Shown piece by piece: positions 1-64,000 of a stretch of 64,000 bases of DNA (within the stretch, counting starts at the first letter, position 1; every line of letters begins with the position of its first letter). A program made the position numbers and the translations under genes. The notes beneath the pieces were generated by a model. That model was not told where the DNA came from and ran no database searches. It saw nothing but the letters and a program-made list of their open reading frames with translations. The DNA is from a virus: IMG/VR virus record IMGVR_UViG_3300036715_001865, positions 62,001-126,000 of that record; one strand, given 5' to 3'.

Positions 1-144
1 CTTGGCCACAAGAAACAAATACAAGAAACAGCTCATATGTTAAGTAATTGGGGTGTGGATATGATATCAATGCAAGAATGTAAGGATTGTCATGAAGAAA
101 CAGAACTTCGGGTATCAGCTAATCCCGTAAGTTTTTTTTCATAA
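1..144 (+). CDS. C-terminal 47 residues of a truncated gene, possibly a baseplate hub assembly protein
   Basis: The reading frame is open from base 1 to the TAA at 142-144, so only the C-terminus is present. The tail holds a C-x2-C-H pair (ECKDCHE) and ends in Phe-Phe-Ser. A C-terminal CxxC followed by a final FF reminds me of the gp26/gp51 baseplate-hub assembly family of T4-like phages, but 47 residues cannot establish that. The stop overlaps the start of the next gene (TAATG), so the two are translationally coupled. A tail gene followed by a small overlapping gene is also how tape-measure chaperone pairs look. The real frame is secure; the identity is a guess. Confidence 0.5.
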   Translation, partial: LGHKKQIQETAHMLSNWGVDMISMQECKDCHEETELRVSANPVSFFS

Positions 145-368
145 TGCTTAAATCAGGTACTCCACAAGATATTAGGAGTATGTTTGATAATATGGGAAGA
201 GAAAGAAAACGGCTGGTTAAATCTGTTATTCAATTGGTTTATTTTATGAGAGGCTCTGTTCAATATGACCATATGATGAATATGTCATTAATTGAACGTG
301 AGATGATAAGTGAATTTATTGAAAATAGATTAGAAGTCGAAGGAAAGAAAATGTATCCCGTTTATTAA
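144..368 (+). CDS. Small conserved-type phage protein (74 aa), tail/baseplate assembly suspected
   Basis: A 74-residue basic, helical protein with no signal peptide or membrane segment. Its ATG overlaps the stop of the preceding gene by one base, which argues for coupled translation and a shared role. The middle carries YFMRGSVQYD followed by an acidic helix. I associate that pattern with small proteins encoded beside tail or baseplate-assembly genes in myoviruses, but I cannot name a characterised homologue. A perfect 25-bp hairpin starts 38 nt after the stop and probably ends the transcript. Confidence 0.5.
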   Translation: MLKSGTPQDIRSMFDNMGRERKRLVKSVIQLVYFMRGSVQYDHMMNMSLIEREMISEFIENRLEVEGKKMYPVY

Positions 369-405
369 TATCTGATTTAAGCACATTAATCACATCTAAC
401 TACGT

Positions 406-456
406 AACTCACCTAATTAAATCACAACTCAGAGTTGTGATTTAATTAGGTGAGTT
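406..456. terminator. 51-nt perfect palindrome between convergent genes
   Basis: Bases 406-430 are the exact reverse complement of 432-456, giving a 25-bp perfect stem around one central base. It lies just after the plus-strand gene ending at 368 and faces the minus-strand gene ending at 708. A bidirectional terminator is the simplest reading. It lacks a long T-run, and such long perfect arms are unusual for a terminator. Confidence 0.55.
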
Positions 457-573
457 GTTTACTAATCAACAAATAATATCTGCTTTTAAAACATATCCCT
501 GCCCCCACATTAACGCAGTTGATTGGAAGTACCTGGCGACATGAATATCACATGTTTATTATATTTAACTATA

Positions 574-705
574 GTTGACATCGCTCCTAAGTGGGTCAAA
601 CTTTATAGGCATCATCCTAAAGGCTCGTTAAGTGCACATAGGTGCTCTTCTGTTCCCTCTTCACCGATAGGTCTGGTTTATCGGTTGCGTTGCGCGAAAT
701 TACAA
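574..705. other. Gene-free stretch with a series of hairpins; candidate structured RNA
   Basis: About 250 bases (457-707) carry no convincing gene and look richer in GC than their surroundings. From 574 to 705 successive inverted repeats can be drawn: TTGAC/GTCAA, CTTTATAGG/CCTAAAG with a bulge, GCAC/GTGC, ACCGATA/TATCGGT and a GCG-rich final hairpin. No tRNA T-loop or anticodon arm is recognisable. A 78-codon open frame crosses the region from 523 but has no family resemblance and runs into the opposing resolvase gene. The strand of any RNA cannot be decided. Confidence 0.3.
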
Positions 706-707
706 CT

Positions 708-1205
708 TTATGCGTTATGTAGTGGCTCTATAGACAATCCTGATTTAGCAATAAAGTAACTATCTACTATATCATATAAACCAGTTGTCTTTTTTACCCC
801 TGAAGACAAAAAAAGATTTTGTGTGTTTATGGGTAAAACTTCAAATAAATCTTGTTTTTTTGTTTTTCCTTTAGTTTTACCAAGTGCTAATTTCTTAACA
901 GCAGTTGGTGCTATAATATTACATATTATAGGTCTAAAAGAATCGACAATTAAAAATTGAAGGCCAGCTAATTGTCTTGTTGCATTACCAACACCACCAA
1001 AAGCTAATCCTTCAATACAAACTGTTTTAATGTTGTTATTATCAGCTATTTCTTTTAATTTGTCAACAACGATTCTAGCTCGGTGGTATATATCTCCATC
1101 TTCTATGGATGTTTTAATTGTACCAAAATTTAATATGTCCCCTTCAGGGGTGAGCACACAAAATCCAGTACAAGTAAAACTCTGATCGATGCCTAATATA
1201 TTCAT
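708..1205 (-). CDS. ruvC: RuvC-like Holliday junction resolvase
   Basis: A 165-residue RNase H-fold nuclease expected to cleave four-way DNA junctions during recombination and before packaging. The acidic active-site positions are visible: Asp7 in GIDQS near the N-terminus, Glu65 in CIEG, and Asp145/Asp148 in YDIVDSYFIA. Length and motif order match RuvC. T4 itself uses the unrelated endonuclease VII (gp49) for this step, so this phage appears to have a RuvC-type enzyme instead, as other distant T4-like phages do. It faces the plus-strand genes to its left across the hairpin region. The start ATG is preceded by a weak GGA about 9 nt upstream. Confidence 0.85.
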   Translation of the reverse strand: MNILGIDQSFTCTGFCVLTPEGDILNFGTIKTSIEDGDIYHRARIVVDKLKEIADNNNIKTVCIEGLAFGGVGNATRQLAGLQFLIVDSFRPIICNIIAPTAVKKLALGKTKGKTKKQDLFEVLPINTQNLFLSSGVKKTTGLYDIVDSYFIAKSGLSIEPLHNA

Positions 1206-1240
1206 ATGCTTATTCCAGTTAAAGGTATATGTATATAGTA

Positions 1241-1993
1241 TTACCCATAACTAAATGAAACTCGTCCAGGTTGTCCATTAGTTCCTGGTCCTAATCTTCC
1301 ATCTCCACCATTCCCACCTACTGGTGCTGGATTTCTGCCACCATATATTGGACCAATCCATCCATACCCCAAGTAATCTGGGGAAGAACCTCTCCCACCT
1401 GGTTGCCCATTAGGGTTACCACCAACACCACCAAATCCATACTGTATACCTGGTTGCCCACCTTCCACTCTTACCAATTCAGCCCCTGTTGTATTATCAA
1501 ATATACCAGATTGCCCTCCCGCTACACCAGCAATAAATTGTACTGGATTGCCATTAGAGTCAAAATTGAACACATAATTACCATTGAATCGATAGGAGGC
1601 ACCCCATCCAACTTGGCCAACATCTATTCGAAGAATTTGGCCAGGAGTAACAGCCACACCCCAAGGGCCAAGCCATCCACCTGATCCACCCCCACTACCA
1701 ATCCAAGCATCTCCATCACTATAACAAGCACCAGCACCACCACCACCACCCCAAATATAATCAATAGAGAGGTAAGTAATATCCCAAGGAACAACCCACC
1801 AATATGAACCAGGCACATCATATAACATATATCCAGGAGCGGTAGGTGGTGGATCAGGTGGCCAATGCTTTGTCCACGCGCCACCTAAATTATGATGCAC
1901 CTTGGAACAAGGATACCAAACTCCCCCAATATTTTTAAATACTGCTCGGGGAACTGCCCAGTTCCCCCATTTGTTCAATAATAAACTAGCCAT
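1241..1993 (-). CDS. Glycine-rich tail-fibre tip adhesin (gp38-like)
   Basis: A 250-residue protein lying 12 nt downstream of the tail-fibre gene. The N-terminal ~70 residues are rich in Trp and Pro. From about residue 80 to the end it is dominated by Gly-rich blocks (WGGGGGAG, GSGGGSGG, GGVGG, GGNGGDG) separated by short hydrophobic or polar segments. In T2/T6/S16-type phages the gp38 adhesin at the fibre tip is built of stacked polyglycine helices whose connecting loops bind the receptor. Position and composition fit that role here. A strong GGAG lies 8 nt before the ATG. Homology to gp38 is inferred from architecture, not from alignment; a generic Gly-rich structural domain is the alternative. 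Confidence 0.7.
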   Translation of the reverse strand: MASLLLNKWGNWAVPRAVFKNIGGVWYPCSKVHHNLGGAWTKHWPPDPPPTAPGYMLYDVPGSYWWVVPWDITYLSIDYIWGGGGGAGACYSDGDAWIGSGGGSGGWLGPWGVAVTPGQILRIDVGQVGWGASYRFNGNYVFNFDSNGNPVQFIAGVAGGQSGIFDNTTGAELVRVEGGQPGIQYGFGGVGGNPNGQPGGRGSSPDYLGYGWIGPIYGGRNPAPVGGNGGDGRLGPGTNGQPGRVSFSYG

Positions 1994-2005
1994 TGTGCGT
2001 CTCCA

Positions 2006-3070
2006 TTATAATTGAAACCAGATGTCTCCATCGGCTCCACCTGATGGACCATCCCAAGATACCCACACTTGATGTTGTCCGCCCCAACCAGCTGGCATAT
2101 ATGCATGAGAATTCACAAAATCGTAGGTAGCATAATAAGCACCAATGCCACTATTTAAATTGGTAATTGCTGTAGTAATCGCAGCTTCGACCCAACTTTT
2201 GTGTACTAACTGGTTTGGATAGATAGGAGTTCTCCCATCATCAACTATATTACCGGATATGGCTATTATTCCATTACCTGCTACACCAGGAGTTCCTCCT
2301 GATGCAACAATTGCTGAATCGAACATAACAGAGCTTCCACTGGTCCAAAATTCAAAAGCTGCTGATGATGGACCAGTAAACTTACCCATCTGTATTTCGG
2401 GATATTTGGAACTACCTGAACCTTCAATCCACATATTAAGAAAAGCATCATTTGGAGTTGATGTAGTTACTTTTAGTGCACCAGTCATAGTGTCTCCAAC
2501 CTTTTTAACAAATGTGCTATTTGCAGCCGCATCGGCTGCAGCATCTGAAATTGAAGTATCCACGTATCCTTTTGTAGCAGCATCAAGTGGATGTCCGGCT
2601 CTTGGATCTGCGTTAAGAGTAAGATATCCTGTCATGATATCCCCTATCTTCTGTACAAATGTGGAAGCTGTTGATGACCCTAAATAATGTGAATCTGCAT
2701 ATTGTTCTGATATTAGATGTCTCCAACTGTTGAGAGTTGGATCATCACACACGTACATTTCGCTGGTGGTTAAATTAAACCAGGATTGTCCAAGAATTGG
2801 CTTGTTGATACCCAATCCTCCACTAGGAGATAAATCTAATCTTGATTTTGGAGTAGCAGGAGATGCAGTTTTTTCCATAACTGCAAAATTTTCCAATAAC
2901 CTATAAAAGTTTTGGTCAACTTCTTGTCCCCAACCTGTGCGACCATATCCGTAAAAGGTTAAGTCTGCATCTTGTTGGTGTTGTTCGTAGGGTCCTGAAG
3001 CGGACCCTACGTTAATTTGAAAGCGTAAATTGCCTTGAGAATTTATAATTGTATATGATGTAGTTGCCAT
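2006..3070 (-). CDS. Tail fibre protein with phage-fibre repeats
   Basis: A 354-residue virion protein of the long or short tail fibre. Two copies of the phage-fibre repeat are visible (KIGDIMTG... and KVGDTMTG..., the first followed by HPLDAATKGYVD). The N-terminal third has FYGYGRTGWGQEVDQNF, typical of baseplate-attachment regions in distant T4-like phages. Residues ~90-120 hold a short WFNLTT...W module that also recurs in the giant protein encoded at 19913-31264. The gene has a consensus late promoter 27 nt upstream inside a 12-bp inverted repeat. It probably forms one unit with the adhesin gene that follows. Confidence 0.85.
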   Translation of the reverse strand: MATTSYTIINSQGNLRFQINVGSASGPYEQHQQDADLTFYGYGRTGWGQEVDQNFYRLLENFAVMEKTASPATPKSRLDLSPSGGLGINKPILGQSWFNLTTSEMYVCDDPTLNSWRHLISEQYADSHYLGSSTASTFVQKIGDIMTGYLTLNADPRAGHPLDAATKGYVDTSISDAAADAAANSTFVKKVGDTMTGALKVTTSTPNDAFLNMWIEGSGSSKYPEIQMGKFTGPSSAAFEFWTSGSSVMFDSAIVASGGTPGVAGNGIIAISGNIVDDGRTPIYPNQLVHKSWVEAAITTAITNLNSGIGAYYATYDFVNSHAYMPAGWGGQHQVWVSWDGPSGGADGDIWFQL

Positions 3071-3081
3071 TATACTGGTCC

Positions 3082-3119
3082 ATAGTAGTGATTATGTATT
3101 TATACTTAATCACTACTAT
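3082..3119 (-). promoter_or_regulatory. Late promoter (3097-3104) inside a 12-bp inverted repeat before the tail-fibre gene
   Basis: On the minus strand TATAAATA lies at 3104-3097. Arms 3108-3119 and 3082-3093 are perfectly complementary over 12 bp. The inner arm ends against the GGACC ribosome binding site. A transcript started at the late promoter lacks the outer arm; read-through RNA would contain the whole hairpin. Confidence 0.75.
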
Positions 3120-3405
3120 CATCATCATAAGAGGATAGCGCATCACTAACCATCCGTAAGGTTCTACTATCTATATCATGTTTTGTTAACATTCTAAGAT
3201 ACTGAACCAAACTATACCCGTCTGTTTGTAATATGTTTGGATTACGTCCTAAACTAGAAATAGTTTGGATTAGATCGGTTATGAGTGTTTTATCTTGAGG
3301 GGTAGCTGACTGTTTTAGCTTTTTCAAAGATTTTGTAGCATCAACAATCAACCCACCAACTGCATTGTCATCCCCTAACACCATTAATTCATATAATAAC
3401 TTCAC
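3106..3405 (-). CDS. Uncharacterised 99-aa protein upstream of the tail fibre gene
   Basis: A 99-residue, mostly helical acidic protein with an Asp/Ser-rich C-terminal end (SSYDDDSSD). I recognise no family. It starts at GTG preceded by AGGA about 8 nt upstream. A late-promoter variant AATAAATA lies at 3434-3427 on the minus strand, 22 nt before the start, suggesting late expression and a virion or assembly role. It lies between the recombination genes and the fibre genes. Its 3' end overlaps the inverted repeat carrying the fibre-gene promoter. Confidence 0.6.
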   Translation of the reverse strand: MKLLYELMVLGDDNAVGGLIVDATKSLKKLKQSATPQDKTLITDLIQTISSLGRNPNILQTDGYSLVQYLRMLTKHDIDSRTLRMVSDALSSYDDDSSD

Positions 3406-3446
3406 AATAACATCCTAAATAAATAGTATTTATTGTGAATGTGTTG

Positions 3447-6266
3447 TTATGGGATATAAGAGAATCCTTGTTTCATTTGAATAGTTAATGTATTGTCAAA
3501 TATATGACGAGCTTCTTCTCTGTGTGATATGATATATGTTGATAGTTCTTCTTCCTTAGCTCTACGCTTAATTACCTTTGCAGCCGCCTGAATTCCAACA
3601 GCATCTAAACCAACATCTAATACCTCATCTAACATCCAAATATTTACTTTGGTGTGTAATCGTTGTAAAACATCACTAAATGATAAGGACAGTGCTAGAT
3701 TAACTCGAGCCTTTTGTCCAGCTGATAAATTACCAAAATCTAAGGTATTACCAAATTGAGATATATTAGCAGTCATTTCATGTGTAAATTCAACCGTATG
3801 TCGCAATAGCATCTCTGACAAATAGTATTGCAGTCTAGTATTGAGATAAGGAATGTACTTGTTTAAAAGCATTTTCCTTACAAAACTATCCCGTTTTGTC
3901 AATAACTTCAATAACAGTTTTTGGTGCTCTACTTCTTTTGTTAAAATATTTACCTCTGAAAAATCAATTGAGTCTAGCTTGATGTTAATTAATTCATCTA
4001 ATGCCTCGGTGTGAGGGTTGGTACTAGACAATAACGTATCAATATTAGCCTCTATAGCACTACTTTGGTTTTGTATCTTCAACAAGTCTTTAATATTTGG
4101 TGAAGTAAGTTGTGGCTTTAGGTTGTTTTGAATATTTTCAAGAGCTTCAATGGCTGAGTCCACTTCTGAAAGTTCAATCAACAACTGTTCGTTTGTGTTG
4201 GTTAGTGTACTTACAGAGGATGAAAGCTCATTCAATTTAGTTTCCACATCATTATAATCCTGTAAACAATATGGACATTTATGGGATTGAAGCTGTTCAA
4301 GCTCCTTTGTGTATTTTGTTATTTGTGCTTTATTTGATTTAATGGAGTTTTCCAGTTTATCAAATTGGCCAATATCTACCACCAATTGAAGATTAACTTC
4401 TGTTAATTTATCATGGATTTCCTGTTGTTTTTCTAAATCAACACCCTTTATTTTTGATAATTGGGCTTGTAGTTCCGTTATCTTATTTTTGGTTGTATCT
4501 TCCCAATTAGAGATTCTTGTTTTGGTGTTTGTGATTTGGGAATTGTGTCTAATATGCTCTTGTTGGATTAAATCCAGTCTTGTTTTTTTGATTTTTAGAC
4601 TATTCTCAGTGTCCTTAATAAGCTCCTTCAATGCAACAGCTTTATCAGCTAATACAGTTAATCCCACCAGTCGTTCAAACATACCAGCTTGTTCCGCTTT
4701 TGGCAAATCTAAGAATGGATTCAAAGTCGCACTAAACACAACAATACGCACGAATAAGTCATATGATATCCCAATAACTTCTTCGATATACTTATTTGTA
4801 TTTGTAACACTATCTAATGTTTTATCTTCACCATTGATATAAAAATACACATTATTCCCATTTTTTGATTTCCGTTCTCGCTTAATTAAGTACACATCAT
4901 CTCCAATATCAAATTCAACAGATACTTCCATGTTTTTGTTGTTTATATTGTTGACCAATTTATCCTTGGAAATGTTTGAAACAGGTTTGTCAAATAAAGT
5001 GTACACCAATGCATTCAGTATTGTTGTATTGTGAGTAACAATAAAATCATCAGTAATATATAAATGTTCAGGGCTATCAATCATGATACACTGAGTTTCT
5101 TTTTCTCCTAAATATTCAACCATATCAATTCTCAACCCCGAGTTAGCATATTGGGTATGGCCAATAGATAGCTTTTCTAATTTTCTAGGTAATGTAAACA
5201 ATATATGAGGATTAGGTACTTGTATACTTACCTCATATGATAGTTGACCTTCGACTCGTTCAGAGTTTTGATTTTTATAGAACGGCAATCGTTTAGAAAT
5301 TTTTGCAGTTCCTCCGATACTCCTAATTAAATACTGAACATCTTGTGCTAATTGGTTACTAGAACTAGAAAAACTTATATTTTTCGTTTTTCCAACTGTT
5401 CCATCTGTATCCATAAGACCTTGCAATAATTCCAACTTTTGGTCGTAGTTGCTGTTTATCAAGTATTCAGTTGGAATAAACTTTGTGGATGACTTTGTGT
5501 GTAAAATACCCAATTGAGAAAGTTGCCGCCTAATAGATAATAAATTGTGTGACCCTTTTATATTATTAACAAGTATCCAATCATAATTAGGTGATTTTTT
5601 TCCATACTGCACTAAATGTTGTTTATGAGGTAGTAATAATGACTCGATCCTATCGATAGAGTGGGAATCTGCTGAAGTGAATAATATATATCCCCCACTC
5701 ATACAACCATCTCCCAATAAACTACCAAGTAGGTATGGGTGTATCATAAAATCACTTGGTGGTGTAGTTTTATCTGGTTGTATTTTTGGCACAAAAATAC
5801 TGTATCTGGGATTTTTGTTCTTCCACTCCTCTATTAATGGGATTATTTGTTTAGTGGTAAGGGTCCGAGTACCTCTCTTTCCACTCTGGTCCCACCTGTG
5901 AGAAAATACTTCCCACAAGTGATCTTCATCAGCTTCAGTAGTTCTGCCATCAGAAAATGTGATTTTGTATGTTGGTCTAATACCTTGTGGGTAAACTCCT
6001 ATTATGTTAGCTGTTTTACCATTTGGGGTACTGACTATATCTCCAACTTTACATTCCCCTATTGTTGTCCAACCAATTGGAGTTTTTACTTTACAGTGTA
6101 GTGGTTGAGCTTTACCAGTGCCATTGCCTCCCACACCTTCTGTAGTATCATCTAAATTTTCTCCCATTATTAATGTTGTGCCAACATTTGTAAATTCAAC
6201 CACAGTAGTGTTATTACCGTATGATAAAAAATTACGCATTGAAACAGTTTTAAAAGTAATATTCAT
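3447..6266 (-). CDS. 46: Recombination endonuclease subunit gp46 (Rad50/SbcC-like ATPase) containing an intein
   Basis: A 939-residue precursor. Removing the intein (residues 53-413) leaves 578 residues, close to T4 gp46. gp46 is the SMC-like ATPase partner of the gp47 nuclease; together they resect DNA ends for recombination-dependent replication. The Walker A sequence GGNGTGK ends at residue 52 and continues as TTILNAL after the intein. A long coiled coil follows, with the zinc-hook pair CPYC near residue 665. The ABC signature LSAGQKARVNLALS and a Walker B IWMLDEVLDVGLD lie near the C-terminus. Only 3 nt separate it from gene 47 upstream, so the two form one operon. Until the intein is removed the ATP-binding P-loop is interrupted, so splicing is presumably essential. 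Confidence 0.95.
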   Translation of the reverse strand: MNITFKTVSMRNFLSYGNNTTVVEFTNVGTTLIMGENLDDTTEGVGGNGTGKAQPLHCKVKTPIGWTTIGECKVGDIVSTPNGKTANIIGVYPQGIRPTYKITFSDGRTTEADEDHLWEVFSHRWDQSGKRGTRTLTTKQIIPLIEEWKNKNPRYSIFVPKIQPDKTTPPSDFMIHPYLLGSLLGDGCMSGGYILFTSADSHSIDRIESLLLPHKQHLVQYGKKSPNYDWILVNNIKGSHNLLSIRRQLSQLGILHTKSSTKFIPTEYLINSNYDQKLELLQGLMDTDGTVGKTKNISFSSSSNQLAQDVQYLIRSIGGTAKISKRLPFYKNQNSERVEGQLSYEVSIQVPNPHILFTLPRKLEKLSIGHTQYANSGLRIDMVEYLGEKETQCIMIDSPEHLYITDDFIVTHNTTILNALVYTLFDKPVSNISKDKLVNNINNKNMEVSVEFDIGDDVYLIKRERKSKNGNNVYFYINGEDKTLDSVTNTNKYIEEVIGISYDLFVRIVVFSATLNPFLDLPKAEQAGMFERLVGLTVLADKAVALKELIKDTENSLKIKKTRLDLIQQEHIRHNSQITNTKTRISNWEDTTKNKITELQAQLSKIKGVDLEKQQEIHDKLTEVNLQLVVDIGQFDKLENSIKSNKAQITKYTKELEQLQSHKCPYCLQDYNDVETKLNELSSSVSTLTNTNEQLLIELSEVDSAIEALENIQNNLKPQLTSPNIKDLLKIQNQSSAIEANIDTLLSSTNPHTEALDELINIKLDSIDFSEVNILTKEVEHQKLLLKLLTKRDSFVRKMLLNKYIPYLNTRLQYYLSEMLLRHTVEFTHEMTANISQFGNTLDFGNLSAGQKARVNLALSLSFSDVLQRLHTKVNIWMLDEVLDVGLDAVGIQAAAKVIKRRAKEEELSTYIISHREEARHIFDNTLTIQMKQGFSYIP
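5028..6110 (-). mobile_element. Class 3-type intein with LAGLIDADG endonuclease, inserted in the gp46 Walker A motif
   Basis: Residues 53-413 of the precursor (361 aa). It begins with Ala instead of Cys/Ser and ends in Val-Thr-His-Asn before an extein Thr. The Trp-Cys-Thr set that defines class 3 inteins is complete: Trp118 two residues after the block B His (DHLW), Cys393 in block F (QCIMIDS) and Thr411 just before the penultimate His. Dodecapeptide motifs LLGSLLGDG and LLQGLMDTDG mark a LAGLIDADG homing endonuclease between the splicing blocks. Both endonuclease motifs keep an acidic residue, so it may be active. In class 3 inteins the block F Cys makes the first nucleophilic attack. Confidence 0.88.
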
Positions 6267-6269
6267 GTG

Positions 6270-7316
6270 TTATGCTAACCTCAAGTATTGTGCAATTAAT
6301 AATTCATTATCGATATGATCTGTGTCAATATCATTTAACATTTGTAACACTAATTCATCTATTGTGCGCAATGATGTATCAGATGTATCTATATCTGAAG
6401 CTTCTGTGTCAGTTATTGCTTCTGATACTTCACTTGACTCATCCATAGAACATTCTCGCAATTGATATTGGGTAGTTAATGTTTGTTTAAGAACAGAGCT
6501 TTCTTCGAAATTAATAGGAACATCAACCAAGCACTTAACTCTGGAATTTGGGTAAATTGACACATTTCCATCCAACACATCTGATAGTTTAACTTTAGTA
6601 TATTTTGGACAATCTTCCCAATTAACAAATGTTTTTTGTTGGGATGTGTGGTTATATACCATTAACCCTCTATCATTATCATCAGCATCACTAAAATTAG
6701 TTGGAAAAGCATTGCCGATGTATACAGTGTTGTTTGTTTGTTGTCGTTTGTGAAAATGTCCTGAAAATATATATGTTGGACCAGTAAAGAGAGTGTGGTC
6801 AGGTCCATTTGTCATAATAACATTATGACCAGTAATAACAAATCCTTTAAATTCAAAATGCCCCCACCAAGTAGCAACATTATCGTATTGTACCAGAGTA
6901 TCATATTCGTGGTGGAATAAATATGGGCAAATTAGTGGTGATGTTTCAATATCATCCACAATTGTTGGTTCAGTGATCATTCTAAAATTTGAAAATTCGT
7001 GAAAAGTAATAGTAGAGTATAGATCACGGTTGTGCCTGTGATATAAATCATGATTACCAATAACAAAAAATATTGGAATCCCAAGGTCATTTAACTTCTT
7101 TGCGCATCGGTGTGAATAATTTAATGTAGACACATTAACGGCAGCTCTGTTTTCATACCAGTCTCCCATAAAGATAACATTATCAGCTTTGTGTTTTATA
7201 GCTTGCAAGCAGAACCAATCAATATAATCAAGACAGTCCTGATTGTGAAGTTCGCTGTTGGATTTTGCACCTACATGTAAATCTGTAAATGCAATAGTGG
7301 TTGTAAGTTTTTTCAT
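6270..7316 (-). CDS. 47: Recombination endonuclease subunit gp47 (Mre11/SbcD-like)
   Basis: A 348-residue calcineurin-type phosphoesterase, the nuclease half of the gp46/gp47 complex. The metal-ligand motifs appear in order: D12-x-H14 (FTDLHVG), G51-D52 (FMGDWYENR), GNHD at 87-90, H164 in ITGHN and G-H-F-H at 186-189. Length matches T4 gp47 (about 340). The C-terminal ~60 residues are acidic. It is the first gene of the 47-46 pair, with only 3 nt between the genes. A 13-bp hairpin lies directly before its AAGGG ribosome binding site. Confidence 0.93.
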   Translation of the reverse strand: MKKLTTTIAFTDLHVGAKSNSELHNQDCLDYIDWFCLQAIKHKADNVIFMGDWYENRAAVNVSTLNYSHRCAKKLNDLGIPIFFVIGNHDLYHRHNRDLYSTITFHEFSNFRMITEPTIVDDIETSPLICPYLFHHEYDTLVQYDNVATWWGHFEFKGFVITGHNVIMTNGPDHTLFTGPTYIFSGHFHKRQQTNNTVYIGNAFPTNFSDADDNDRGLMVYNHTSQQKTFVNWEDCPKYTKVKLSDVLDGNVSIYPNSRVKCLVDVPINFEESSVLKQTLTTQYQLRECSMDESSEVSEAITDTEASDIDTSDTSLRTIDELVLQMLNDIDTDHIDNELLIAQYLRLA

Positions 7317-7329
7317 GTATATAATCCCT

Positions 7330-7374
7330 TATGTGTGATAATTAATGATATTAATCATACTATTATCACACATA
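7330..7374 (-). promoter_or_regulatory. 13-bp hairpin directly upstream of the gene 47 ribosome binding site
   Basis: Bases 7330-7342 and 7362-7374 are perfectly complementary, with a smaller ATGAT/ATCAT hairpin in the loop. In the minus-strand transcript the structure ends immediately before AAGGG. It could end the gp55 transcript, be an RNA-processing site or tune translation of gene 47. No consensus late promoter lies inside it. Confidence 0.5.
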
Positions 7375-7410
7375 TCATTAAATTATACAACGATATAACA
7401 AGGTTTGATT

Positions 7411-7995
7411 TTATTTTAGGATAGGTTGATACTCTTCAACCTCTATTTCATCCAATTCTTCTAACTCTTCTAATTCTTCTATGACACTAATGTCAAATTC
7501 ATCAACAAAAGAATCTTGTTGTAACTGTTGTTGTAATTCAATAGCAGTTTCTCTGTAGTGGTAATAATCTTGTTCATCTTCTACAAAATGTTGATCAGAA
7601 GCATCTTCAGTGAAACCAAATGAAGGATTCATTCCTTGTTTAACCAATAATAAATCTCTCACAATTCTTTGTCTTTTTTCTTTGTTGAGGTATTGAATAA
7701 ATGAATTTTTAATGCATTGGGTAAAAAAAGCAAATGGATTATTGCTCTTGTTTGGATCGAAACTGTTCCAAGTACGTACTAGCATCATCATGGCGTAGGC
7801 TTGCATGTCGGAATTGTAAGTATAGTTGACAAAGTTTCCTTTTGCAGCATATTTCGCGCATAACAATTGTATCATACGAGCCAGTTTATCATTCATTTTA
7901 CCTTGAGCTTTTGATTCCCCAATAGCTATTAATAGTTCTTTGTTGTTTAAATATTGGATTTTTGGTGGGAGACTTGGAGTGGGTTCAGTGGACAT
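7411..7995 (-). CDS. 55: Late-transcription sigma factor gp55
   Basis: A 194-residue divergent sigma-70 relative that directs host RNA polymerase to late promoters of the TATAAATA type. The diagnostic stretch is the region-2-like segment around residues 60-115, with NSDMQAYAMMMLVRTWNSF, then FAFFTQCIKNSFIQYLNKEK, as in T4 gp55 (185 aa). The C-terminal ~50 residues are strongly acidic with Gln and Glu repeats; in T4 the gp55 C-terminus carries the clamp-binding motif, and here the protein ends EYQPILK. The many TATAAATA elements in this window are its expected targets. It sits upstream of genes 47 and 46 on the same strand. Confidence 0.9.
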   Translation of the reverse strand: MSTEPTPSLPPKIQYLNNKELLIAIGESKAQGKMNDKLARMIQLLCAKYAAKGNFVNYTYNSDMQAYAMMMLVRTWNSFDPNKSNNPFAFFTQCIKNSFIQYLNKEKRQRIVRDLLLVKQGMNPSFGFTEDASDQHFVEDEQDYYHYRETAIELQQQLQQDSFVDEFDISVIEELEELEELDEIEVEEYQPILK

Positions 7996-8075
7996 ATAAT
8001 ACCTATTATAATATGGGTGATGGCATGGTACTATATTTTACAACATAAGTCAACATTTATACCTGGTACGTGTTG

Positions 8076-8083
8076 TATAAATA
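8076..8083 (+). promoter_or_regulatory. Late promoter TATAAATA
   Basis: An exact T4-type late -10 element, 29 nt upstream of the baseplate gene at 8113. It opens the baseplate module. Confidence 0.8.
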
Positions 8084-8112
8084 TCATATACGATAATTAA
8101 AAGGAAATAACT

Positions 8113-8934
8113 ATGAATATTCCAACTGTTCCATTGGATCCATCAATTCAAATGTTGGGTGAAATAGACGTAACAACACCTAGAGACCAAACAAGTATAA
8201 ACTTCAAAGTAAGACTTGTGTCCATTTTAGAAATGGTGCAAGGAGCTCCAGGAGATTTTAAGCAGGTAATATTTGAAGTAACTCCAACATTAACTGAATC
8301 AAGATCAGTTGATTATTCTGCAGTTCAACCAATACATATGCCTGGAGGGATTCAAGTGTATAAATTTTCAGGAAGTAGGTCGTTTGAATTAAATGCACAT
8401 TTAATTTCACGCAATACAGCCGATGCACTACAAAATATGCTATACCTTCAGACCTTACGTAGTTGGACTATGCCGTTTTTTGGAAATGCCACATCTGTTG
8501 GTGGTTCCAGTTCACCACAACAAGCAGCCTTACCAAAAGATTGGAGCACACCACTTATGACACCAGATCAGCAAATGAAATCAGGGATTGATCAAGTTAA
8601 GTCTGGATCTGCAGGTGGTGCAGGTACTATTAGTTTATTGGGAGCTCCGCCTGAAGTGTTGTATCTATATGGATACTCATCATCAAGTAATGACAACAGA
8701 CAATCAATGAAAGGTGTGAATATAAATCGGATACCAGTGGTATTAACAAATATCAACATATCTTACCCTGAAGATGTGGATTATCTTCCTGTAGAAATCT
8801 CTCCTACTGCAAATACAGAACCGTTCCCTGTAAAAATGGAAGTAACTCTATCCCTAGTAGAAACACATTCACCAACAGAATATGAACAATTTAGTTTAGA
8901 AAATTTTAAAAGTGGTAAATTAGTTAATTTCTAA
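8113..8934 (+). CDS. Baseplate tail-tube protein (gp48/gp54-like)
   Basis: A 273-residue structural protein at the head of the baseplate module. It contains YKFSGSRSFELNAHLISR, SWTMPFFG, GAPPEVLYLYGYSSS and RIPVVLTNINISYPEDVDYLP, a pattern I associate with the gp48/gp54 tube-cap proteins that join baseplate hub and tail tube in T4-like phages. Both T4 proteins have a tail-tube-like fold, so I cannot decide between them. The Gly/Ser/Gln-rich stretch at residues 135-180 is probably a flexible loop. A strong AAGGA precedes the ATG and a consensus late promoter lies 29 nt upstream. Gene 53 follows. Confidence 0.75.
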   Translation: MNIPTVPLDPSIQMLGEIDVTTPRDQTSINFKVRLVSILEMVQGAPGDFKQVIFEVTPTLTESRSVDYSAVQPIHMPGGIQVYKFSGSRSFELNAHLISRNTADALQNMLYLQTLRSWTMPFFGNATSVGGSSSPQQAALPKDWSTPLMTPDQQMKSGIDQVKSGSAGGAGTISLLGAPPEVLYLYGYSSSSNDNRQSMKGVNINRIPVVLTNINISYPEDVDYLPVEISPTANTEPFPVKMEVTLSLVETHSPTEYEQFSLENFKSGKLVNF

Positions 8935-8947
8935 TGTCCATCGTTGC

Positions 8948-8955
8948 TATAAATA
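8948..8955 (+). promoter_or_regulatory. Late promoter TATAAATA
   Basis: An exact late element 19 nt before the start of gene 53; the AAAAAGGAAA ribosome binding site lies between. Confidence 0.8.
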
Positions 8956-8974
8956 TACCAAAAAGGAAACTAAC

Positions 8975-9307
8975 ATGGCACAAAAATCAAATACACAACC
9001 AGGTGGTAGATATTTACAAGGTGGTATTACAGATGATAAGATTGATAGGTTGGGTTGGTGGGAACGCAAAGTATTCCCAACTTCTCATACAGACGTAAAA
9101 TTAACTCTAACTGCAAAATACAATCGCCGCCCTGATTTATTAGCGTATGACCTTTATGGTAAAGCTGGGTTGCAATGGTTCATTTTACAGTACAACACTA
9201 TTTCTGATATAACTACATTTGAGCAAAATTTAACTATAACCGTACCAACCAGAGCTAGGTTATTTAGTGAATTATTGACGAGTGCTCCAAGCAGTTCAAG
9301 AAACTAA
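8975..9307 (+). CDS. 53: Baseplate wedge subunit gp53
   Basis: A 110-residue wedge protein; in T4 gp53 clamps neighbouring baseplate wedges together. The core RRPDLLAYDLYGKAGLQWF followed by a short strand and TVPTRARLF is the typical gp53 pattern, in which a LysM-like fold carries the conserved R-P-D-x-L-x-Y. T4 gp53 is longer (196 aa), so this is a short version. The start has AAGGA and its own late promoter. The downstream hub gene follows after 34 nt. Confidence 0.85.
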   Translation: MAQKSNTQPGGRYLQGGITDDKIDRLGWWERKVFPTSHTDVKLTLTAKYNRRPDLLAYDLYGKAGLQWFILQYNTISDITTFEQNLTITVPTRARLFSELLTSAPSSSRN

Positions 9308-9341
9308 ATACACATATAATATAGATAAGGTAACAATATCC

Positions 9342-12300
9342 ATGTCCAGAAAAGCAAACCCATTAGCCAAATATAGATCATATAGTTATTATCATGTTCT
9401 AGCGTTATGTAATTCGTCAGATACTGCATCAGAATTAGCAGGTTCCACAGATTTGGACATGTGGCAAACTTCTAATGTTGGAGGTATATTATCTCCTAAA
9501 ACGATAACAACATCAAGTGGAGAAGGTCAGTATTATGTATTAATTAATGGTTCTACGGATGCAGCACTAACTATTACAAAAGCAAATTGGTCATCATTCA
9601 CTGCTGCATCTGCAACCATGAATGATAGGGGCACATCAATTGCACTTGAAGGTAGTATAACAGTTGCTGAGCCTAGGGGGATTGTATTCTTGGATCAAAT
9701 TGTAAGATGTTGTATATCGATGGGAATTGATAGTGCTAGTGCTTTTTGGGTGTTAAAAACTTTCTTTGTTGGATACACATTTGATATTGGAAGTGGAACA
9801 GATGGGGTTGATCACATAACTGATATTCCACCAGTTGTGTTTTTAACGTATGATGTTGTTGGATCGTTTGGTATTGCGGGGGGTGAATATGAACTTAATT
9901 TTTTTGCAGCAGCCAATAGTGCTGCAAGAATGCCACAATATAGTAAATCAGTTAAGGCTTTGAACTTTAAGGCTGAGGATAACTTTGAAAACACTCTTAA
10001 AAAATTACAGACTGAAGTAACCAACAACTATAAAAAATATTATGCTTGTGTTGAAGAAACTCTTAAAAAGACTCCAGGTACTGAAAAAATTGCAGAAGCA
10101 CTCAGAGAAGTAAAATATGTAATAACTTGTGGGGCTCCATATGCTGGAAATAGTTCATATATTGTATCTGACCAATTAGTACAATTAAAGGACCACCCTG
10201 AGTGTGATTCAAGTAGTAATTTGTCGTTTACGGCTGGGATAAGCATTGAAGATGCAATTCATCGAATAATGGCACATTGTCCACAAATAACCAGAGACGC
10301 GGCGACTGGAGAAGGTGGAAAAAAATATATTGCAAAGATACACTCATGGGTAACTTCAAGAGATATTGGTGGTGGAAAATTAGAATATGAAGTTGGATAT
10401 AGAGTGGATAGACAAGAAGACCCACATAGTATGTCATTCGAAGATGCAGGAAAGAATGTAGATAATATTATTGAATATGATTACATTTATACAGGGAAGA
10501 ATGTTGATATATTAGAATTTGATATCAAGATGAACATGGGTTTAGTTTACCTACAGGGTATGACAATATCAAATGCATACAAACAACCTGGCCAACAAGC
10601 TACAATAATGGGAACTCATCCATCCGTCCGAGATATACAAACTAGACAACAGAGCAAGAATATTCCAGTATACTTTGGGACTAATATTAAATCATCTTGG
10701 ATTAGAAACACCCAAGATACACAAACACAATCTCAGTTTGCTTATAGTATGGAAAAACATGCTTCTTTGGAATCAATTGAAGCTGTAGTTAAAATTACTG
10801 GTAATCCTGCATTGTTGGGGTCTATTAATCAAACTTCCGATCCTAAATTTGTATCTCAACAGATAGTACCTGTGATGCAGGATGATGGATATGCAAAATT
10901 TACCAATTGGACTACTGCCCCTGCTTTTGCCAAAATTAATATTAAAATGCCCCGAAACAATGACGATATGTCATTATTCACTGGTACTCAAACATCAACT
11001 GAGGACCCGTCCCAGTCAAATGATTATGCTGTTGATTTTTGGTTTACAGGACATTATTATATATTAGGCATTGATCATGTTTTTGATAATGGAGAATTTC
11101 ACCAAACATTGCAAGCTATTGGTATTCCAGCTAATAATGCATTTAGTGAGGAGAAAACCAATGATGCTGGAATGGATGTTGTATTAGATGCTCGAGTAGG
11201 GGAATGTTACGAAAATAAAATTGGATGTGGCACAACTTCATCTGGTGACGGAATGGCTAGTGGAACAAATGGACAAGTCCCAGAAGCTCATGAAAGTGTT
11301 AGCTCCCCAAACAACAAAATAGACACCTATAATTACGTCAGTGACAATAAAGATTTATCAAATATTGTAGGATACGATAAAGCACCTGATAGAGTAAAAG
11401 TTGCTATTCACAATGCAGCTCTTAATAATCCACCTATTCAGGAAAGTGATCTTGCACTAATGATTGCATATGAAAGTGGATTTAGATCAGATGTCGTTAA
11501 TAAGTACGGATATAAAGGATTAGGACAATTTGGCGATAGTACGTGGGCTCAGTTTGGTAGTGGAAATCCATTAGATCCAAATGCTAATGCTGATGCAACC
11601 GCTAAATATATGTTGCACAACAGAGCAGTATTCCAACGAGATGTATCCGCAAAAGAACCAAACGTTGTAGACTTATATACTATGCACCAACGTGGTACAA
11701 CTGGTGGAACTAAAATATTAAAAAATATTTACAGTGGGAATGGAGGTGGAAGTGCTGGGATCTCTGATAAATCCGCAAGAGCAAATAGATTACCTATAAA
11801 TCCGTCAAGTGATCAAGTATACCAATCATTCATTGGTTCATTGGGTAAACGCTTAAAGTCGGGAGCAGTGGTAACAAAACCAAGTGCTGGCCCTAGAAAA
11901 CCAGTGGAATCTTTACCAGATCCGTTAGGTGGTGGATTGGTATCTTTGCCTCTGGCCAAGCCGCTACTGGAAAAGAAACAAGATAGTACTATGGTATCAT
12001 CAATTTTAGAGGATTCAAAACTAGGACCATCAAATGTATCAGAAAGTACTCCTAAACGAGCACGCACAGCAAAAGAAGTAATGGCTGCATATGTTAGTTG
12101 TAAAGATGAAGAAAGAAAAACAAATGATCCATCTAAGACGGATAATTGCAATAAAACAGCTAATCAAGAAAACGGTGGAAGTAGTGGAGGTAATAGTGAT
12201 ACAGGACAAGGTGGAGGTGCAGGAGGTGCAGGCAATCATAGAAATGGTGGCAAATTATCTACAAACCAATCAGCAGAATACCAAAGTAAATTAAAAGCAT

Positions 12301-12761
12301 CTAATGGGAATTTGGTAGCTGAATCAAACCACGCAATTAATATATTAAGAGCCAATGGTAGAACAAAAGAAGAGGCAATTGCAATCGTTGCTAATATGCA
12401 TGGAGAGTCTACCATGAACCCAATGGCTGTTGGGGATGGAGGAAGGGCATATGGATTGATGCAGTGGCATCCGGACAGACAAGCTTTATATGCAAATCTG
12501 TATGGACATTCTATGAAAAGTGTTACAGACAAGAGCCAAGCTATGACAGAACAGGTACAATTTGCTAATTGGGAGTTGTCCAATAATGAAGCTCATGGGT
12601 GGCAACAAGCAACTTCAGGGGGAAGCGACTCATCTTCAATTGCTGGTGGATTTGCTAGATATGTTGAAAGACCAAAAGATAAGGCAGGAGCAGCGAGAAC
12701 CAGAGCTCAGATTGCAAAAGGTGTAGCAGGTTCATATGATCCAAACACATTTACAGGGTAA
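9342..12761 (+). CDS. Baseplate hub protein with two peptidoglycan-degrading domains
   Basis: 1139 residues from the ATG at 9342, which has AAGG upstream; an in-frame ATG at 9282 would overlap gene 53 and lacks a binding site. The N-terminal ~590 residues look like a gp27/gpD-type hub and end in FTGHYYILGIDHVFDNGEFH, a typical last strand pair of that fold. A lytic-transglycosylase-like domain follows at ~690-800, with Glu711 in AYESGF and YGYKGLGQF. A Gly/Ser-rich linker leads to a second, tail-lysozyme-type domain at ~985-1110, with Glu1022 in MHGES and YGLMQWHPDR. In T4 the lysozyme is part of gp5; here gp5 is separate and has none. The enzymes should open the cell wall under the tail tip during infection. 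Confidence 0.85.
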   Translation: MSRKANPLAKYRSYSYYHVLALCNSSDTASELAGSTDLDMWQTSNVGGILSPKTITTSSGEGQYYVLINGSTDAALTITKANWSSFTAASATMNDRGTSIALEGSITVAEPRGIVFLDQIVRCCISMGIDSASAFWVLKTFFVGYTFDIGSGTDGVDHITDIPPVVFLTYDVVGSFGIAGGEYELNFFAAANSAARMPQYSKSVKALNFKAEDNFENTLKKLQTEVTNNYKKYYACVEETLKKTPGTEKIAEALREVKYVITCGAPYAGNSSYIVSDQLVQLKDHPECDSSSNLSFTAGISIEDAIHRIMAHCPQITRDAATGEGGKKYIAKIHSWVTSRDIGGGKLEYEVGYRVDRQEDPHSMSFEDAGKNVDNIIEYDYIYTGKNVDILEFDIKMNMGLVYLQGMTISNAYKQPGQQATIMGTHPSVRDIQTRQQSKNIPVYFGTNIKSSWIRNTQDTQTQSQFAYSMEKHASLESIEAVVKITGNPALLGSINQTSDPKFVSQQIVPVMQDDGYAKFTNWTTAPAFAKINIKMPRNNDDMSLFTGTQTSTEDPSQSNDYAVDFWFTGHYYILGIDHVFDNGEFHQTLQAIGIPANNAFSEEKTNDAGMDVVLDARVGECYENKIGCGTTSSGDGMASGTNGQVPEAHESVSSPNNKIDTYNYVSDNKDLSNIVGYDKAPDRVKVAIHNAALNNPPIQESDLALMIAYESGFRSDVVNKYGYKGLGQFGDSTWAQFGSGNPLDPNANADATAKYMLHNRAVFQRDVSAKEPNVVDLYTMHQRGTTGGTKILKNIYSGNGGGSAGISDKSARANRLPINPSSDQVYQSFIGSLGKRLKSGAVVTKPSAGPRKPVESLPDPLGGGLVSLPLAKPLLEKKQDSTMVSSILEDSKLGPSNVSESTPKRARTAKEVMAAYVSCKDEERKTNDPSKTDNCNKTANQENGGSSGGNSDTGQGGGAGGAGNHRNGGKLSTNQSAEYQSKLKASNGNLVAESNHAINILRANGRTKEEAIAIVANMHGESTMNPMAVGDGGRAYGLMQWHPDRQALYANLYGHSMKSVTDKSQAMTEQVQFANWELSNNEAHGWQQATSGGSDSSSIAGGFARYVERPKDKAGAARTRAQIAKGVAGSYDPNTFTG

Positions 12762-12769
12762 TTGTGTCA

Positions 12770-12777
12770 TATAAATA
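12770..12777 (+). promoter_or_regulatory. Late promoter TATAAATA
   Basis: An exact late element 30 nt upstream of gene 5. Confidence 0.8.
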
Positions 12778-12807
12778 CACCATAACCATATACATCAGGG
12801 TAAAATA

Positions 12808-14280
12808 ATGTCATTTCAAACAAAACAAAAACAAATTTTGGAAGCCTCTAATGGTGGAGCAAATGCAAAAACATCATTTAGTGATATTATTGCCATTGGA
12901 ACTGTGGTAGATACTGCTGATCCAATGCAGTGGGGAAGAATCAGAGCAGTTGTTCCAGCTTGGGGGGATTCTTATGAACACGAAGTTGAAGGTATGGCAT
13001 GGTGTATGTATGTAACTCCATTTGGGGGACAAACAGCAGTTGGATCACGTGGTGCTGGCGTACAAACCACTGAAGGTGGAATATCATATGGTATGTGGGC
13101 AATACCAAAAGTTGGAGCACAGGTAGTAATTATGAGCTTGGACGAGGAACACCAACAGAGATTATTCATGGGGTGTGTATTTGATGCATTTGCTACTAAT
13201 ACGATGCCACACGGTAGATGGATTTCTGAAGACCATCCTGAATTATCTGATAAGCCTAAGGCTAAGCCTTATGGGCCATTTTCATCAGGAGACAAACTAA
13301 TACAACCATTAGCAGGTAATATACAGAAAGCGTTTGGTAATACCGATAAAGCATTTGAATGGCAATCTAGGGCATCTGATTATGCAGTATCTCGAGTTGA
13401 CGTTAGTCAGTTAAGTTATGCAACCACTAAAGTACAAGACGATAAAGAAGCTGATAATGGAAGTGGTTGGATAAGCACACAGGGGTATCAAGTAAGTAGA
13501 TTTGACCCAAATGGTGGCACTGGAATAAATGAAAAAAACTATGATTCTCAAGTGTATTCATTAACCTCACCAGGATTTCATTCTGTATCTATGGATGATA
13601 GAATGGAAAATTGTAGAATGCGATTAAGAACAATGTCAGGTCATCAAATATTAATGGATGATACCAATGAGCGTATTTATTTATCTACTGCTCAAGGTAA
13701 TAATTGGGTGGAGATGGACCAATCAGGAAACGTTGACATTTTTTCAAATAGTAGAGTGAGTATTAGATCAGCATCAGATATCAATCTTACGTCAGATGCA
13801 TCAATAAGAATGCATGCAAAAGCTGGTATTTACATGCATTCTGATACTGATGCTCGAGTGTTTGCAAAAGCTGGTATACATATCAAATCTGACGATAAGT
13901 TGTTTATTGAGTCAGGCAGTGACACAAATTTTAAGTCTGGTGGAGTGTTGAATATATCATCTCAAGGTGCTACTAATGTTAAATCTGGTCAAAAATTAAA
14001 TTTAACTGGTGGTGGAGCTATTAATGTGAGAGCTGGTGGAAATATATTATTAACTGGATCTCAAATACATTCTAATGGACCACAAGCAGAAGAAGCACAA
14101 AAAGCTGAACCAGCTGAACCAGCACCGTTCACTAATAGAGTGCCAGCACATGAGCCTTGGGCACGTGGATTAACAAAAAAAGATGACTCACATGAATCTG
14201 AACACAAGTACGATGACAAAAAGGTTAATAGGTTTGAAAGAGGGATAGAAATATTACGAGGGTTGTACTGGAGACGATAA
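12808..14280 (+). CDS. 5: Baseplate spike gp5 (OB-fold plus beta-helix, no lysozyme domain)
   Basis: A 490-residue spike protein of the cell-puncturing device. The N-terminal ~150 residues form the OB-fold expected for gp5/VgrG (IGTVVDTADPMQWGRIRAVVP, then PKVGAQVVIMSLDEEHQQRLFMGCV). From about 265 to 430 short alternating repeats such as NVDIFSNSRVSIRSASDINL, KAGIYMHSDTDARVFAKAGI and SGGVLNISSQGA mark the triple-stranded beta-helix needle. The C-terminus is Glu/Ala/Pro-rich and charged. T4 gp5 has a lysozyme domain between these parts; here that function is in the preceding hub gene. A PAAR protein at 38889-39899 probably caps the needle. Confidence 0.9.
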   Translation: MSFQTKQKQILEASNGGANAKTSFSDIIAIGTVVDTADPMQWGRIRAVVPAWGDSYEHEVEGMAWCMYVTPFGGQTAVGSRGAGVQTTEGGISYGMWAIPKVGAQVVIMSLDEEHQQRLFMGCVFDAFATNTMPHGRWISEDHPELSDKPKAKPYGPFSSGDKLIQPLAGNIQKAFGNTDKAFEWQSRASDYAVSRVDVSQLSYATTKVQDDKEADNGSGWISTQGYQVSRFDPNGGTGINEKNYDSQVYSLTSPGFHSVSMDDRMENCRMRLRTMSGHQILMDDTNERIYLSTAQGNNWVEMDQSGNVDIFSNSRVSIRSASDINLTSDASIRMHAKAGIYMHSDTDARVFAKAGIHIKSDDKLFIESGSDTNFKSGGVLNISSQGATNVKSGQKLNLTGGGAINVRAGGNILLTGSQIHSNGPQAEEAQKAEPAEPAPFTNRVPAHEPWARGLTKKDDSHESEHKYDDKKVNRFERGIEILRGLYWRR

Positions 14281-14284
14281 ATGT

Positions 14285-15850
14285 TTACCTCTTCCAACTC
14301 CATATAACATTTCCACAGTCCCAAAATTTATTATAATTATTATTAACCATATTTTCCCACTCTGTGAGAGTGGGATCAAAGGTTTGTAATTTGGTAACTA
14401 GTTTGTGTTTCTGAAACTGTATCCTAGAAAACACTACCAATGGATTTGAATTTTTGAAATAATAATAATTTGGAGCGGTTACTCCTATTTTATCAAAACC
14501 TATGTACATATACCAATTAGCTTCTCCCCACCTGTAATCATTATAAGAAATAATGGATGTTGGTTGAACTTGCTGCAAAAAGTGTTTGAATAATTTACTT
14601 GCTCCTCCTATTACATTAATATCTACAGCCGAACAAAATCTTATTAATTCAAACTCATAAGCCTTGTTATATCTTGGCCTTCCAAATGTCATTATGGCTA
14701 CTAATTTATTATCATACTCTAGTCCAAATGAATATTTTGCCCCACAGTATCCTTGAGTGTGGTTATGTTCTAAAAATTCTATTGCATTAGCCCGGGGCAC
14801 TTGAACTAGTTTGCATTTTCTTGCTGGTATACTTATCGTTTGGTGTACCATTGATCTGATTCTAGATTTCACAATGTGTTTATTGAAATACCAATCATGT
14901 TCAAAAATATGTACTAATTTTATACCCAACATAGCACATCTATTTGTTTTGTTTATGTGGTATTGTTTATCGTGAAATCGGGCGGAGTGCCAAAAATTCC
15001 CATTAAATTCAAATGCTAAGTTTAACTCTGGAATATACACATCTAATTCCAATGGAGGAATTATGTTTCTACTTGATTGTATTATTTTACAATCAAGTTC
15101 CGACTGGAGAAAATGAACTAGTTCATTTTCTCCAGTCGATGTACCCCAACAAATTTCAATATTGTGTTTTTGTCGATATCTAGTTAAACAACTAGGTGAT
15201 ACCCCCAATTCTAAGGATATATCATACAGTGAACTAATTGCGCATTTATTAGACATCCAAATAGGGTCGTTTAGTTTTAATAAAGAATCTTCAGAAATAT
15301 GTTGCTGTTTAATATATTTAGCTCCATACTTATCTTGCATGGTACTCTCCCTATTGTGGGTACTAAATTCTCCTCTGGGTGGATACAACTGTCCATATTT
15401 TGTATATAGTGTAGATTGAACTGTTTCTTTCCACCCTGGTAGTTGGGTGTTGTGCTCGACCCCATATCGTGCTAACATAGTTTGTTTTTGTTTTTGTTTT
15501 CTGTTACTAATCAGTTCGTGGTTATTATCCCTAGCTTGAATACTTAATTTCCAACTATCTAATTGTGTGTTGTGAGACACTCCGTGATTTGCCATCAATG
15601 TTGCTTTCTGCTTCTCAGCAAATTTAGGTACCATTGCCGAATGGGGTGCACCATACCTAGTTACCATAGTAGCTTGTCTTGATTTCGCTATATCTGGGTC
15701 AGCATACATGCATGCTGTTGAACAATATGTTCCAAATTGTCCTTTAGTTGGTTGCCACCGAACATGATTATCACATTGTTTGCATTTTATAGGAAGAGTT
15801 TTGTTGTGAATAGATAGCCACTCTTGTTGCTTCTTGGTTATTTTTTGCAT
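14285..15850 (-). CDS. Free-standing homing endonuclease with Vsr-like nuclease core (Hef-like)
   Basis: 521 residues on the opposite strand, inserted between genes 5 and 25 and ending 5 nt from gene 5. The N-terminus holds a Cys-rich zinc-finger-like part (CKQC...YCSTAC). Four or more repeats of the form RYGxxH/NHGVSH (residues ~65-165) follow, found as DNA-binding modules of phage homing nucleases. A nuclease core comes next with GENELVHFLQ, LELDVYIPELNLAFEFNGNFWH and LVHIFEHDW, resembling the PD-(D/E)xK Vsr/EDxHD fold. The last ~170 residues look like an acetyltransferase-like DNA-associated domain (ARKCKLVQV to YYYFKNSN) seen in similar phage nucleases. No ribosome binding site is visible before its ATG. 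Confidence 0.8.
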   Translation of the reverse strand: MQKITKKQQEWLSIHNKTLPIKCKQCDNHVRWQPTKGQFGTYCSTACMYADPDIAKSRQATMVTRYGAPHSAMVPKFAEKQKATLMANHGVSHNTQLDSWKLSIQARDNNHELISNRKQKQKQTMLARYGVEHNTQLPGWKETVQSTLYTKYGQLYPPRGEFSTHNRESTMQDKYGAKYIKQQHISEDSLLKLNDPIWMSNKCAISSLYDISLELGVSPSCLTRYRQKHNIEICWGTSTGENELVHFLQSELDCKIIQSSRNIIPPLELDVYIPELNLAFEFNGNFWHSARFHDKQYHINKTNRCAMLGIKLVHIFEHDWYFNKHIVKSRIRSMVHQTISIPARKCKLVQVPRANAIEFLEHNHTQGYCGAKYSFGLEYDNKLVAIMTFGRPRYNKAYEFELIRFCSAVDINVIGGASKLFKHFLQQVQPTSIISYNDYRWGEANWYMYIGFDKIGVTAPNYYYFKNSNPLVVFSRIQFQKHKLVTKLQTFDPTLTEWENMVNNNYNKFWDCGNVIWSWKR

Positions 15851-15871
15851 GGGGGATAATTATTAGTAATA

Positions 15872-15890
15872 AGTATAAATATATTATACT
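15872..15890 (+). promoter_or_regulatory. Late promoter (15874-15881) in a 7-bp palindrome, upstream of gene 25
   Basis: TATAAATA lies inside the palindrome AGTATAA/TTATACT. The gene 25 start at 15913 is 31 nt downstream. Confidence 0.75.
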
Positions 15891-15912
15891 GTATAAGATG
15901 GAAGAAATCAAC

Positions 15913-16293
15913 ATGATAAAAGGTTTATATTCAGGATTTAGTACATATGAGTACCAACACACTAAGTCTTTCGTGTTGTCAGATATTGAGTTGGTAAAAA
16001 TGGATTTATTAAATCACATATATACAAGGAAAGGAGAGCGAGTTATGATGCCAAATTGGGGAACAAGAATTCCTGAATTGGCATTTGAACCACTTGACCA
16101 AATCACTCTTGATATTTTAGAAGAGGACTTAAGAGCAGTTATTGCATTTGACCCTAGAGTACAGTTGTTAGAACTATCAATAATCCCGAAATATGATGAT
16201 AATTATGTAATAGCTGCTGCTAAGTTGTTATACATTGAATTAAATATGACAGGTTCACTAAATCTCCACATTACGTTTGAAGGCAGTTCATAA
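15913..16293 (+). CDS. 25: Baseplate wedge protein gp25
   Basis: 126 residues of the gp25/GpW baseplate family, the inner-baseplate sheath initiator found in all contractile systems. The typical order is seen: a hydrophobic helix in the first third, TRKGERVMMPNWGTRIPELAFEPLD, then LEEDLRAVIAFDPRVQLLELSI and a final strand pair. I chose ATG 15913 because GGAAG lies 8 nt before it. The in-frame ATG at 15898 has no binding site. The gene follows the homing endonuclease insertion and has its own late promoter. Confidence 0.9.
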   Translation: MIKGLYSGFSTYEYQHTKSFVLSDIELVKMDLLNHIYTRKGERVMMPNWGTRIPELAFEPLDQITLDILEEDLRAVIAFDPRVQLLELSIIPKYDDNYVIAAAKLLYIELNMTGSLNLHITFEGSS

Positions 16294-16329
16294 CCAACTT
16301 TATGTAAGTTATTGATGAGCTGTCACATG

Positions 16330-16337
16330 TATAAATA
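16330..16337 (+). promoter_or_regulatory. Late promoter TATAAATA
   Basis: An exact late element 32 nt before gene 6. A TTGATG/CATCAA pair brackets it and the binding site, a weaker form of the inverted repeats seen at other late promoters here. Confidence 0.75.
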
Positions 16338-16369
16338 ATGATATAAACTGATTAGAAGAGAACATCAAC

Positions 16370-19300
16370 ATGTCAAGACTTGTAGCACGAGCAGAAAATT
16401 GGGAAAAGGTATATGAGGCATTCCACAATGTCAATTTTGCTGCGTTTGATTATAATACTATCAAACAAAGTTTGTTGGATTATATTAAATTATATTTTCC
16501 TGAAACATTTAATGACTACATAGAAAGTTCAGAGTTTATTGCTCTTATTGAGTCTTTTGCGTATGTAGCTGAGTTGATTGCTTATAGGCTGGATATTGAT
16601 GCTCATGAAAACTTTATTACTGTAGCCCAACGCAAAGATTCAATCTTACGATTGGCCAAATTAGTATCCTACTCAGCTGATAGACCATTACCAGCAAGAG
16701 GATTAGTTAAATTAACTTCCGTAAAAACTACAGAAAATCTTATTGATGCTAATGGGATTAATTTATCCAACAGAACAATCCGTTGGAATGATGTTACAAA
16801 TTTGAACTGGAAAGATCAATTTATCCTTGTTATGGATAGAATTTTAACACAAGAATTTGGAACAGTAAAATCATCTGATAGATTTCAAATAGAAAACGTG
16901 TTATTTGAATTGTATGCATTAAATATTAGTCCATTAACCTCTGGAGCTATGCCATATAATGCAACCGTAAACAATAAATCATTGAATATGGAATTAGTAC
17001 CAGTTGAATATAATTCAACTGATGGTATTATTGAACGACGTCCATATAATGGAGCAAATTTTACCCTATTGTATGGTAGAGACGGATTGGGAGATTCATC
17101 AGATACCACAGGATTCTTTTGTTTTACAAAACAAGGAACATTAAGAAGGTTTCGTAAAGAATTTGATGGAGTAACACCTAATCAAACATATGAAATCCCA
17201 ATGAACAACGCCAACGAAACAGATGTTTGGGTTAATAATGTTGATCCCATCACTGGCAAAATTTTAGATATTCCACACCTTTTACCACAAAAAAGAGATA
17301 TACAAACAGGGTATACAGGTGAGTGGGTTCAAGTTGATTTGGCACACGCTCAAAACGTTATTTTTAACACTAACCCACGTAGAGCAAAATATGAAGTAGA
17401 GACTAGAGATAATAGTAGAGCACGAATAATCTTTGGTGATGGGGAATTTGCTGACATTCCATCTGGCACGTTTGACTTTTGGTTACGTGAATCTGTTGAT
17501 GAAGATATTATCATCTCACAATCATCTGTGGTCGATAAAACTATATCAATGACCTATGTGGACCAATATAACAGAACTCAAACATTTTCTTTTACATTCT
17601 CACTAATTAATTCGTTGCAGAATAATTCCTCAGCGGAAACTTTGGAACATATTAGAACTACTGCTCCAGCTGTATACTATTCCCAAGACCGTATGGTTAA
17701 TGGTCAAGATTATAACAATTTCATGTTACAAGATTCTTCGATTTTAAAACTGAGATCGTTGAATAGAACATTTGCAGGGGATTCCAAATATATTACTTGG
17801 CATGACCCAAGTACCACGTATGAAAATGTTAAATTGGTGGGAAACGATGGAGCTTTGTATTTTTACGAAAAAACTGAAGGGCAAGTTACGTCCGTTGTTC
17901 CAGATATTAATAGTTTAATCACTTCTTTTATTGAGCCATTACTATCATCAACTGATATATTTTTGTATGTATCTAGTTTTGGTGTACCCATATCGAAGTT
18001 TAGACGAAGTTTCAATACAACTGAATATGAGAGATTGTCTATTAATTTAACTCCTCCACCTTCACCAACCACAATAAAAATGTATTATAATTTGGTAACA
18101 TTTGATTGGTTTGTGCTTAGAACCTCAGATGACCCAAGCACAAACCTGGATATGTTAGCAGCAGGGTGGCCACAAAGTTTTATTGGAACTCCATTAATCA
18201 CAGTATCTCAACAACAAACAGAACAAAAATATGTTGTTAATAGACAAGCCAAAAGATTGATTTTTCAAAGCCCAACTACAACATTCTGGAATACCAACAA
18301 TGCGTCTAGTGTTATTGATTATAATACATTAGCATCTAATTTTGATAAAATTTGCATCTTGCAAGCAAACTCAAACTATAACCGTGATAGTATCCTAAAA
18401 AGAAATTGGAATTTTAATGTTCTAGGAGTGGAAAGTATTGAAACTGGTATTAACGTTGGATTAACGGATATTAATAGATTATCAGTTATACCTGTTGATG
18501 AAAACGGTGACGGTGTACCTGATCATATGGATATCAATGACAGTAGTAGCCCGTTAGGTTTAGCTGATATAATGAAACCTAAAATTACTGTTGACTTGGT
18601 TGGGGTATTAAATCCATTACCAAGTGCTGGTATCAGAGTGGTGTTACCTATATATTATGTTGTAGGCCAAAGTGACGTATCAGTAACCAGTTTAAGTGGA
18701 AAAGATGTTGTATTTGGTGTTGATTGGATCGAAGATGCAGTTGATGCCACATTAATTTCCAACGCAATTATTCTTAAAGGAAATGTATTGGGCGGTTCGT
18801 TGGTTGAAATTTCAGTGAACGATTATGTGTACTTTGTAAGAGATACTCCATATAGTGAATGGACTGTAGCTGGAAGTACACCGGACAATATGACATATTA
18901 TGTTGTGGAACAATCCATTGATAGGGAATTGGCTAATATAGGTAGTAATGGACTTGGATTAGTTAAGCGTGAAATAGGTAGATCAGATTTGAATTTTATG
19001 TGGTTTCATCATTCACCTCGGTACCATCTTATCGATCCAGCTGCTTCAAATATAATAGACACCCTTATAATTCAAAAGGGATATTTCTTTGCTCTTAAAC
19101 GTTGGTTGGAAGACCCATTAGCACCCGCTCCTATTCCACCTACCCCACTGGATTTGAGATTAGCGTATGGATACCTGTTGAAAAATAAGATGATATCTGA
19201 TACAGTTGTATTACATCCTGGGAAAATAAAATTGTTATTTGGACCAAAAGCTATATTACCAGTTCAATCTAGGTTTAAAGTTATTAGAACATCTGATAAC

Positions 19301-19846
19301 TCAATGACTGATAACCAGATTAAAACTATAATAGTGTCCACCATTCGTAACTTTTTCGACTTAACAGTGTGGGAGTTTGGGGAAACCTTTTATTTTACAG
19401 AATTGGCAACCGCTATACACGCATCATTACCAATAGAAATTTCAACCGTGGTTATGGTACCTGTGTATTCAGGTAGTTATTTTGGTGATTTGTTTCAAAT
19501 TCAAGCTCAAGAGGATGAGTTATTTTACCCTGATATATCTGTAAATGACATTGATATTGTAACAGAAATCAACTCAACAATAATTAAATCTGGAACAAAA
19601 ACAATTTGTCCAATTCAACAACCTAATGTATCAGCTGCAGTAACATATGAGTATGCGGATGAATTTACACAACTAGTGCCAGCAATAACCTGGACGGTAG
19701 TTCACGACTTGGGTTACTACCCAATTGTGAGTGTGTTTGATTCTGCTGCTAATGAAATAGTTCCATTAACAGTTGACCACTTATCTAACAAAAAAATATC
19801 TATCACATTTGGAGCACTGACTGTGGGTACAGTTAGATTAGTTTAA
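16370..19846 (+). CDS. 6: Baseplate wedge subunit gp6
   Basis: An 1158-residue protein in the gp6 (GpJ-like) position after gene 25. T4 gp6 is 660 aa and forms the inner iris of the baseplate. The N-terminal part has the family pattern IKQSLLDYIKLYFPETFNDY, then LIESFAYVAELIAYRLDIDAHENFI and LAKLVSYSADRP. The middle carries APAVYYSQDRMVNGQDYNNF, the conserved Gp6/J core. The extra length is a C-terminal extension whose last ~60 residues (WTVVHDLGYYPIVSVFDSAA) form a small beta module also found in the two short proteins at 36768 and 37029. Late promoter and AGAAGAG binding site are present. Confidence 0.88.
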   Translation: MSRLVARAENWEKVYEAFHNVNFAAFDYNTIKQSLLDYIKLYFPETFNDYIESSEFIALIESFAYVAELIAYRLDIDAHENFITVAQRKDSILRLAKLVSYSADRPLPARGLVKLTSVKTTENLIDANGINLSNRTIRWNDVTNLNWKDQFILVMDRILTQEFGTVKSSDRFQIENVLFELYALNISPLTSGAMPYNATVNNKSLNMELVPVEYNSTDGIIERRPYNGANFTLLYGRDGLGDSSDTTGFFCFTKQGTLRRFRKEFDGVTPNQTYEIPMNNANETDVWVNNVDPITGKILDIPHLLPQKRDIQTGYTGEWVQVDLAHAQNVIFNTNPRRAKYEVETRDNSRARIIFGDGEFADIPSGTFDFWLRESVDEDIIISQSSVVDKTISMTYVDQYNRTQTFSFTFSLINSLQNNSSAETLEHIRTTAPAVYYSQDRMVNGQDYNNFMLQDSSILKLRSLNRTFAGDSKYITWHDPSTTYENVKLVGNDGALYFYEKTEGQVTSVVPDINSLITSFIEPLLSSTDIFLYVSSFGVPISKFRRSFNTTEYERLSINLTPPPSPTTIKMYYNLVTFDWFVLRTSDDPSTNLDMLAAGWPQSFIGTPLITVSQQQTEQKYVVNRQAKRLIFQSPTTTFWNTNNASSVIDYNTLASNFDKICILQANSNYNRDSILKRNWNFNVLGVESIETGINVGLTDINRLSVIPVDENGDGVPDHMDINDSSSPLGLADIMKPKITVDLVGVLNPLPSAGIRVVLPIYYVVGQSDVSVTSLSGKDVVFGVDWIEDAVDATLISNAIILKGNVLGGSLVEISVNDYVYFVRDTPYSEWTVAGSTPDNMTYYVVEQSIDRELANIGSNGLGLVKREIGRSDLNFMWFHHSPRYHLIDPAASNIIDTLIIQKGYFFALKRWLEDPLAPAPIPPTPLDLRLAYGYLLKNKMISDTVVLHPGKIKLLFGPKAILPVQSRFKVIRTSDNSMTDNQIKTIIVSTIRNFFDLTVWEFGETFYFTELATAIHASLPIEISTVVMVPVYSGSYFGDLFQIQAQEDELFYPDISVNDIDIVTEINSTIIKSGTKTICPIQQPNVSAAVTYEYADEFTQLVPAITWTVVHDLGYYPIVSVFDSAANEIVPLTVDHLSNKKISITFGALTVGTVRLV

Positions 19847-19872
19847 AACCATGGGTTTATACCATAGGTAAC

Positions 19873-19903
19873 CCTCTTATAAATATTAAAATGATATAAG
19901 AGG
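19873..19903 (+). promoter_or_regulatory. Late promoter (19878-19885) whose upstream arm pairs with the downstream ribosome binding site
   Basis: CCTCTTAT at 19873-19880 is complementary to ATAAGAGG at 19896-19903, which includes the GAGG binding site of the GTG-started gene at 19913. TATAAATA starts inside the first arm, so late transcripts lack that arm and leave the site open. Read-through RNA could mask it. Confidence 0.75.
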
Positions 19904-19912
19904 AACTTACCT

Positions 19913-22900
19913 GTGGCTAACAACAAATATTCAGATCACAACAAATCACAAATTAACTTTGGTGGATATATACCAGGGGTATATCACTCTGATGTAAATG
20001 ATACTATGACTGATGTAGTATTTGATAGATATTTTACCAAAGATGATACGGTCCAAGTTACTGGGTTTGTTGGAACAGGTAACCCTACAGCATTAATTAA
20101 TAGACAAATTCAAGAGGTGTCATACGATACCCATGACTTAGCACATAGACAAGCATATCAACTTGCACCCACAATTTACAATAAAGTTGGAACTGTTGAA
20201 ACATCTATGTCATTTCAAAACTTCTTAACTCAACTCGAACTTCAAGGTGTTGAAATTAATAGATTGCCAATATGGGGAGCAGCAACTACATTTAACTGGG
20301 TTCCACCTATTAATATTGACATGCTAGTCAACTACCAAGATTATTTCTGGGATGGTGAGACCTTTGCTGATACTCCTCAATATTTTACAATCGAAAATGT
20401 CTGCAATAAATCCACTGACAAACTAACATCTTATAATATGTTGATGCAACAAAGAGGCATTCATGTATCCATAGTTTCAGTTGATTTTGCTACCAATTCA
20501 TTTAACATTCATGGAAAGTGGGATAATATTTTTGTGTTGGATTATTCTTTCCGCACTTCATTATCATCGACTCCTAATTTAGACAATAAAAATTGGAAAA
20601 CCACAAATGTTGTATATGACAATATGGGTGATAATACAAAAGTTACTGTGCAAGAACAAATAGCTCCTACTGTTCAACCAACTTCACCTATTTTAGGAGA
20701 TTGGTGGTTCAATTCTACAACAAATAATCTGTTTATTTGGAGTGGTACTGTATGGAATGAGTACACAGATTCTATCATGTCACAAGTTGTGATTCCAGCT
20801 CTATTTGTTGTAGAAGGTATTTCATTTGATACCAATGCGTTCATAATCAACGGAAAGCAAGATGATATTTTTGCTCCTGGATTTGTGTTTGTCACAAAAG
20901 ATAGTAACAATTCAAACTTACAACAAAAATATTGGACAGTATACTCTGTACACTTTGACGAAATTACTAACAAAACTACGGTCTTTACTGCTGAATCTTT
21001 AGCCCTACGCAGCGAAACACCTCCATCATCCCCCACATTTATTGGACAATGGTGGTATAATCCAGTCACCAAGGTGTTGAGTGCATGGAATGGAACCACT
21101 TGGACAGCGGTATCAAAAAATGTTATTGTAAACATATCATTAGCAGAGTTGATGGTAATATTCCAATCACAGTTGAACTGTAAATGCCAACATGAGCGTG
21201 GTTGGGATATTGGACAATGGGATGATAATAGCATCGGAAATGTTGCTTGGAATACCAATCTATTGGCTACTATTTCATTTGGAGCAGAGTCTGAATGGAT
21301 GATATACAACACCAACCACCCTGAAACTGAAATGGTTGTTAGTGGAGTAATTCAACCATTATCTCTATGGTATGATACTACCACAAATAATTTATATCAA
21401 TTTGGGGATATTATCCACCAATCACCATCTAGTATCGATTATAGTCCTATATGGAATAAAGTTGCAGCAAATTTTTCTGCTGTATTGCAACTAACTACCT
21501 CTCAAGAAAATTGGGACTATAGTATGGATTGTGATGTACAAACGTTAAACCAATGGTCTAGTCAAAATGATTGGCAACATAAAACAGCCATAAACACATT
21601 TGCTAATGTGAAACGAGCACAACTGCCAATTTTTGAGTATGATTCACAATTGGAATTAAATGAATGGACGAAATTTACCCACAAATGGAAATACCGTCAT
21701 GATCCAGCTGGAACATTTATTCCAACTTCTGTAAGTCCATCTAGGTTGGAATTAGAGCCTATTAAAGCATATAGAGTAGCAGTCATTGGTACAAGTTGGT
21801 ACATCTATCTGTTTGATAATCAATTAAGTACATCTGTTAATGTTAATCTAACAGACTTATTTGTTCCAGGATACAAATTTAGGGTGGTGGATGATATTGG
21901 TTCCTCTAGTGTGTTCACAGTTGAGTGGTCAGAATTCAGATCTTTGGTTAATGCAACCGATCCTAGATTAGTAAGTGATAGTATGGCAACTGTTGTTAAA
22001 ATTAAAGAAACTATTTTTAACGCTTCTAGTGTTGGTGGAGGTATCACCAACACTAGAATTGTACCAAATACCACATCTATTGGAGACATTTGGAATGGAT
22101 ACCATATGCATTGGTGTTTAGACGTAAATGCAACAACATCTGTTGCTACTCAACCCCAACCATTGGATATTTTTAAAGCAGATATAACATCTTCTTACCA
22201 AGCTGTTATAGGAAACCCTGATTTGGTAGGATTCTTGCCACAAGTAGCAGCTGTTAATATTGGGAAATCCTTCCAAGAGATTGTAGTTGATATCGATGGT
22301 GTGGATATAATTGATTTAGTACCTACATTAAAGTACAATCCAACAAAAGCTCGACCATACGCAATAGTTGGAAGTGGAATGCTAAGAGTTTATATTAACG
22401 GAATACGTCAATATGGCACATATGATGAAATACCAACAACAGCAGTTATGAATTATACTGCTGTTGGGATTTCTGTTGTTACTAATACAGAGTTCCAATT
22501 TGTAGCAGGGGTACAATTCAAACCAACTATCACTATTCACATCGGTGATGTGGTACGTATGGAAGTTGGTGTTGCTTCATTTAATGATATGGGAGTGTAT
22601 TCAGTCCCAGTTAGAACTATTGAAGATAATGAACAATTTGCTACATTTGTTGGTAGTGGACTTCAACCAACTTACCAAAGTATGTCACAATATGGACTAC
22701 TAGAGCAAGTTAAAACAAGTGTAAATCAGTATCCACAATTTAATATATACAACATTGTTACAGGAGATGTTGTTCTATCATCACCAATCATCACATTTAA
22801 AGAATCACCAACTGTACCTGTTAATAGATCAGTTCAACGTAGAATTGTAACTTCTGGTGATGATTTTGAATTTGAACAACATTTATTAGATGACAACGAT

Positions 22901-25900
22901 AACCATTTATATGGATACAGAAGTGATAAGACTAATAGTGTTGGAAAGTATTGGTTTTGTCCATTAACTTCAAAGTTAATGTTCATGGATAGACATGCGT
23001 GGCGCAACAGTATTATCGTAACCTTGAGTGATGGAAGTACGGTGTTAAGAGCACCAATTGTTAGTGCTATTGAACCGTCAGTTGCGTTATTAGAAAAATC
23101 TATGTGGTACAACACTGAAACAAATGTGTTACATATTCGCAATAGCTCAAATACAGCTTGGATAAACGGCCCATCAGTTATAGTGAATGATATTGATCCA
23201 TCATTGAGAACCATATGGAGACATGGTATAAACAATGAACAATATGTTCCAAAATATGTTGATAAAAATAGAACTGAAGTGGCTATTGGGGCACCAAATG
23301 GTAGTTGGGAAATTCCTGATCAATGGTTTTTCAATCCAGAGCACAAAAATAACAAAACGGTTAAATATTCACAATTACTAACACATTTTTCTTCTATAAT
23401 AGAAAAACAGCAAACCACTCTAGGTTTAATTGGAGGTGGGGTATTCACAAAAGTACAAGCTGAATATAATTATGGTGTTGGTGGGACAATTAAGGAACTA
23501 AATGGAGCATTTGATACTCTTATTTCAGCAATTAATGTTACTAATGTTACTCCTGTTGGAGTAATGGAATATGCTGCTGCCGAATATAATTCAAACCTTC
23601 GATTTGTTCGAGATTTATTCAACAGATCTATTGTAGATTTGTTTAGGTCATATGTGGTTGAAGGAGCAGAATCGTTTTCTAGCTATGTAACAAAAAGTGT
23701 CATATTTGCATATGAAGATAATGATTACACGGCATCTGTATATGGTGATACCACTGCATATGATGAAGTTACAAAAGAAGGGGTAAAAAATTGGATTGCA
23801 ACTGCTCCTATGTTTGGACTAGCTCCAGCCTTTGTCCCACATGTGTTGAATGATGGACAATTCGTCCAAGTGTTTCATCATGATGGCCACAGAACTAACA
23901 TTAACTATACATTAGCAGAAGAAGATGCGGTAGCTAGAAAAATTATATCATTATCAGACCCTAGATACGTGGGATATAAATTAGGTGCACTAGGTGCGTC
24001 CAACCCACCACAAACTGAACAAGAGTTTATAACTATGTTCGGTGGTGAAATTAGATCAGGGGTTTGTTGGTATGATACACAATCTCCTCGAAAATTTTAT
24101 AGATGCAATGTATATTCTGTAGGAGCAGTACATCCATCATTTTATATGGATGGTAAAGAAATTGCGGATGGTATATTATATTACAATACTATAGCCCACT
24201 GTACTTTTAAAAAAATAGGACTAAGCTGGGTAGCTGAAACTGTACCGGGTTCATATGAGTTATCACCAATATGGGCAATAGTTAGTTTTGAAGAATTATT
24301 AGGTGATTTGTATTTGGAATTGGAAACTAGATTGTATGCTAGATGTAAAAACATTAAACCTGTGTATAACTATGCAACTCTAACACCAACTCCAGCTGAG
24401 TCTGTGGTGTTTCAATCTAATTATAGAAAACGATTTGATGAATATACAGTTAATCATTCGGTGCCTGCACCATTAATAAACACACAATATAGACAAATTG
24501 ATGCATTTACGTGGAATTATGTAACTAGCACCATTGTAAGTGCTCCTCATGCTGGAATTGTACCAACAAATTCAGTTTGTTGGCAATCATTGTATACTAA
24601 TTGGTTCGGTACTTCATATCCACATTTAGAACCTTGGAAATTACAAGGGTATTTGAATAAACCAACTTGGTGGGATGCTGAATACTTAGAGTCAACAGTT
24701 GTGAAAAATTGGACACCAAACACACACTATAATACAAATGACAATTTTGTTCATGTTGGGACGAGATATAAAGTTGTAGTATCATATACTTCAGGACCTA
24801 CTTTTGATGTTATAGATGTGGCGAACACCACTACTATAATCAGAAGATGGAAATTTACATATGCCCCTACTAGTACATCTATTGGTATTGGGATGTGGGA
24901 AAACATTCGCAGTGGACAGGTTCCTGTAGGAAGAACATATCCTAATGGAATCATAAGCACAGGAAATTCATACTTAGATGGTCAACAGTTGCAAACATAT
25001 TTGTATTTTGGAGTTAATATTTCAAATAATACAATATCAGGAGGATATACTCCTGACCAACTATTGCCACCATATTATTTAACCAATGATGTTCATATTC
25101 GTTCATTATTCAATTCAATGGTACAAATAAATGCCCCTGATGCTGATTATGTGTTTGGTGATAGTAGTCCAATTGAGTGGCAATGGACTGTGTCTGCTCA
25201 ATATGCATATGATACACCAATAATTGCATTTATCATGCAACCAGTTAATTTTTTACATGCTGCATTTGGGCCAAGATATTCTACAGCTGATTTATTAGAG
25301 GTAGATATTGCATTTGGCCAAGTGTATAGCCATGTGGATACTATGTTTCATGGTGACATGTATAACACCAATCAAGTATATAAAGCTCCAGGGTTGAACC
25401 AATGGTATGTTAATTATAATAGATTTGCAGGGTATGATACAAATGGTGAGTTTAGAGAATTGTGGGTTGGTTGGAAACCATTGTTGACATACCGATTCAA
25501 TGGAATAGTTGATACTGGCACATTAGATGTGTCAAATAAACATTTTAGTTTAATAGACCAAGATTACAATGTAATACTGGCTAATAATGGCGCATTTAAG
25601 GAAATGTGGGTTGATGCGTTCAATGTAAGTGTTGTTGGTATACCACCTGCAATTATTCAATACAATAACCAAGGTAAATGGAAAATGGAAATCAGTAGTT
25701 TGGCAGATATTGCAAGAGATATCTACTACTATGATGTAAAAGCATATCCATTTGTTGTAGACACCACATCAAATGAATGTTATGCATATCGATACACAAT
25801 TACTAATATCGACCAATCAGCTAAACGGTTGTATGTTTCAGGAAACGAAACAGATATTTTTGTACATGGATCCACGGTGACCGTTGCTAGATCTACATCT

Positions 25901-28900
25901 CTAAATGGTAATTATACGGTAGTATCATCTGTTTATGAAGCTAGTGTGGACAGAACAAGAATAAATGTGGCAGAACTGCTTCCAAGTTCATTGGTCGATG
26001 GGGTTGTGTATGTGTCATCATTTGCATTGCCTTGGTCTACTGGGGATATGGTAGTTCTAGGTTCAGACAAAGGATTACCAGCTCCATTAGTACCCAACAC
26101 TCCATATTATGTGGTAAATGTTGGCAATCAAACATTCAAACTAGCAGAAACTTTTAATGATGCATTGATGGGCATTACTATAGATATTACTACTAATGGT
26201 ATGGGCATACACACTGTTGCTGAAATAGTAAGCTCCTTCTTAGTATTTGGTGGTGATGGGCATTCAAAAGAAACTTGGTTCCATTACACATTAGATAAAA
26301 GTAGAATACTTAAGATGGCTGCTCCACAGGTATTAAATGGAATGCAAACCCTTATTAATATAATTGATGGATATGCAGAATATCAGCGTGATCAAGGTAT
26401 AATTTTGGACTCTGCTGACTCTAACGATTTTGATCCAAATAGTGGTAGATTAGTTAATTGGTCTTTAGAAACTGAACGTTTTATTAATTGGGCGTATGGA
26501 TTAAGAAGATCCAGAATGAATGTTAGTGATAGATATGAGTTTAGTGTCAACACAACTGACAATACAATAACTGCAATTGATTCAATCCCAATTTGGGTAA
26601 GTGGAACTGCGATTCAAGTATCTACAACTGGGTCTTTGCCAAGTCCATTGTATGCACCTGACGTGTACTATATTGTACAAACATCTGTACCAGGTGTATT
26701 TAAATTATCAGCATCTCGTGACACTAGCTACCCAGCTTTTCACATCGACTTGCTTACTCAAGGAAGTGGACATTTTTATGTAGCAACCAAAACACTGTTG
26801 GTAAGTTATCCAACTTTTGAAATAAACCCTGCTAGAAATAATATTTGGTTAGATACTCCTGAGGGAGTGTTGTCTAATGTTGTTAGTGGACCATATACTG
26901 ATATCAGAGTGCGTCAAACTATATTTGACCAATATGGTAGACCAATGGGAGCAGATAAATTAATTGTTAACCGTCAAGATAAACGAAATAGAGTATCTGT
27001 GATTCCACAAATAACAAACGATGTTGATTTATTTTACACCGACGACCCTTATAATTATATTCACTTGGGTGGAGGCCATTTCTTCTTAGAAGGGTACGAA
27101 CATTTTATTATATTTAATCCGTATACTGTTGGTGGGGCATTGGTGTATGATTCATTTTTAGGACTAAATTCAAAGAAATTTGAAATGGATTTCTTTAAAA
27201 AAGCAGAATATAACTTGAGACCAACACTTGGAGGATATTTCTTAGATGGACACAAATTCACAAGAAATATTGAAGGTGCTGCTACAGACTTACAAGAGTA
27301 TTATGATGTATATGCTGGTTCTGAAAATACAACAACTAAACATTTATCAAGAGCATTGTTAGGATATACAGGTACTACTGATTATATGAATTTGTTGAAT
27401 GTTAATTCAAAATCACAGTTCATATTCTACCGTGGAATGTTACATGCAAAGGGTTCTGTTGCAAGTATTCTAGCATATATTAACTCTCGTCATTTTGTTG
27501 ATGCTAGTATTGATGACTATTGGGCTGTTAAAATAGCTGACTTTGGTGATAGTAGAATTCGGGTATACCCAGAAGTGTTAATCCACGCTGAAGATGAAGT
27601 GGTTGACGATGTGCGATTGGAATTTGTAGGTTTGTATGATGATCCAAATAGAGAGGATGTTATTGATGCAACCACAAATAAAGGGTTTAATTTGGTAACA
27701 TTTGGAGATGATTCTAGGTGGAATAATTTTCCTGAGCAACGAGCTGAAATCATTCAACCTCTATTTTTAGATGCTGAAGTGTCTGATATAACTAGAATTT
27801 TGGTAGCTCCAGTTCCTCCATCTTCAATGAAAAGTACTGATTTTGAATATTGGTTTAATCTATCAGATTGGTCATTGAGAATGTGGAATGGTGTTGATTG
27901 GAGCACATTAGTTAAAAATAAGATTCAGTTTGATGGAGATTATATGTATTGGAAACACAATAAACCGTGTGATGATGTGCGTATGTTCCGTAAAAATATC
28001 AGATTGGCTTCTACACCAGTTGAAATACGATATGCACACGCTACTGCCTCAACATTTGTGGTTGGTGGAGATTTATCTGCAAGTATGTATGCCACAGCTG
28101 TTATTGAAGTATTAGGCACTGCACTGAATAATGGACAGTATCCAATTTTGGGATCGGTATATGATAACGTAACTAATACCACAACAATTACAGTTAATAA
28201 ACCAGTTGCAGCTGATCAAGGGAACGGTGGAACTATTATTAGATTAACCAATGTATCAATTATCAATGCGTTTGCTCACGATGCAGCAGTTAATTCACCA
28301 AACACTTTAACAATATTTGGGGATGTGTCATCAAGTATATACATTGGAACAAATATCACTATATCCAACAGTGTGGCAAATAATGGTACTTATCTTGTTA
28401 AGAGTTCAGTGTATGATACTATATCAAAAAACACATTAGTATCCATGGATGATACAACACCATTGTTGTATACAGAAATTGGTGGAACCGTGTCTTATAT
28501 TAATATTGATTTTGATATGTACGAGACTATTCCACTAAATCCTCCAGATACTGGTATATATCATTATGAGGCTGTTAATTCTAGTGTTGTAAGATTGGAT
28601 CAATTGGAATTTTATGATATTATTACCATTTATTCAATATCTCCATCACCACACAAGATTAATCCTGCAAAATTAGTGGACAAAAAGACAAATGTGGTTC
28701 AAGAACAGATACCATTATGGCACCCTGCGTTTGGAATCCATGATTATAGATCTGCTCACAATATTGATATTACATCATCTATTGATCCATCTGTATATTC
28801 AACAACATTAAATCTTACTGACAACAGTGGCCAAGTCTGGAATTTTTCCAACGTGGGAACTATTTGGTATGATACATCTAGTGTTGGATATGTGCCTTAT

Positions 28901-31264
28901 TACGACAAAACTATTTTTCCTGATATTAATAATAGGTTATATAAATGGGGAGAATTAGCTGATTATGGTGATATTCACGTATATCAATGGGTACAATCAT
29001 CCACTCCACCTTCACAGTGGGATGTAATAGCAGCTAAACAACAAGGTGATATTTCTATTCCTAAAAAGGAAAAGATAACTGGTACGGCGAAACAATCATT
29101 ATTTAAAAGAACTCGCACAATAACAGATGGCACTATTCATTTTGGTATACCTGCAATCGTGTCGGTTCCATATGGAACTGTACGGAGTGGACAGTTAGTA
29201 TTCTTTACCTCAACTGCAACCTTGCCAACTATTTTACAGCACCAAAATGAATTTGTGCTTACAACAGTTGGTTCTGGAAATCCACAAACTTTTAAATTGG
29301 TGGATCCTGTTAGTGGAGAAGATGTTACAGATTTGGTTGGAACTAGTTTTCCTGGAACGGTTATAAACAGTGGCTCACCAAATCACCCAATTCATACCAT
29401 CAAAACTCGGTTAGAATCTGTGGTGGTTGGTGATGTTTTAACTTTTTCAACTGTTGCTAATGGGGTATTTCCTATGGGAGCTGCTAGTGTTCCAGTTGCA
29501 TCAACAGGATACCAAGAAGCTATATTCACCACATTTAAAACTGATAACTCATTTACTCAATTAGCTAATGATGCAACGTTATATACAGCATCAATCAATG
29601 TTAATGGAACAATTGTTCCAGTTTCCTTAGAAGGGTTAGCAGTTCAAACTATTGGAGATTTAGTTGATCAATTGTCTACACTTTTACTTAGTGTTGCCAC
29701 AGTTAGTGTGGTAAATGGTAATATTAGAATTACGGCAACATCCACATCTAGCCTGGTTACTATCACTGATGGGAACTTGTTTAAATCTATATCAGGTTTT
29801 TGGTTTATAAATGTGATAGGTAATATTAGTTCTGAATACACCATTAGAAACATCATTAATACCAGTAGCCAACAAACGTTTGAGATTAACACATTTAGTA
29901 ATACACCAATTAATATATTGGTTCCTGAAATCGGGTCATTAACTATAACTAATGTGGTTAAACAGGTTACTGTTGTGCCAAAATTTGAAACTGGGGCATG
30001 GGAGAAACAAGTAATTGCAAAACAACAAATTATAGGAGCTTGGTTGAGTAGCACAACAAATGTAGACCCACTTATTCATTGGGAATATTCAACAGGAGAT
30101 GATTTGTGGTATGATCAAGATGAGGTGTCTGTATACTTAAATGGTGTATATATTGGACAAAGTGTTGTATCATACAATCCAATTCAGTTTAGATTTGAAG
30201 TTAGTACTGTTGGGTTTGGTATGACAGTTAATACTTACGATTATATTGATGTTGTAAGATTGTTCCATACTTTAACAAAAGAAGAGCAGGCGTTTGATCC
30301 AGATGTATCTGATGATGGTATTACCACAGTACATTGGAAATTTGATTATGAATTTTCACAAAGTGTGGTATCGGTAAATCTAGCAGGTTCTCAACAAACT
30401 CATTACTATTTTTGGGTAGAACATTCAACTATTGCACCAAATGCTGTGGATAGTATGTCTATTGGAGAGTTGTCTAATACTTTACGTATAATTGATAGTC
30501 CGTACTTAATAGTACAGAAGCCAATGGATGGGGACAATATGTTGTCGTTGTATGGATATGATAGAACTGACTATGGGGTTATATGGGATATGCACGAACC
30601 CAATGATGTGGTAGCAGATGCTACAAATATAATGTACCGCGAAGCTATTATTAGAAATATTGCAACTTTTGTGAATGATAACAGCAAATACATGATCCAG
30701 TTTACAAGAGACTTAGCTTTACGTGATACCTTACCAACAATATATAGCCAGATGAATATTAAAAATAAACATCAAGAATGGTTAATGTTTAGGGAGAAAC
30801 AATCTAACAATATTCCACAATTCTTGTGGGATAAATTAGTTGAGTCCCTAACAGGTCAATCATTGGTGGACATGAGTCCAATTCCATCATTAGACAGAAG
30901 ATTGTATGATGATAAGTATGGAACAAATACACAATATGGGTTATTAGAAGGTCAGTCTTTCGTGGATAAGACCCTAGGAATTAAAACTTTAATGAGTTAC
31001 TTGTTGGATCCAACTCATGATTTTTCACCTATTGATATCAATGATTTCTTTATGCGACATGATTTTACAACCACTGTTGGTATTAAATCAATATTAACTG
31101 AGATATATGATACATTTGGGTCAGAGCATGTTAATAGTATTTGGTTTGAAACCCTGCAAGATGCTTTATCAACAAAAGATAAATACAAAGGACTGATGAA
31201 AACTTCTTGGGTTGCACTTCGTGGTGTCCGTGTTTTGGAAGTAAATGGAATGTTTGACGAATAG
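19913..31264 (+). CDS. Giant baseplate wedge-like structural protein (3783 aa, gene 7 position)
   Basis: A 3783-residue open frame starting at GTG with GAGG 9 nt upstream. It occupies the place of gene 7 after gene 6, but T4 gp7 is only ~1030 aa. The N-terminus (INFGGYIPGVYHSD ... FQNFLTQLELQGVEINRLP) looks like a virion attachment region. Much of the rest is made of recurring beta modules: at least six WW/WY-x-N-x-T-x-x-L-x-x-W-x-G-x-x-W units (around 20698, 21049, 21367, 22947, 23101 and 27847), three NNGxYxVxSSVYD units and two GxLPxPL...YYVV...FKL units. The same modules occur in the next proteins. I infer a wedge or peripheral baseplate scaffold; a giant adhesin is possible. Confidence 0.7.
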   Translation: MANNKYSDHNKSQINFGGYIPGVYHSDVNDTMTDVVFDRYFTKDDTVQVTGFVGTGNPTALINRQIQEVSYDTHDLAHRQAYQLAPTIYNKVGTVETSMSFQNFLTQLELQGVEINRLPIWGAATTFNWVPPINIDMLVNYQDYFWDGETFADTPQYFTIENVCNKSTDKLTSYNMLMQQRGIHVSIVSVDFATNSFNIHGKWDNIFVLDYSFRTSLSSTPNLDNKNWKTTNVVYDNMGDNTKVTVQEQIAPTVQPTSPILGDWWFNSTTNNLFIWSGTVWNEYTDSIMSQVVIPALFVVEGISFDTNAFIINGKQDDIFAPGFVFVTKDSNNSNLQQKYWTVYSVHFDEITNKTTVFTAESLALRSETPPSSPTFIGQWWYNPVTKVLSAWNGTTWTAVSKNVIVNISLAELMVIFQSQLNCKCQHERGWDIGQWDDNSIGNVAWNTNLLATISFGAESEWMIYNTNHPETEMVVSGVIQPLSLWYDTTTNNLYQFGDIIHQSPSSIDYSPIWNKVAANFSAVLQLTTSQENWDYSMDCDVQTLNQWSSQNDWQHKTAINTFANVKRAQLPIFEYDSQLELNEWTKFTHKWKYRHDPAGTFIPTSVSPSRLELEPIKAYRVAVIGTSWYIYLFDNQLSTSVNVNLTDLFVPGYKFRVVDDIGSSSVFTVEWSEFRSLVNATDPRLVSDSMATVVKIKETIFNASSVGGGITNTRIVPNTTSIGDIWNGYHMHWCLDVNATTSVATQPQPLDIFKADITSSYQAVIGNPDLVGFLPQVAAVNIGKSFQEIVVDIDGVDIIDLVPTLKYNPTKARPYAIVGSGMLRVYINGIRQYGTYDEIPTTAVMNYTAVGISVVTNTEFQFVAGVQFKPTITIHIGDVVRMEVGVASFNDMGVYSVPVRTIEDNEQFATFVGSGLQPTYQSMSQYGLLEQVKTSVNQYPQFNIYNIVTGDVVLSSPIITFKESPTVPVNRSVQRRIVTSGDDFEFEQHLLDDNDNHLYGYRSDKTNSVGKYWFCPLTSKLMFMDRHAWRNSIIVTLSDGSTVLRAPIVSAIEPSVALLEKSMWYNTETNVLHIRNSSNTAWINGPSVIVNDIDPSLRTIWRHGINNEQYVPKYVDKNRTEVAIGAPNGSWEIPDQWFFNPEHKNNKTVKYSQLLTHFSSIIEKQQTTLGLIGGGVFTKVQAEYNYGVGGTIKELNGAFDTLISAINVTNVTPVGVMEYAAAEYNSNLRFVRDLFNRSIVDLFRSYVVEGAESFSSYVTKSVIFAYEDNDYTASVYGDTTAYDEVTKEGVKNWIATAPMFGLAPAFVPHVLNDGQFVQVFHHDGHRTNINYTLAEEDAVARKIISLSDPRYVGYKLGALGASNPPQTEQEFITMFGGEIRSGVCWYDTQSPRKFYRCNVYSVGAVHPSFYMDGKEIADGILYYNTIAHCTFKKIGLSWVAETVPGSYELSPIWAIVSFEELLGDLYLELETRLYARCKNIKPVYNYATLTPTPAESVVFQSNYRKRFDEYTVNHSVPAPLINTQYRQIDAFTWNYVTSTIVSAPHAGIVPTNSVCWQSLYTNWFGTSYPHLEPWKLQGYLNKPTWWDAEYLESTVVKNWTPNTHYNTNDNFVHVGTRYKVVVSYTSGPTFDVIDVANTTTIIRRWKFTYAPTSTSIGIGMWENIRSGQVPVGRTYPNGIISTGNSYLDGQQLQTYLYFGVNISNNTISGGYTPDQLLPPYYLTNDVHIRSLFNSMVQINAPDADYVFGDSSPIEWQWTVSAQYAYDTPIIAFIMQPVNFLHAAFGPRYSTADLLEVDIAFGQVYSHVDTMFHGDMYNTNQVYKAPGLNQWYVNYNRFAGYDTNGEFRELWVGWKPLLTYRFNGIVDTGTLDVSNKHFSLIDQDYNVILANNGAFKEMWVDAFNVSVVGIPPAIIQYNNQGKWKMEISSLADIARDIYYYDVKAYPFVVDTTSNECYAYRYTITNIDQSAKRLYVSGNETDIFVHGSTVTVARSTSLNGNYTVVSSVYEASVDRTRINVAELLPSSLVDGVVYVSSFALPWSTGDMVVLGSDKGLPAPLVPNTPYYVVNVGNQTFKLAETFNDALMGITIDITTNGMGIHTVAEIVSSFLVFGGDGHSKETWFHYTLDKSRILKMAAPQVLNGMQTLINIIDGYAEYQRDQGIILDSADSNDFDPNSGRLVNWSLETERFINWAYGLRRSRMNVSDRYEFSVNTTDNTITAIDSIPIWVSGTAIQVSTTGSLPSPLYAPDVYYIVQTSVPGVFKLSASRDTSYPAFHIDLLTQGSGHFYVATKTLLVSYPTFEINPARNNIWLDTPEGVLSNVVSGPYTDIRVRQTIFDQYGRPMGADKLIVNRQDKRNRVSVIPQITNDVDLFYTDDPYNYIHLGGGHFFLEGYEHFIIFNPYTVGGALVYDSFLGLNSKKFEMDFFKKAEYNLRPTLGGYFLDGHKFTRNIEGAATDLQEYYDVYAGSENTTTKHLSRALLGYTGTTDYMNLLNVNSKSQFIFYRGMLHAKGSVASILAYINSRHFVDASIDDYWAVKIADFGDSRIRVYPEVLIHAEDEVVDDVRLEFVGLYDDPNREDVIDATTNKGFNLVTFGDDSRWNNFPEQRAEIIQPLFLDAEVSDITRILVAPVPPSSMKSTDFEYWFNLSDWSLRMWNGVDWSTLVKNKIQFDGDYMYWKHNKPCDDVRMFRKNIRLASTPVEIRYAHATASTFVVGGDLSASMYATAVIEVLGTALNNGQYPILGSVYDNVTNTTTITVNKPVAADQGNGGTIIRLTNVSIINAFAHDAAVNSPNTLTIFGDVSSSIYIGTNITISNSVANNGTYLVKSSVYDTISKNTLVSMDDTTPLLYTEIGGTVSYINIDFDMYETIPLNPPDTGIYHYEAVNSSVVRLDQLEFYDIITIYSISPSPHKINPAKLVDKKTNVVQEQIPLWHPAFGIHDYRSAHNIDITSSIDPSVYSTTLNLTDNSGQVWNFSNVGTIWYDTSSVGYVPYYDKTIFPDINNRLYKWGELADYGDIHVYQWVQSSTPPSQWDVIAAKQQGDISIPKKEKITGTAKQSLFKRTRTITDGTIHFGIPAIVSVPYGTVRSGQLVFFTSTATLPTILQHQNEFVLTTVGSGNPQTFKLVDPVSGEDVTDLVGTSFPGTVINSGSPNHPIHTIKTRLESVVVGDVLTFSTVANGVFPMGAASVPVASTGYQEAIFTTFKTDNSFTQLANDATLYTASINVNGTIVPVSLEGLAVQTIGDLVDQLSTLLLSVATVSVVNGNIRITATSTSSLVTITDGNLFKSISGFWFINVIGNISSEYTIRNIINTSSQQTFEINTFSNTPINILVPEIGSLTITNVVKQVTVVPKFETGAWEKQVIAKQQIIGAWLSSTTNVDPLIHWEYSTGDDLWYDQDEVSVYLNGVYIGQSVVSYNPIQFRFEVSTVGFGMTVNTYDYIDVVRLFHTLTKEEQAFDPDVSDDGITTVHWKFDYEFSQSVVSVNLAGSQQTHYYFWVEHSTIAPNAVDSMSIGELSNTLRIIDSPYLIVQKPMDGDNMLSLYGYDRTDYGVIWDMHEPNDVVADATNIMYREAIIRNIATFVNDNSKYMIQFTRDLALRDTLPTIYSQMNIKNKHQEWLMFREKQSNNIPQFLWDKLVESLTGQSLVDMSPIPSLDRRLYDDKYGTNTQYGLLEGQSFVDKTLGIKTLMSYLLDPTHDFSPIDINDFFMRHDFTTTVGIKSILTEIYDTFGSEHVNSIWFETLQDALSTKDKYKGLMKTSWVALRGVRVLEVNGMFDE

Positions 31265-31274
31265 AGGATACTAC

Positions 31275-34200
31275 ATGACACAATTAACATCGCAAAAATT
31301 ATTATTTAATATCGATCCAACTGAAGGGTTGGTTCGATATACCAAAGCAGTTAAACCATACCACACAAAAATATTGGATGTGTCCATAGAATATGTGTAT
31401 GCTGAAAGTATATATAGCACAGTTGCTGAACGATGGAACTGGAAGATACATCTAACGAGACCAGAAGGCTCGGTTACAAAAGCGTGTGGATATGGAGTAG
31501 TTTGGGATAATTATCCATTTGTTATTAACGATTTCCCACCAGTAGTTATTAAACAAGCAATTGGAGATACACCAATTACTGTTAAGTTTAATTCATTGGT
31601 TGGATCTCCAACAAAAGTAGCAATAACTGATAATCCCTATGGATATCCACTCCAGGCAGGAGAACCAGTTACTATACGAACTACAGGGAATTTTCCTAAT
31701 ACTATTAATGGACGATTGTCCCCAGGATTGATATATTATGTGGTCAGTAAATTAGGTAATTTATTTGAATTATCAGCAACGCCATATGTTGCTCCTTGGA
31801 TGCCCAATACTTCATATACAACAAATAAGGTGTTTGAACATACTGGAAATCAATATATTGCAATTAATGCGTTCGTATCTGGGAGCACATTTGTGCCAGA
31901 TCCACAAAGTATGGAATTACAATCAATTGCGGTTGGAACCGCTGTGGTAAATTGGGTAGGTGACCACACATATACAATTGGTGATGTATATAGCCATGTT
32001 GGTAGTACATACGTAGTAACAGCTGATTATACATCTGGTGCATCGTATAGTGACGTGTACGATTTTAAAAACACTAAAAAATTAGTACCACTATCCGGTA
32101 TACCATTAGAATTTGTGCCAAATAACAGCTGGCAAGCTTTCCAACAATATCATATTGGTGACATATATGAAGTTGTCGATACAGTGGACAATATCACAAC
32201 TCAACTCACAGTAACTGCTAATTACACATCAGGTAATAATTTTGGTATAATAGATACTGTTCACACAACAGAAACAGTGGTGACTTATGATATCCACAAA
32301 GAATCTCTGTTGTACAATTCTTTTTTGGTGGAGCCTGGAATAGTCACTAGCTATCAATGTGTAGCTACTAATTTAACAGCAAACCAGTTTACTTTTGCCA
32401 CTACACACCCAATTACTGATGTTAATATAGATGCTCATACTTGGACAGTTGATGGGATTTTGTTGTCTTCTGCGTATCAAGTCATAAAATACACAAACAC
32501 AAAAACCACATCATCTGTTACTACATTAGCCAATGATACAACCCCATACACAGCTGATATATCAATTGACGGAACAGTATATAACATATCTGTTCTAGGT
32601 AATACGGCACAAACATTCAATGGTGTAATTAGTGCATTAAATAGTATTATCGTGGGTGGAAACGTCTCAATTGTAGATGGGAAGTTGGTGATCACTTCAA
32701 ATAGCATTGGAAGTATATCAGATGTACAAATTGTTGATGGAAATGTCCATCCATTGTTTGCATCATTGAGTGCTGATTTTGTTGGGTTGATGCCAACAAC
32801 CAATCCTACTATAGCTATTACTGATAATACCATATACATTCACGATAATGGAATTGGTCCTACAACACAGTACACAATTCAAAGTGTTGTTTTGGGAACT
32901 GGTATAGATACTGGAAAGACTAAGATTACTACATATGAACAATTGTCGCTATTATCTCAACCCATAGGCACATTGTGTATTCAGAGTGGATTACCATCAG
33001 TACCAAATTGGGGTCTTGGGTTAGGGGTTACTGTGTCATCTACTGGAGAATTACCAAGTCCACTACAACCAGGAACTACTTACCACTTTGCTCCATCTAA
33101 TCAATTAGGAGTGTTTAATTTATCATCTGCTCACTATCCGTTATCCACATTAGATATGATTGATGTTACCACACTGGGTAGTGGAATTATCACTATCCAA
33201 AAAGCTGAAGTGATATATGAAGGAGCAACTGTTGAAGTAACAGGTAGTTACAATTTGGCCAATGATGGGGAATATTATATCAGAGCCTCAATACCAGAGG
33301 GGAATTACTTTCGGTTATATACGTTACAAAAGGTAGCAAGAACTAGCAGAACACAAGATAGCACTGATGGATTAATGACCATGGGAATAAATGGTGGATA
33401 TTCAGCACCAGATTATTGCCAAAACATAGCTGCATCTGATTTATATACAGACGCGTTTATTGGTGAAAAATTTCATTTTGAATTTGTGGCAGCTCCTCCA
33501 CCTGCTGTTTTACCAGTTATCTCCATAGGGTCAGTTAATATTGACAAGATTAAAAATGAAGGAGATATGGGGGTTACTAACTATACTTTTACATTTACTC
33601 GTAATAACAGTATTGGTGTATCTAGTGTTGATTATTCTGTAGTGGGCGCTCCAGATAGTACACATACTGCTGCAAATGCAACTGATTTTGTTGGTGGCGT
33701 ATATCCATCAGGAACAATAACATTCTTGGACGGAGACACATCCATAATATTAACAATTGAAGTCGCCGGTGACACTACTGTAGAACCAGATGAACGATTC
33801 AACATAATATTAACATCTCCAGTAAATGCAATATTAGGCATTAGTGCCGATTATGGATATGTCATCAATGATGATGTCGCTCCATCAGTTATTAATATTG
33901 CTCAATTGGACAGTGTTAAGAATGAAGGAAGTAGTAGTGGAACTATAGTCCCAACTCCGTATAGTATACTATTACACTTTGAAAATGAGGCCCCCACCAA
34001 TATGATGGATGGATTTAATACCCTGGACTCAAGTGGTAAAGGGAACGTGGTTACCTCATATAACAGGGGTACCTATACCAATTCATCTTATGTTTTTGGG
34101 GTGGGTAGAGATTTAGGGTCAGGGACTGTTGGGAATGCACAAACTATATTCCCCGAAACTTCAGATTTTAATTTTGGCGCAGGTGATTTTACTATTCGGT

Positions 34201-35306
34201 TTAGGTTTGCGGTTACTAATTCTGCAGAGGGGCGGGTACATGGACTACTTAGTAACGGCTATGGTATTTCTGTTGATTGGACTTATGCAACAATTACTGT
34301 ATCGTTATCATACGATGGCATAACCAATGCAGTAGTAACTAGTGGACCCTGTGCAATGTACGAATGGCAAGCTATCTCCATAGAAGTATACAATAGTACA
34401 TTATACCTATACGTCAATGGAGCTTTGGTCAATACCCCAGTTATACTAACCGCTCCAATATACCATCAAGTTGGTAGGGTTATCGCTTTGGGTGCACGAT
34501 GGGATAAAATAACATGGGCTTTAATGGATGAATTTATGATATACCGTGGAACATCATTGGCTCAAGGGGCTTCAAGTTATGCGGTTGAACTTGCACCATT
34601 TCCAAGCTATACGTTTATTCCAGGTACCACCAATACTACATTCACATTTGCTGTTACAAGAGCTAATAGTATTGGAACATCTAGTGTTGATTATTCTGTT
34701 ATTGGAGCAACCGATGGCACGCACTCTGCTGCATCCGCAAATGATTTTGCTGGTGGAGTATTTCCGTCTGGAACAGTAACATTCTTAGATGGTGAAAATA
34801 CAAAAACACTTTCATTTGATGTTATTGGAGATTCAATTGTTGAGGCAGATGAGAGATTTAATGTGGTATTATCCAACCCTGTTAATGCAGTAATTGGTAA
34901 TGGTGCTACCTACGGTTATATAATAAACGTTGATAACCAAACACTACCAACGTTTACTATTAGATCTCGAGTGGAATATCTACTATTAGAAAATAGTACT
35001 GAATTGCACAGCTTCAACATACATCGAAATATAGGGACTGGAACATCTAGTGTTGATTATTCCGTAGTAGGTGCTCCAGATAGCACACATACAGCGGCAG
35101 ATGCAACTGATTTTGTTGGTGGTGTATATCCATCAGGAACGGTAACATTTTTGGACGGAGAAACTGATAAGTTAATATACATTCCAATTGCTGATGATGC
35201 TACAGTTGAGGCAGACGAGAGATTTGATGTAATATTATCCAATCCTGTTAATGCTATTATTGGTATTGGTATGGATTATGGATATATTCGTAACAATGAC
35301 TTATGA
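31275..35306 (+). CDS. Modular virion protein with Calx-beta repeats and an embedded LamG-like domain
   Basis: 1343 residues from ATG 31275, which follows AGAGGA and the stop of the giant gene by 11 nt; an upstream in-frame ATG lies inside that gene. The N-terminus has GLVRYTKAVKPYHTKI, a motif of wedge or peripheral baseplate proteins in distant T4-like phages. The middle repeats modules of the giant protein (GELPSPL...; LANDTTPYTADISIDGT). From ~746 there are three Calx-beta-like repeats (KNEG, SSVDYSV, GTVTFLDGE, EADERFNV). The second is split by ~210 residues of a LamG/concanavalin-like domain (LLHFEN ... WALMDEFMIYRG). LamG and Calx-beta folds suggest binding to surface glycans in a Ca2+-dependent manner. 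Confidence 0.75.
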   Translation: MTQLTSQKLLFNIDPTEGLVRYTKAVKPYHTKILDVSIEYVYAESIYSTVAERWNWKIHLTRPEGSVTKACGYGVVWDNYPFVINDFPPVVIKQAIGDTPITVKFNSLVGSPTKVAITDNPYGYPLQAGEPVTIRTTGNFPNTINGRLSPGLIYYVVSKLGNLFELSATPYVAPWMPNTSYTTNKVFEHTGNQYIAINAFVSGSTFVPDPQSMELQSIAVGTAVVNWVGDHTYTIGDVYSHVGSTYVVTADYTSGASYSDVYDFKNTKKLVPLSGIPLEFVPNNSWQAFQQYHIGDIYEVVDTVDNITTQLTVTANYTSGNNFGIIDTVHTTETVVTYDIHKESLLYNSFLVEPGIVTSYQCVATNLTANQFTFATTHPITDVNIDAHTWTVDGILLSSAYQVIKYTNTKTTSSVTTLANDTTPYTADISIDGTVYNISVLGNTAQTFNGVISALNSIIVGGNVSIVDGKLVITSNSIGSISDVQIVDGNVHPLFASLSADFVGLMPTTNPTIAITDNTIYIHDNGIGPTTQYTIQSVVLGTGIDTGKTKITTYEQLSLLSQPIGTLCIQSGLPSVPNWGLGLGVTVSSTGELPSPLQPGTTYHFAPSNQLGVFNLSSAHYPLSTLDMIDVTTLGSGIITIQKAEVIYEGATVEVTGSYNLANDGEYYIRASIPEGNYFRLYTLQKVARTSRTQDSTDGLMTMGINGGYSAPDYCQNIAASDLYTDAFIGEKFHFEFVAAPPPAVLPVISIGSVNIDKIKNEGDMGVTNYTFTFTRNNSIGVSSVDYSVVGAPDSTHTAANATDFVGGVYPSGTITFLDGDTSIILTIEVAGDTTVEPDERFNIILTSPVNAILGISADYGYVINDDVAPSVINIAQLDSVKNEGSSSGTIVPTPYSILLHFENEAPTNMMDGFNTLDSSGKGNVVTSYNRGTYTNSSYVFGVGRDLGSGTVGNAQTIFPETSDFNFGAGDFTIRFRFAVTNSAEGRVHGLLSNGYGISVDWTYATITVSLSYDGITNAVVTSGPCAMYEWQAISIEVYNSTLYLYVNGALVNTPVILTAPIYHQVGRVIALGARWDKITWALMDEFMIYRGTSLAQGASSYAVELAPFPSYTFIPGTTNTTFTFAVTRANSIGTSSVDYSVIGATDGTHSAASANDFAGGVFPSGTVTFLDGENTKTLSFDVIGDSIVEADERFNVVLSNPVNAVIGNGATYGYIINVDNQTLPTFTIRSRVEYLLLENSTELHSFNIHRNIGTGTSSVDYSVVGAPDSTHTAADATDFVGGVYPSGTVTFLDGETDKLIYIPIADDATVEADERFDVILSNPVNAIIGIGMDYGYIRNNDL
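33621..35140 (+). repeat. Direct DNA repeats encoding the Calx-beta units
   Basis: Bases 33621-33715 and 35046-35140 are two 95-nt copies that differ at eight positions. A more diverged third copy starts at about 34682. Such closely matched copies suggest recent duplication or gene conversion within the adhesin gene. Confidence 0.8.
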
Positions 35307-35472
35307 TGCATTGGGGGTTGAGTGGGCATGTAAGGTTGATATAACAGATGGGTCTGTTATATCAATCTTATCTATCTCCACAAATGAACTAGGACTAATG
35401 TCTACTTCACTACGAGCCGTATCCATTCCTGAAACAGAAGACAATCGTGTTATAATAATAACATTCCCATAA
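35296..35472 (+). CDS. Possible small protein overlapping the end of the Calx-beta gene (58 aa)
   Basis: An ATG at 35296 overlaps the preceding stop by 11 nt and opens a 58-codon frame ending at 35472. The protein alternates hydrophobic and polar residues as beta strands do, and I recognise no family. No clear ribosome binding site precedes it, so expression would depend on coupling. A perfect 13-bp hairpin at 35336-35365 lies within it. It could be a genuine small structural gene or a chance frame. Confidence 0.35.
   Translation: MTYDALGVEWACKVDITDGSVISILSISTNELGLMSTSLRAVSIPETEDNRVIIITFP
35336..35365. other. Perfect 13-bp hairpin just after the Calx-beta gene
   Basis: TTGATATAACAGA and TCTGTTATATCAA flank a TGGG loop. 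The structure starts 30 nt after the upstream stop codon. No T-run follows, so it may be an RNA-stability or attenuation element rather than an intrinsic terminator. Confidence 0.5.
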
Positions 35473-35479
35473 CCAAAGT

Positions 35480-35505
35480 GGCAAAAGTGTATTAGTACTT
35501 TTGCC
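35480..35505 (+). terminator. Hairpin terminator or attenuator before the structural gene at 35537
   Basis: GGCAAAAGT (35480-35488) pairs with ACTTTTGCC (35497-35505) around an 8-nt loop. A-rich and T-rich halves of the stem resemble a bidirectional intrinsic terminator. Confidence 0.5.
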
Positions 35506-35536
35506 ATATATATTAGACCCCATAGGAGAAAAATAA

Positions 35537-36745
35537 ATGTCAAATCTGAACGAAATATCACCAATAACCGTAAATGGACATTGTGTAATCACAGACGATA
35601 CTGGAGAGGTGTTGTTAGATAAACACAATGCAATTCACCCTCAAAATATGGCAAGAATATTCGCAAGAGCATTAGCCAATGAACAAAACTCATATATTAA
35701 CCGTATTGCATTTGGCAACGGTGGAACTATTGTAGATGCTGCATTAACTATTACTTACCGAACCCCAAATGATGGACAAAGTCCAGATATTGCTTCTTGG
35801 GATAGTCGGTTATACCACGAAACGTTTTCAAAAATTATTGACGACGGACAAGTAACATTAAATCCAAATATGGGAGTCGATCCAGGTTCAGCAGATTTGA
35901 ATACTGGAACACGTTCTGGGGGCGGATCAGTTCCATCAAGTGATCCAACAACAATTCCACATATTTCAGGACCTGGTGTTAGAAGTGTTGATCTTGGATT
36001 AACTTCAGAAGTTGTAATATCTGCAACTATTAATGCAGACGAACCAAAAAGTCAATATTTAATTGATACGTTTAATCCAACACAAAATACTGAATCTACT
36101 TTTGTGTTTGATGAGATTGGTTTATATACTGGTGGTTCTGTAGCGATTAATACTGGTGGATATCAGTATGTAGATGTCGGGAATAGAGTATCAACTGATA
36201 ATACCAGTTTGGTCTCTAACGCACCATATTCATTTGATATATCAGTGGATGGTGGAACTACTGTAACTATTAATTTCCACACACCTATAACTGGTGGGTC
36301 AGGAAGTGCTGGTGAAATTTTATATGGTGATTTGTGTCAAGCTATTAATACTGGAAATACTGCTTGGGGGATGTTAGGAACCAGTCCATTACCAAATGGA
36401 GCCATTATGACTATAACTGATCTAACAGGAGGAACATTCTCTTCTATAACAGGCGCAAATTCCTACGGGTTTTTGAAAGTAACTAGTGGTACAACTGGTA
36501 CAGCATCATCTGTGTCTATGTCAGGTGGTACTTTATTTGCTGCTTTGAATGCTCCAGTAGGTGGTGTAGTTCAACCAACTGTAAGTGGTACTGTAGCAGG
36601 ATTACAAAACGCTCCAACTCATGCCTCCACTGAAAGAGAACGATTATTAGCTCATTTAATATTTTCTCCTATTATAAAAACAGCCAACAGAACTCTAAAT
36701 ATCACATACACGCTTACTATATCTGTAGCTCGTACACCTAGATAA
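35537..36745 (+). CDS. Virion structural protein, peripheral baseplate or fibre-connector type
   Basis: 402 residues with AGGAGA before the ATG. It contains ISPITVNGHCVITDDTGEVLLDKHNAIHPQNMARIFARAL and FVFDEIGLYTGG. I know these two patterns from structural proteins of marine and other distant T4-like phages, but without an assigned T4 counterpart. Residues ~215-330 share the S-x-APYSFDISVDGGT module with the giant protein and the Calx-beta protein. It probably belongs to the peripheral baseplate or to the connector between baseplate and fibre (gp9/gp10 role), inferred from position only. Confidence 0.7.
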   Translation: MSNLNEISPITVNGHCVITDDTGEVLLDKHNAIHPQNMARIFARALANEQNSYINRIAFGNGGTIVDAALTITYRTPNDGQSPDIASWDSRLYHETFSKIIDDGQVTLNPNMGVDPGSADLNTGTRSGGGSVPSSDPTTIPHISGPGVRSVDLGLTSEVVISATINADEPKSQYLIDTFNPTQNTESTFVFDEIGLYTGGSVAINTGGYQYVDVGNRVSTDNTSLVSNAPYSFDISVDGGTTVTINFHTPITGGSGSAGEILYGDLCQAINTGNTAWGMLGTSPLPNGAIMTITDLTGGTFSSITGANSYGFLKVTSGTTGTASSVSMSGGTLFAALNAPVGGVVQPTVSGTVAGLQNAPTHASTERERLLAHLIFSPIIKTANRTLNITYTLTISVARTPR

Positions 36746-36767
36746 CCATATCAAAAGGAATTAAATA

Positions 36768-37019
36768 ATGTCAAGAGTAGTAATAACTTCAAGATTTGCA
36801 TATGAGAAAACTGATCCTCCAGCAAATGTGTGGACTATTGTACATAAGTTAAATATAACTAGTCCGGTTGTTCGAGTTTGGGCAACTTCTAATGTTGATG
36901 GCCAGTATACACTATTAACTGTTGGCACTGATTATAATATGCATGTGCCGAATGCGTCAACCGTTACTATAACTTTTACAAATAATGCATTAGTTAAAGG
37001 CAATGCATTAGTAACATAA
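36768..37019 (+). CDS. Small structural protein with the W-T-x-x-H-x-L beta module (83 aa)
   Basis: 83 residues, AAAAGGA before the ATG, 22 nt after the preceding gene. The sequence VWTIVHKLNITSPVVRVWAT followed by TVTITFTNNALVKGNALVT has the same plan as the C-terminal 60 residues of gp6 and as the next gene: a W-T-I-x-H-x-L start, a central polar stretch and a final I-T-F...G-x-A-x-V strand pair. This small beta domain is known from tail and fibre proteins; its exact role is not known to me. It is probably a minor baseplate or fibre component. Confidence 0.65.
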   Translation: MSRVVITSRFAYEKTDPPANVWTIVHKLNITSPVVRVWATSNVDGQYTLLTVGTDYNMHVPNASTVTITFTNNALVKGNALVT

Positions 37020-37028
37020 GGAAAAACT

Positions 37029-37244
37029 ATGTCATCATACAATCACAATCAACCAATAAGTGCCACAGTTTGGACAATTACACATGGGTTAACAAGCAAG
37101 TTCCTAGCGATTGATGTTTTGGAATTGGTAAGTGGAGGGATACATAGGAAAATAAAACCAGTATCAACTGAAATTATTGATTTTAATATTGTTGCAGTAC
37201 ATTTTGCAACTCCAATAGCTGGAGTTGCAAGAGTCGTAGCTTAA
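37029..37244 (+). CDS. Small structural protein, paralogue of the preceding gene (71 aa)
   Basis: 71 residues, AAGGAAA before the ATG, 9 nt after the preceding gene. It repeats the W-T-I-T-H-G-L ... V-x-F-A-x-P-I-A-G-V-A-R-V-V plan of its neighbour. The two genes therefore look like a tandem duplication that has diverged. Its stop codon overlaps by three bases the stop of the convergent homing endonuclease gene, so that insertion left the frame intact to the last codon. Confidence 0.6.
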   Translation: MSSYNHNQPISATVWTITHGLTSKFLAIDVLELVSGGIHRKIKPVSTEIIDFNIVAVHFATPIAGVARVVA

Positions 37245-38359
37245 TATTCTGTTTCCCACATAACAACAAGATTAAAACCTAATGATTGTATTAGGTTTTC
37301 TCTTTCTATCGTTTTTTGATATAACTCACCCATTGATTTTCCACTCACCTCATTAATTTCTTCAGGGGCATAAATTAGTGGATTTCCGTGCCAATAATCG
37401 CCATGAAATTCATAAATGGTATTTGTCTCTAAACAATATCCATCTGCTCTAAATCTGGTTCCTGGGATTTTCCATTCAGGTATTAAATCAGCTTCCTGTT
37501 GGTCTAGCCAAAGTTGGCATTTGTATGAACTCCAAAAATGTTGTTTGATTTCTATTTCGTGGTTCTTCAAATACCGCAATATAGTCGTTCCAACTATACC
37601 TAGTTCATCAGCTATCTGTGCAGCTGTTTTATTTTGTGTAATATATTGTTCAAATAACCAACTATAATCTTCTATTAATGGGAGAATATCAACCATATGA
37701 GATTGACTAGCACTACTTGTACCATATTTTTGTAGGTTGGTGGATTTTGTTCTAGTTGAAAAATCGATAGTTTTTGAATAGTGAGTCGCCCCATATTTGG
37801 ATTGTGAGGTATTAACACCTTTGTGTTTACATATATCGTGTTGCAATGCATGTATAGTTCCATACTTATTCAACATGGTATTAATACGTTTTTGGTTTAT
37901 GATAGGGTTTTCAAAACTCAAAGAATTACCGTATTTATTGATCATGGTAATAGTTCGTTTTGACTGTATAGTAGAACTATTAAATGGATAAGCTACTCCC
38001 AAATTCCTCATGTTGGTAGTTGTTACTTTTTTGTGAAATTCGGCAGTTTTGGAGAACGAGTCAACTCCATATCTATCCACACAGGTGTCTTTCTTTTTCT
38101 GTTGTACCTTAATATTACAAGCTGGTTGCCCCCCATATCTAATTAGGTTGGTTTGAATACGTTGCTGCTGTGCACACGTTGGACAACCATTGTTGTTTAA
38201 GTGGTTGCCCGGCTGTTGTGAAAACTGTCCATGAGTTGGACATATTATTATGACTTTGGTGGAATTATTGAGATATACCACCTTGCTATAATCATATTTG
38301 TTATTATGGATGATATTAGCTTTGGTGATAAATTGTTCAATAGTCTGTCTTGGTGGCAT
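37241..38359 (-). CDS. Free-standing homing endonuclease, paralogue of the gene at 58581
   Basis: 372 residues. The N-terminal ~60 residues have a Cys/His cluster (CPTHG ... GCPTCAQQ). About six [KR]YG repeats follow (residues ~70-215), then a helix-turn-helix (TAAQIADELGIVGTTILRYLK). The C-terminal nuclease core has GTRFRADGYCLETNTIYEFHGDYWHGNP and ends LVVMWETEY, a Vsr/PD-(D/E)xK-like pattern with acidic residues and E-F-H-G-D. The plan and many residues match the protein at 58581-59663. The gene is inserted against the direction of the structural module, and its GAGAGG binding site lies in the arm of an 8-bp hairpin. Confidence 0.8.
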   Translation of the reverse strand: MPPRQTIEQFITKANIIHNNKYDYSKVVYLNNSTKVIIICPTHGQFSQQPGNHLNNNGCPTCAQQQRIQTNLIRYGGQPACNIKVQQKKKDTCVDRYGVDSFSKTAEFHKKVTTTNMRNLGVAYPFNSSTIQSKRTITMINKYGNSLSFENPIINQKRINTMLNKYGTIHALQHDICKHKGVNTSQSKYGATHYSKTIDFSTRTKSTNLQKYGTSSASQSHMVDILPLIEDYSWLFEQYITQNKTAAQIADELGIVGTTILRYLKNHEIEIKQHFWSSYKCQLWLDQQEADLIPEWKIPGTRFRADGYCLETNTIYEFHGDYWHGNPLIYAPEEINEVSGKSMGELYQKTIERENLIQSLGFNLVVMWETEY

Positions 38360-38361
38360 AG

Positions 38362-38402
38362 AAACCTCTCATTCATAAGATTCTTATATTATAAAGAGGT
38401 TT
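38362..38402 (-). promoter_or_regulatory. Hairpin masking the ribosome binding site of the homing endonuclease at 37241
   Basis: AAACCTCT at 38362-38369 pairs with AGAGGTTT at 38395-38402, and ATAAG/CTTAT forms an inner hairpin. On the minus transcript the 3' arm contains GAGAGG, 5 nt before the ATG. Masking the binding site of a homing nuclease is known for T4 I-TevI. Confidence 0.6.
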
Positions 38403-38416
38403 CTAAATTGAATCAA

Positions 38417-38800
38417 CTATTGTGCAACTTGAGCGGTTTGGCCAGCAACAACAGCCCCACCCATTTGACCAGATCTAGGATCCATTACTTTACCATTTGG
38501 AGTAAGTTGACGGACAAGTTGGTGGAAATATGCCAATGCATTCATCCCATTACCCAAAGTTTTTTGTGCCATCAAATCATATAGCTCAAAACTTCTTGAG
38601 TTACGATCCATTAAAATACCAGCAAGGCGTTTTTTATCAATTTCATCCAAGTCATTTGTTTTGAAAAATAATACATTACCACTCGCATCACGTCTCATGA
38701 TTGCACACTCATGTAAAATTCCATCAGCATTTAATTCAATCCACTCAATGTGTGGAAATTCGCGTGACATTTCGTGTTTGTAACTTACTTCTGTTGCCAT
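38417..38800 (-). CDS. Conserved-type T4-like phage protein of unknown function (127 aa)
   Basis: 127 residues: EMSREFPHIEWIELNADGILHECAIMRRD, then FFKTNDLDEIDKKRL and NSRSFELYDLMAQKTLGNGMNALAYFHQL. I recognise this as a family found widely in marine T4-like phages but know no assigned function. The C-terminus (~25 residues) is Gly/Ala/Gln-rich and probably disordered. A variant late element TCTAAATA lies at 38838-38831, 30 nt before the start, which suggests late expression. It sits next to the PAAR spike gene. Confidence 0.65.
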   Translation of the reverse strand: MATEVSYKHEMSREFPHIEWIELNADGILHECAIMRRDASGNVLFFKTNDLDEIDKKRLAGILMDRNSRSFELYDLMAQKTLGNGMNALAYFHQLVRQLTPNGKVMDPRSGQMGGAVVAGQTAQVAQ

Positions 38801-38888
38801 TTTTTCATCTCTCTATAAGGTATGTGCATATATTTAGATAGTTTAAATGGTAGGGATTTTTGATGGAAATATTGGTCCCCCAATACAA

Positions 38889-39899
38889 TTAACTTGGAAT
38901 TGGACGTTGAACCCCATCTACTTTTATATCAATAACCTTCCGTAGGCTTTTTGTAACACTTCCAGCTCTACCTTGATTCCCACCAACAACATATATAGTT
39001 CCCGGGCGAGGCCCTGGACCATAATACATAGCTACGTGGCCTGTCCCTCCATCTCTATTAAACACAACAATATCTCCCTTTTGAGCATTTGAAATACCAC
39101 CAGATACTGGATTCCCATATCCTGTATAACTTCCAGCAGCAAGAGATTGGTTAAATTTAAAACAATTTCGCTTTAACATAGCTCCAGTGAACGCAGCACA
39201 CCAAGCTGTTTTATCACCACTTATATCAGGAAACCCCACATCTCCATATAGAGCATTTATATTTGGGTTGTTACCTGTTTCAGTCCACTGTCCAGTTTTT
39301 GCTTCAGCTAATACATTATCCAATGCAGTTCCTAAATCCCCACCAGATGAACAATTTGGATTAGATATAGCAGCAGCAACAGGTTGAACAGGTGGTGCGC
39401 TTGGATCATCCTCCATTTCTGGATGTCCAGCTACACCATTTTCAATGTTTGCTGGGGTGTTATACTTGCTGGTATTATTTAGATTGTGATTATATGTTTG
39501 TTGTTGATGGTGGGTAATTGTTACTTTTTGTTCTGGAGAATTCCCCACAAAGGTTGAGGTGGGTGGTGGTGGGTTGGTATTAGCGGTTGCTGGACTGCTA
39601 CTGCTCCCGCCACCCTCATTTGCAAATACGGTAAATTGTCCTAATACCATATTCAAATCCCCACATATTCGCAAATCTTTATCACGGTGCACTGCAATTC
39701 CTCCAACAAACACGTTAGGACTTCCTTGGACTGATAGAGGAACACAATGTATAAAATCATCTGGACAGTGGGAATCAGGACTTGCTAAATTCCCAATAAC
39801 TATTACGGGTTTGTTGTTTATTGATACAGTTGTTTGAGTAGCATGTATTTCACCATATCCAGCTGTATCTGGATCATTTTCTACGCTTATTAGTGGCAT
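38889..39899 (-). CDS. PAAR-type spike tip fused to a cysteine peptidoglycan hydrolase
   Basis: 336 residues. The first ~95 form a PAAR-like cone (HATQTTVSINNKPVIVIGN, SPDSHCPDDFIHC, VFVGGIAVHRDKDLRICGD), the metal-bound tip that sharpens gp5/VgrG needles. A Ser/Thr/Pro/Asn-rich linker covers ~95-190. The C-terminal ~140 residues resemble the CHAP/TIGR02594 group of cell-wall hydrolases, with the catalytic Cys in AWCAAF, His in GTGHVAMYYG and a following GGNQ. It probably caps gp5 and clips the cell wall first. It has a consensus late promoter embedded in an 11-bp inverted repeat. Confidence 0.82.
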   Translation of the reverse strand: MPLISVENDPDTAGYGEIHATQTTVSINNKPVIVIGNLASPDSHCPDDFIHCVPLSVQGSPNVFVGGIAVHRDKDLRICGDLNMVLGQFTVFANEGGGSSSSPATANTNPPPPTSTFVGNSPEQKVTITHHQQQTYNHNLNNTSKYNTPANIENGVAGHPEMEDDPSAPPVQPVAAAISNPNCSSGGDLGTALDNVLAEAKTGQWTETGNNPNINALYGDVGFPDISGDKTAWCAAFTGAMLKRNCFKFNQSLAAGSYTGYGNPVSGGISNAQKGDIVVFNRDGGTGHVAMYYGPGPRPGTIYVVGGNQGRAGSVTKSLRKVIDIKVDGVQRPIPS

Positions 39900-39904
39900 A
39901 TGTT

Positions 39905-39939
39905 GTACCTCATATTAAACTGGTATTTATATGAGGTAC
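39905..39939 (-). promoter_or_regulatory. Late promoter (39924-39931) inside an 11-bp hairpin that contains the ribosome binding site
   Basis: Arms 39905-39915 and 39929-39939 are perfectly complementary. On the minus strand the 3' arm carries GAGGTAC, 8 nt before the ATG, and TATAAATA begins in the 5' arm. Transcripts starting at the late promoter lack the 5' arm. Confidence 0.8.
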
Positions 39940-39952
39940 TTCGTAATTTTCG

Positions 39953-40882
39953 TTACAAACTGAGCATGGGAACAAATAACTCTATACTTTCTCGTATTTT
40001 TACCAATTGAAACCGTCCAGTAAATTGTAAGATATGGAAGTAAGAGAATTTCTTCTTTGTTTGCTCGGCTGCATCTAATGTAGCATCCATTAGATGCCTA
40101 ATGTCTGGTGGCTGCTTTTCCAAATCTATTAAAATTTGGTTATGTTTGAACATTTGGTTTACAGTAAATTCTTCTTTATCTTGATTTGTCCATTTTTCAG
40201 CCATGAAGTTAATAAATTTATAACCATCTCCATCTAAAGCATCATTGTACACCTCTTTGATTCGAGTTGAACGAACCATAGGATATGCGGACTGTATATT
40301 ATCGGTGCTATCACCTCTAACACACTTATGAAATAAATAATATTCAGCATCATTATCAAAGTTCTCAAGGGTATTTTGAACCTTGTCAGTAATAGGAGAT
40401 ATTAATGTCACATTTGGAAATTTCATCAATTGGGCCAAATCACTATCAGCTGATACTAACACAATATCACTATCTAAATTTCGTTGAATAAACCCAGCCA
40501 ATAAATCATCTGCTTCCAGTTCATCATTAAATAATGTCACAACAGTAGTGTGATTTATAATCAACTCTTCAAATTCAGCCAAATGAGCAATAAATTGTTC
40601 ATATTTAAGCTGTTGACTTGGAGTCATATCTTTTCTTCTGTTGCCCTTATATGGTTTTAAATAAGGGTGGGCGGCTGTATATGTTTTCCTCCAACTAGAC
40701 CTATCAAAAGCCATAACGACTTTTTTTGGTCTATATTGTTTGAAATACTTATTAAGAGTGGTGAGCGCCATATGCATACTCATTCCACTAATAACAGACT
40801 CTTCTTCATTAGAATTAGCATAAAAAGACCGATACAACAAATTACTAATATCCAAACACAAATAATCACACGATTTTGCCAT
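39953..40882 (-). CDS. rnh: RNase H / 5'-3' exonuclease (FEN-like, T4 rnh)
   Basis: 309 residues, as in T4 RNase H (305). It is a FEN-1-family nuclease that removes RNA primers on the lagging strand. Acidic metal-binding clusters are visible: CLDISNLLYRSF near residue 10, MAFDRSSWRKTY near 60, DELEADDLLAGF near 125 and VLVSADSDLAQL near 145. KGNRRKDMTP matches the arch region. AGGAGG lies before the ATG. It is 8 nt downstream of the coiled-coil gene and upstream of nothing on this strand except the PAAR gene, so it closes the replication block. Confidence 0.9.
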   Translation of the reverse strand: MAKSCDYLCLDISNLLYRSFYANSNEEESVISGMSMHMALTTLNKYFKQYRPKKVVMAFDRSSWRKTYTAAHPYLKPYKGNRRKDMTPSQQLKYEQFIAHLAEFEELIINHTTVVTLFNDELEADDLLAGFIQRNLDSDIVLVSADSDLAQLMKFPNVTLISPITDKVQNTLENFDNDAEYYLFHKCVRGDSTDNIQSAYPMVRSTRIKEVYNDALDGDGYKFINFMAEKWTNQDKEEFTVNQMFKHNQILIDLEKQPPDIRHLMDATLDAAEQTKKKFSYFHILQFTGRFQLVKIRESIELFVPMLSL

Positions 40883-40890
40883 ACTTCCTC

Positions 40891-41313
40891 CTATAGATAG
40901 TCACTTACAGTTTTCTTACTTGCAGTTTCAACAACTCGAGATTCGAATTTATCAACCAAATCTTGATACATTAGTGCAAGCCATTTCTGTACAGCAACAT
41001 CTTCATCCGAAGCTGATATCCCATTTTCTTTTAAATATTGAATAAACGCATCATTCCAATCCAAATTGATTACAATGCCCTTTATTTCATCAATAGATTC
41101 TCCTATAACTTCTACCCACGGATCAGGGCTATTTCGTTTATCGTCATATTTTTGTTGTTTCTCTCTCAGTATTGTTAGCTCTGATGAAGCCTCTTCTAAC
41201 CGAGCCTCCACAAGAGCCCTATCTTCTCGTTCAGCTGTTAGCAAATGCTCTAACTGATCCAATCTACTTTCAACTGATTGTTTTTTCTCTTTTGATTTGT
41301 TGAACCACCACAT
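40891..41313 (-). CDS. Coiled-coil protein of unknown function (140 aa)
   Basis: 140 residues. Residues ~5-60 are strongly charged heptads predicted to form a coiled coil (SRLDQLEHLL ... RLEEASSELTILREKQQKYDD). The C-terminal half contains SPDPWVEVIGESIDE and IVINLDWNDAFIQYLKENG, a pattern I have seen in uncharacterised proteins of distant T4-like phages. It has AAAAGGA before the ATG and lies between the clamp gene and RNase H, which suggests co-expression with replication genes. No function can be assigned. Confidence 0.6.
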   Translation of the reverse strand: MWWFNKSKEKKQSVESRLDQLEHLLTAEREDRALVEARLEEASSELTILREKQQKYDDKRNSPDPWVEVIGESIDEIKGIVINLDWNDAFIQYLKENGISASDEDVAVQKWLALMYQDLVDKFESRVVETASKKTVSDYL

Positions 41314-41341
41314 AATAATATCCTTTTAATTATGTTTGTTT

Positions 41342-42094
41342 TTAATTTCGTGCCATAACATACACATCAAGTCCATTAACTGTAAATATTAATGTACCTT
41401 TGGCTGTTATAGAACATTTTCCTGTTTGATTTGTTTTAAAAATAGGTAACAATAAATCAATTGGATATTTGTAAGAGAATGATGCAGGGGTATCATCACC
41501 AATTGATTCCATAGTTGTGGCAAAATGATATTCCAAAGTATCCCCATTAATATCTGTGATGTCTAATGAAACACCTGATTTACTTCCATTAAATGATACC
41601 TCATCAGTCTTCATTGCTACTTTTCCTTTAGCTATCATATTGATTGCTTCTGGAGTGATGTTTATTTCGTAGGTACTTACTCCAGCCCTTACTTTAGGTG
41701 CTTTTATAGTCTGTGGACTAGCACACCTATAATCAATGGTAGTATTCCGGCCTTTCATCATTAAAGACTTAACCCACATAGGCGTTTCTGACGCAACTGT
41801 TCCCACTTTTCCAAACCCAATTAAATTGGAATTACCAGTTGTTACTGCTTCAATTGAAAACCCATCTTGAGATTTTGCAAGTTCCAGGCGAGCTATAAAC
41901 ACCTCAATTCTATTAAGTCCTAATGAACCACACGATAGCGGTGGGACACCCACATCTTGATAAAGCACTACGGTTTGTTCGTCGGACATTGCTCTAACTT
42001 TTCCTGGTTCAATAATTATATTGCTTATATTAACCAATTTTGCTGTAGTAATTACAAGCCGTATAAAGGCTATTTCTTCTGCTGTTAATGTCAT
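41342..42094 (-). CDS. 45: Sliding clamp gp45
   Basis: 250 residues (T4 gp45 is 228). The trimeric clamp holds the polymerase on DNA and in T4 also activates late transcription through gp55 and gp33. Overall similarity is weak, as usual in this family. The segment KGRNTTIDYRCASPQTIKAPK around residue 115 fits the conserved inter-domain strand of gp45, and the remainder alternates beta strands as in a PCNA fold. Context supports it: two genes downstream of DNA polymerase on the same strand. A well-spaced sigma-70 type promoter lies just upstream at 42122-42150. Confidence 0.8.
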   Translation of the reverse strand: MTLTAEEIAFIRLVITTAKLVNISNIIIEPGKVRAMSDEQTVVLYQDVGVPPLSCGSLGLNRIEVFIARLELAKSQDGFSIEAVTTGNSNLIGFGKVGTVASETPMWVKSLMMKGRNTTIDYRCASPQTIKAPKVRAGVSTYEINITPEAINMIAKGKVAMKTDEVSFNGSKSGVSLDITDINGDTLEYHFATTMESIGDDTPASFSYKYPIDLLLPIFKTNQTGKCSITAKGTLIFTVNGLDVYVMARN

Positions 42095-42121
42095 ATTTAA
42101 TCCTTTATCTATGTAACATAT

Positions 42122-42150
42122 ATTATACTAGAAAATAAACTCAGATTCAA
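42122..42150 (-). promoter_or_regulatory. Sigma-70-type promoter for the clamp gene
   Basis: On the minus strand TTGAAT (42150-42145), a 17-nt spacer and TATAAT (42127-42122) lie 27 nt upstream of the gp45 start. The -35 box is within the end of the preceding gene. Confidence 0.65.
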
Positions 42151-42541
42151 GCGTTTCTGCCATTTTTGATATGGGGATATATTCCACTATATCATATCCA
42201 TGATTAGTTAACCATTGTGACACCAAATGTCTATGGCAGAATTGATGTGGCAACTCATAACACAAAAGTGTTGCTTCTTCTGTTAATTCATCTACTACTT
42301 GTTGTGGATTTAACTTATGTAATTGGTGATTGTATCGTTCAATATACACCTCCTTTGTTATAATACCTGACTTATACGGAGATACCATGGTATCCCAGCT
42401 AGGAGCTAAATTTGGATACCAATCATACCTCACCCCAAGATTAAACAAATATGTTCTCACTCTAGGGGTCAAACTGCAACTAATTGAGGTTAGTTTAGAT
42501 AGGTGTGTTATATCTGGTCCTTGGTAATAATAGGTATACAT
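42128..42541 (-). CDS. DUF488-like protein (137 aa)
   Basis: 137 residues from the ATG at 42541, one base after the polymerase stop, with GGGAG 8 nt upstream. A longer start inside the polymerase gene lacks support. The C-terminal half has TLLCYELPHQFCHRHLVSQWL, the cysteine/histidine signature of the DUF488 family, proteins found across bacteria and phages without a settled biochemical role. The N-terminal half has FNLGVRYDWYPNLAPSWD. Its position inside the polymerase-clamp operon suggests early or middle expression. Confidence 0.7.
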   Translation of the reverse strand: MYTYYYQGPDITHLSKLTSISCSLTPRVRTYLFNLGVRYDWYPNLAPSWDTMVSPYKSGIITKEVYIERYNHQLHKLNPQQVVDELTEEATLLCYELPHQFCHRHLVSQWLTNHGYDIVEYIPISKMAETLESEFIF

Positions 42542-42542
42542 A

Positions 42543-45263
42543 TTAAAACTCCCATTCTTCTTCAAAAACTAAGCTGTCCTTCGATGGAGGACGTTTATCC
42601 ACAGCTTTTAATATGTTTTGCAGTGGATTATCAACCAATTTTTCGACGTGCAATTTTCTATCAATTACAAAATTATCAGTAAACCAATCAGGAACAAATT
42701 CAGCATCAGTTGGTAACGCAATACTTTTAAATCTGCCACAAGGTACTTTCAAATTAAATACTTTGATCTTCATACCGGACATAATCGGAAAACTAACTTT
42801 ATCTCCATATTCAACCAGCATTTGATTATAATGAATTGCTGCGGCAACGTGTCCTGGTAATCTAGTTCTGTAATCTAGTTCAAACTTTTCCGTGTACTCA
42901 ACCACTCCTTTTATGCCTTTTGGTAGACCAATATCCATAATATCAGGTCTGGTTAATAAATCTTGTTTATAGTCAACGATAGAATATGAAATGTCGCTCC
43001 ACTCTTCCCCTTTTAGATATCGTTCAATAAACCTGTTCAACCGTTTAGATACTGCGACGGGCAAAGTTGTTTTCTTGGTATCTAGCCCCATAACCTTACA
43101 TTTGTCGACAGTTTTACCTTCCACGTCCACTAAATGTAATATGTACCGTTTTTTCTCAACAAATATACCTCTATCTGCAACAACTTCTCTACCACATTTC
43201 ACCAATGAGTCAAATTCTGGTTGACACAAAAATGATTTCTGCATAAATTCTTGATAAGAATTATTAACAACGTCAGCTACATAATCAGATGTTGCAATTG
43301 CCTCTGCAACATTGGTGGCATATGTTTTAAAATACGTACTATCAGTATCACCAGATACGATACAATCAGATTGAAACTTTCCGTTAAAAATAGGTCCATC
43401 TAAGGCTGCATCGGGGGAGTGACCTTTCTCTATAGCTACCTTAGTGGTAGCATACATCGGAATTTCAATATCATACTTTCCTTCAAATATTTGATTAACA
43501 GTGCGACATTGGTGTTTTAAAATCATTCGTGAAGTACCTGTGGTGCTTTCACCCATTCTAACATCAAAAAACCTAAAGTGTAAGTTTGCCAACGCTCCAT
43601 ATAGTGAGTTTAACTTGATTTTATATACATATTGCAACCTGTCATAATATGCTACCTTTTCCTCATCGTGAGCTATCTCAGCTTCTTTTTTCAGTTTTTG
43701 GTAGTATTTTCTTTGTGTAAACCAAGTGGTCAACACTGTTGGTATAATTCCAGGAGCATCTTGGTTAAATGCTGTTCCATAACCCGAAATAGCCCACTTC
43801 ATTGCTATAAAATATTCTTTCCACTCTGCTGCAGTTGCTGTTACTGATTCCTGTGTTTTTTCATACACAAAAGTCAATTCAACATCACTTCCTAATTTTA
43901 TTTCAGTATAAGCATCAACAGTTTCAATAAATTGTCCCATTAACTTCTCAGGAGATATATTGATACTTCTAATAGCTGTTGGATATAATGAATTTATATC
44001 AATAGAACCAATCATTTCATGCATGCCTATTTGAGGCAATAGAACTAACGCACCCTCAATTTGTCTATCAATTAAGGGCGTTTTTATGTTGTTTACAACT
44101 CGTTTAATAACATGATGACAATGATTAACAATAGCTAATTCAGCTAATTTCAATGTGCCACTAACATGTTGGAACAATCCACACGATAGGTGATACATTT
44201 GGTTTGCTAATTCAACATATGCCAACTTTTGTTCAAACCCGTGTAATATTTCACTATCTCGAATGTTGTATCGTACAAAAAAAGCAAAATCATTAATATA
44301 CAAAGAGTGCAATGACCCTTCATAGTGAAGTTTAGGCAACAAAGGAACATCATTCTCATCAACTAATACGTCTTCTGAGATTGTTTCTAATTTGTATGAT
44401 GGCTTCTCACTCATTTCATACTTTTTATATAAAAGCATATAATCAGCCAACATTCTACCACTTAACTCTAATTTAATAAAAGTTTGTAGTACAGCGTTTG
44501 GATCTTTTGATTTAAATTTATTGAAATTATCCTCAACTTCTACAAATGTTGTGTCACCACCATCATAAAACGATAAATCTCGCAATCTTGAAACGCCTAA
44601 TACAATTTCGATACGTTTGCCAATAAACGGAAAGTCAAACCGTTCTGAGTTCCAACCACACAATAAATCACTATCCTGTATCTCTGCTATGAACCATTCC
44701 AGTAGTTCTCGTTCATCTTTACAAATGTGGAATACTGTCTCATAAGACTTATCTAAGGGTACAATATCCTCACACGCCTGTCTTAACATCTCTTCAGTCC
44801 AATTAACTCCATCGTTTGGAGGTACAGCCAAAGCAATCATAGTTTGAGTATGTTCGTGGAATATTGACATAGCATTGATTGGAGCATATGGATTTTTTGG
44901 TCCACTAAATCCCTGATCAAGGTTGTAATCTACCTCGATATCAAGAAAAGATACGTGAAGTTTTGGTGCAGGTATTTTATGATAAGTGTTCGATAACACT
45001 CTAATTTCTGTAGGAATATCACTTTCCCACATTTGTACGCCATGAGAGGCGAATTGTTTGCGTTTCTTGTAAAATAAACTTCTATCCCGTCCACAGTCCA
45101 CTTTTGCAACTGAGGTATCGTATATAGTTTTATGTTTTCCATTTGGATCATCAACATAGAAATAATAAGGAGCATTATAATCAACAGTGGTTCTTTCGCC
45201 ATCTGCTCCACGCTCCCACACTCTAACTACATCATCTAAAGTAATTGCTGAAAGGTAACTCAT
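42543..45263 (-). CDS. 43: DNA polymerase gp43 (family B)
   Basis: 906 residues, against 898 in T4. The 3'-5' exonuclease motifs are present: FLDIEVD near residue 110 and CGWNSERFDFPF near 205. Polymerase motif A is IDINSLYPTAIRS (~425), motif B KLNSLYGALANLHFR (~550-565) and motif C SGDTDST (~637). The C-terminal tail is acidic and aromatic, consistent with a clamp-binding peptide (VFEEEWEF). An intrinsic terminator separates the gene from dsbA upstream. The DUF488-like gene and the clamp gene follow, a replication cluster like that of T4. Confidence 0.97.
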   Translation of the reverse strand: MSYLSAITLDDVVRVWERGADGERTTVDYNAPYYFYVDDPNGKHKTIYDTSVAKVDCGRDRSLFYKKRKQFASHGVQMWESDIPTEIRVLSNTYHKIPAPKLHVSFLDIEVDYNLDQGFSGPKNPYAPINAMSIFHEHTQTMIALAVPPNDGVNWTEEMLRQACEDIVPLDKSYETVFHICKDERELLEWFIAEIQDSDLLCGWNSERFDFPFIGKRIEIVLGVSRLRDLSFYDGGDTTFVEVEDNFNKFKSKDPNAVLQTFIKLELSGRMLADYMLLYKKYEMSEKPSYKLETISEDVLVDENDVPLLPKLHYEGSLHSLYINDFAFFVRYNIRDSEILHGFEQKLAYVELANQMYHLSCGLFQHVSGTLKLAELAIVNHCHHVIKRVVNNIKTPLIDRQIEGALVLLPQIGMHEMIGSIDINSLYPTAIRSINISPEKLMGQFIETVDAYTEIKLGSDVELTFVYEKTQESVTATAAEWKEYFIAMKWAISGYGTAFNQDAPGIIPTVLTTWFTQRKYYQKLKKEAEIAHDEEKVAYYDRLQYVYKIKLNSLYGALANLHFRFFDVRMGESTTGTSRMILKHQCRTVNQIFEGKYDIEIPMYATTKVAIEKGHSPDAALDGPIFNGKFQSDCIVSGDTDSTYFKTYATNVAEAIATSDYVADVVNNSYQEFMQKSFLCQPEFDSLVKCGREVVADRGIFVEKKRYILHLVDVEGKTVDKCKVMGLDTKKTTLPVAVSKRLNRFIERYLKGEEWSDISYSIVDYKQDLLTRPDIMDIGLPKGIKGVVEYTEKFELDYRTRLPGHVAAAIHYNQMLVEYGDKVSFPIMSGMKIKVFNLKVPCGRFKSIALPTDAEFVPDWFTDNFVIDRKLHVEKLVDNPLQNILKAVDKRPPSKDSLVFEEEWEF

Positions 45264-45282
45264 GCATCCATCCTTGAATGTA

Positions 45283-45308
45283 AATAAAAAGGGGCTTACG
45301 CCCCCTTT
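45283..45308 (-). terminator. Intrinsic terminator between dsbA and DNA polymerase
   Basis: On the minus strand GGGGC-GTAA-GCCCC (45303-45291) is followed by a TTTTT tract. It lies 11 nt after the dsbA stop codon and 20 nt before the polymerase start. Confidence 0.8.
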
Positions 45309-45318
45309 CTTTGTGTTT

Positions 45319-45633
45319 TTAATCTTCGTCTTCTAGGGGGTCAGTAACAGTTAATCTCCCACCTGAGAGTGCTTCATACATCAATTCAAAATGTTCTTGT
45401 TCTTCTTGTAAGTCTGCATAATTGCCCTTAAACATAGAGTTGGCAATTTTTCTAACAATTTTCTTATCCACACTAAAAACTGTTGCAGCTTCAGCAATTG
45501 TTTCACTGATTGCTTCTCTACTATCTTCCATTTGTTGCAAATAATGAGTAACAGTTACTATCATTTGCTTGAATTTCTTCAGTTCATCTGGATTGGTAAG
45601 AACGTTTACTGCTTCCTTTTGTTTTTTCGCCAT
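45319..45633 (-). CDS. dsbA: DsbA-like double-stranded DNA-binding protein
   Basis: 104 residues from ATG 45633, which has AAAAGGAG 8 nt upstream; a longer frame starts further out without a binding site. It is helical and charged, with a pattern (KFKQMIVTVTHYLQ ... VDKKIVRKIANSMFKGN ... EEQEHFELMYEAL) close in length and layout to T4 DsbA, an 89-residue protein that binds late-promoter DNA and assists late transcription. A good sigma-70 promoter precedes it and a terminator follows, so it is a single-gene unit. The assignment rests on pattern and size. Confidence 0.65.
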   Translation of the reverse strand: MAKKQKEAVNVLTNPDELKKFKQMIVTVTHYLQQMEDSREAISETIAEAATVFSVDKKIVRKIANSMFKGNYADLQEEQEHFELMYEALSGGRLTVTDPLEDED

Positions 45634-45672
45634 TGTAAATCTCCTTTTTGATGGTTTGTATTGTAAACATAT

Positions 45673-45701
45673 ATTATACGAGGAATATAGTTTAAAATCA
45701 A
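45673..45701 (-). promoter_or_regulatory. Sigma-70-type promoter for dsbA
   Basis: On the minus strand TTGATT (45701-45696), a 17-nt spacer and TATAAT (45678-45673), 39 nt upstream of the dsbA start. Confidence 0.65.
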
Positions 45702-45723
45702 CACAATGTTTGTAGATAGGATA

Positions 45724-45744
45724 TCCCACCATTTATAGGTGGGA
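45724..45744. terminator. GC-rich hairpin with TATAAAT in its loop, after the rlpA-like gene
   Basis: TCCCACC (45724-45730) pairs with GGTGGGA (45738-45744) around a 7-nt loop that reads TATAAAT on the minus strand. It follows the rlpA-like stop codon directly. No T-run follows, so RNA processing is as likely as termination. Confidence 0.5.
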
Positions 45745-45751
45745 CATACAT

Positions 45752-46258
45752 TTATAACACTTCAATATGGACCATTGATGCTCCATTTTTACCGGGTGAT
45801 AATTTGATATATTCAGCAGCTCCTTGTGACAAATCCAACACTCTATTGGCAATATATGGACCTCGATCGGTAATTGTAACTATCACAGATTTTTTATTCT
45901 GTAAATTTGTTACTCTTACTCGAGCAAATAGTGGTAAAGATTTGTGTGCAGCAGTTAATGCATACATATCAAAAATTTGTCCACTGGCTGTGCGCTTACC
46001 ATGATGTTTTGCACCATAAAATGATGCTAACCCCGTGGTTGAATACCCTTTAAATTTAGCAATCCTTGCTTCAATTGCTTTTTTTCTAGCAGCAACTTTT
46101 TTGGCCTTATTGGCCTTTTTGTCTGTGCTATTATTTGAATGTACTGATACATTCCCCTTATTGTGCGGTTTCTCTTTGGCCTGAGCCATACCACAACCTA
46201 ACAACACCGCTAACATCGTTACAGCAGTGAACTGAGTTAAATGATTTTGTTTTATCAT
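45752..46258 (-). CDS. rlpA: RlpA-like lipoprotein (double-psi beta-barrel)
   Basis: 168 residues from ATG 46258 (AAGGAG 9 nt upstream; an ATG two codons earlier is possible). The N-terminus is a signal peptide with a lipobox, VLLGC around Cys22, so a lipid anchor is likely; AQA|KE offers a signal-peptidase I alternative. Residues ~30-70 are basic and Lys/Ala-rich. The C-terminal ~95 residues are a RlpA double-psi barrel: GLASFYGAKHHGKRTASGQIFD, LTAAHKSLPLFARVRVTN, VTITDRGPYIANRVLDLS. Bacterial RlpA is a septal lytic transglycosylase acting on denuded glycan. A phage copy could act in lysis or envelope remodelling. Confidence 0.85.
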   Translation of the reverse strand: MIKQNHLTQFTAVTMLAVLLGCGMAQAKEKPHNKGNVSVHSNNSTDKKANKAKKVAARKKAIEARIAKFKGYSTTGLASFYGAKHHGKRTASGQIFDMYALTAAHKSLPLFARVRVTNLQNKKSVIVTITDRGPYIANRVLDLSQGAAEYIKLSPGKNGASMVHIEVL

Positions 46259-46369
46259 ACTCATTTTCTCCTTGTTCAATGATTTGAACGTTTTATTACT
46301 TACTCATTGATCTATAAAGAACATAGTTAATATTCTCGAAATCAGTATTAAACACAGGATAGACACATC

Positions 46370-46482
46370 ATTATGTCACAACTTGTGTATATACATAATG
46401 GTTACAACTATAAGCTGTATAACAATGATACCATTAAGTATACTTTAATAATGCACACCAATTTAATATGGTGTTGTTTTTT
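46370..46482 (+). ncRNA. Candidate small RNA ending in an intrinsic terminator
   Basis: The 314-nt gap 46259-46572 contains no gene on either strand. On the plus strand an imperfect hairpin (ATTATGT.../ACATAAT, 46370-46399) is followed by more weak stems. ACACCA/TGGTGT (46455-46474) then ends in a TGTTTTTT tract, a good terminator with no plus-strand gene upstream to terminate. That suggests a short RNA transcribed against the surrounding minus-strand genes. A promoter cannot be fixed. Confidence 0.35.
46455..46482 (+). terminator. Intrinsic terminator without an upstream gene
   Basis: A 6-bp stem ACACCA/TGGTGT with an 8-nt loop followed by six T residues on the plus strand. The nearest plus-strand coding gene upstream is over 9 kb away. 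Confidence 0.55.
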
Positions 46483-46572
46483 CATAATTAGGTTCTCCAT
46501 AAAAAATGCTCATTAATATATTATTAACGTAAGAAGTATATTATCATCATTTTCAATAATAAAGTCAACATA

Positions 46573-47181
46573 CTAAAACCAACTGAGATAATTCCCAGGA
46601 AATTTACTTGGATCGTATAGATACATAGATTGAGCAGATATGTGTATTCTAGCTTGTACTAAACTGCCAGCATTAACATTTGCTGTCACGTTTATAAAAT
46701 GAGGATCACTTGGGTATACAATTAATGTTCCACGTTGTGGATTAAACCCAAAATGATGTTGTGGAAATTCTAACTTCCCACCATATACCTCATATTCAGG
46801 ATCGAACTCCTGTTCATCTTGATAATCATTTAAAAATAAAATAGCAGATAAGTCTCTTGATCTGGTTCTTAACCATTTCCCTCTAACAAATACACTATTT
46901 TCAACTCCCATAGTTCCCTTACAACCTTCTGTATACCACTCAAATAATATAGGTTCTGTTCCTTTATAATGAATATCATAGTGAGCTTGTATCGAATGCA
47001 TATGTAATTGCAGCTGTTCGTATATGATTTCTTCTGCTCTGTCATTAGATGTGATAGTTACCACATTTTTACCAGATGCGTCCACATTTGGTACTGTGAA
47101 ATTGCACATTTCCAACAATTCTTCACACAATAATGGGGATACAAAATCTTCAATAACATAAAAAGGTGAGGTTTTTTTCAT
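46573..47181 (-). CDS. 2OG-Fe(II) oxygenase-like protein
   Basis: 202 residues resembling the prolyl-4-hydroxylase-type oxygenases common in T4-like phages. The N-terminus FYVIEDFVSPLLCEELLEMC is typical of the family. The middle has GKWLRTRSRDLSAILFLNDY, and the C-terminal part TLIVYPSDPHFINVTANVNAG then QARIHIS gives the distal His and the Arg that would hold 2-oxoglutarate. The expected HxD pair is not clear: the position reads RSRD. Activity is therefore uncertain. The gene is 3 nt downstream of the retropepsin-like gene, with its GGAG overlapping that stop. Substrate unknown. Confidence 0.65.
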   Translation of the reverse strand: MKKTSPFYVIEDFVSPLLCEELLEMCNFTVPNVDASGKNVVTITSNDRAEEIIYEQLQLHMHSIQAHYDIHYKGTEPILFEWYTEGCKGTMGVENSVFVRGKWLRTRSRDLSAILFLNDYQDEQEFDPEYEVYGGKLEFPQHHFGFNPQRGTLIVYPSDPHFINVTANVNAGSLVQARIHISAQSMYLYDPSKFPGNYLSWF

Positions 47182-47184
47182 ATT

Positions 47185-47742
47185 TTACTCCGTAATACTA
47201 ATTTTATCAAAATGGGTTAATAACTCTTGGAGAGTAATATTATGGCGAACCAGAATTTTCACAGCTTCTTGTACCACTGCACTTCTGTCCACAATTGGTT
47301 CTTGGGAAGGTTGTTCTGTATGTTCTGACTCATCAGCATCTTTATTAACATCAATAACAAAATTTCCTACCTTTAATGCATTTTGGCCGATAAGCACTTG
47401 ACTGTCCATTTTGCTTCTATCATTCAGATTAAAGGATACAGCCTCCATCGGTTGTCCATTAATTTCAATATCTAATTTAATCATTGGACGAGTATTTCCA
47501 CCTGCATCTGCTGACACAATTGTAGTGCTACCATCTAGTTCAGTGGTAATAACACCATCCGAAATAGCTGGACAACGAAATGAAATACTATTATTTGATT
47601 GATTTGGTTGTAAGTCAGTAGCATGCAAGGAGCATATTGTTGCTCCTGTGTCTACTTTACCTTCCACACTTTTATTGAAAGTTGTAAAATTTACTACAAC
47701 TTCATTACCTATAACATTAGGTGTTTGATTTTCTTGGTTCAT
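47185..47742 (-). CDS. Retropepsin-like aspartic protease domain protein
   Basis: 185 residues from ATG 47742 with GAGGACAA upstream. The first ~125 residues look like one retropepsin-type lobe: KVDTGATICSLHA carries the Asp-Thr-Gly active-site triplet at 31-33, and QVLIGQNALKVGNFVIDV supplies the second conserved Gly-rich strand. This is the single-lobe architecture of the RimK-associated protease family, also found in cyanophages. It would act as a dimer. The C-terminal ~50 residues are acidic then helical. A consensus late promoter within a 7-bp repeat that masks the binding site indicates late expression, so a structural-protein maturation role is possible. Confidence 0.7.
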   Translation of the reverse strand: MNQENQTPNVIGNEVVVNFTTFNKSVEGKVDTGATICSLHATDLQPNQSNNSISFRCPAISDGVITTELDGSTTIVSADAGGNTRPMIKLDIEINGQPMEAVSFNLNDRSKMDSQVLIGQNALKVGNFVIDVNKDADESEHTEQPSQEPIVDRSAVVQEAVKILVRHNITLQELLTHFDKISITE

Positions 47743-47747
47743 ATTAT

Positions 47748-47793
47748 TTGTCCTCAATAAGCACTATTATTTATAACAATGTAAAAAGGACAA
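47748..47793 (-). promoter_or_regulatory. Late promoter (47768-47775) between arms that can mask the ribosome binding site
   Basis: TTGTCCT (47748-47754) and AGGACAA (47787-47793) are complementary. On the minus strand the 3' arm holds AGGACAA, the binding site of the gene starting at 47742. TATAAATA lies in the loop, so late transcripts lack the 5' arm. Confidence 0.7.
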
Positions 47794-47800
47794 TTTACTA

Positions 47801-48103
47801 TTATACGCCAGGAGTAGAATTGCCAGTACTTCCAGGGGTCGTTACGCCTGGTTGAACTTGTGGGTTTTGTTGATTTTGTTGGTTTTGTTGTTTATTAGCA
47901 ACAGTATCATCGGCTTGTTTTCTCTTTAACAACGGTGCCAATCTTTTTTGTAGTTGTTGCTTTTGTGCAATTAATGGTTGGGTTCGTTGATTAATTTGAA
48001 TTTCTAAGTTAGCCAAAGCTGTTTGCATATCAGTAATCATCTTATCTGTATTTGCATCCTCTGCTAATATATCCACAAACACCTTGAACGTAAATTGTTT
48101 CAT
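47801..48103 (-). CDS. Uncharacterised 100-aa protein with Gln-rich tail
   Basis: 100 residues. Residues ~15-65 are helical with Leu/Ile heptads (DMQTALANLEIQINQ ... QLQKRLAPLLK), likely a coiled coil. The last third is Gln/Asn/Pro/Gly-rich and probably disordered. AGGACA precedes the ATG, and a late-promoter variant CATAAATA lies at 48140-48133. No family is recognised. Late promoter and composition suggest a minor structural or scaffold-associated protein. Confidence 0.6.
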   Translation of the reverse strand: MKQFTFKVFVDILAEDANTDKMITDMQTALANLEIQINQRTQPLIAQKQQLQKRLAPLLKRKQADDTVANKQQNQQNQQNPQVQPGVTTPGSTGNSTPGV

Positions 48104-48137
48104 AGTTTATTGTCCTATAATCATTGGTATAGTATTT

Positions 48138-48163
48138 ATGAGTTGGTTAGTTGACCAACTCAT
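48138..48163 (-). terminator. 10-bp hairpin after the 381-aa gene, overlapping a late-promoter variant
   Basis: ATGAGTTGGT (48138-48147) pairs with ACCAACTCAT (48154-48163). It begins 9 nt after the stop of the 48172 gene, and CATAAATA at 48140-48133 overlaps its end. It may stop upstream transcription exactly where the next late transcript begins. Confidence 0.55.
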
Positions 48164-48171
48164 ATCTTACG

Positions 48172-49317
48172 TTATTTGGAGCGAGACATAATAAATTTTG
48201 CAATATCTGATGGGGCCACTCGTCCTCTCAATGGCTGCTGTTTCTTAGTTGGTGCTGGTGAAGCATAAGTACGCTCCTCCTCTTCATGTGAGGTCCCACC
48301 TTTATTGTTATATTGATTGTCGTACTCAGCAGGACTAAAATCATATTGTGGTTCTTGAGCTGGACGTTCATTTTCTTTTCCACTTTCCATATCATGTCCC
48401 CACTTAGCTAATTGAGCCAACCGCTTAGCTTCTTTTTCTTTAATTGTCTGAGCTTTTTGTTGTTCTTCCATATCCAAAAACTGCTCTTCTTGTCTCACTC
48501 TTGCCATTGCTTGATTTTTTGCTTCAGATGCTTGTTTAGTATTTGCTTCAGCTTCTCTTGCCTGTGCTTCAGCCTTGCGGGCCTGGGCATCTGCTCTCAT
48601 CATATCAATAACTTGGGTTAAAAGAGTAGTAACTTGGCCCGTATCCTCAGCTGGAGGTAGTGGATCTTCTGGTGGTAAATCACCTTCTGGAGGTAAATCA
48701 CCTTCTGGGGCAGCTTCGTCACCTTCTGGTGGGACTCCACCCGCAAGTTCTTGCCCCTCCTCATCATCTTCTTCAAGAGCTGGCCAATCCACATCCACAA
48801 TAGTATATCTGTCTTTCAACTTAAACAACACTTCTGCTATTTCAGGACCTACATCATGTGTATCCTTATCACCTAATAGATGTTGGATATCTTGTTCAAA
48901 CCCTTGGGATTGGTCTGTTGGAATTGTTACTTTTACAATTCCACCATTAGCATCGACAAGTCCGAAGGTGGTGGTATCTCGATGATCAACACTTTCTTTA
49001 TCTTCAAGAGATTTTAATTTTGCAATGGCCCCAGTAGTATCAAACGTTGTGGTGGCTCCAGGAATAGCCAAATCCTCAAACATAGCACTAAAGGCTTCTT
49101 TGAGGCCAATTGTTTTCTTTTTCTTTTGAAACTTGCTTGCTTGTTTAGCCGTGTATTTTATAACTTGGGGCTTTGCAGATGCAGAAATTGTTCGTTTGAT
49201 GGCAGATGCAAATAATGGCATACTGCAAGATGCTACACATCCTGCACCTACAGCCCCACCAGCATCATCTTCTGAAAGAAGGTTTCTTAATTTGATTTGT
49301 TCTATGTGTTTGTTCAT
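48172..49317 (-). CDS. Uncharacterised 381-aa protein, scaffold-like composition
   Basis: 381 residues. The N-terminal ~170 residues may be globular. Residues ~185-225 are an acidic Pro/Glu/Gly/Asp repeat region (PEGD-type units). Residues ~240-310 form a long Ala/Glu/Lys/Gln helix expected to be a coiled coil, and the C-terminus is charged and Pro/Gln-rich. No enzyme motif or signal is seen. The composition resembles phage scaffold or internal proteins. It has a consensus late promoter embedded in a 10-bp inverted repeat. Confidence 0.65.
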   Translation of the reverse strand: MNKHIEQIKLRNLLSEDDAGGAVGAGCVASCSMPLFASAIKRTISASAKPQVIKYTAKQASKFQKKKKTIGLKEAFSAMFEDLAIPGATTTFDTTGAIAKLKSLEDKESVDHRDTTTFGLVDANGGIVKVTIPTDQSQGFEQDIQHLLGDKDTHDVGPEIAEVLFKLKDRYTIVDVDWPALEEDDEEGQELAGGVPPEGDEAAPEGDLPPEGDLPPEDPLPPAEDTGQVTTLLTQVIDMMRADAQARKAEAQAREAEANTKQASEAKNQAMARVRQEEQFLDMEEQQKAQTIKEKEAKRLAQLAKWGHDMESGKENERPAQEPQYDFSPAEYDNQYNNKGGTSHEEEERTYASPAPTKKQQPLRGRVAPSDIAKFIMSRSK

Positions 49318-49320
49318 ATT

Positions 49321-49366
49321 GTTAACCTATTGAAAACTTATTTGATAAGTGTATTTATAGGTTAAC
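49321..49366 (-). promoter_or_regulatory. Late promoter (49352-49359) with 10-bp arms around it; inner arm covers the ribosome binding site
   Basis: GTTAACCTAT (49321-49330) and ATAGGTTAAC (49357-49366) are complementary. On the minus strand TATAAATA begins in the 5' arm. The 3' arm contains AGGTTAAC, 8 nt before the ATG at 49317. Confidence 0.78.
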
Positions 49367-49390
49367 AACTAAACCAGTATTGATTATTTT

Positions 49391-49636
49391 TTACTCAACA
49401 GTTGTTGGTTCTTCTGTTAGTAGTGGAGCTACACTTGTTTGAATGTCTTGTAATAATTTATTTTGAAAATCAGCCAATGCTGCCCTTGCTTTCATAAGTG
49501 CAGCATAGGCTTCCACTTCATCTTGACGAGCACTGTCAATCAACTGAACGATATATTGTGATTCAGGTGATAAACTAGAAACTTCATAGTTGGTATCTTC
49601 AATTGTGATAGATGTGGTTTGTGTAACAGGTAACAT
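49391..49636 (-). CDS. Uncharacterised 81-aa protein
   Basis: 81 residues, mostly helical from residue 25 on (SQYIVQLIDSARQDEVEAYAALMKARAALADFQNKLL), with an acidic end. AAGGAG precedes the ATG and GATAAATA, a late-promoter variant, lies 23 nt upstream (49666-49659). No family is recognised. Size and helical content would fit a small structural or chaperone protein. Confidence 0.6.
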   Translation of the reverse strand: MLPVTQTTSITIEDTNYEVSSLSPESQYIVQLIDSARQDEVEAYAALMKARAALADFQNKLLQDIQTSVAPLLTEEPTTVE

Positions 49637-49683
49637 AATATCTCCTTATATTTTAATTTATTTATCGTTAGTGTTTTTGGGTA

Positions 49684-50976
49684 CTAAATTAAGTCTGCCA
49701 ATGACTTTCGTTTGCCTGGTACTAATACAGGCACAGATTCCACCAACTTTTGTGTTTTGCTAGCTGGTTGGTTTAAAATCCGCAAGTTTTTATTGTCCCA
49801 CACAAGATCGACAGTTTGCCCTACAGCATCACTACTACGGGACTTCGTAAAAATCCACATCATGTCACCAGCAGCCTTCATCGGAGGAGTCATAACAATA
49901 TAAATCATCCAATCTACTGTATTTACTTTTGTTAATCCACCAGCAATATGACTATGATTTAAACTTTCCGCCTCCACTGCTTGTCTATTTAACTGAGATG
50001 CTGTTGCTCCCATCATATTATAATCCAATAATATGTCCCGCAATTGTTCTGTGGAGCGTTTATCTTTTTCTGACACGTTGTCTGCTGATACTTTCTCATT
50101 AGGTGACATAAGATCTAAATAATCAACGATCAATAATGTTGGTAGACTTTTATTTTTAAGCTCATATTCTTTTAAATATGCACGAATTGCGTTAGCATTC
50201 GTACCAATAGGCATACGCTTGATTGTTATCTTACCATTTGTTCCTTTGAGTTTGACTACTCCATCAACAATTTTAGGAATATGATGATCCCAATTTACCG
50301 AAGACACTCCAGTAAACATAGTATCAAACCGTTGAGATACCAACTGTTCTGACATTTCTAAAGTTAGATACAGTACCTCGATTCCTTGGTTAGACATATT
50401 CACTGCTAAATTAGCTAATGATATAGATTTACCACCGCCTGAATTAGCTGCTAATAATAACATTTCAGTTAAGGCTAATCCACCACCCATTGCATCATCA
50501 ACTTCTGTCCACCCAGTTGATATTCTAGGTGGGGTTTTGGCGAATTCTGTAAGTCGAGCTTCTGGATCAGCAAAATAGTCAACGCCTAAATCAGCATCTA
50601 ATGATACTTGAACTGCATTTTTAATTAATTGTTCAATTTGGTCTTGTTTATCAGTACCAATGAGTGCTGCTGATTCAATTACTGCCAACTCAAGAGCTTT
50701 TACCTTACAGAATTGTTCGATTTCATCTGAACAATACGATATTTGGTCTCGAGTAATTATAGGAGCGTCTAACTGTATCCCCGTTTCAGCAAAAATCTGA
50801 TTTGTATTTGGTGTATTATTATACTTGGTATAGTAATCCTGTAGAAAGGCAACTACCTTTCTATATTCAGGATTAAAATAAGTTGATTGTATTATTGATC
50901 TACATACTGCAAAGGTATCTGCAGAAGATACCAAATACTCCAATAGTAGTTTTTGTTTATTCCCTGTTATAATCAC
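49684..50976 (-). CDS. 41: Replicative DNA helicase gp41 (DnaB-like)
   Basis: 430 residues starting at GTG, with GGAG 7 nt upstream. This is the hexameric helicase that drives the replication fork together with the gp61 primase. The RecA-type core begins near residue 155 with STGWTEVDDAMGGGL. The Walker A LLLAANSGGGKSISLANLA, Walker B-like LLIVDYLDLM and a later GATASQLNR motif follow in the DnaB order. The C-terminal tail is basic. A sigma-70 type promoter lies just upstream. Confidence 0.92.
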   Translation of the reverse strand: MIITGNKQKLLLEYLVSSADTFAVCRSIIQSTYFNPEYRKVVAFLQDYYTKYNNTPNTNQIFAETGIQLDAPIITRDQISYCSDEIEQFCKVKALELAVIESAALIGTDKQDQIEQLIKNAVQVSLDADLGVDYFADPEARLTEFAKTPPRISTGWTEVDDAMGGGLALTEMLLLAANSGGGKSISLANLAVNMSNQGIEVLYLTLEMSEQLVSQRFDTMFTGVSSVNWDHHIPKIVDGVVKLKGTNGKITIKRMPIGTNANAIRAYLKEYELKNKSLPTLLIVDYLDLMSPNEKVSADNVSEKDKRSTEQLRDILLDYNMMGATASQLNRQAVEAESLNHSHIAGGLTKVNTVDWMIYIVMTPPMKAAGDMMWIFTKSRSSDAVGQTVDLVWDNKNLRILNQPASKTQKLVESVPVLVPGKRKSLADLI

Positions 50977-51001
50977 ACTATATCTCCATTAGTATAAAGT
51001 T

Positions 51002-51031
51002 ATTATACTATGATTTATATGATTTATACAA
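51002..51031 (-). promoter_or_regulatory. Sigma-70-type promoter for the helicase gene
   Basis: On the minus strand TTGTAT (51031-51026), an 18-nt spacer and TATAAT (51007-51002), 25 nt upstream of the GTG start. Confidence 0.55.
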
Positions 51032-52028
51032 CAAGAATTTGAGGGTGTGTGGTTTTAATAGAAGTATCTCTTACGTATACTTTCCCGTAATTATACATAA
51101 TTCCATTTGAAGTTGCGCTTTCACTACTAAAGTCAACATACTTATCATATATTCTGTCAACTGCACCATATGGAGGATTTGCCCCCAAAATTAATACCGA
51201 ACCAGGGTCTATATTAATATAATTTGTATGTGTCAGATAAAAGAATCCACCAGCAGGAGGAATTTGTCCCGACAAAAATAGAGCTGTTACTTTGGGATTG
51301 TTGACGATGTCAATGCTCCGAACGTGGTAATTTTTGCCATTCAAAAACACTTGACCAACACCAGCCCAAGGTGAAGTAGCTGTTGGAACAATTGTGATTC
51401 CTTCGTATAGTACAGTTATTGGCGATCCATTTGGAACAATAAAAGTTATTGATATATTGACAACAGGTGCATCTGATAATGTGCAGATTGTTAACACACC
51501 GGTATTGGTTGATGCTTGAGTGGATGCAGTGGTATCAACTACAACAGGTATTGGCATTGGATTAGTTACATTTTGTGACGCCATTGCTACACACTGTGCT
51601 ATTCCTTTCTCAACCTTTGGAAATGTTAGGATGGTGGTATATGGATTTACAGTATTTCGATCAAATATCCCTGTGTATGGGACTAATTGAGACACACCAT
51701 CAATATCTCGATACACAGAGATATTTAAATTTGGTTGACATTGTAAATTGTGTGGTATTGACCACTGTAATGAATCAATATACTGAATATGGTCATATAC
51801 CAATTGGTGCACAACCCAATCTTGCAAATTAGGCACAGAGGGGGTTAATGTTGGAGTATCCATGATATCTTTAGTAAGAGTAACTCTATTCAGCCTACCA
51901 TTACAGTTGGCAGTAATAGTACAACGAGATAATACATCTATTCCTTTTCTGTTAGTCGGCACCCTACACTTGCGGTTGCACACACTACACTGATATACTG
52001 AGTCTCCTCGTACTATTACCTTAGGCAT
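51024..52028 (-). CDS. Probable virion protein with N-terminal zinc-binding cysteines (334 aa)
   Basis: 334 residues. The N-terminus has five cysteines at 14, 17, 21, 36 and 42 (CSVCNRKC ... C ... C), probably a zinc site. Residues ~60-180 (WVVHQLVYDHIQYIDSLQWSIPHNL) have the W-x-V/x-H pattern and beta-strand alternation of phage structural proteins. The remainder is beta-rich, with a Thr/Ala/Ser linker near 175. It starts one base after the preceding stop. No named homologue comes to mind; structural role inferred from composition and from late-promoter-associated neighbours. Confidence 0.6.
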   Translation of the reverse strand: MPKVIVRGDSVYQCSVCNRKCRVPTNRKGIDVLSRCTITANCNGRLNRVTLTKDIMDTPTLTPSVPNLQDWVVHQLVYDHIQYIDSLQWSIPHNLQCQPNLNISVYRDIDGVSQLVPYTGIFDRNTVNPYTTILTFPKVEKGIAQCVAMASQNVTNPMPIPVVVDTTASTQASTNTGVLTICTLSDAPVVNISITFIVPNGSPITVLYEGITIVPTATSPWAGVGQVFLNGKNYHVRSIDIVNNPKVTALFLSGQIPPAGGFFYLTHTNYINIDPGSVLILGANPPYGAVDRIYDKYVDFSSESATSNGIMYNYGKVYVRDTSIKTTHPQILVV

Positions 52029-52029
52029 T

Positions 52030-52317
52030 TTAGATACCTACAATTTGTATTTTAGACGTACGTTTGTAATATGCCTTTTCGATCTCTGACGGAATGGTAA
52101 CACACTCAGAACAAATTGCATGTTTATAAAAAATGTGGTCACCTGTTGCATTACAGGCACTCATGGGAACCAAGATTAAACCATAGGTATCAGGACCTGT
52201 TTGTTGTGGTTGAATACCTAGTGGTTCAGATAGAACATAACTTTCCTCTGTTTCTTTTTTTAAACTGCCAATTAGTTCATATCCGTTAACCAATGTAAAT
52301 GCTTTTAATGTGCTCAT
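52030..52317 (-). CDS. Lsm/Sm-like small protein (95 aa)
   Basis: 95 residues, beginning LKAFTLVNGYELIGSLKKETEESYVLSEPLGI. A strand, N-G-x-E-x-I-G turn and Y-x-L-x-x-P strand resemble the Sm-like fold found in small proteins of T4-like phages. Two cysteines in CNATG and ICSECV may bind metal. AAGGAA precedes the ATG and a CATAAATA late variant lies at 52347-52340. RNA binding would be the family expectation; function is not established. Confidence 0.55.
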   Translation of the reverse strand: MSTLKAFTLVNGYELIGSLKKETEESYVLSEPLGIQPQQTGPDTYGLILVPMSACNATGDHIFYKHAICSECVTIPSEIEKAYYKRTSKIQIVGI

Positions 52318-52347
52318 GTGTTTCCTTGTTAGGTTGTATTATTTATG

Positions 52348-52893
52348 TTAGTGGAACAGGTGTTTGTAGTCCGGCAATACACTTGCCCGAATTACGTAGT
52401 AATAAGGTATACCATAAAAGATTATTTCAGCAGTAGAATACAATCCCCAATATAAATTGGATGTAGAGTATGTATACTTGAGTAGGTCTGTCACAATATC
52501 TATTACTTTGTTGTTATCATGGAACATTTCAAATAAGGTATCCATAACATGCTGGTAATCTTTACTTGAATTTGTAACTTCAGTACTGTACAAAAATTTA
52601 TACGAGTTAATTGGAAACACGTAAAATAAATCTAAGTCGGCAGTATACGCAGTAGGGGAGGGATAAGCAAATACTGCTCTCTGTCTTAACATTGGTACAC
52701 TAGGTTCAAATGCTTTATTAAAGTAGGAAGAAACTTCATCTACCTCCTTCTTTAATCTAACCTTAACCTTTTGCACATCCTGATAAGTTGACGGCAATGC
52801 TTTATATAATGGAATTTCACCAGACTCTTCTAAAAATATAGAACAATCTCGTTTAATTATATTGATGTGGTGTGATAGCGTTTGTTCATCCAT
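52348..52893 (-). CDS. Uncharacterised 181-aa protein
   Basis: 181 residues, soluble, with many Tyr residues in the C-terminal half (YVFPINSYKFLYS, YTYSTSNLYWGLYS, GIPYYYVIRASV). No signal peptide, enzyme motif or known family is recognised. A CATAAATA late-promoter variant at 52946-52939 lies in an 11-bp inverted repeat upstream, and no strong ribosome binding site precedes the ATG. It is followed by the Lsm-like and zinc-binding genes in the same direction. Confidence 0.6.
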   Translation of the reverse strand: MDEQTLSHHINIIKRDCSIFLEESGEIPLYKALPSTYQDVQKVKVRLKKEVDEVSSYFNKAFEPSVPMLRQRAVFAYPSPTAYTADLDLFYVFPINSYKFLYSTEVTNSSKDYQHVMDTLFEMFHDNNKVIDIVTDLLKYTYSTSNLYWGLYSTAEIIFYGIPYYYVIRASVLPDYKHLFH

Positions 52894-52905
52894 ATATTAT
52901 AAAGT

Positions 52906-52955
52906 ATCCACAGACAGTAATGTTCCCCTTTGATTGGGTATTTATGTCTGTGGAT
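52906..52955 (-). promoter_or_regulatory. Late-promoter variant (52939-52946) inside an 11-bp inverted repeat
   Basis: ATCCACAGACA (52906-52916) and TGTCTGTGGAT (52945-52955) are perfectly complementary, with CATAAATA on the minus strand starting in the outer arm. The arrangement matches that at 39905, 49321 and 19873. Confidence 0.65.
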
Positions 52956-52971
52956 GCTTACAGAAAACTAC

Positions 52972-53256
52972 TTAATCAGCTTGGTTGATAAGTTGTACTA
53001 CTTCATCAATAAACTCATTACACTCAGCAATGTTTTTTTGCAGGATGCTTGGGTGACACATCATCACCTCATTTAATTTGTATGCAAACTCTGTTTGCAA
53101 CAGATATGCCCGATTTGGCCCACTTTTTTCTGTTCTAGCTGCTCGCTCAAGTGAGCTGCAAGCCATATTAAAAGTTTTGCACAGATATCGCACGATTGCA
53201 CTGATATCTTTAATAGGTGCTTGTGGTTTTGGTGCTTTGTTGTATGGTTCAGCCAT
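52972..53256 (-). CDS. Uncharacterised 94-aa helical protein
   Basis: 94 residues, helical (ISAIVRYLCKTFNMACSSLERAA ... KLNEVMMCHPSILQKNIAECNEFIDEVVQLI), with a Pro/Lys-rich start. AAGGAC precedes the ATG. A sigma-70 type promoter at 53325-53352, divergent from that of the dCMP deaminase, probably drives it early. No family is recognised; it is too short and dissimilar for UvsY. Confidence 0.55.
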   Translation of the reverse strand: MAEPYNKAPKPQAPIKDISAIVRYLCKTFNMACSSLERAARTEKSGPNRAYLLQTEFAYKLNEVMMCHPSILQKNIAECNEFIDEVVQLINQAD

Positions 53257-53324
53257 GTTGTTTGTCCTTATTTAGAGGATTGAAAGAAATTGTGGTGTCA
53301 ATATTTACTTAATTGACTCGACAT

Positions 53325-53352
53325 ATTATACACAAAAAATTTTATTTTACAA
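53325..53352 (-). promoter_or_regulatory. Sigma-70-type promoter facing the minus-strand genes
   Basis: On the minus strand TTGTAA (53352-53347), a 16-nt spacer and TATAAT (53330-53325). Its -35 box overlaps the -35 of the divergent plus-strand promoter. Confidence 0.5.
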
Positions 53353-53373
53353 CGCATCGGTAATATCTATACT
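53346..53373 (+). promoter_or_regulatory. Sigma-70-type promoter facing the nucleotide-metabolism genes
   Basis: TTTACA (53346-53351), a 16-nt spacer and TATACT (53368-53373), about 105 nt upstream of the dCMP deaminase start. Confidence 0.5.
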
Positions 53374-53479
53374 TTATAATATATAATGCTTTACGATAAC
53401 ACATGTTGGTTGTCCTGGGAAGTTGTATTTTTTTCTGTAAAAAGTTACAATTATTAAATACTTTTTATAGAAAAAATAC

Positions 53480-53899
53480 ATGAAAGTTACAGAACAAATA
53501 GCATACATGAACATGGCACACATCATATCAACATTGTCCCATTGTCACAAACGAAAGGTGGGATGTGTAATCGTAACAGTATCAAACCGATTAGTTGTTG
53601 GATATAATGGTTCAGCACCAGGTGACTGTAACTGCTGCGAAGATCCGGCTGGGAATACATTGCCCAATATAATACATGCTGAACTTAATGCCTTGAATAA
53701 GGTTGATACAGGAGATGTGACAGGAGCTACTCTATTTGTCACATATTGTCCATGTATTCCATGTATGAAGCAAATTATACAACATGGAATTAAAGAAGTA
53801 TTTTTTGGGTCATATCCAACAAAACAATCAGAGATTGATTTTATGAACAATAGTGGGATTATTTGTTCATACCTTGCCCCCACCATTATAGGAGTTTAA
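53480..53899 (+). CDS. cd: dCMP deaminase
   Basis: 139 residues of the zinc-dependent cytidine/deoxycytidylate deaminase family. The signature is complete: His-Ala-Glu in NIIHAELNALNK and a Pro-Cys-x-x-Cys pair in CPCIPCMKQI. An additional Cys cluster (CNCCEDPAG) corresponds to the extra zinc or substrate loop of dCMP deaminases. The enzyme turns dCMP into dUMP, feeding thymidylate synthesis. It heads the nucleotide-metabolism genes, 176 nt before nrdA. It is shorter than T4 Cd (193 aa). The ribosome binding site is weak. Confidence 0.9.
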   Translation: MKVTEQIAYMNMAHIISTLSHCHKRKVGCVIVTVSNRLVVGYNGSAPGDCNCCEDPAGNTLPNIIHAELNALNKVDTGDVTGATLFVTYCPCIPCMKQIIQHGIKEVFFGSYPTKQSEIDFMNNSGIICSYLAPTIIGV

Positions 53900-53907
53900 C
53901 TTAACTA

Positions 53908-53978
53908 TACTTGGGATTTCAACCATTGTAAGTAAATATAATCCCAGGCAGTCAACCCAAATTATTTTTAATTGGGGA
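53908..53978 (+). other. Two hairpins in the 176-nt gap before nrdA
   Basis: TGGGATT/AATCCCA form one stem (about 53913-53947), and CCCAA/TTGGG, extended by A/T pairs, a second at about 53957-53978. Neither has a clear T-run. A regulatory leader for the reductase genes or a weak terminator of the deaminase transcript is possible. No other feature is seen in this gap. Confidence 0.35.
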
Positions 53979-54075
53979 TTTACAAATTACAAAAATGGGG
54001 ACTGGTGACAGTAGAATAGGATTTATTCTTTTTACCCCTCTTAAATACACAACCAACAAATGGAGTTAGGAAATA

Positions 54076-55893
54076 ATGTCGAAGGAACAGACAGTTTTAC
54101 ACGGAATCACAGTTGATTATTCAAGAGATAACAACTATGACATTATCGGGCTTGAACGGTTGCGTGATTCATACATGCAACAAGGTGAAGTAAGTCCACA
54201 AGAACGGTTAGCATACGTTAGTTACAAATTTTCCAGCAACCCCGAACATGCACAACGACTATATGATTATTCAAGCAAATTTTGGTTTGGATATGCGACT
54301 CCCATTTTATCATTTGGTAGAAACGGGTACGGTTTACCCATCTCATGCTTTTTAAATACCGTCACTGATAGTAAAGAAGGATTAGTGGACACCCAATCTG
54401 AAACTAATTGGTTAAGTATGATGGGCGGTGGTGTTGGAGTGTATTGGGGCATCCGTGGCCAAGACGAAAAATCAGTTGGTGTCATCCCCCATATGAAAAT
54501 ATATGACGATTCAACCTTAGCATACAAGCAAGGAACAACTCGTCGTGGCAGCTATGCTATGTATTTAGATATTAGCCACCCAGATATTATTGAATTCTTG
54601 GAGATGCGCAAAGAAACTGGTGACCCTAGAAGAAAGTGTCTTAATTTACACTATGGGGTTAATATCCCAAACACTTTCATGCAAATAATAGAAAACAGCA
54701 TGAAAGACCTCAACTTTGACGACTCGTGGGAACTAAAAGACCCTTCCACAGGAAAGGTTCATGATGTTGTCAGTGCTAGGTATTTATGGGAAAAGGTGTT
54801 AGAACTTCGTGCTGGACAAGGTAGGGGCGAACCATATATTCACTATATCGATAACAGCAACGATGCGCTTGATCCACACTTAAAAGCTCAAGGGTACAAA
54901 ATTAAACAATCAAACCTGTGTTCAGAAATTTTATTACACACAGATGAGTTTAAAACCGCTGTGTGTTGTTTAAGTTCTATCAATTTGGATCATTGGGATG
55001 AATACTGTGATAATTATCAATTCTTCAAAGATATTATGGAGATGTTGGACAACGTATTGCAATATTTTATTGATACTGCCTCACCTCGTATTAGTAGAGC
55101 AGTTCTATCTGCTGTGGAAGAAAGAAGTATTGGGTTAGGAGTAATGGGATTCCATTCTTACTTACAACAAAATGGTATTCCTTTTGATGGCGTGATGGCA
55201 AAAGTTGCAAATCTGCGAATATTCAAACAATTTCAACAAATGAGAGACAGAGCCAATCTTGAACTGGGAGCTGAAAGAGGCTCACCAAAACTGATGGAAG
55301 GTACAGGGAAGCGATTTGCCCACACTTGTGCATTAGCTCCAACTGCAAGTAATGCACTTATTTGTGGTAATGTTAGTGCTAGTGCTGAAATGTGGAGAGC
55401 TAACGCTTTTAGACAAGATACGATGAGTGGAACATTTATTCAAAAGAACACATATTTGGATAAGTTGATACATGAAAAAGTAGCAGCATCTTCTGATAAG
55501 TTGGACTATGATGAAATTTGGATTAATATAGTTCAAGACGAAGGTAGTATCCAAAATATTGATATTTTCACTGAATTGGAAAAAGACATTTTCAAAACTG
55601 CAGCCGAAGCTGATTCTATGTGGGCAGTTGAGCACGTAACAGATAGACAACCTTTTATTGATCAAGGACAGAGCTTTAATATATTCATTAGACCAGATAT
55701 AAGTATCAAAAGGTTGCATGCTATTCACTTTAGTGCTTGGAAGAAAGGAGCAAAGACGATGTATTATGTACGAGCAGAGAAACTTGCAAACACTGAGAAA
55801 GTATCACAACGGATTGAACGCCGAAGAATTGAAGATGATATCGATTTAGTGGCTATCGTAAACGACGAAGAATGTCTTTCTTGTCATGGTTAA
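54076..55893 (+). CDS. nrdA: Ribonucleotide reductase alpha subunit NrdA (class I, no ATP cone)
   Basis: 605 residues. The catalytic set is visible: Cys91 in ISCFLN, Asn280/Cys282/Glu284 in NLCSE, the second redox Cys in VCCLSS (297-298), the radical-transfer Tyr pair in MYYVRAE, and the C-terminal Cys600/Cys603 in ECLSCHG. The protein is shorter than E. coli NrdA (761) because the N-terminal ATP-cone is missing, so dATP shut-off through that domain is not expected. GGAGTTAGGAA precedes the ATG. No intein or intron is present here, unlike in its partner NrdB encoded 63 nt downstream. Confidence 0.96.
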   Translation: MSKEQTVLHGITVDYSRDNNYDIIGLERLRDSYMQQGEVSPQERLAYVSYKFSSNPEHAQRLYDYSSKFWFGYATPILSFGRNGYGLPISCFLNTVTDSKEGLVDTQSETNWLSMMGGGVGVYWGIRGQDEKSVGVIPHMKIYDDSTLAYKQGTTRRGSYAMYLDISHPDIIEFLEMRKETGDPRRKCLNLHYGVNIPNTFMQIIENSMKDLNFDDSWELKDPSTGKVHDVVSARYLWEKVLELRAGQGRGEPYIHYIDNSNDALDPHLKAQGYKIKQSNLCSEILLHTDEFKTAVCCLSSINLDHWDEYCDNYQFFKDIMEMLDNVLQYFIDTASPRISRAVLSAVEERSIGLGVMGFHSYLQQNGIPFDGVMAKVANLRIFKQFQQMRDRANLELGAERGSPKLMEGTGKRFAHTCALAPTASNALICGNVSASAEMWRANAFRQDTMSGTFIQKNTYLDKLIHEKVAASSDKLDYDEIWINIVQDEGSIQNIDIFTELEKDIFKTAAEADSMWAVEHVTDRQPFIDQGQSFNIFIRPDISIKRLHAIHFSAWKKGAKTMYYVRAEKLANTEKVSQRIERRRIEDDIDLVAIVNDEECLSCHG

Positions 55894-55956
55894 ACAATAA
55901 TACACACATAAGATGGTGGACACGATGTCCACCATCACTACCCAAAGGAATAACAA

Positions 55957-57006
55957 ATGACCAAAAAGAAAATTAAATTAACAGACAGTAGAGATGCTTT
56001 TAAACCTTTTCAATACCCTGAATTTTATGATTTGTGGCTTAAACATGAACAAATTCATTGGAGCCATTCTGTTGTGGCAATGCAACAAGATATCAGAGAT
56101 TGGAAAAATGCTCCGGATAACCAGAGAAATTTCTTAACTCAAATTTTGCGATTGTTTACCCAAGGGGACATCGATGTTGCAGGTGCTTATATTGATAATT
56201 ACCTTCCAATCTTCCCACAACCTGAAATTAGAATGATGTTGTTAGGGTTTGCAGCAAGAGAGGCAGTTCACATTGCAGCATATAGTCACCTGATGGAAAG
56301 TTTGGGTTTTGAAGACTCTGTTTACACAGATTTCTTTCAATATCAAGAAATGGCAGCAAAGCATGATTTTTTCAAACAAATTTCTGGAACAGATCATAAC
56401 CAAATCGTTCAACAAATGTGTGCTGTTAGTTCGTTTACTGAAGGTATGCAATTATTCAGCTCATTTGCAATGCTATTAAACTTTGGTCGTAATAATATGT
56501 TTCCTGGTATGACAAAAATTGTTACTTGGAGTATTATTGATGAAAGTTGTTTAATTAAGGATACAGAGGTATTAACCCCTACAGGGTGGAAACCAATTCA
56601 ACACCTTTCACTATCAGACCAGTTGCTACAATTTGACATCAATACTGGAAATACTGAATTTGTACACCCCACTAATCTAACACACACTACTAGAACAGAG
56701 TCATACGTGTTTGAGTCTGATGATATCTACCAACATACAACATCTGATCACAGGATGATAACAAAGAGTGGTGAAAAATTTGTGGATATTACAGCAGATA
56801 TGATAAATGAGGATAATAACCTATTGATAATATCTGGCTCTAAGTTATCAGGAGATGATATATTAACAGATGAGGACAAGGCAACTATTGAATTAATCAT
56901 AACTGCCCAATATCCTGTTCAATGGATTTATGACAAAATTCCATTTGTATCATCTGAATGGGCCCATTCAGCAGTAGAATATTATTTAATGTTGACAACT
57001 CGTTAA
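55957..57006 (+). CDS. nrdB: NrdB N-terminal part fused to an N-terminal intein fragment (split intein IntN)
   Basis: 349 residues. Residues 1-197 are the first part of the class I reductase beta subunit, with diiron ligands in REAVHIAAY (Glu102, His105) and Glu162, ending WSIIDES with Glu196. At Cys198 an intein starts: CLIKDTEVLTPTGWKPI (block A) and IYQHTTSDHRM (block B, Thr...His). It then runs through a degenerate LAGLIDADG-like region to a stop at 57006. The E-x-x-H ligand motif is broken at E-S|C-H, and His is on the downstream gene. Active NrdB therefore needs trans-splicing with the protein encoded at 57910. AAAGGA precedes the ATG. Confidence 0.93.
   Translation: MTKKKIKLTDSRDAFKPFQYPEFYDLWLKHEQIHWSHSVVAMQQDIRDWKNAPDNQRNFLTQILRLFTQGDIDVAGAYIDNYLPIFPQPEIRMMLLGFAAREAVHIAAYSHLMESLGFEDSVYTDFFQYQEMAAKHDFFKQISGTDHNQIVQQMCAVSSFTEGMQLFSSFAMLLNFGRNNMFPGMTKIVTWSIIDESCLIKDTEVLTPTGWKPIQHLSLSDQLLQFDINTGNTEFVHPTNLTHTTRTESYVFESDDIYQHTTSDHRMITKSGEKFVDITADMINEDNNLLIISGSKLSGDDILTDEDKATIELIITAQYPVQWIYDKIPFVSSEWAHSAVEYYLMLTTR
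56548..57006 (+). mobile_element. Split intein, N-terminal half (IntN, 152 aa)
   Basis: Residues 198-349 of the upstream NrdB gene. It begins with Cys1, as in class 1 inteins. The distal part (IPFVSSEWAHSAVEYYLML) matches the region before the second LAGLIDADG motif. In the next reading frame the DNA continues as SLIGVSSSSNINTYTNQV up to about 57054, which aligns in style with the ISFSSSSNQLAQDV stretch of the gp46 intein. A frameshift thus created the stop. Confidence 0.85.
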
Positions 57007-57028
57007 TTGGAGTATCATCGTCCAGTAA

Positions 57029-57036
57029 TATAAATA
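57029..57036 (+). promoter_or_regulatory. Late promoter TATAAATA for the GIY-YIG gene
   Basis: An exact late element 32 nt before the endonuclease start, inside the former intein sequence. Late expression of homing nucleases is known in T4. Confidence 0.7.
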
Positions 57037-57068
57037 CATACACAAACCAAGTTACCACAGGAGAGTGT

Positions 57069-57917
57069 ATGCATTACATAATATACAAGACAACAAATAC
57101 TACTAATGGAAAGATTTATATTGGGTTACACAAACAACTTGCGTTAGATTTTGATGGATATTATGGAAGTGGAACAATATTAAAACGAAGTATTGATAAA
57201 CACGGAATTGATAATTTTAAAAGGGAGACATTGTTTGTGTTTGATACCTTAGCTGAAGTAAGAGCCAAGGAGAAAGAATTGGTAACTGAGGAGTTTTGTA
57301 CCAGGTCAGATAATTATAATATTTCTGTTGGTGGAACAGGAGGTAACACCACAGCAGGTTTAACACCACAACAGAAGATGCTCATAAGCGAAAAAACCAA
57401 ACAGGTAAAATTAGAAAAAGGCTCCAACATTTATAGTGGTGAGAAGTTAAAAAATGCCCAAATTAGAATGAAAAATATACGAATTCAACCTGATAATAGA
57501 GGGTTATGTAGGTCCCAGGAATTAAAGGATAGGTGGTCAACTACCAAAAAAGACAAACACCTAAAGTGGATTACAGATGGTGACACATCTAGGTTGATTC
57601 ACTCAACTGATATCATACCAAATAGTTGGAACATTGGTCGAGATCCTAACTATAAACGGTTTACTGCTCACACACAAGAATCTAAAAATATTATATCTAA
57701 AAAAATTAAAGGAGACAAATGTTATAATAATGGGATAGTCAATTTAAAGTTAAAAGTAGGACAATCACCTCCAGATGGGTTTAAATTAGGTATGATACAA
57801 CACCATCTTCCCAAACATTGGATAACCAATGGTACAATAAATAAAAAACATTTAACCAACACCTCTATACCAACCGGTTGGTATAGAGGTCGAACCATAG
57901 GAAAAAAATATGAATAA
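57069..57917 (+). CDS. GIY-YIG homing endonuclease inserted between the split intein halves
   Basis: 282 residues from ATG 57069, with AGGAGAG upstream. The N-terminal GIY-YIG domain is clear: MHYIIYKTTNTTNGKIYIGLHK, then YYGSGTILKRSIDKHGIDNF and KEKELVTEEF with the metal-binding Glu. The C-terminal half has repeated K-x-W-I-T-D/N-G ... P-x-x-W-x-x-G-R units (around residues 155-190 and 245-275) typical of the DNA-binding part of phage GIY-YIG nucleases. Its stop overlaps the next ATG by 8 nt, so the IntC-NrdB gene is translationally coupled to it. It presumably cleaves intein-less or uninterrupted nrdB alleles. Confidence 0.9.
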   Translation: MHYIIYKTTNTTNGKIYIGLHKQLALDFDGYYGSGTILKRSIDKHGIDNFKRETLFVFDTLAEVRAKEKELVTEEFCTRSDNYNISVGGTGGNTTAGLTPQQKMLISEKTKQVKLEKGSNIYSGEKLKNAQIRMKNIRIQPDNRGLCRSQELKDRWSTTKKDKHLKWITDGDTSRLIHSTDIIPNSWNIGRDPNYKRFTAHTQESKNIISKKIKGDKCYNNGIVNLKLKVGQSPPDGFKLGMIQHHLPKHWITNGTINKKHLTNTSIPTGWYRGRTIGKKYE

Positions 57918-58113
57918 CACAATTTTAGAAGCATTCAATACACTCGCCAATGTAGCAGGTGGTACAATAAAGGACAATCAGCTTATTAAAACCCCTACTA
58001 CTAAATTTAATAAACAACACATTACCCACGAGCCTTTAGAGTTCTATTGTGCTACTGTGCCTGGTACTGCATTTGTAATTAGGTCAAAAGGAAAAATATC
58101 AGTAACTGGTAAT
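57910..58113 (+). mobile_element. Split intein, C-terminal half (IntC, 68 aa)
   Basis: Residues 1-68 of the downstream NrdB gene, ending in Asn at 58111-58113 before an extein Cys. The first ~35 residues are left over from the endonuclease domain; blocks F and G occupy the last ~25. Confidence 0.85.
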
Positions 58114-58515
58114 TGCCACTGTGAAGGTATGACCAAATTATTCAGAACATTCATCAAAGAAAATAGAGAAATTTGGACAGATGAACTAAAAGCACAGTTA
58201 TATGGCATCGCTGAAAAAATGGTCGAATTGGAAGATGGATTTATTAATTTGGCATATGGGGTAATGGACGGAAGTGAGTTTAAACTCCCCCTTTATAAAG
58301 AGGACATGCACAAATATATCAGATATATTGCTGATAGACGACTAATTGCTTTGGGGTTGAAAGGTATCTTCAAACACAAAAAGAATCCTCTGCCTTGGAT
58401 TGACGAAATGTTAGTGTTACCTTCACATAGTAACTTTTTTGAACAAGAAGAGAGCTCCTATAGCAAGGGCGCTCTTACAGGCAACTGGGATGACGTGTGG
58501 GGTACTGTGTCATAA
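57910..58515 (+). CDS. nrdB: C-terminal intein fragment (IntC) fused to the C-terminal part of NrdB
   Basis: 201 residues. Residues 1-68 are the intein C-half: remains of the endonuclease region (ILEAFNTLANVAGGTIKDNQ), block F YCATVPGTAFVIRSKGK and block G ISVTGN with the terminal Asn68, followed by the +1 nucleophile Cys69. Residues 69-201 are NrdB: CHCEGMTKLFRTF contains the His that completes E-x-x-H, and the protein ends WDDVWGTVS, resembling the C-terminal peptide that docks on NrdA. Block G lacks the usual penultimate His (Gly instead), which is seen in some active inteins. The ATG overlaps the GIY-YIG stop. Confidence 0.93.
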   Translation: MNNTILEAFNTLANVAGGTIKDNQLIKTPTTKFNKQHITHEPLEFYCATVPGTAFVIRSKGKISVTGNCHCEGMTKLFRTFIKENREIWTDELKAQLYGIAEKMVELEDGFINLAYGVMDGSEFKLPLYKEDMHKYIRYIADRRLIALGLKGIFKHKKNPLPWIDEMLVLPSHSNFFEQEESSYSKGALTGNWDDVWGTVS

Positions 58516-58544
58516 CTCGTTGATTTATTGACACGAATATAGTA

Positions 58545-58580
58545 AAATCCCAGTTAATACAAATTAACTGGGATTTTTTT
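58545..58580 (+). terminator. Strong intrinsic terminator after nrdB
   Basis: AAATCCCAGTTAAT (58545-58558) pairs perfectly over 14 bp with ATTAACTGGGATTT (58563-58576) and runs into a T-tract ending at 58580. The next base is the ATG of the homing endonuclease gene. Confidence 0.9.
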
Positions 58581-59663
58581 ATGGCTACAAAAACAGAAGC
58601 ATTCATCGGCAAGGCGTCAGCTATTCATCAACACAAATATGATTATACATTAGTTGAGTATATTAACAATTCGACTAATGTGATAATTATATGTCCCATC
58701 CACGGAAGATTTACTCAACGTCCAGGAAACCATTTAAGCGGTGCTCAATGTAAGGAGTGCTCAAAGCTCAATAGAGCCGCTACAAATTTAGAAAAATATG
58801 GCCATCCAAATATTGCTCACGGCACAAAGAAAGATAAAATATCAACTACCAATATCGAGCGGTATGGTGTATCACAATCTGCTGCAAGTTCAAATAACAT
58901 CAAAAAACGAAAACAAACATTGTTGGGTAGATATGGGGTAGATAATCCATCTAAAATCTTACAATTTCAAGAAAAACGAAAACAAACCTTTTTAGATAGA
59001 TATGGAGCTGATAACCCATCTAATGTATTGTTGTTTCAAGAAAAACGAAAGCAAACTTTTTTAGATAGATATGGAGTACCAAGCTCATTTAAACGTTTAG
59101 ATAGCATAGAAAAGAGTCGCAACACTTGTATACAACAATACGGAGTGCCACACCACACCCAACGAAATATTAGTCCAACAATTTTAAATAATATATCTGA
59201 TTTTGATTGGTTATATGACCAATATATCACTCAACAAAAATCAGCTACAAAAATAGCAATCGAGCTAGGGGTGACAACAAAAACAATATGCACTTACCTG
59301 AAGAGACAAGAAATAACATTACGAAGAATGGTTAAATTCTCGTGGATGTGCATTGATTGGTTGGATTCTATAATGGACAAAGATAACATATTAATTGTAC
59401 ATTCTCTCAACAGTGGAGAATACAATATACCAAATACCAAACTACATGTGGACGGGTTTTGTGAAGCAACAAATACTGTGTATGAATTTCACGGGGATTA
59501 TTGGCACGGAAATCCAACTAAGTACCACCCTGATAGACTTAATACTACTACAAATTCCACAATGGGTGAGCTATACAAAAAAACCATTGAACGGGAAGAA
59601 AAAATTCGAGAACTTGGATATGAATTGGTGATTATGTGGGAATCTGATTTTAACAACCACTAA
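58581..59663 (+). CDS. Free-standing homing endonuclease, paralogue of the gene at 37241
   Basis: 360 residues. Same plan as the protein at 37241-38359: N-terminal KYDYTLVEYINNSTNVIIICPIHG with a Cys/His cluster, six or so RYG repeats (three nearly identical, KRKQTFLDRYG), a helix-turn-helix (SATKIAIELGVTTKTICTYLK) and a C-terminal nuclease core TKLHVDGFCEATNTVYEFHGDYWHGNP ending LVIMWESDF. The ATG follows the nrdB terminator T-run with no spacer, and no ribosome binding site is visible, so expression must come from an unusual signal or be very low. A small hairpin terminator follows. Confidence 0.82.
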   Translation: MATKTEAFIGKASAIHQHKYDYTLVEYINNSTNVIIICPIHGRFTQRPGNHLSGAQCKECSKLNRAATNLEKYGHPNIAHGTKKDKISTTNIERYGVSQSAASSNNIKKRKQTLLGRYGVDNPSKILQFQEKRKQTFLDRYGADNPSNVLLFQEKRKQTFLDRYGVPSSFKRLDSIEKSRNTCIQQYGVPHHTQRNISPTILNNISDFDWLYDQYITQQKSATKIAIELGVTTKTICTYLKRQEITLRRMVKFSWMCIDWLDSIMDKDNILIVHSLNSGEYNIPNTKLHVDGFCEATNTVYEFHGDYWHGNPTKYHPDRLNTTTNSTMGELYKKTIEREEKIRELGYELVIMWESDFNNH

Positions 59664-59665
59664 AT

Positions 59666-59688
59666 AAACCCCAATTGGGTTTTATTTT
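59666..59688. terminator. Bidirectional hairpin terminator between the endonuclease gene and the pseudogene
   Basis: AAACCC (59666-59671) pairs with GGGTTT (59677-59682) and is followed by TATTTT. It starts 3 nt after the stop of the endonuclease gene. Confidence 0.6.
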
Positions 59689-60518
59689 ACCCCCTCTTCC
59701 AATAAAAGCCAATATATAACTTGTTGGCTTTTATTGCTCCAGATATCGCTCCACTATATAACCCAAACTGTTTTTTCAATTTCTCCCATAGTATTCCAAA
59801 CTTTAACAAGTTCACCATCTATTGTTAGTTGTTGAACTTGTTTTCCACTCCTTTTAGATGGAGTTAATCTAATATCATTTAACTCTTTTATGTTGATTAA
59901 TTTATTATCTAGTACATCCAAATCACCAACCAATCTCCAATAAAACCTCCAACAGTTTGATACTTATATTTTCTAACTGCTACGCTAATATTTCTCCAAG
60001 ATTTTATCTCCAAATCAATGCCTGCTTGTCTCGACGATTTCCATTCTTTTATAACTTCTCCTGTTATAGCATCTATTTGATAGATTTGTTTATCAGTAGC
60101 GTTTCCACCAGGGTTATTTTCTTTCATCTTTTGTTGATGTTGTTCTGTGTGTTTAGTAGGAATAATTTCTCCTGCTTGGATTAGTGCTTTTCTTGTTTGA
60201 CTTATTCTTTGTTGGAAGGTTCGTTATATTTGTGTTTATATCCTCTTCCCCCTGCCTCTAAATTTAAACACATTTTATCATTTAAGATATCTTCTGTTAG
60301 TATTTGATTTTCAACCAAAAATGCTTCTTCTCTTGTCAGACACATTTGTAGTATTTCCCTGGAAAAACATCTCTACCATATTTTTTGATGTAGTTTAACA
60401 TTTTAATACCAGAACCGAGGTAATTATCAGTTAGAATGTTGGTGGAATGAACCGCAATATAAAAATGTTGGGTTAATATACAAGTTGTTTTGTACACACA
60501 ATGGTATTGTTTAGTCAT
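59687..60518 (-). pseudogene. Decayed GIY-YIG homing endonuclease with NUMOD1-type repeats
   Basis: Reading the minus strand from the ATG at 60518 gives MTKQYHCVYKTTC ... FYIAVHST ... YLGSGIKMLNYIKKYG, a GIY-YIG start. Near 60350 the frame shifts to ILQMCLTREEAFLVENQIL, near 60210 to QRISQTRKALIQAG leading into IYQIDAITGEVIKEWKSSRQ, near 59930 to FYWRLVGDLDVLDNK, and near 59775 to FGLYSGAISGAIKANKL ending at 59689. Joined, they form GIY-YIG plus two NUMOD1-like modules. Neighbouring long genes are intact, so these are probably real mutations. Confidence 0.8.
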
Positions 60519-60520
60519 TG

Positions 60521-60549
60521 TTGATTTAATTTAAAATATATATTATAAT
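60521..60549 (+). promoter_or_regulatory. Sigma-70-type promoter for the deoxyribonucleotidase operon
   Basis: TTGATT (60521-60526), a 17-nt spacer and TATAAT (60544-60549), 34 nt before the ATG at 60584. Confidence 0.6.
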
Positions 60550-60583
60550 ATATTTTTACACAACAATCAACAAGGAACCAAAA

Positions 60584-60656
60584 ATGATAATCAGAGATAG
60601 AATAGAGGAGGAAGGTTCACATAAATTTAAAATTTATGTGGACCTTTGAAAAACTT
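60584..60656 (+). promoter_or_regulatory. In-frame 5' part of the deoxyribonucleotidase gene with a stop codon and a 10-nt frame break between matched CTT codons
   Basis: An ATG at 60584 with AAGGA 8 nt upstream opens a 21-codon frame ending KIYVDL, exactly the start of the HAD motif. It stops at TGA (60647-60649), directly after CTT (60644-60646). After seven bases a second CTT (60654-60656) follows, and GAT GGA GTA continues in the downstream frame as DGVMVDF. A 17-bp hairpin (60613-60647, one G-T pair) covers the same stretch. Programmed bypassing, +1 frameshifting at CTT-TGA or a disabling insertion are all possible. Confidence 0.55.
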
Positions 60657-61121
60657 GATGGAGTAATGGTTGACTTTAGCAAATTTGCTGAAGAAGTGAT
60701 CGGACACCATCCCAAAGATTGGGAGATGGACAGAAACGTAAAAAAATCATTTTGGAAAGGAGTGGACAAGTGGGTTAAGGATGGTAATAAGTTTTTTGAA
60801 CTTATGGATCCAATGCCAGATGCTTTTCATTTGTGGGCATATATTGAAAAATATCACCCTACTATATTATCAGCTACTGGACACACCAGACACGCTGAAA
60901 TAGAGAAAAGAAATTGGGTACACAATCATTTAGGACCATCTGTTCCAGTTATTTTAACTGTTGCTGCTGCAGATAAGGCTAATTACATAACACATGACAA
61001 GTGTATATTGATTGACGACCGTATGAAAGCAATTGCGCCTTGGAGAGACAGAGGCGGAATTGGTATTTTACACACAAGTGCACTAGATACAATTGCACAG
61101 CTTATTGAATTGGGATTATAG
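60636..61121 (+). CDS. 5'(3')-deoxyribonucleotidase-like HAD phosphatase (main open frame)
   Basis: 161 codons can be read from ATG 60636. This start has no ribosome binding site and places MWTFEKLDGVMVDF at the N-terminus, without the nucleophile Asp of the D-x-D HAD motif. The expected motif VDLDGV is restored only when the upstream frame (60584) is joined across a 10-nt gap. The rest is typical: FFELMDPMPDAFHLW cap, ILSATGHTRHAEIEKRNWVH motif II, and CILIDDRMKAIAPWRDRGG motifs III/IV. The family dephosphorylates dNMPs, fitting the nucleotide-metabolism neighbourhood. The next gene starts 1 nt after its stop. Function in this strain depends on how the N-terminus is made. Confidence 0.8.
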   Translation: MWTFEKLDGVMVDFSKFAEEVIGHHPKDWEMDRNVKKSFWKGVDKWVKDGNKFFELMDPMPDAFHLWAYIEKYHPTILSATGHTRHAEIEKRNWVHNHLGPSVPVILTVAAADKANYITHDKCILIDDRMKAIAPWRDRGGIGILHTSALDTIAQLIELGL

Positions 61122-61122
61122 C

Positions 61123-61512
61123 ATGGGATATATAGCGTTTGAATTAGATGAACAATCCAGAACTAAAATATTGGACTATTTTGCCCCAGCTCATCCAGAT
61201 GTTATAGGTCACCACATTACACTTGAGTTTGGAGTGCCTGAACCAACTAAGGAAAAGTGGAAGGAACTACACAAAAAATACGCAACAGCTAAGATCACTG
61301 GGGTTGCACAAAATGAAAAGGCAAAAGCATTAACCGTGTCATTTGACGGAAATGAGCGTAGGGATGATGGGAAATATTTTCACATCACACTTTCAATTGA
61401 TAGATCATCGGGAGTTAAACCAGTATATTCCAACCAATTATTGGTGGATGAACCAATATGGAATGTTGGATTAATTGTTTTTGTTACTGGAACTGTTAAA
61501 TTTTTCAAATAA
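61123..61512 (+). CDS. 2H phosphoesterase-like protein
   Basis: 129 residues from ATG 61123, one base after the preceding stop; a longer frame begins inside the upstream gene. Two H-x-T motifs are present, His31-Ile-Thr33 in GHHITLEFG and His87-Ile-Thr89 in YFHITLSID, the catalytic pair of 2H phosphoesterases that act on cyclic phosphates and 2'-5' bonds. The S-G-V-K-P-V-Y-S-N segment follows the second motif. T4 encodes a 2H enzyme (Acb1) that destroys cyclic nucleotides of the CBASS defence; RNA repair is the other common role. I cannot tell which applies. A perfect palindromic terminator follows. Confidence 0.65.
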   Translation: MGYIAFELDEQSRTKILDYFAPAHPDVIGHHITLEFGVPEPTKEKWKELHKKYATAKITGVAQNEKAKALTVSFDGNERRDDGKYFHITLSIDRSSGVKPVYSNQLLVDEPIWNVGLIVFVTGTVKFFK

Positions 61513-61536
61513 AAAGGGGGCCTAGGCCCCCTTTTT
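61511..61536. terminator. Perfect palindromic bidirectional terminator
   Basis: AAAAAGGGGGCC and its exact complement GGCCCCCTTTTT flank a TA loop, between convergent genes ending at 61512 and 61536. Confidence 0.92.
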
Positions 61537-62879
61537 TAATACTTTCCTTTGGTGTATTTCTGTAGTACTTCATTCAACTCTTGCATGTATATTTCTCGTT
61601 GCCTATCTTTGCTTCCAATGATATTTTCATATTCTAGCTTAAGAGTATTTGCTTCCTCTAATAACCTTAATGTTTTAGTATATTCATCTTTTGTAAATCT
61701 GTACACCGGCAAATCTGCAATATAATCAATATACACCACACCAATTTCTACAAGAAGTTCTTTCAATTCAGACCGAGATTGGGTCTTTTTTGATATCCCT
61801 CCTATGTTATTATCGATAGCAGTAATTATGTCTTTATATTTTTGAATATCTACTTCTAATAGCGATAATAAGCGTAAATATCTGTCTACATAGAATGCCA
61901 ATCTCCATTTTGTAAATCTAGCTAATAAATCTAAAGGCGTTAAATTTAACACCGCTGAATGATTAAAATCTAACACATTAAGATTCTCAATGTGTCGCAC
62001 AGTCAACCCTAATAACAGTAGTAATGATTCATTGGTATGAGTAGCCAAATATCCTTTGTGGAATTTTACAGTAATGTTAACAGTGTCTCGTGAACCATCT
62101 GTATAGTCCACAATATTACCTTTTTCGTATTCACTTTCGAGTTTTGAAATTACTTTTTTGTGAGTTTGTCCATATGGTATCTTGTCAATTAATACTGTGG
62201 TAGCTGTTAATATTTTTACATTCCCACTAAAATAATACGCAATACCTCCATCGGTAATTATAGAATCATGAGCAGTGTTATCTGATGGAGTAAACTCTGG
62301 AAATATTTCATCCAAGTCTTCAACACTCGTCCCTTGTAATATTTTTAATTGAGCTCGGATAATATCTCCCAAGTCTCTAGGTAAAATATTTGTGGCAAAT
62401 CCAACTGCAATACCTTCTGCTGGATTTACCAACGCTAGTGGTACTAGTGGTAGAAAATGTTTTGGTTCTTTTTCTGTACTATCGTAGTTATCCACCATTG
62501 GAACAATTTCAATATCTCGCATTACAACATCTTTAGTGAAAGCAGATAATGTTACAGAGGTATATCTGGATGCACCATAAGCAGTGGCATCCAATAAAGT
62601 TCCAAATGCACCAGTTCCTTTAAATAAAGGTATATTATTACCATACGGTGCAGTAATTGTGTTTATTGAACCATCAGGGGCATCATGTGGATGAATCGGC
62701 AAGGTAGCTCCTGCTAATGTAGCAGATTTCCATTTGTGTCTATCTCTAGCTGTCCATAGCACTCTTCTTGCTCCTGATTTTAATCCATCAGTAATAGATG
62801 GAATTGCTCTCATTTGCATTACAAAGAGTGCATATTCTCTTCGTTGTTGGTTAATATATTCTGAACTTGTCCCTGTCAT
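61536..62879 (-). CDS. 52: DNA topoisomerase II medium subunit gp52
   Basis: 447 residues (T4 gp52 is 442). This is the DNA-cleaving subunit of the phage type II topoisomerase, equivalent to GyrA/ParC. It begins EYINQQRREYALFVMQMRAIPSITDGLKSGARRVLW, the conserved GyrA-like start, and contains YGASRYTSV with the active-site Tyr, then LVPLALVNPAEGIAVGFATNILP. The C-terminal 100 residues form the coiled-coil gate. It follows a phosphoesterase gene, and the ATPase/TOPRIM subunit lies just upstream at the window edge, so the topoisomerase genes are near one another. Confidence 0.95.
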   Translation of the reverse strand: MTGTSSEYINQQRREYALFVMQMRAIPSITDGLKSGARRVLWTARDRHKWKSATLAGATLPIHPHDAPDGSINTITAPYGNNIPLFKGTGAFGTLLDATAYGASRYTSVTLSAFTKDVVMRDIEIVPMVDNYDSTEKEPKHFLPLVPLALVNPAEGIAVGFATNILPRDLGDIIRAQLKILQGTSVEDLDEIFPEFTPSDNTAHDSIITDGGIAYYFSGNVKILTATTVLIDKIPYGQTHKKVISKLESEYEKGNIVDYTDGSRDTVNITVKFHKGYLATHTNESLLLLLGLTVRHIENLNVLDFNHSAVLNLTPLDLLARFTKWRLAFYVDRYLRLLSLLEVDIQKYKDIITAIDNNIGGISKKTQSRSELKELLVEIGVVYIDYIADLPVYRFTKDEYTKTLRLLEEANTLKLEYENIIGSKDRQREIYMQELNEVLQKYTKGKY

Positions 62880-62889
62880 ATTACACCTA

Positions 62890-63591
62890 TTATAAATTAG
62901 TTTGATTTTTTGGGTTTAGATACGCATGGGCAACATCCACAACATCTTTCATATTTTTTGGTGTATAATTAGTGTGTTCCACACATACATTTATATTCCA
63001 TGGCATTAAAGTGTGTTGATGAATATGACCATGAACATTAACACAACCAGGAGGGACATTGTCCAATGGATAATGTGTCAATAATAATTGATAGTCCACA
63101 TCAACATCTTGAACTGTAATAGTCATACATGAAAATTGTTCATCAAATTTCAAATTGTTTAATTTTCCTTTATTGTCCATATCATGATTGCCAATCACAT
63201 GAATCTTGTGTCCTGGAATTTTTTGCAAGATTTGATTCATACCAGACACGTCACCAAATGTAATATCTCCACACCAAATAACAATATCATTTGCTTGAAC
63301 TGTATTGATATAATTACCTATCAAACACTTGTTCATTAAATCCACTGATGGAAATGGTCGCCCCGAATACTTAATAATATTCTTGTGGTTAATATGAATG
63401 TCACTCCAAATCCAAACCTGTCTTCCGTCTGTTGTTTTTCCGTTGTTATCGATGATAAGGGGTACATCTGTTATTGGTGGTATATTCCAATGTTCTGGGT
63501 TCCTTGCTTTTCGTCTTCCACCGTGTGTTACATCAGGAAGTTCTAAATCCAAAATATAATGAGCCAATAGTGTAGTATTTGTAAATTTCAT
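62890..63591 (-). CDS. Calcineurin-like metallophosphoesterase
   Basis: 233 residues. Metal-binding motifs in order: WSDIHINHKNI (D-x-H), IVIWCGDITFGD (G-D), VIGNHDMDN (GNHD), LLLTHYPLD (H) and NVHGHIHQH (G-H-x-H). Small single-domain enzymes of this kind are common in phages; the substrate (nucleotides, RNA ends or signalling molecules) cannot be told. GAGGAA precedes the ATG. It lies between the two topoisomerase genes, 10 nt from gene 52, and is probably co-transcribed with them. Confidence 0.85.
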   Translation of the reverse strand: MKFTNTTLLAHYILDLELPDVTHGGRRKARNPEHWNIPPITDVPLIIDNNGKTTDGRQVWIWSDIHINHKNIIKYSGRPFPSVDLMNKCLIGNYINTVQANDIVIWCGDITFGDVSGMNQILQKIPGHKIHVIGNHDMDNKGKLNNLKFDEQFSCMTITVQDVDVDYQLLLTHYPLDNVPPGCVNVHGHIHQHTLMPWNINVCVEHTNYTPKNMKDVVDVAHAYLNPKNQTNL

Positions 63592-63608
63592 GTTTTAATT
63601 CCTCTATT

Positions 63609-64000
63609 TTATTCTATAATAGTTGTGAGCCACGCTTTTCTTAAATCGGCATTTTTACCAAATAACAATTCCATTACCTCTTTCATTTTGCCATCATCCA
63701 CAAACGGTATGACTGATTTCTCGATGTCTCCTAGTATCATTTCCCAATCTACTTTTGACATACTACCCAAACCTTTCATGTATGTAATTTCCCAACCCTT
63801 GTACTTGGTTTTTACTTTTTCATAATCAGATTGTGTTGTAAAATGTATTCTTTTTCCACCCTTTGAAGCAACAACGTTTGGTGCAACTAATCTATAAAAG
63901 ATAGGAGGGCAGTTTGGGTCAAATAATTCAGGCCAAAATTTAAAAAACAAACAAGCAAGTAGTGTAAAAATATCGTCACCATCTCTATCAGCATCTGTTG
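63609..64000 (-). CDS. 39: DNA topoisomerase II large subunit (gp39/gp60), C-terminal part cut by the window edge
   Basis: The frame is open to the end of the window, giving the last ~130 residues. TDADRDGDDIFTLLACLFF is the second acidic TOPRIM motif (DxDxD) that binds Mg2+ at the cleavage site. YKGWEITYMKGLGSMSKVDWEMI is the following conserved segment of GyrB/ParE-type subunits, and the protein ends GKNADLRKAWLTTIIE, as in T4-like and bacterial relatives. In T4 this region is encoded by the separate gene 60. Whether it is split here cannot be seen, but the part in view is continuous. Confidence 0.92.
   Translation of the reverse strand, partial: TDADRDGDDIFTLLACLFFKFWPELFDPNCPPIFYRLVAPNVVASKGGKRIHFTTQSDYEKVKTKYKGWEITYMKGLGSMSKVDWEMILGDIEKSVIPFVDDGKMKEVMELLFGKNADLRKAWLTTIIE

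What the first reader, a model, noticed from the sequence alone, without database searches (positions are those of the whole stretch)
55957..58515. Fractured nrdB: split intein halves with a free-standing GIY-YIG endonuclease gene between them
NrdB is encoded by two genes. The first ends with an intein N-half (Cys198 start, blocks A and B); the second starts with the C-half (blocks F and G, Asn68, +1 Cys). The break is in the diiron motif E-x-x-H, so neither piece can hold the cofactor alone. A GIY-YIG gene with its own ribosome binding site sits between and overlaps the second gene by 8 nt. Split inteins flanking a nuclease gene are known from metagenomes for gp41, NrdA, NrdJ and IMPDH, with EDxHD-type nucleases. 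I know of no described NrdB case with a GIY-YIG nuclease.
Basis: partly seen in the sequence, partly recalled or inferred. Interest (0 to 1): 0.93.

Follow-up and report, generated by a model that had tools for sequence, protein, structure and literature searches.

The report
Split-intein phage nrdB with GIY-YIG gene
A bacteriophage gene for making DNA building blocks is cut in two by a selfish DNA-cutting gene, and the two protein pieces carry matching halves of a self-removing connector (a split intein) that should stitch them back together; one similar case was already published and tested, so this is a new member of a known kind, with an informative family of relatives.

Summary
A 190-kb phage record carries one nrdB, split into two ORFs: NrdB 1-197 plus intein N-half (Cys198 on), and intein C-half (68 aa, ends Asn68) plus the NrdB C-terminus. 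A GIY-YIG gene lies between and overlaps the second ORF by 8 nt. The break separates Glu196 from the His of the second diiron E-x-x-H pair. No other nrdB or nrdD was found in the record. The novelty claim fails: the AceL NrdHF intein (Hoffmann 2020, PDB 6ZGQ) is a fractured RNR-beta gene with an intervening GIY-YIG gene. Its halves trans-splice in vitro, and the window intein is its homologue (E=4e-24). New here: Cys1/Cys+1 instead of Ala1/Ser+1; insertion shifted by one codon (ES|CH versus E|SMH); longer halves; and a graded set of relatives (contiguous intein, split without nuclease, split with nuclease). In a relative whose RNR-beta N-part is only 27% identical, the intein N-half is about 43% and the GIY-YIG 51% identical, which indicates horizontal movement as a unit. 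Most likely mechanism: trans-splicing restores NrdB and the GIY-YIG gene is the homing nuclease. Splicing and cleavage are inferred.

The parts
54076..55893 (+). nrdA, class I RNR alpha, uninterrupted
   Evidence: NF006577 673.9 bits, above its cut-off 620
55944..55949 (+). Shine-Dalgarno AAAGGA of nrdB-N
   Evidence: sequence
55957..56547 (+). nrdB N-extein, residues 1-197 (D71, E102, H105, E162, E196; radical Tyr109)
   Evidence: PF00268 E=2.1e-40; alignment with solved R2 proteins
56548..57003 (+). intein N-half, 152 aa, Cys1; T65 H68 R69 M70
   Evidence: profile match to 6ZGQ E=3.9e-24; alignment A1
56848..57003 (+). helical tail of the N-half beyond the minimal splicing domain, possible endonuclease-domain remnant
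   Evidence: absent from AceL NrdHF and L220; helices in the L090 model; remnant idea not confirmed
57059..57065 (+). Shine-Dalgarno AGGAGAG of the GIY-YIG gene
   Evidence: sequence
57069..57917 (+). GIY-YIG homing-endonuclease-like gene, 282 aa, SegE-like
   Evidence: PF19835 26.6 bits (cut-off 25), TIGR01453 E=1.4e-8, phrog_314 E=1.9e-32; conserved catalytic motifs
57899..57902 (+). Shine-Dalgarno AGGA of nrdB-C, inside the GIY-YIG 3' end
   Evidence: sequence
57910..57917 (+). 8-nt overlap of the GIY-YIG stop and the nrdB-C start
57910..58113 (+). intein C-half, 68 aa: block F Cys47, Thr66, Gly67, Asn68
   Evidence: alignment A2; second stretch of the match to 6ZGQ
58114..58512 (+). nrdB C-extein, begins C-H (+1 Cys, then the sixth diiron ligand)
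   Evidence: PF00268 E=4.5e-17
58581..59663 (+). second free-standing homing nuclease gene (DUF7487 family), directly downstream of nrdB-C
   Evidence: PF24308 E=1.2e-23, phrog_3339 homing endonuclease E=4e-18

Best explanation
The phage's only detected nrdB is a fractured gene. Two polypeptides are made, NrdB(1-197)-IntN and IntC-NrdB(198-330). The halves associate into a HINT domain of the AceL NrdHF type, excise themselves, and ligate S197 to C198, rebuilding the E196-x-x-H199 diiron pair and a 330-aa beta subunit that partners the intact NrdA. The GIY-YIG gene in the break is a free-standing homing endonuclease gene, related to phage Seg-type nucleases. It probably spreads the whole IntN-GIY-IntC cassette into uninterrupted nrdB alleles by cutting at or near the active-site codons. 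nrdB-C starts inside the 3' end of the nuclease ORF, so its translation is likely coupled to that ORF. Shown: architecture, homology to a splicing-tested intein, HINT fold predicted for the contiguous homologue, intact motifs, relatives with and without nuclease, much lower divergence of the cassette than of the exteins across distant RNR-beta genes. Inferred: splicing of this pair, nuclease activity and target, coupling.
For: IntN/IntC profile hits 6ZGQ at 3.9e-24 and 8.4e-32, and that intein trans-splices. The contiguous homologue L090 (581-aa nrdB with a 226-aa intein) folds as a HINT domain, pLDDT 88.9, top PDB match 6ZGQ E=1.7e-10. Uninterrupted relatives run straight through the site. 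The same layout occurs in L085/L086 and L170 (complete), L220 (complete, minimal halves), and L167 and L174 (contigs end before the C-half). After splicing, L085 and L170 would give DETMH, the commonest intein-free sequence (34 of 85 distinct). L167: N-extein 27% identical to the window, intein N-half 43% and GIY 51%, whereas L085 has 59%, 43% and 53%. N-extein separation between the two RNR lineages is about 5 changes per column, against about 0.15 for the central branch of the intein+GIY tree. L085 versus L170: dN well below saturated dS in GIY and both intein halves. GIY stop overlaps the nrdB-C start in all four complete members. One nrdA, no second nrdB, no nrdD in the record.
Against: No splicing or cleavage was measured. 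The record may be incomplete, so an unseen second reductase is possible. GIY matches general PF01541 below its cut-off (16.1 versus 22.6 bits), and its model is poor beyond residue ~80. Intein+GIY tree topology alone (L167 with L220) does not contradict the extein tree; the transfer argument rests on relative divergence. L167 and L174 contigs end before the C-half.
Confidence: 0.85

Rival explanations
1. The two pieces work as a non-covalent gene-in-pieces enzyme, as reported for the mobE-split NrdA of Aeromonas phage Aeh1, and the intein halves no longer splice.
For: Precedent for a split RNR subunit that keeps activity without ligation (Aeh1 NrdA, as cited in PMC7344957).
Against: All intein catalytic positions are intact and both halves are conserved at 49-56% in L085; dN is well below dS in the related pair L085/L170. 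Unspliced tails of 152 and 68 aa would sit in the diiron site.
Confidence: 0.06
2. Same trans-splicing, but the GIY-YIG gene is only a hitch-hiker whose target is the contiguous intein gene (HEG-only homing into the intein), so the intein and nuclease do not move as a unit. This competes only with the homing part of the best explanation.
For: A contiguous intein with no nuclease exists (L090) with its linker at the split position; GIY relatives also occur as free-standing genes elsewhere, for example downstream of an intact nrdB in L009.
Against: Intein and GIY together are much less diverged than the exteins between RNR lineages (L167). Contiguous inteins are rare compared with intein-free nrdB in the hits seen, which would make a poor target.
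Confidence: 0.3
3. Pseudogene or frameshift/assembly artefact: nrdB is dead or really continuous.
For: The nuclease-free split in L084 could be a one-base frameshift of a contiguous intein; that is one contig only.
Against: For the window: identical in a second assembly over 11 kb; an 849-bp foreign ORF with its own RBS; the same layout in five other lineages; conserved ligands and radical Tyr.
Confidence: 0.03

Closest known systems
AceL NrdHF split class 3 intein (Ace Lake phage-like contig; PMC7891396; PDB 6ZGQ)
   Same: RNR beta gene in fractured organisation; intervening GIY-YIG putative homing nuclease; homologous HINT domain (E=3.9e-24); M70/Cys/Thr triplet, H68, R69, TGN ending without the usual block F and G histidines; insertion in the same E-x-x-H codons.
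   Different: AceL has Ala1 and +1 Ser and is proven class 3; the window has Cys1 and +1 Cys. Site shifted one codon (E|SMH versus ES|CH). AceL halves are 98 + 48 aa, the window's 152 + 68 aa.
Fractured genes with split inteins and EDxHD-type nucleases (gp41, NrdA, NrdJ, IMPDH; Dassa 2009, not readable here, known from citations and general knowledge)
   Same: Host gene broken inside a split intein with a free-standing nuclease gene between the halves.
   Different: GIY-YIG instead of the EDxHD-type nuclease; NrdB/NrdF site.
Aeromonas phage Aeh1 nrdA / mobE gene-in-pieces (cited in PMC7344957)
   Same: Phage RNR subunit gene split by a homing nuclease gene.
   Different: HNH nuclease and no intein; there the pieces associate without ligation.
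Segregated GIY-YIG nucleases of T4-like phages (Seg family)
   Same: PF19835 SegE GIY-YIG domain and phrog_314; best isolate hits are annotated Seg-like homing endonucleases.
   Different: About 31% identity over the whole length in the best isolates listed; those are annotated as free-standing genes, not between intein halves.

Membership tests
Fractured gene with split intein | One gene encoded as two adjacent ORFs whose junction falls inside an intein | tested here: met
   PF00268 split at 194/188 and intein halves on both sides
Fractured gene with split intein | Free-standing homing endonuclease gene between the halves | tested here: met
   SegE/GIY-YIG ORF with its own RBS
Fractured gene with split intein | Trans-splicing restores the host protein | not testable with these tools
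   Only inferred from motifs and from the tested homologue AceL NrdHF
AceL NrdHF intein family | Homologous splicing domain | tested here: met
   6ZGQ E=3.9e-24 and 8.4e-32 by profile; fold match E=1.7e-10 for the contiguous homologue L090
AceL NrdHF intein family | RNR beta host gene with a GIY-YIG gene at the break | tested here: met
Class 3 intein | No nucleophile at position 1 | tested here: not met
   Window has Cys1; Ala1 occurs in L085, L086 and L170
Class 3 intein | Cys at block F position 4 and Thr at block G position 5 with W (M in AceL) at block B position 12 | tested here: met
   M70, Cys47, Thr66, i.e. the AceL-type M-C-T triplet rather than W-C-T
Class 1 intein | Cys/Ser at position 1, TxxH, terminal Asn, +1 Cys/Ser/Thr | tested here: met
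   Cys1, T65-S-D-H68, Asn68, +1 Cys
Class 1 intein | Splicing starts with the position-1 nucleophile | not testable with these tools
   needs C1A and Cys47A mutants
GIY-YIG (SegE) nuclease | Conserved GIY..YIG, Glu and Asn motifs over the curated score | tested here: met
   PF19835 26.6 over 25 (PF01541 itself below cut-off); Y3, Y6, Y17, E53, E68, E70 and N84 invariant in A3
GIY-YIG (SegE) nuclease | Site-specific DNA cleavage and homing | not testable with these tools
   needs biochemistry
LAGLIDADG intein ancestor | Helical tails at the split are remnants of a LAGLIDADG domain | tested here: inconclusive
   helix-helix-hairpin in the model at the right place but profile comparison only P=0.16

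The most novel reading that the evidence does not exclude
The NrdB/NrdF split-intein plus GIY-YIG cassette is a two-component mobile element that has moved between RNR-beta genes only about 27% identical. It has changed splicing start chemistry (Ala1 class 3, Ser1, Cys1) and slid its insertion point by one codon. In the Cys1 members it carries both a class 1 nucleophile and the complete AceL-type class 3 M-C-T triplet, so either nucleophile could start splicing.
Probability: 0.4. Interest if true: 0.68.

Novelty: new member of a known kind. Interest (0 to 1): 0.5.

Why it matters
It turns a single published metagenomic case (AceL NrdHF) into a family with a contiguous form, a split nuclease-free form and several split nuclease-bearing forms at almost the same active-site codons, one of them in a 190-kb phage record. 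That makes two open questions testable: how fractured genes arise (nuclease insertion into a contiguous intein, or the reverse, re-fusion) and how inteins switch between class 1 and class 3 start chemistry. Cys1/Cys+1 split pairs with M-C-T triplets are also candidate ligation tools.

Tried and rejected
Group I intron as the cause of the break: no Rfam match in the window, and the nuclease stop overlaps the second ORF, leaving no room for an intron 3' end. Isolate phages: no nrdB of this kind found among 50,697 phage records. Bacterial and archaeal genomes: 60 pattern hits, none a relative. LAGLIDADG remnant: only suggestive. Within-population sweep of the cassette: an apparent excess of N-extein variation in L085-like contigs is explained by presence or absence of another GIY gene upstream in L086/L165 with a diverged flank, so not used. 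A tree-topology proof of horizontal transfer failed (L167 pairs with L220 in both trees); only relative divergence supports it. The GIY structure model was too poor to use (pLDDT 59).

Full report
OBSERVATION. The window holds nrdA (54076-55893) followed by nrdB-N (55957-57006, 349 aa), a 282-aa GIY-YIG ORF (57069-57917) and nrdB-C (57910-58515, 201 aa). The two nrdB ORFs match adjacent parts of the same small-chain profile (PF00268 4-194 and 188-281). Spliced together they align end to end with solved R2 proteins, best 9DWS E=2e-79. The presumed diiron ligands are D71, E102, H105, E162, E196 and the His two residues into the C-extein; Tyr109 sits where the radical Tyr lies (ligand roles from the established R2 family). 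The N-piece keeps five of six ligands. The same 11,047 bases occur without a mismatch in a separate IMG/VR contig (L003).

THE INTEIN. N-half residues 1-152 and C-half residues 1-68 align with four related loci. A profile of the N-halves finds PDB 6ZGQ, the AceL NrdHF intein, at E=3.9e-24, and a profile of halves plus contiguous forms finds it at 8.4e-32 on both sides. Key residues fall on the AceL numbering: T65 (AceL S65), H68, R69, M70; then block F Cys47, Thr66, Gly67, Asn68. The contiguous homologue in L090 (581-aa ORF) was modelled with pLDDT 88.9 and matches 6ZGQ best (Foldseek E=1.7e-10), followed by many HINT domains.

RELATIVES. Same layout, complete: L085/L086 and several near-identical contigs (intein N-half 49%, GIY 53.5%, C-half 54-56%), L170, and L220 (minimal halves). 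Same layout but contig ends before the C-half: L167, L174. Split with no nuclease: L084, whose second ORF can start at an ATGA overlap behind GGAGG; this could be a frameshift and rests on one contig. Contiguous: L090 and the 139-aa mini-intein of L192-L194. Intein-free nrdB is far commoner among the loci fetched. The first residue is Cys in window, L084, L090, L167, L192 and L220, Ala in L085/L086/L170, and Ser in L174. The insertion point is E|xxH in L085, L170, L174, L220 and AceL, and Ex|xH in window, L084, L090, L167 and L192 (for L167 and L174 judged from the N side only). For L085/L170 the spliced product would read DETMH, the commonest intein-free sequence (34 of 85 distinct). None of the 85 intein-free sequences has Cys before the His, so the +1 Cys of the window type probably came with or after the intein.

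MOBILITY. L167's N-extein is 53% identical to L220's but 27% to the window's, while its intein N-half (43%) and GIY (51%) are as close to the window as those of L085 (43%, 53%), whose extein is 59% identical. The exteins of the two RNR groups are separated by a branch of about 5 changes per column; the central branch of the intein+GIY tree is about 0.15. Since inteins here otherwise diverge faster than their exteins (window versus L084: extein 70%, intein 44%), the cassette has most likely moved between distant RNR-beta genes. Topology alone does not prove it.

NUCLEASE. The GIY protein passes PF19835 (SegE, 26.6 over 25 bits), is below cut-off for PF01541, and matches TIGR01453 and phrog_314 (homing endonuclease, 1.9e-32). 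Residues of the two GIY/YIG strands, the glutamates and N84 are invariant in six relatives. L085 versus L170 gives dN 0.41 with near-saturated dS 4.8 for GIY, so the ORF looks to be under purifying selection. In the four complete members the GIY stop overlaps the nrdB-C start (window 8 nt, L085 11 nt, L170 and L220 read from the sequence) with a Shine-Dalgarno inside the nuclease gene. Coupled translation, which would penalise loss of the nuclease frame, is an inference.

PRIOR ART. The window differs by Cys1/Cys+1, the one-codon shift and longer halves. Other-gene inteins fetched here (L195-L208) mostly also combine Cys1 with block F Cys and Thr, so the combination itself is not unique.

SELECTION CONTEXT. 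The record holds one NrdA, no other NrdB match and no NrdD, so trans-splicing would be needed for a phage reductase if the record is complete, which is not established.

VERDICT.

Noticed in passing
L261 / L264, about 2300-4922: Another GIY-YIG gene between split-intein halves, here in the terminase large subunit, with a very short N-half (about 45 aa) and a long C-half (atypical split).
   Followed up: partly
L086 142-1239: The same phage that has the fractured nrdB also has nrdA whose C-part starts with an intein C-half (...NNILVHN|CSEIILP), so both RNR subunits appear to be split-intein genes.
   Followed up: no
L086 1970-2620 versus L085, L168, L169: A further 216-aa GIY-YIG gene between nrdA and nrdB is present in some near-identical contigs and absent in others; the first ~270 bp of nrdB is diverged next to it, as expected of a co-conversion tract.
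   Followed up: partly
window 58581-59663 and G000 elsewhere: The phage record carries many DUF7487 (PF24308) homing-nuclease-like genes: 10 match stretches in the record, one gene directly downstream of nrdB-C.
   Followed up: partly
window 61536-62879 (-): Phage-encoded DNA gyrase/topoisomerase IV subunit A (PF00521).
   Followed up: no
window 59754-60127 (-): Short ORFs that look like NUMOD-type homing-nuclease DNA-binding modules, possible remnant of another nuclease gene; judged by eye only.
   Followed up: no
L192-L194: A contiguous 139-aa mini-intein at the same E-x-x-H codons in a more distant nrdB, without nuclease.
   Followed up: partly
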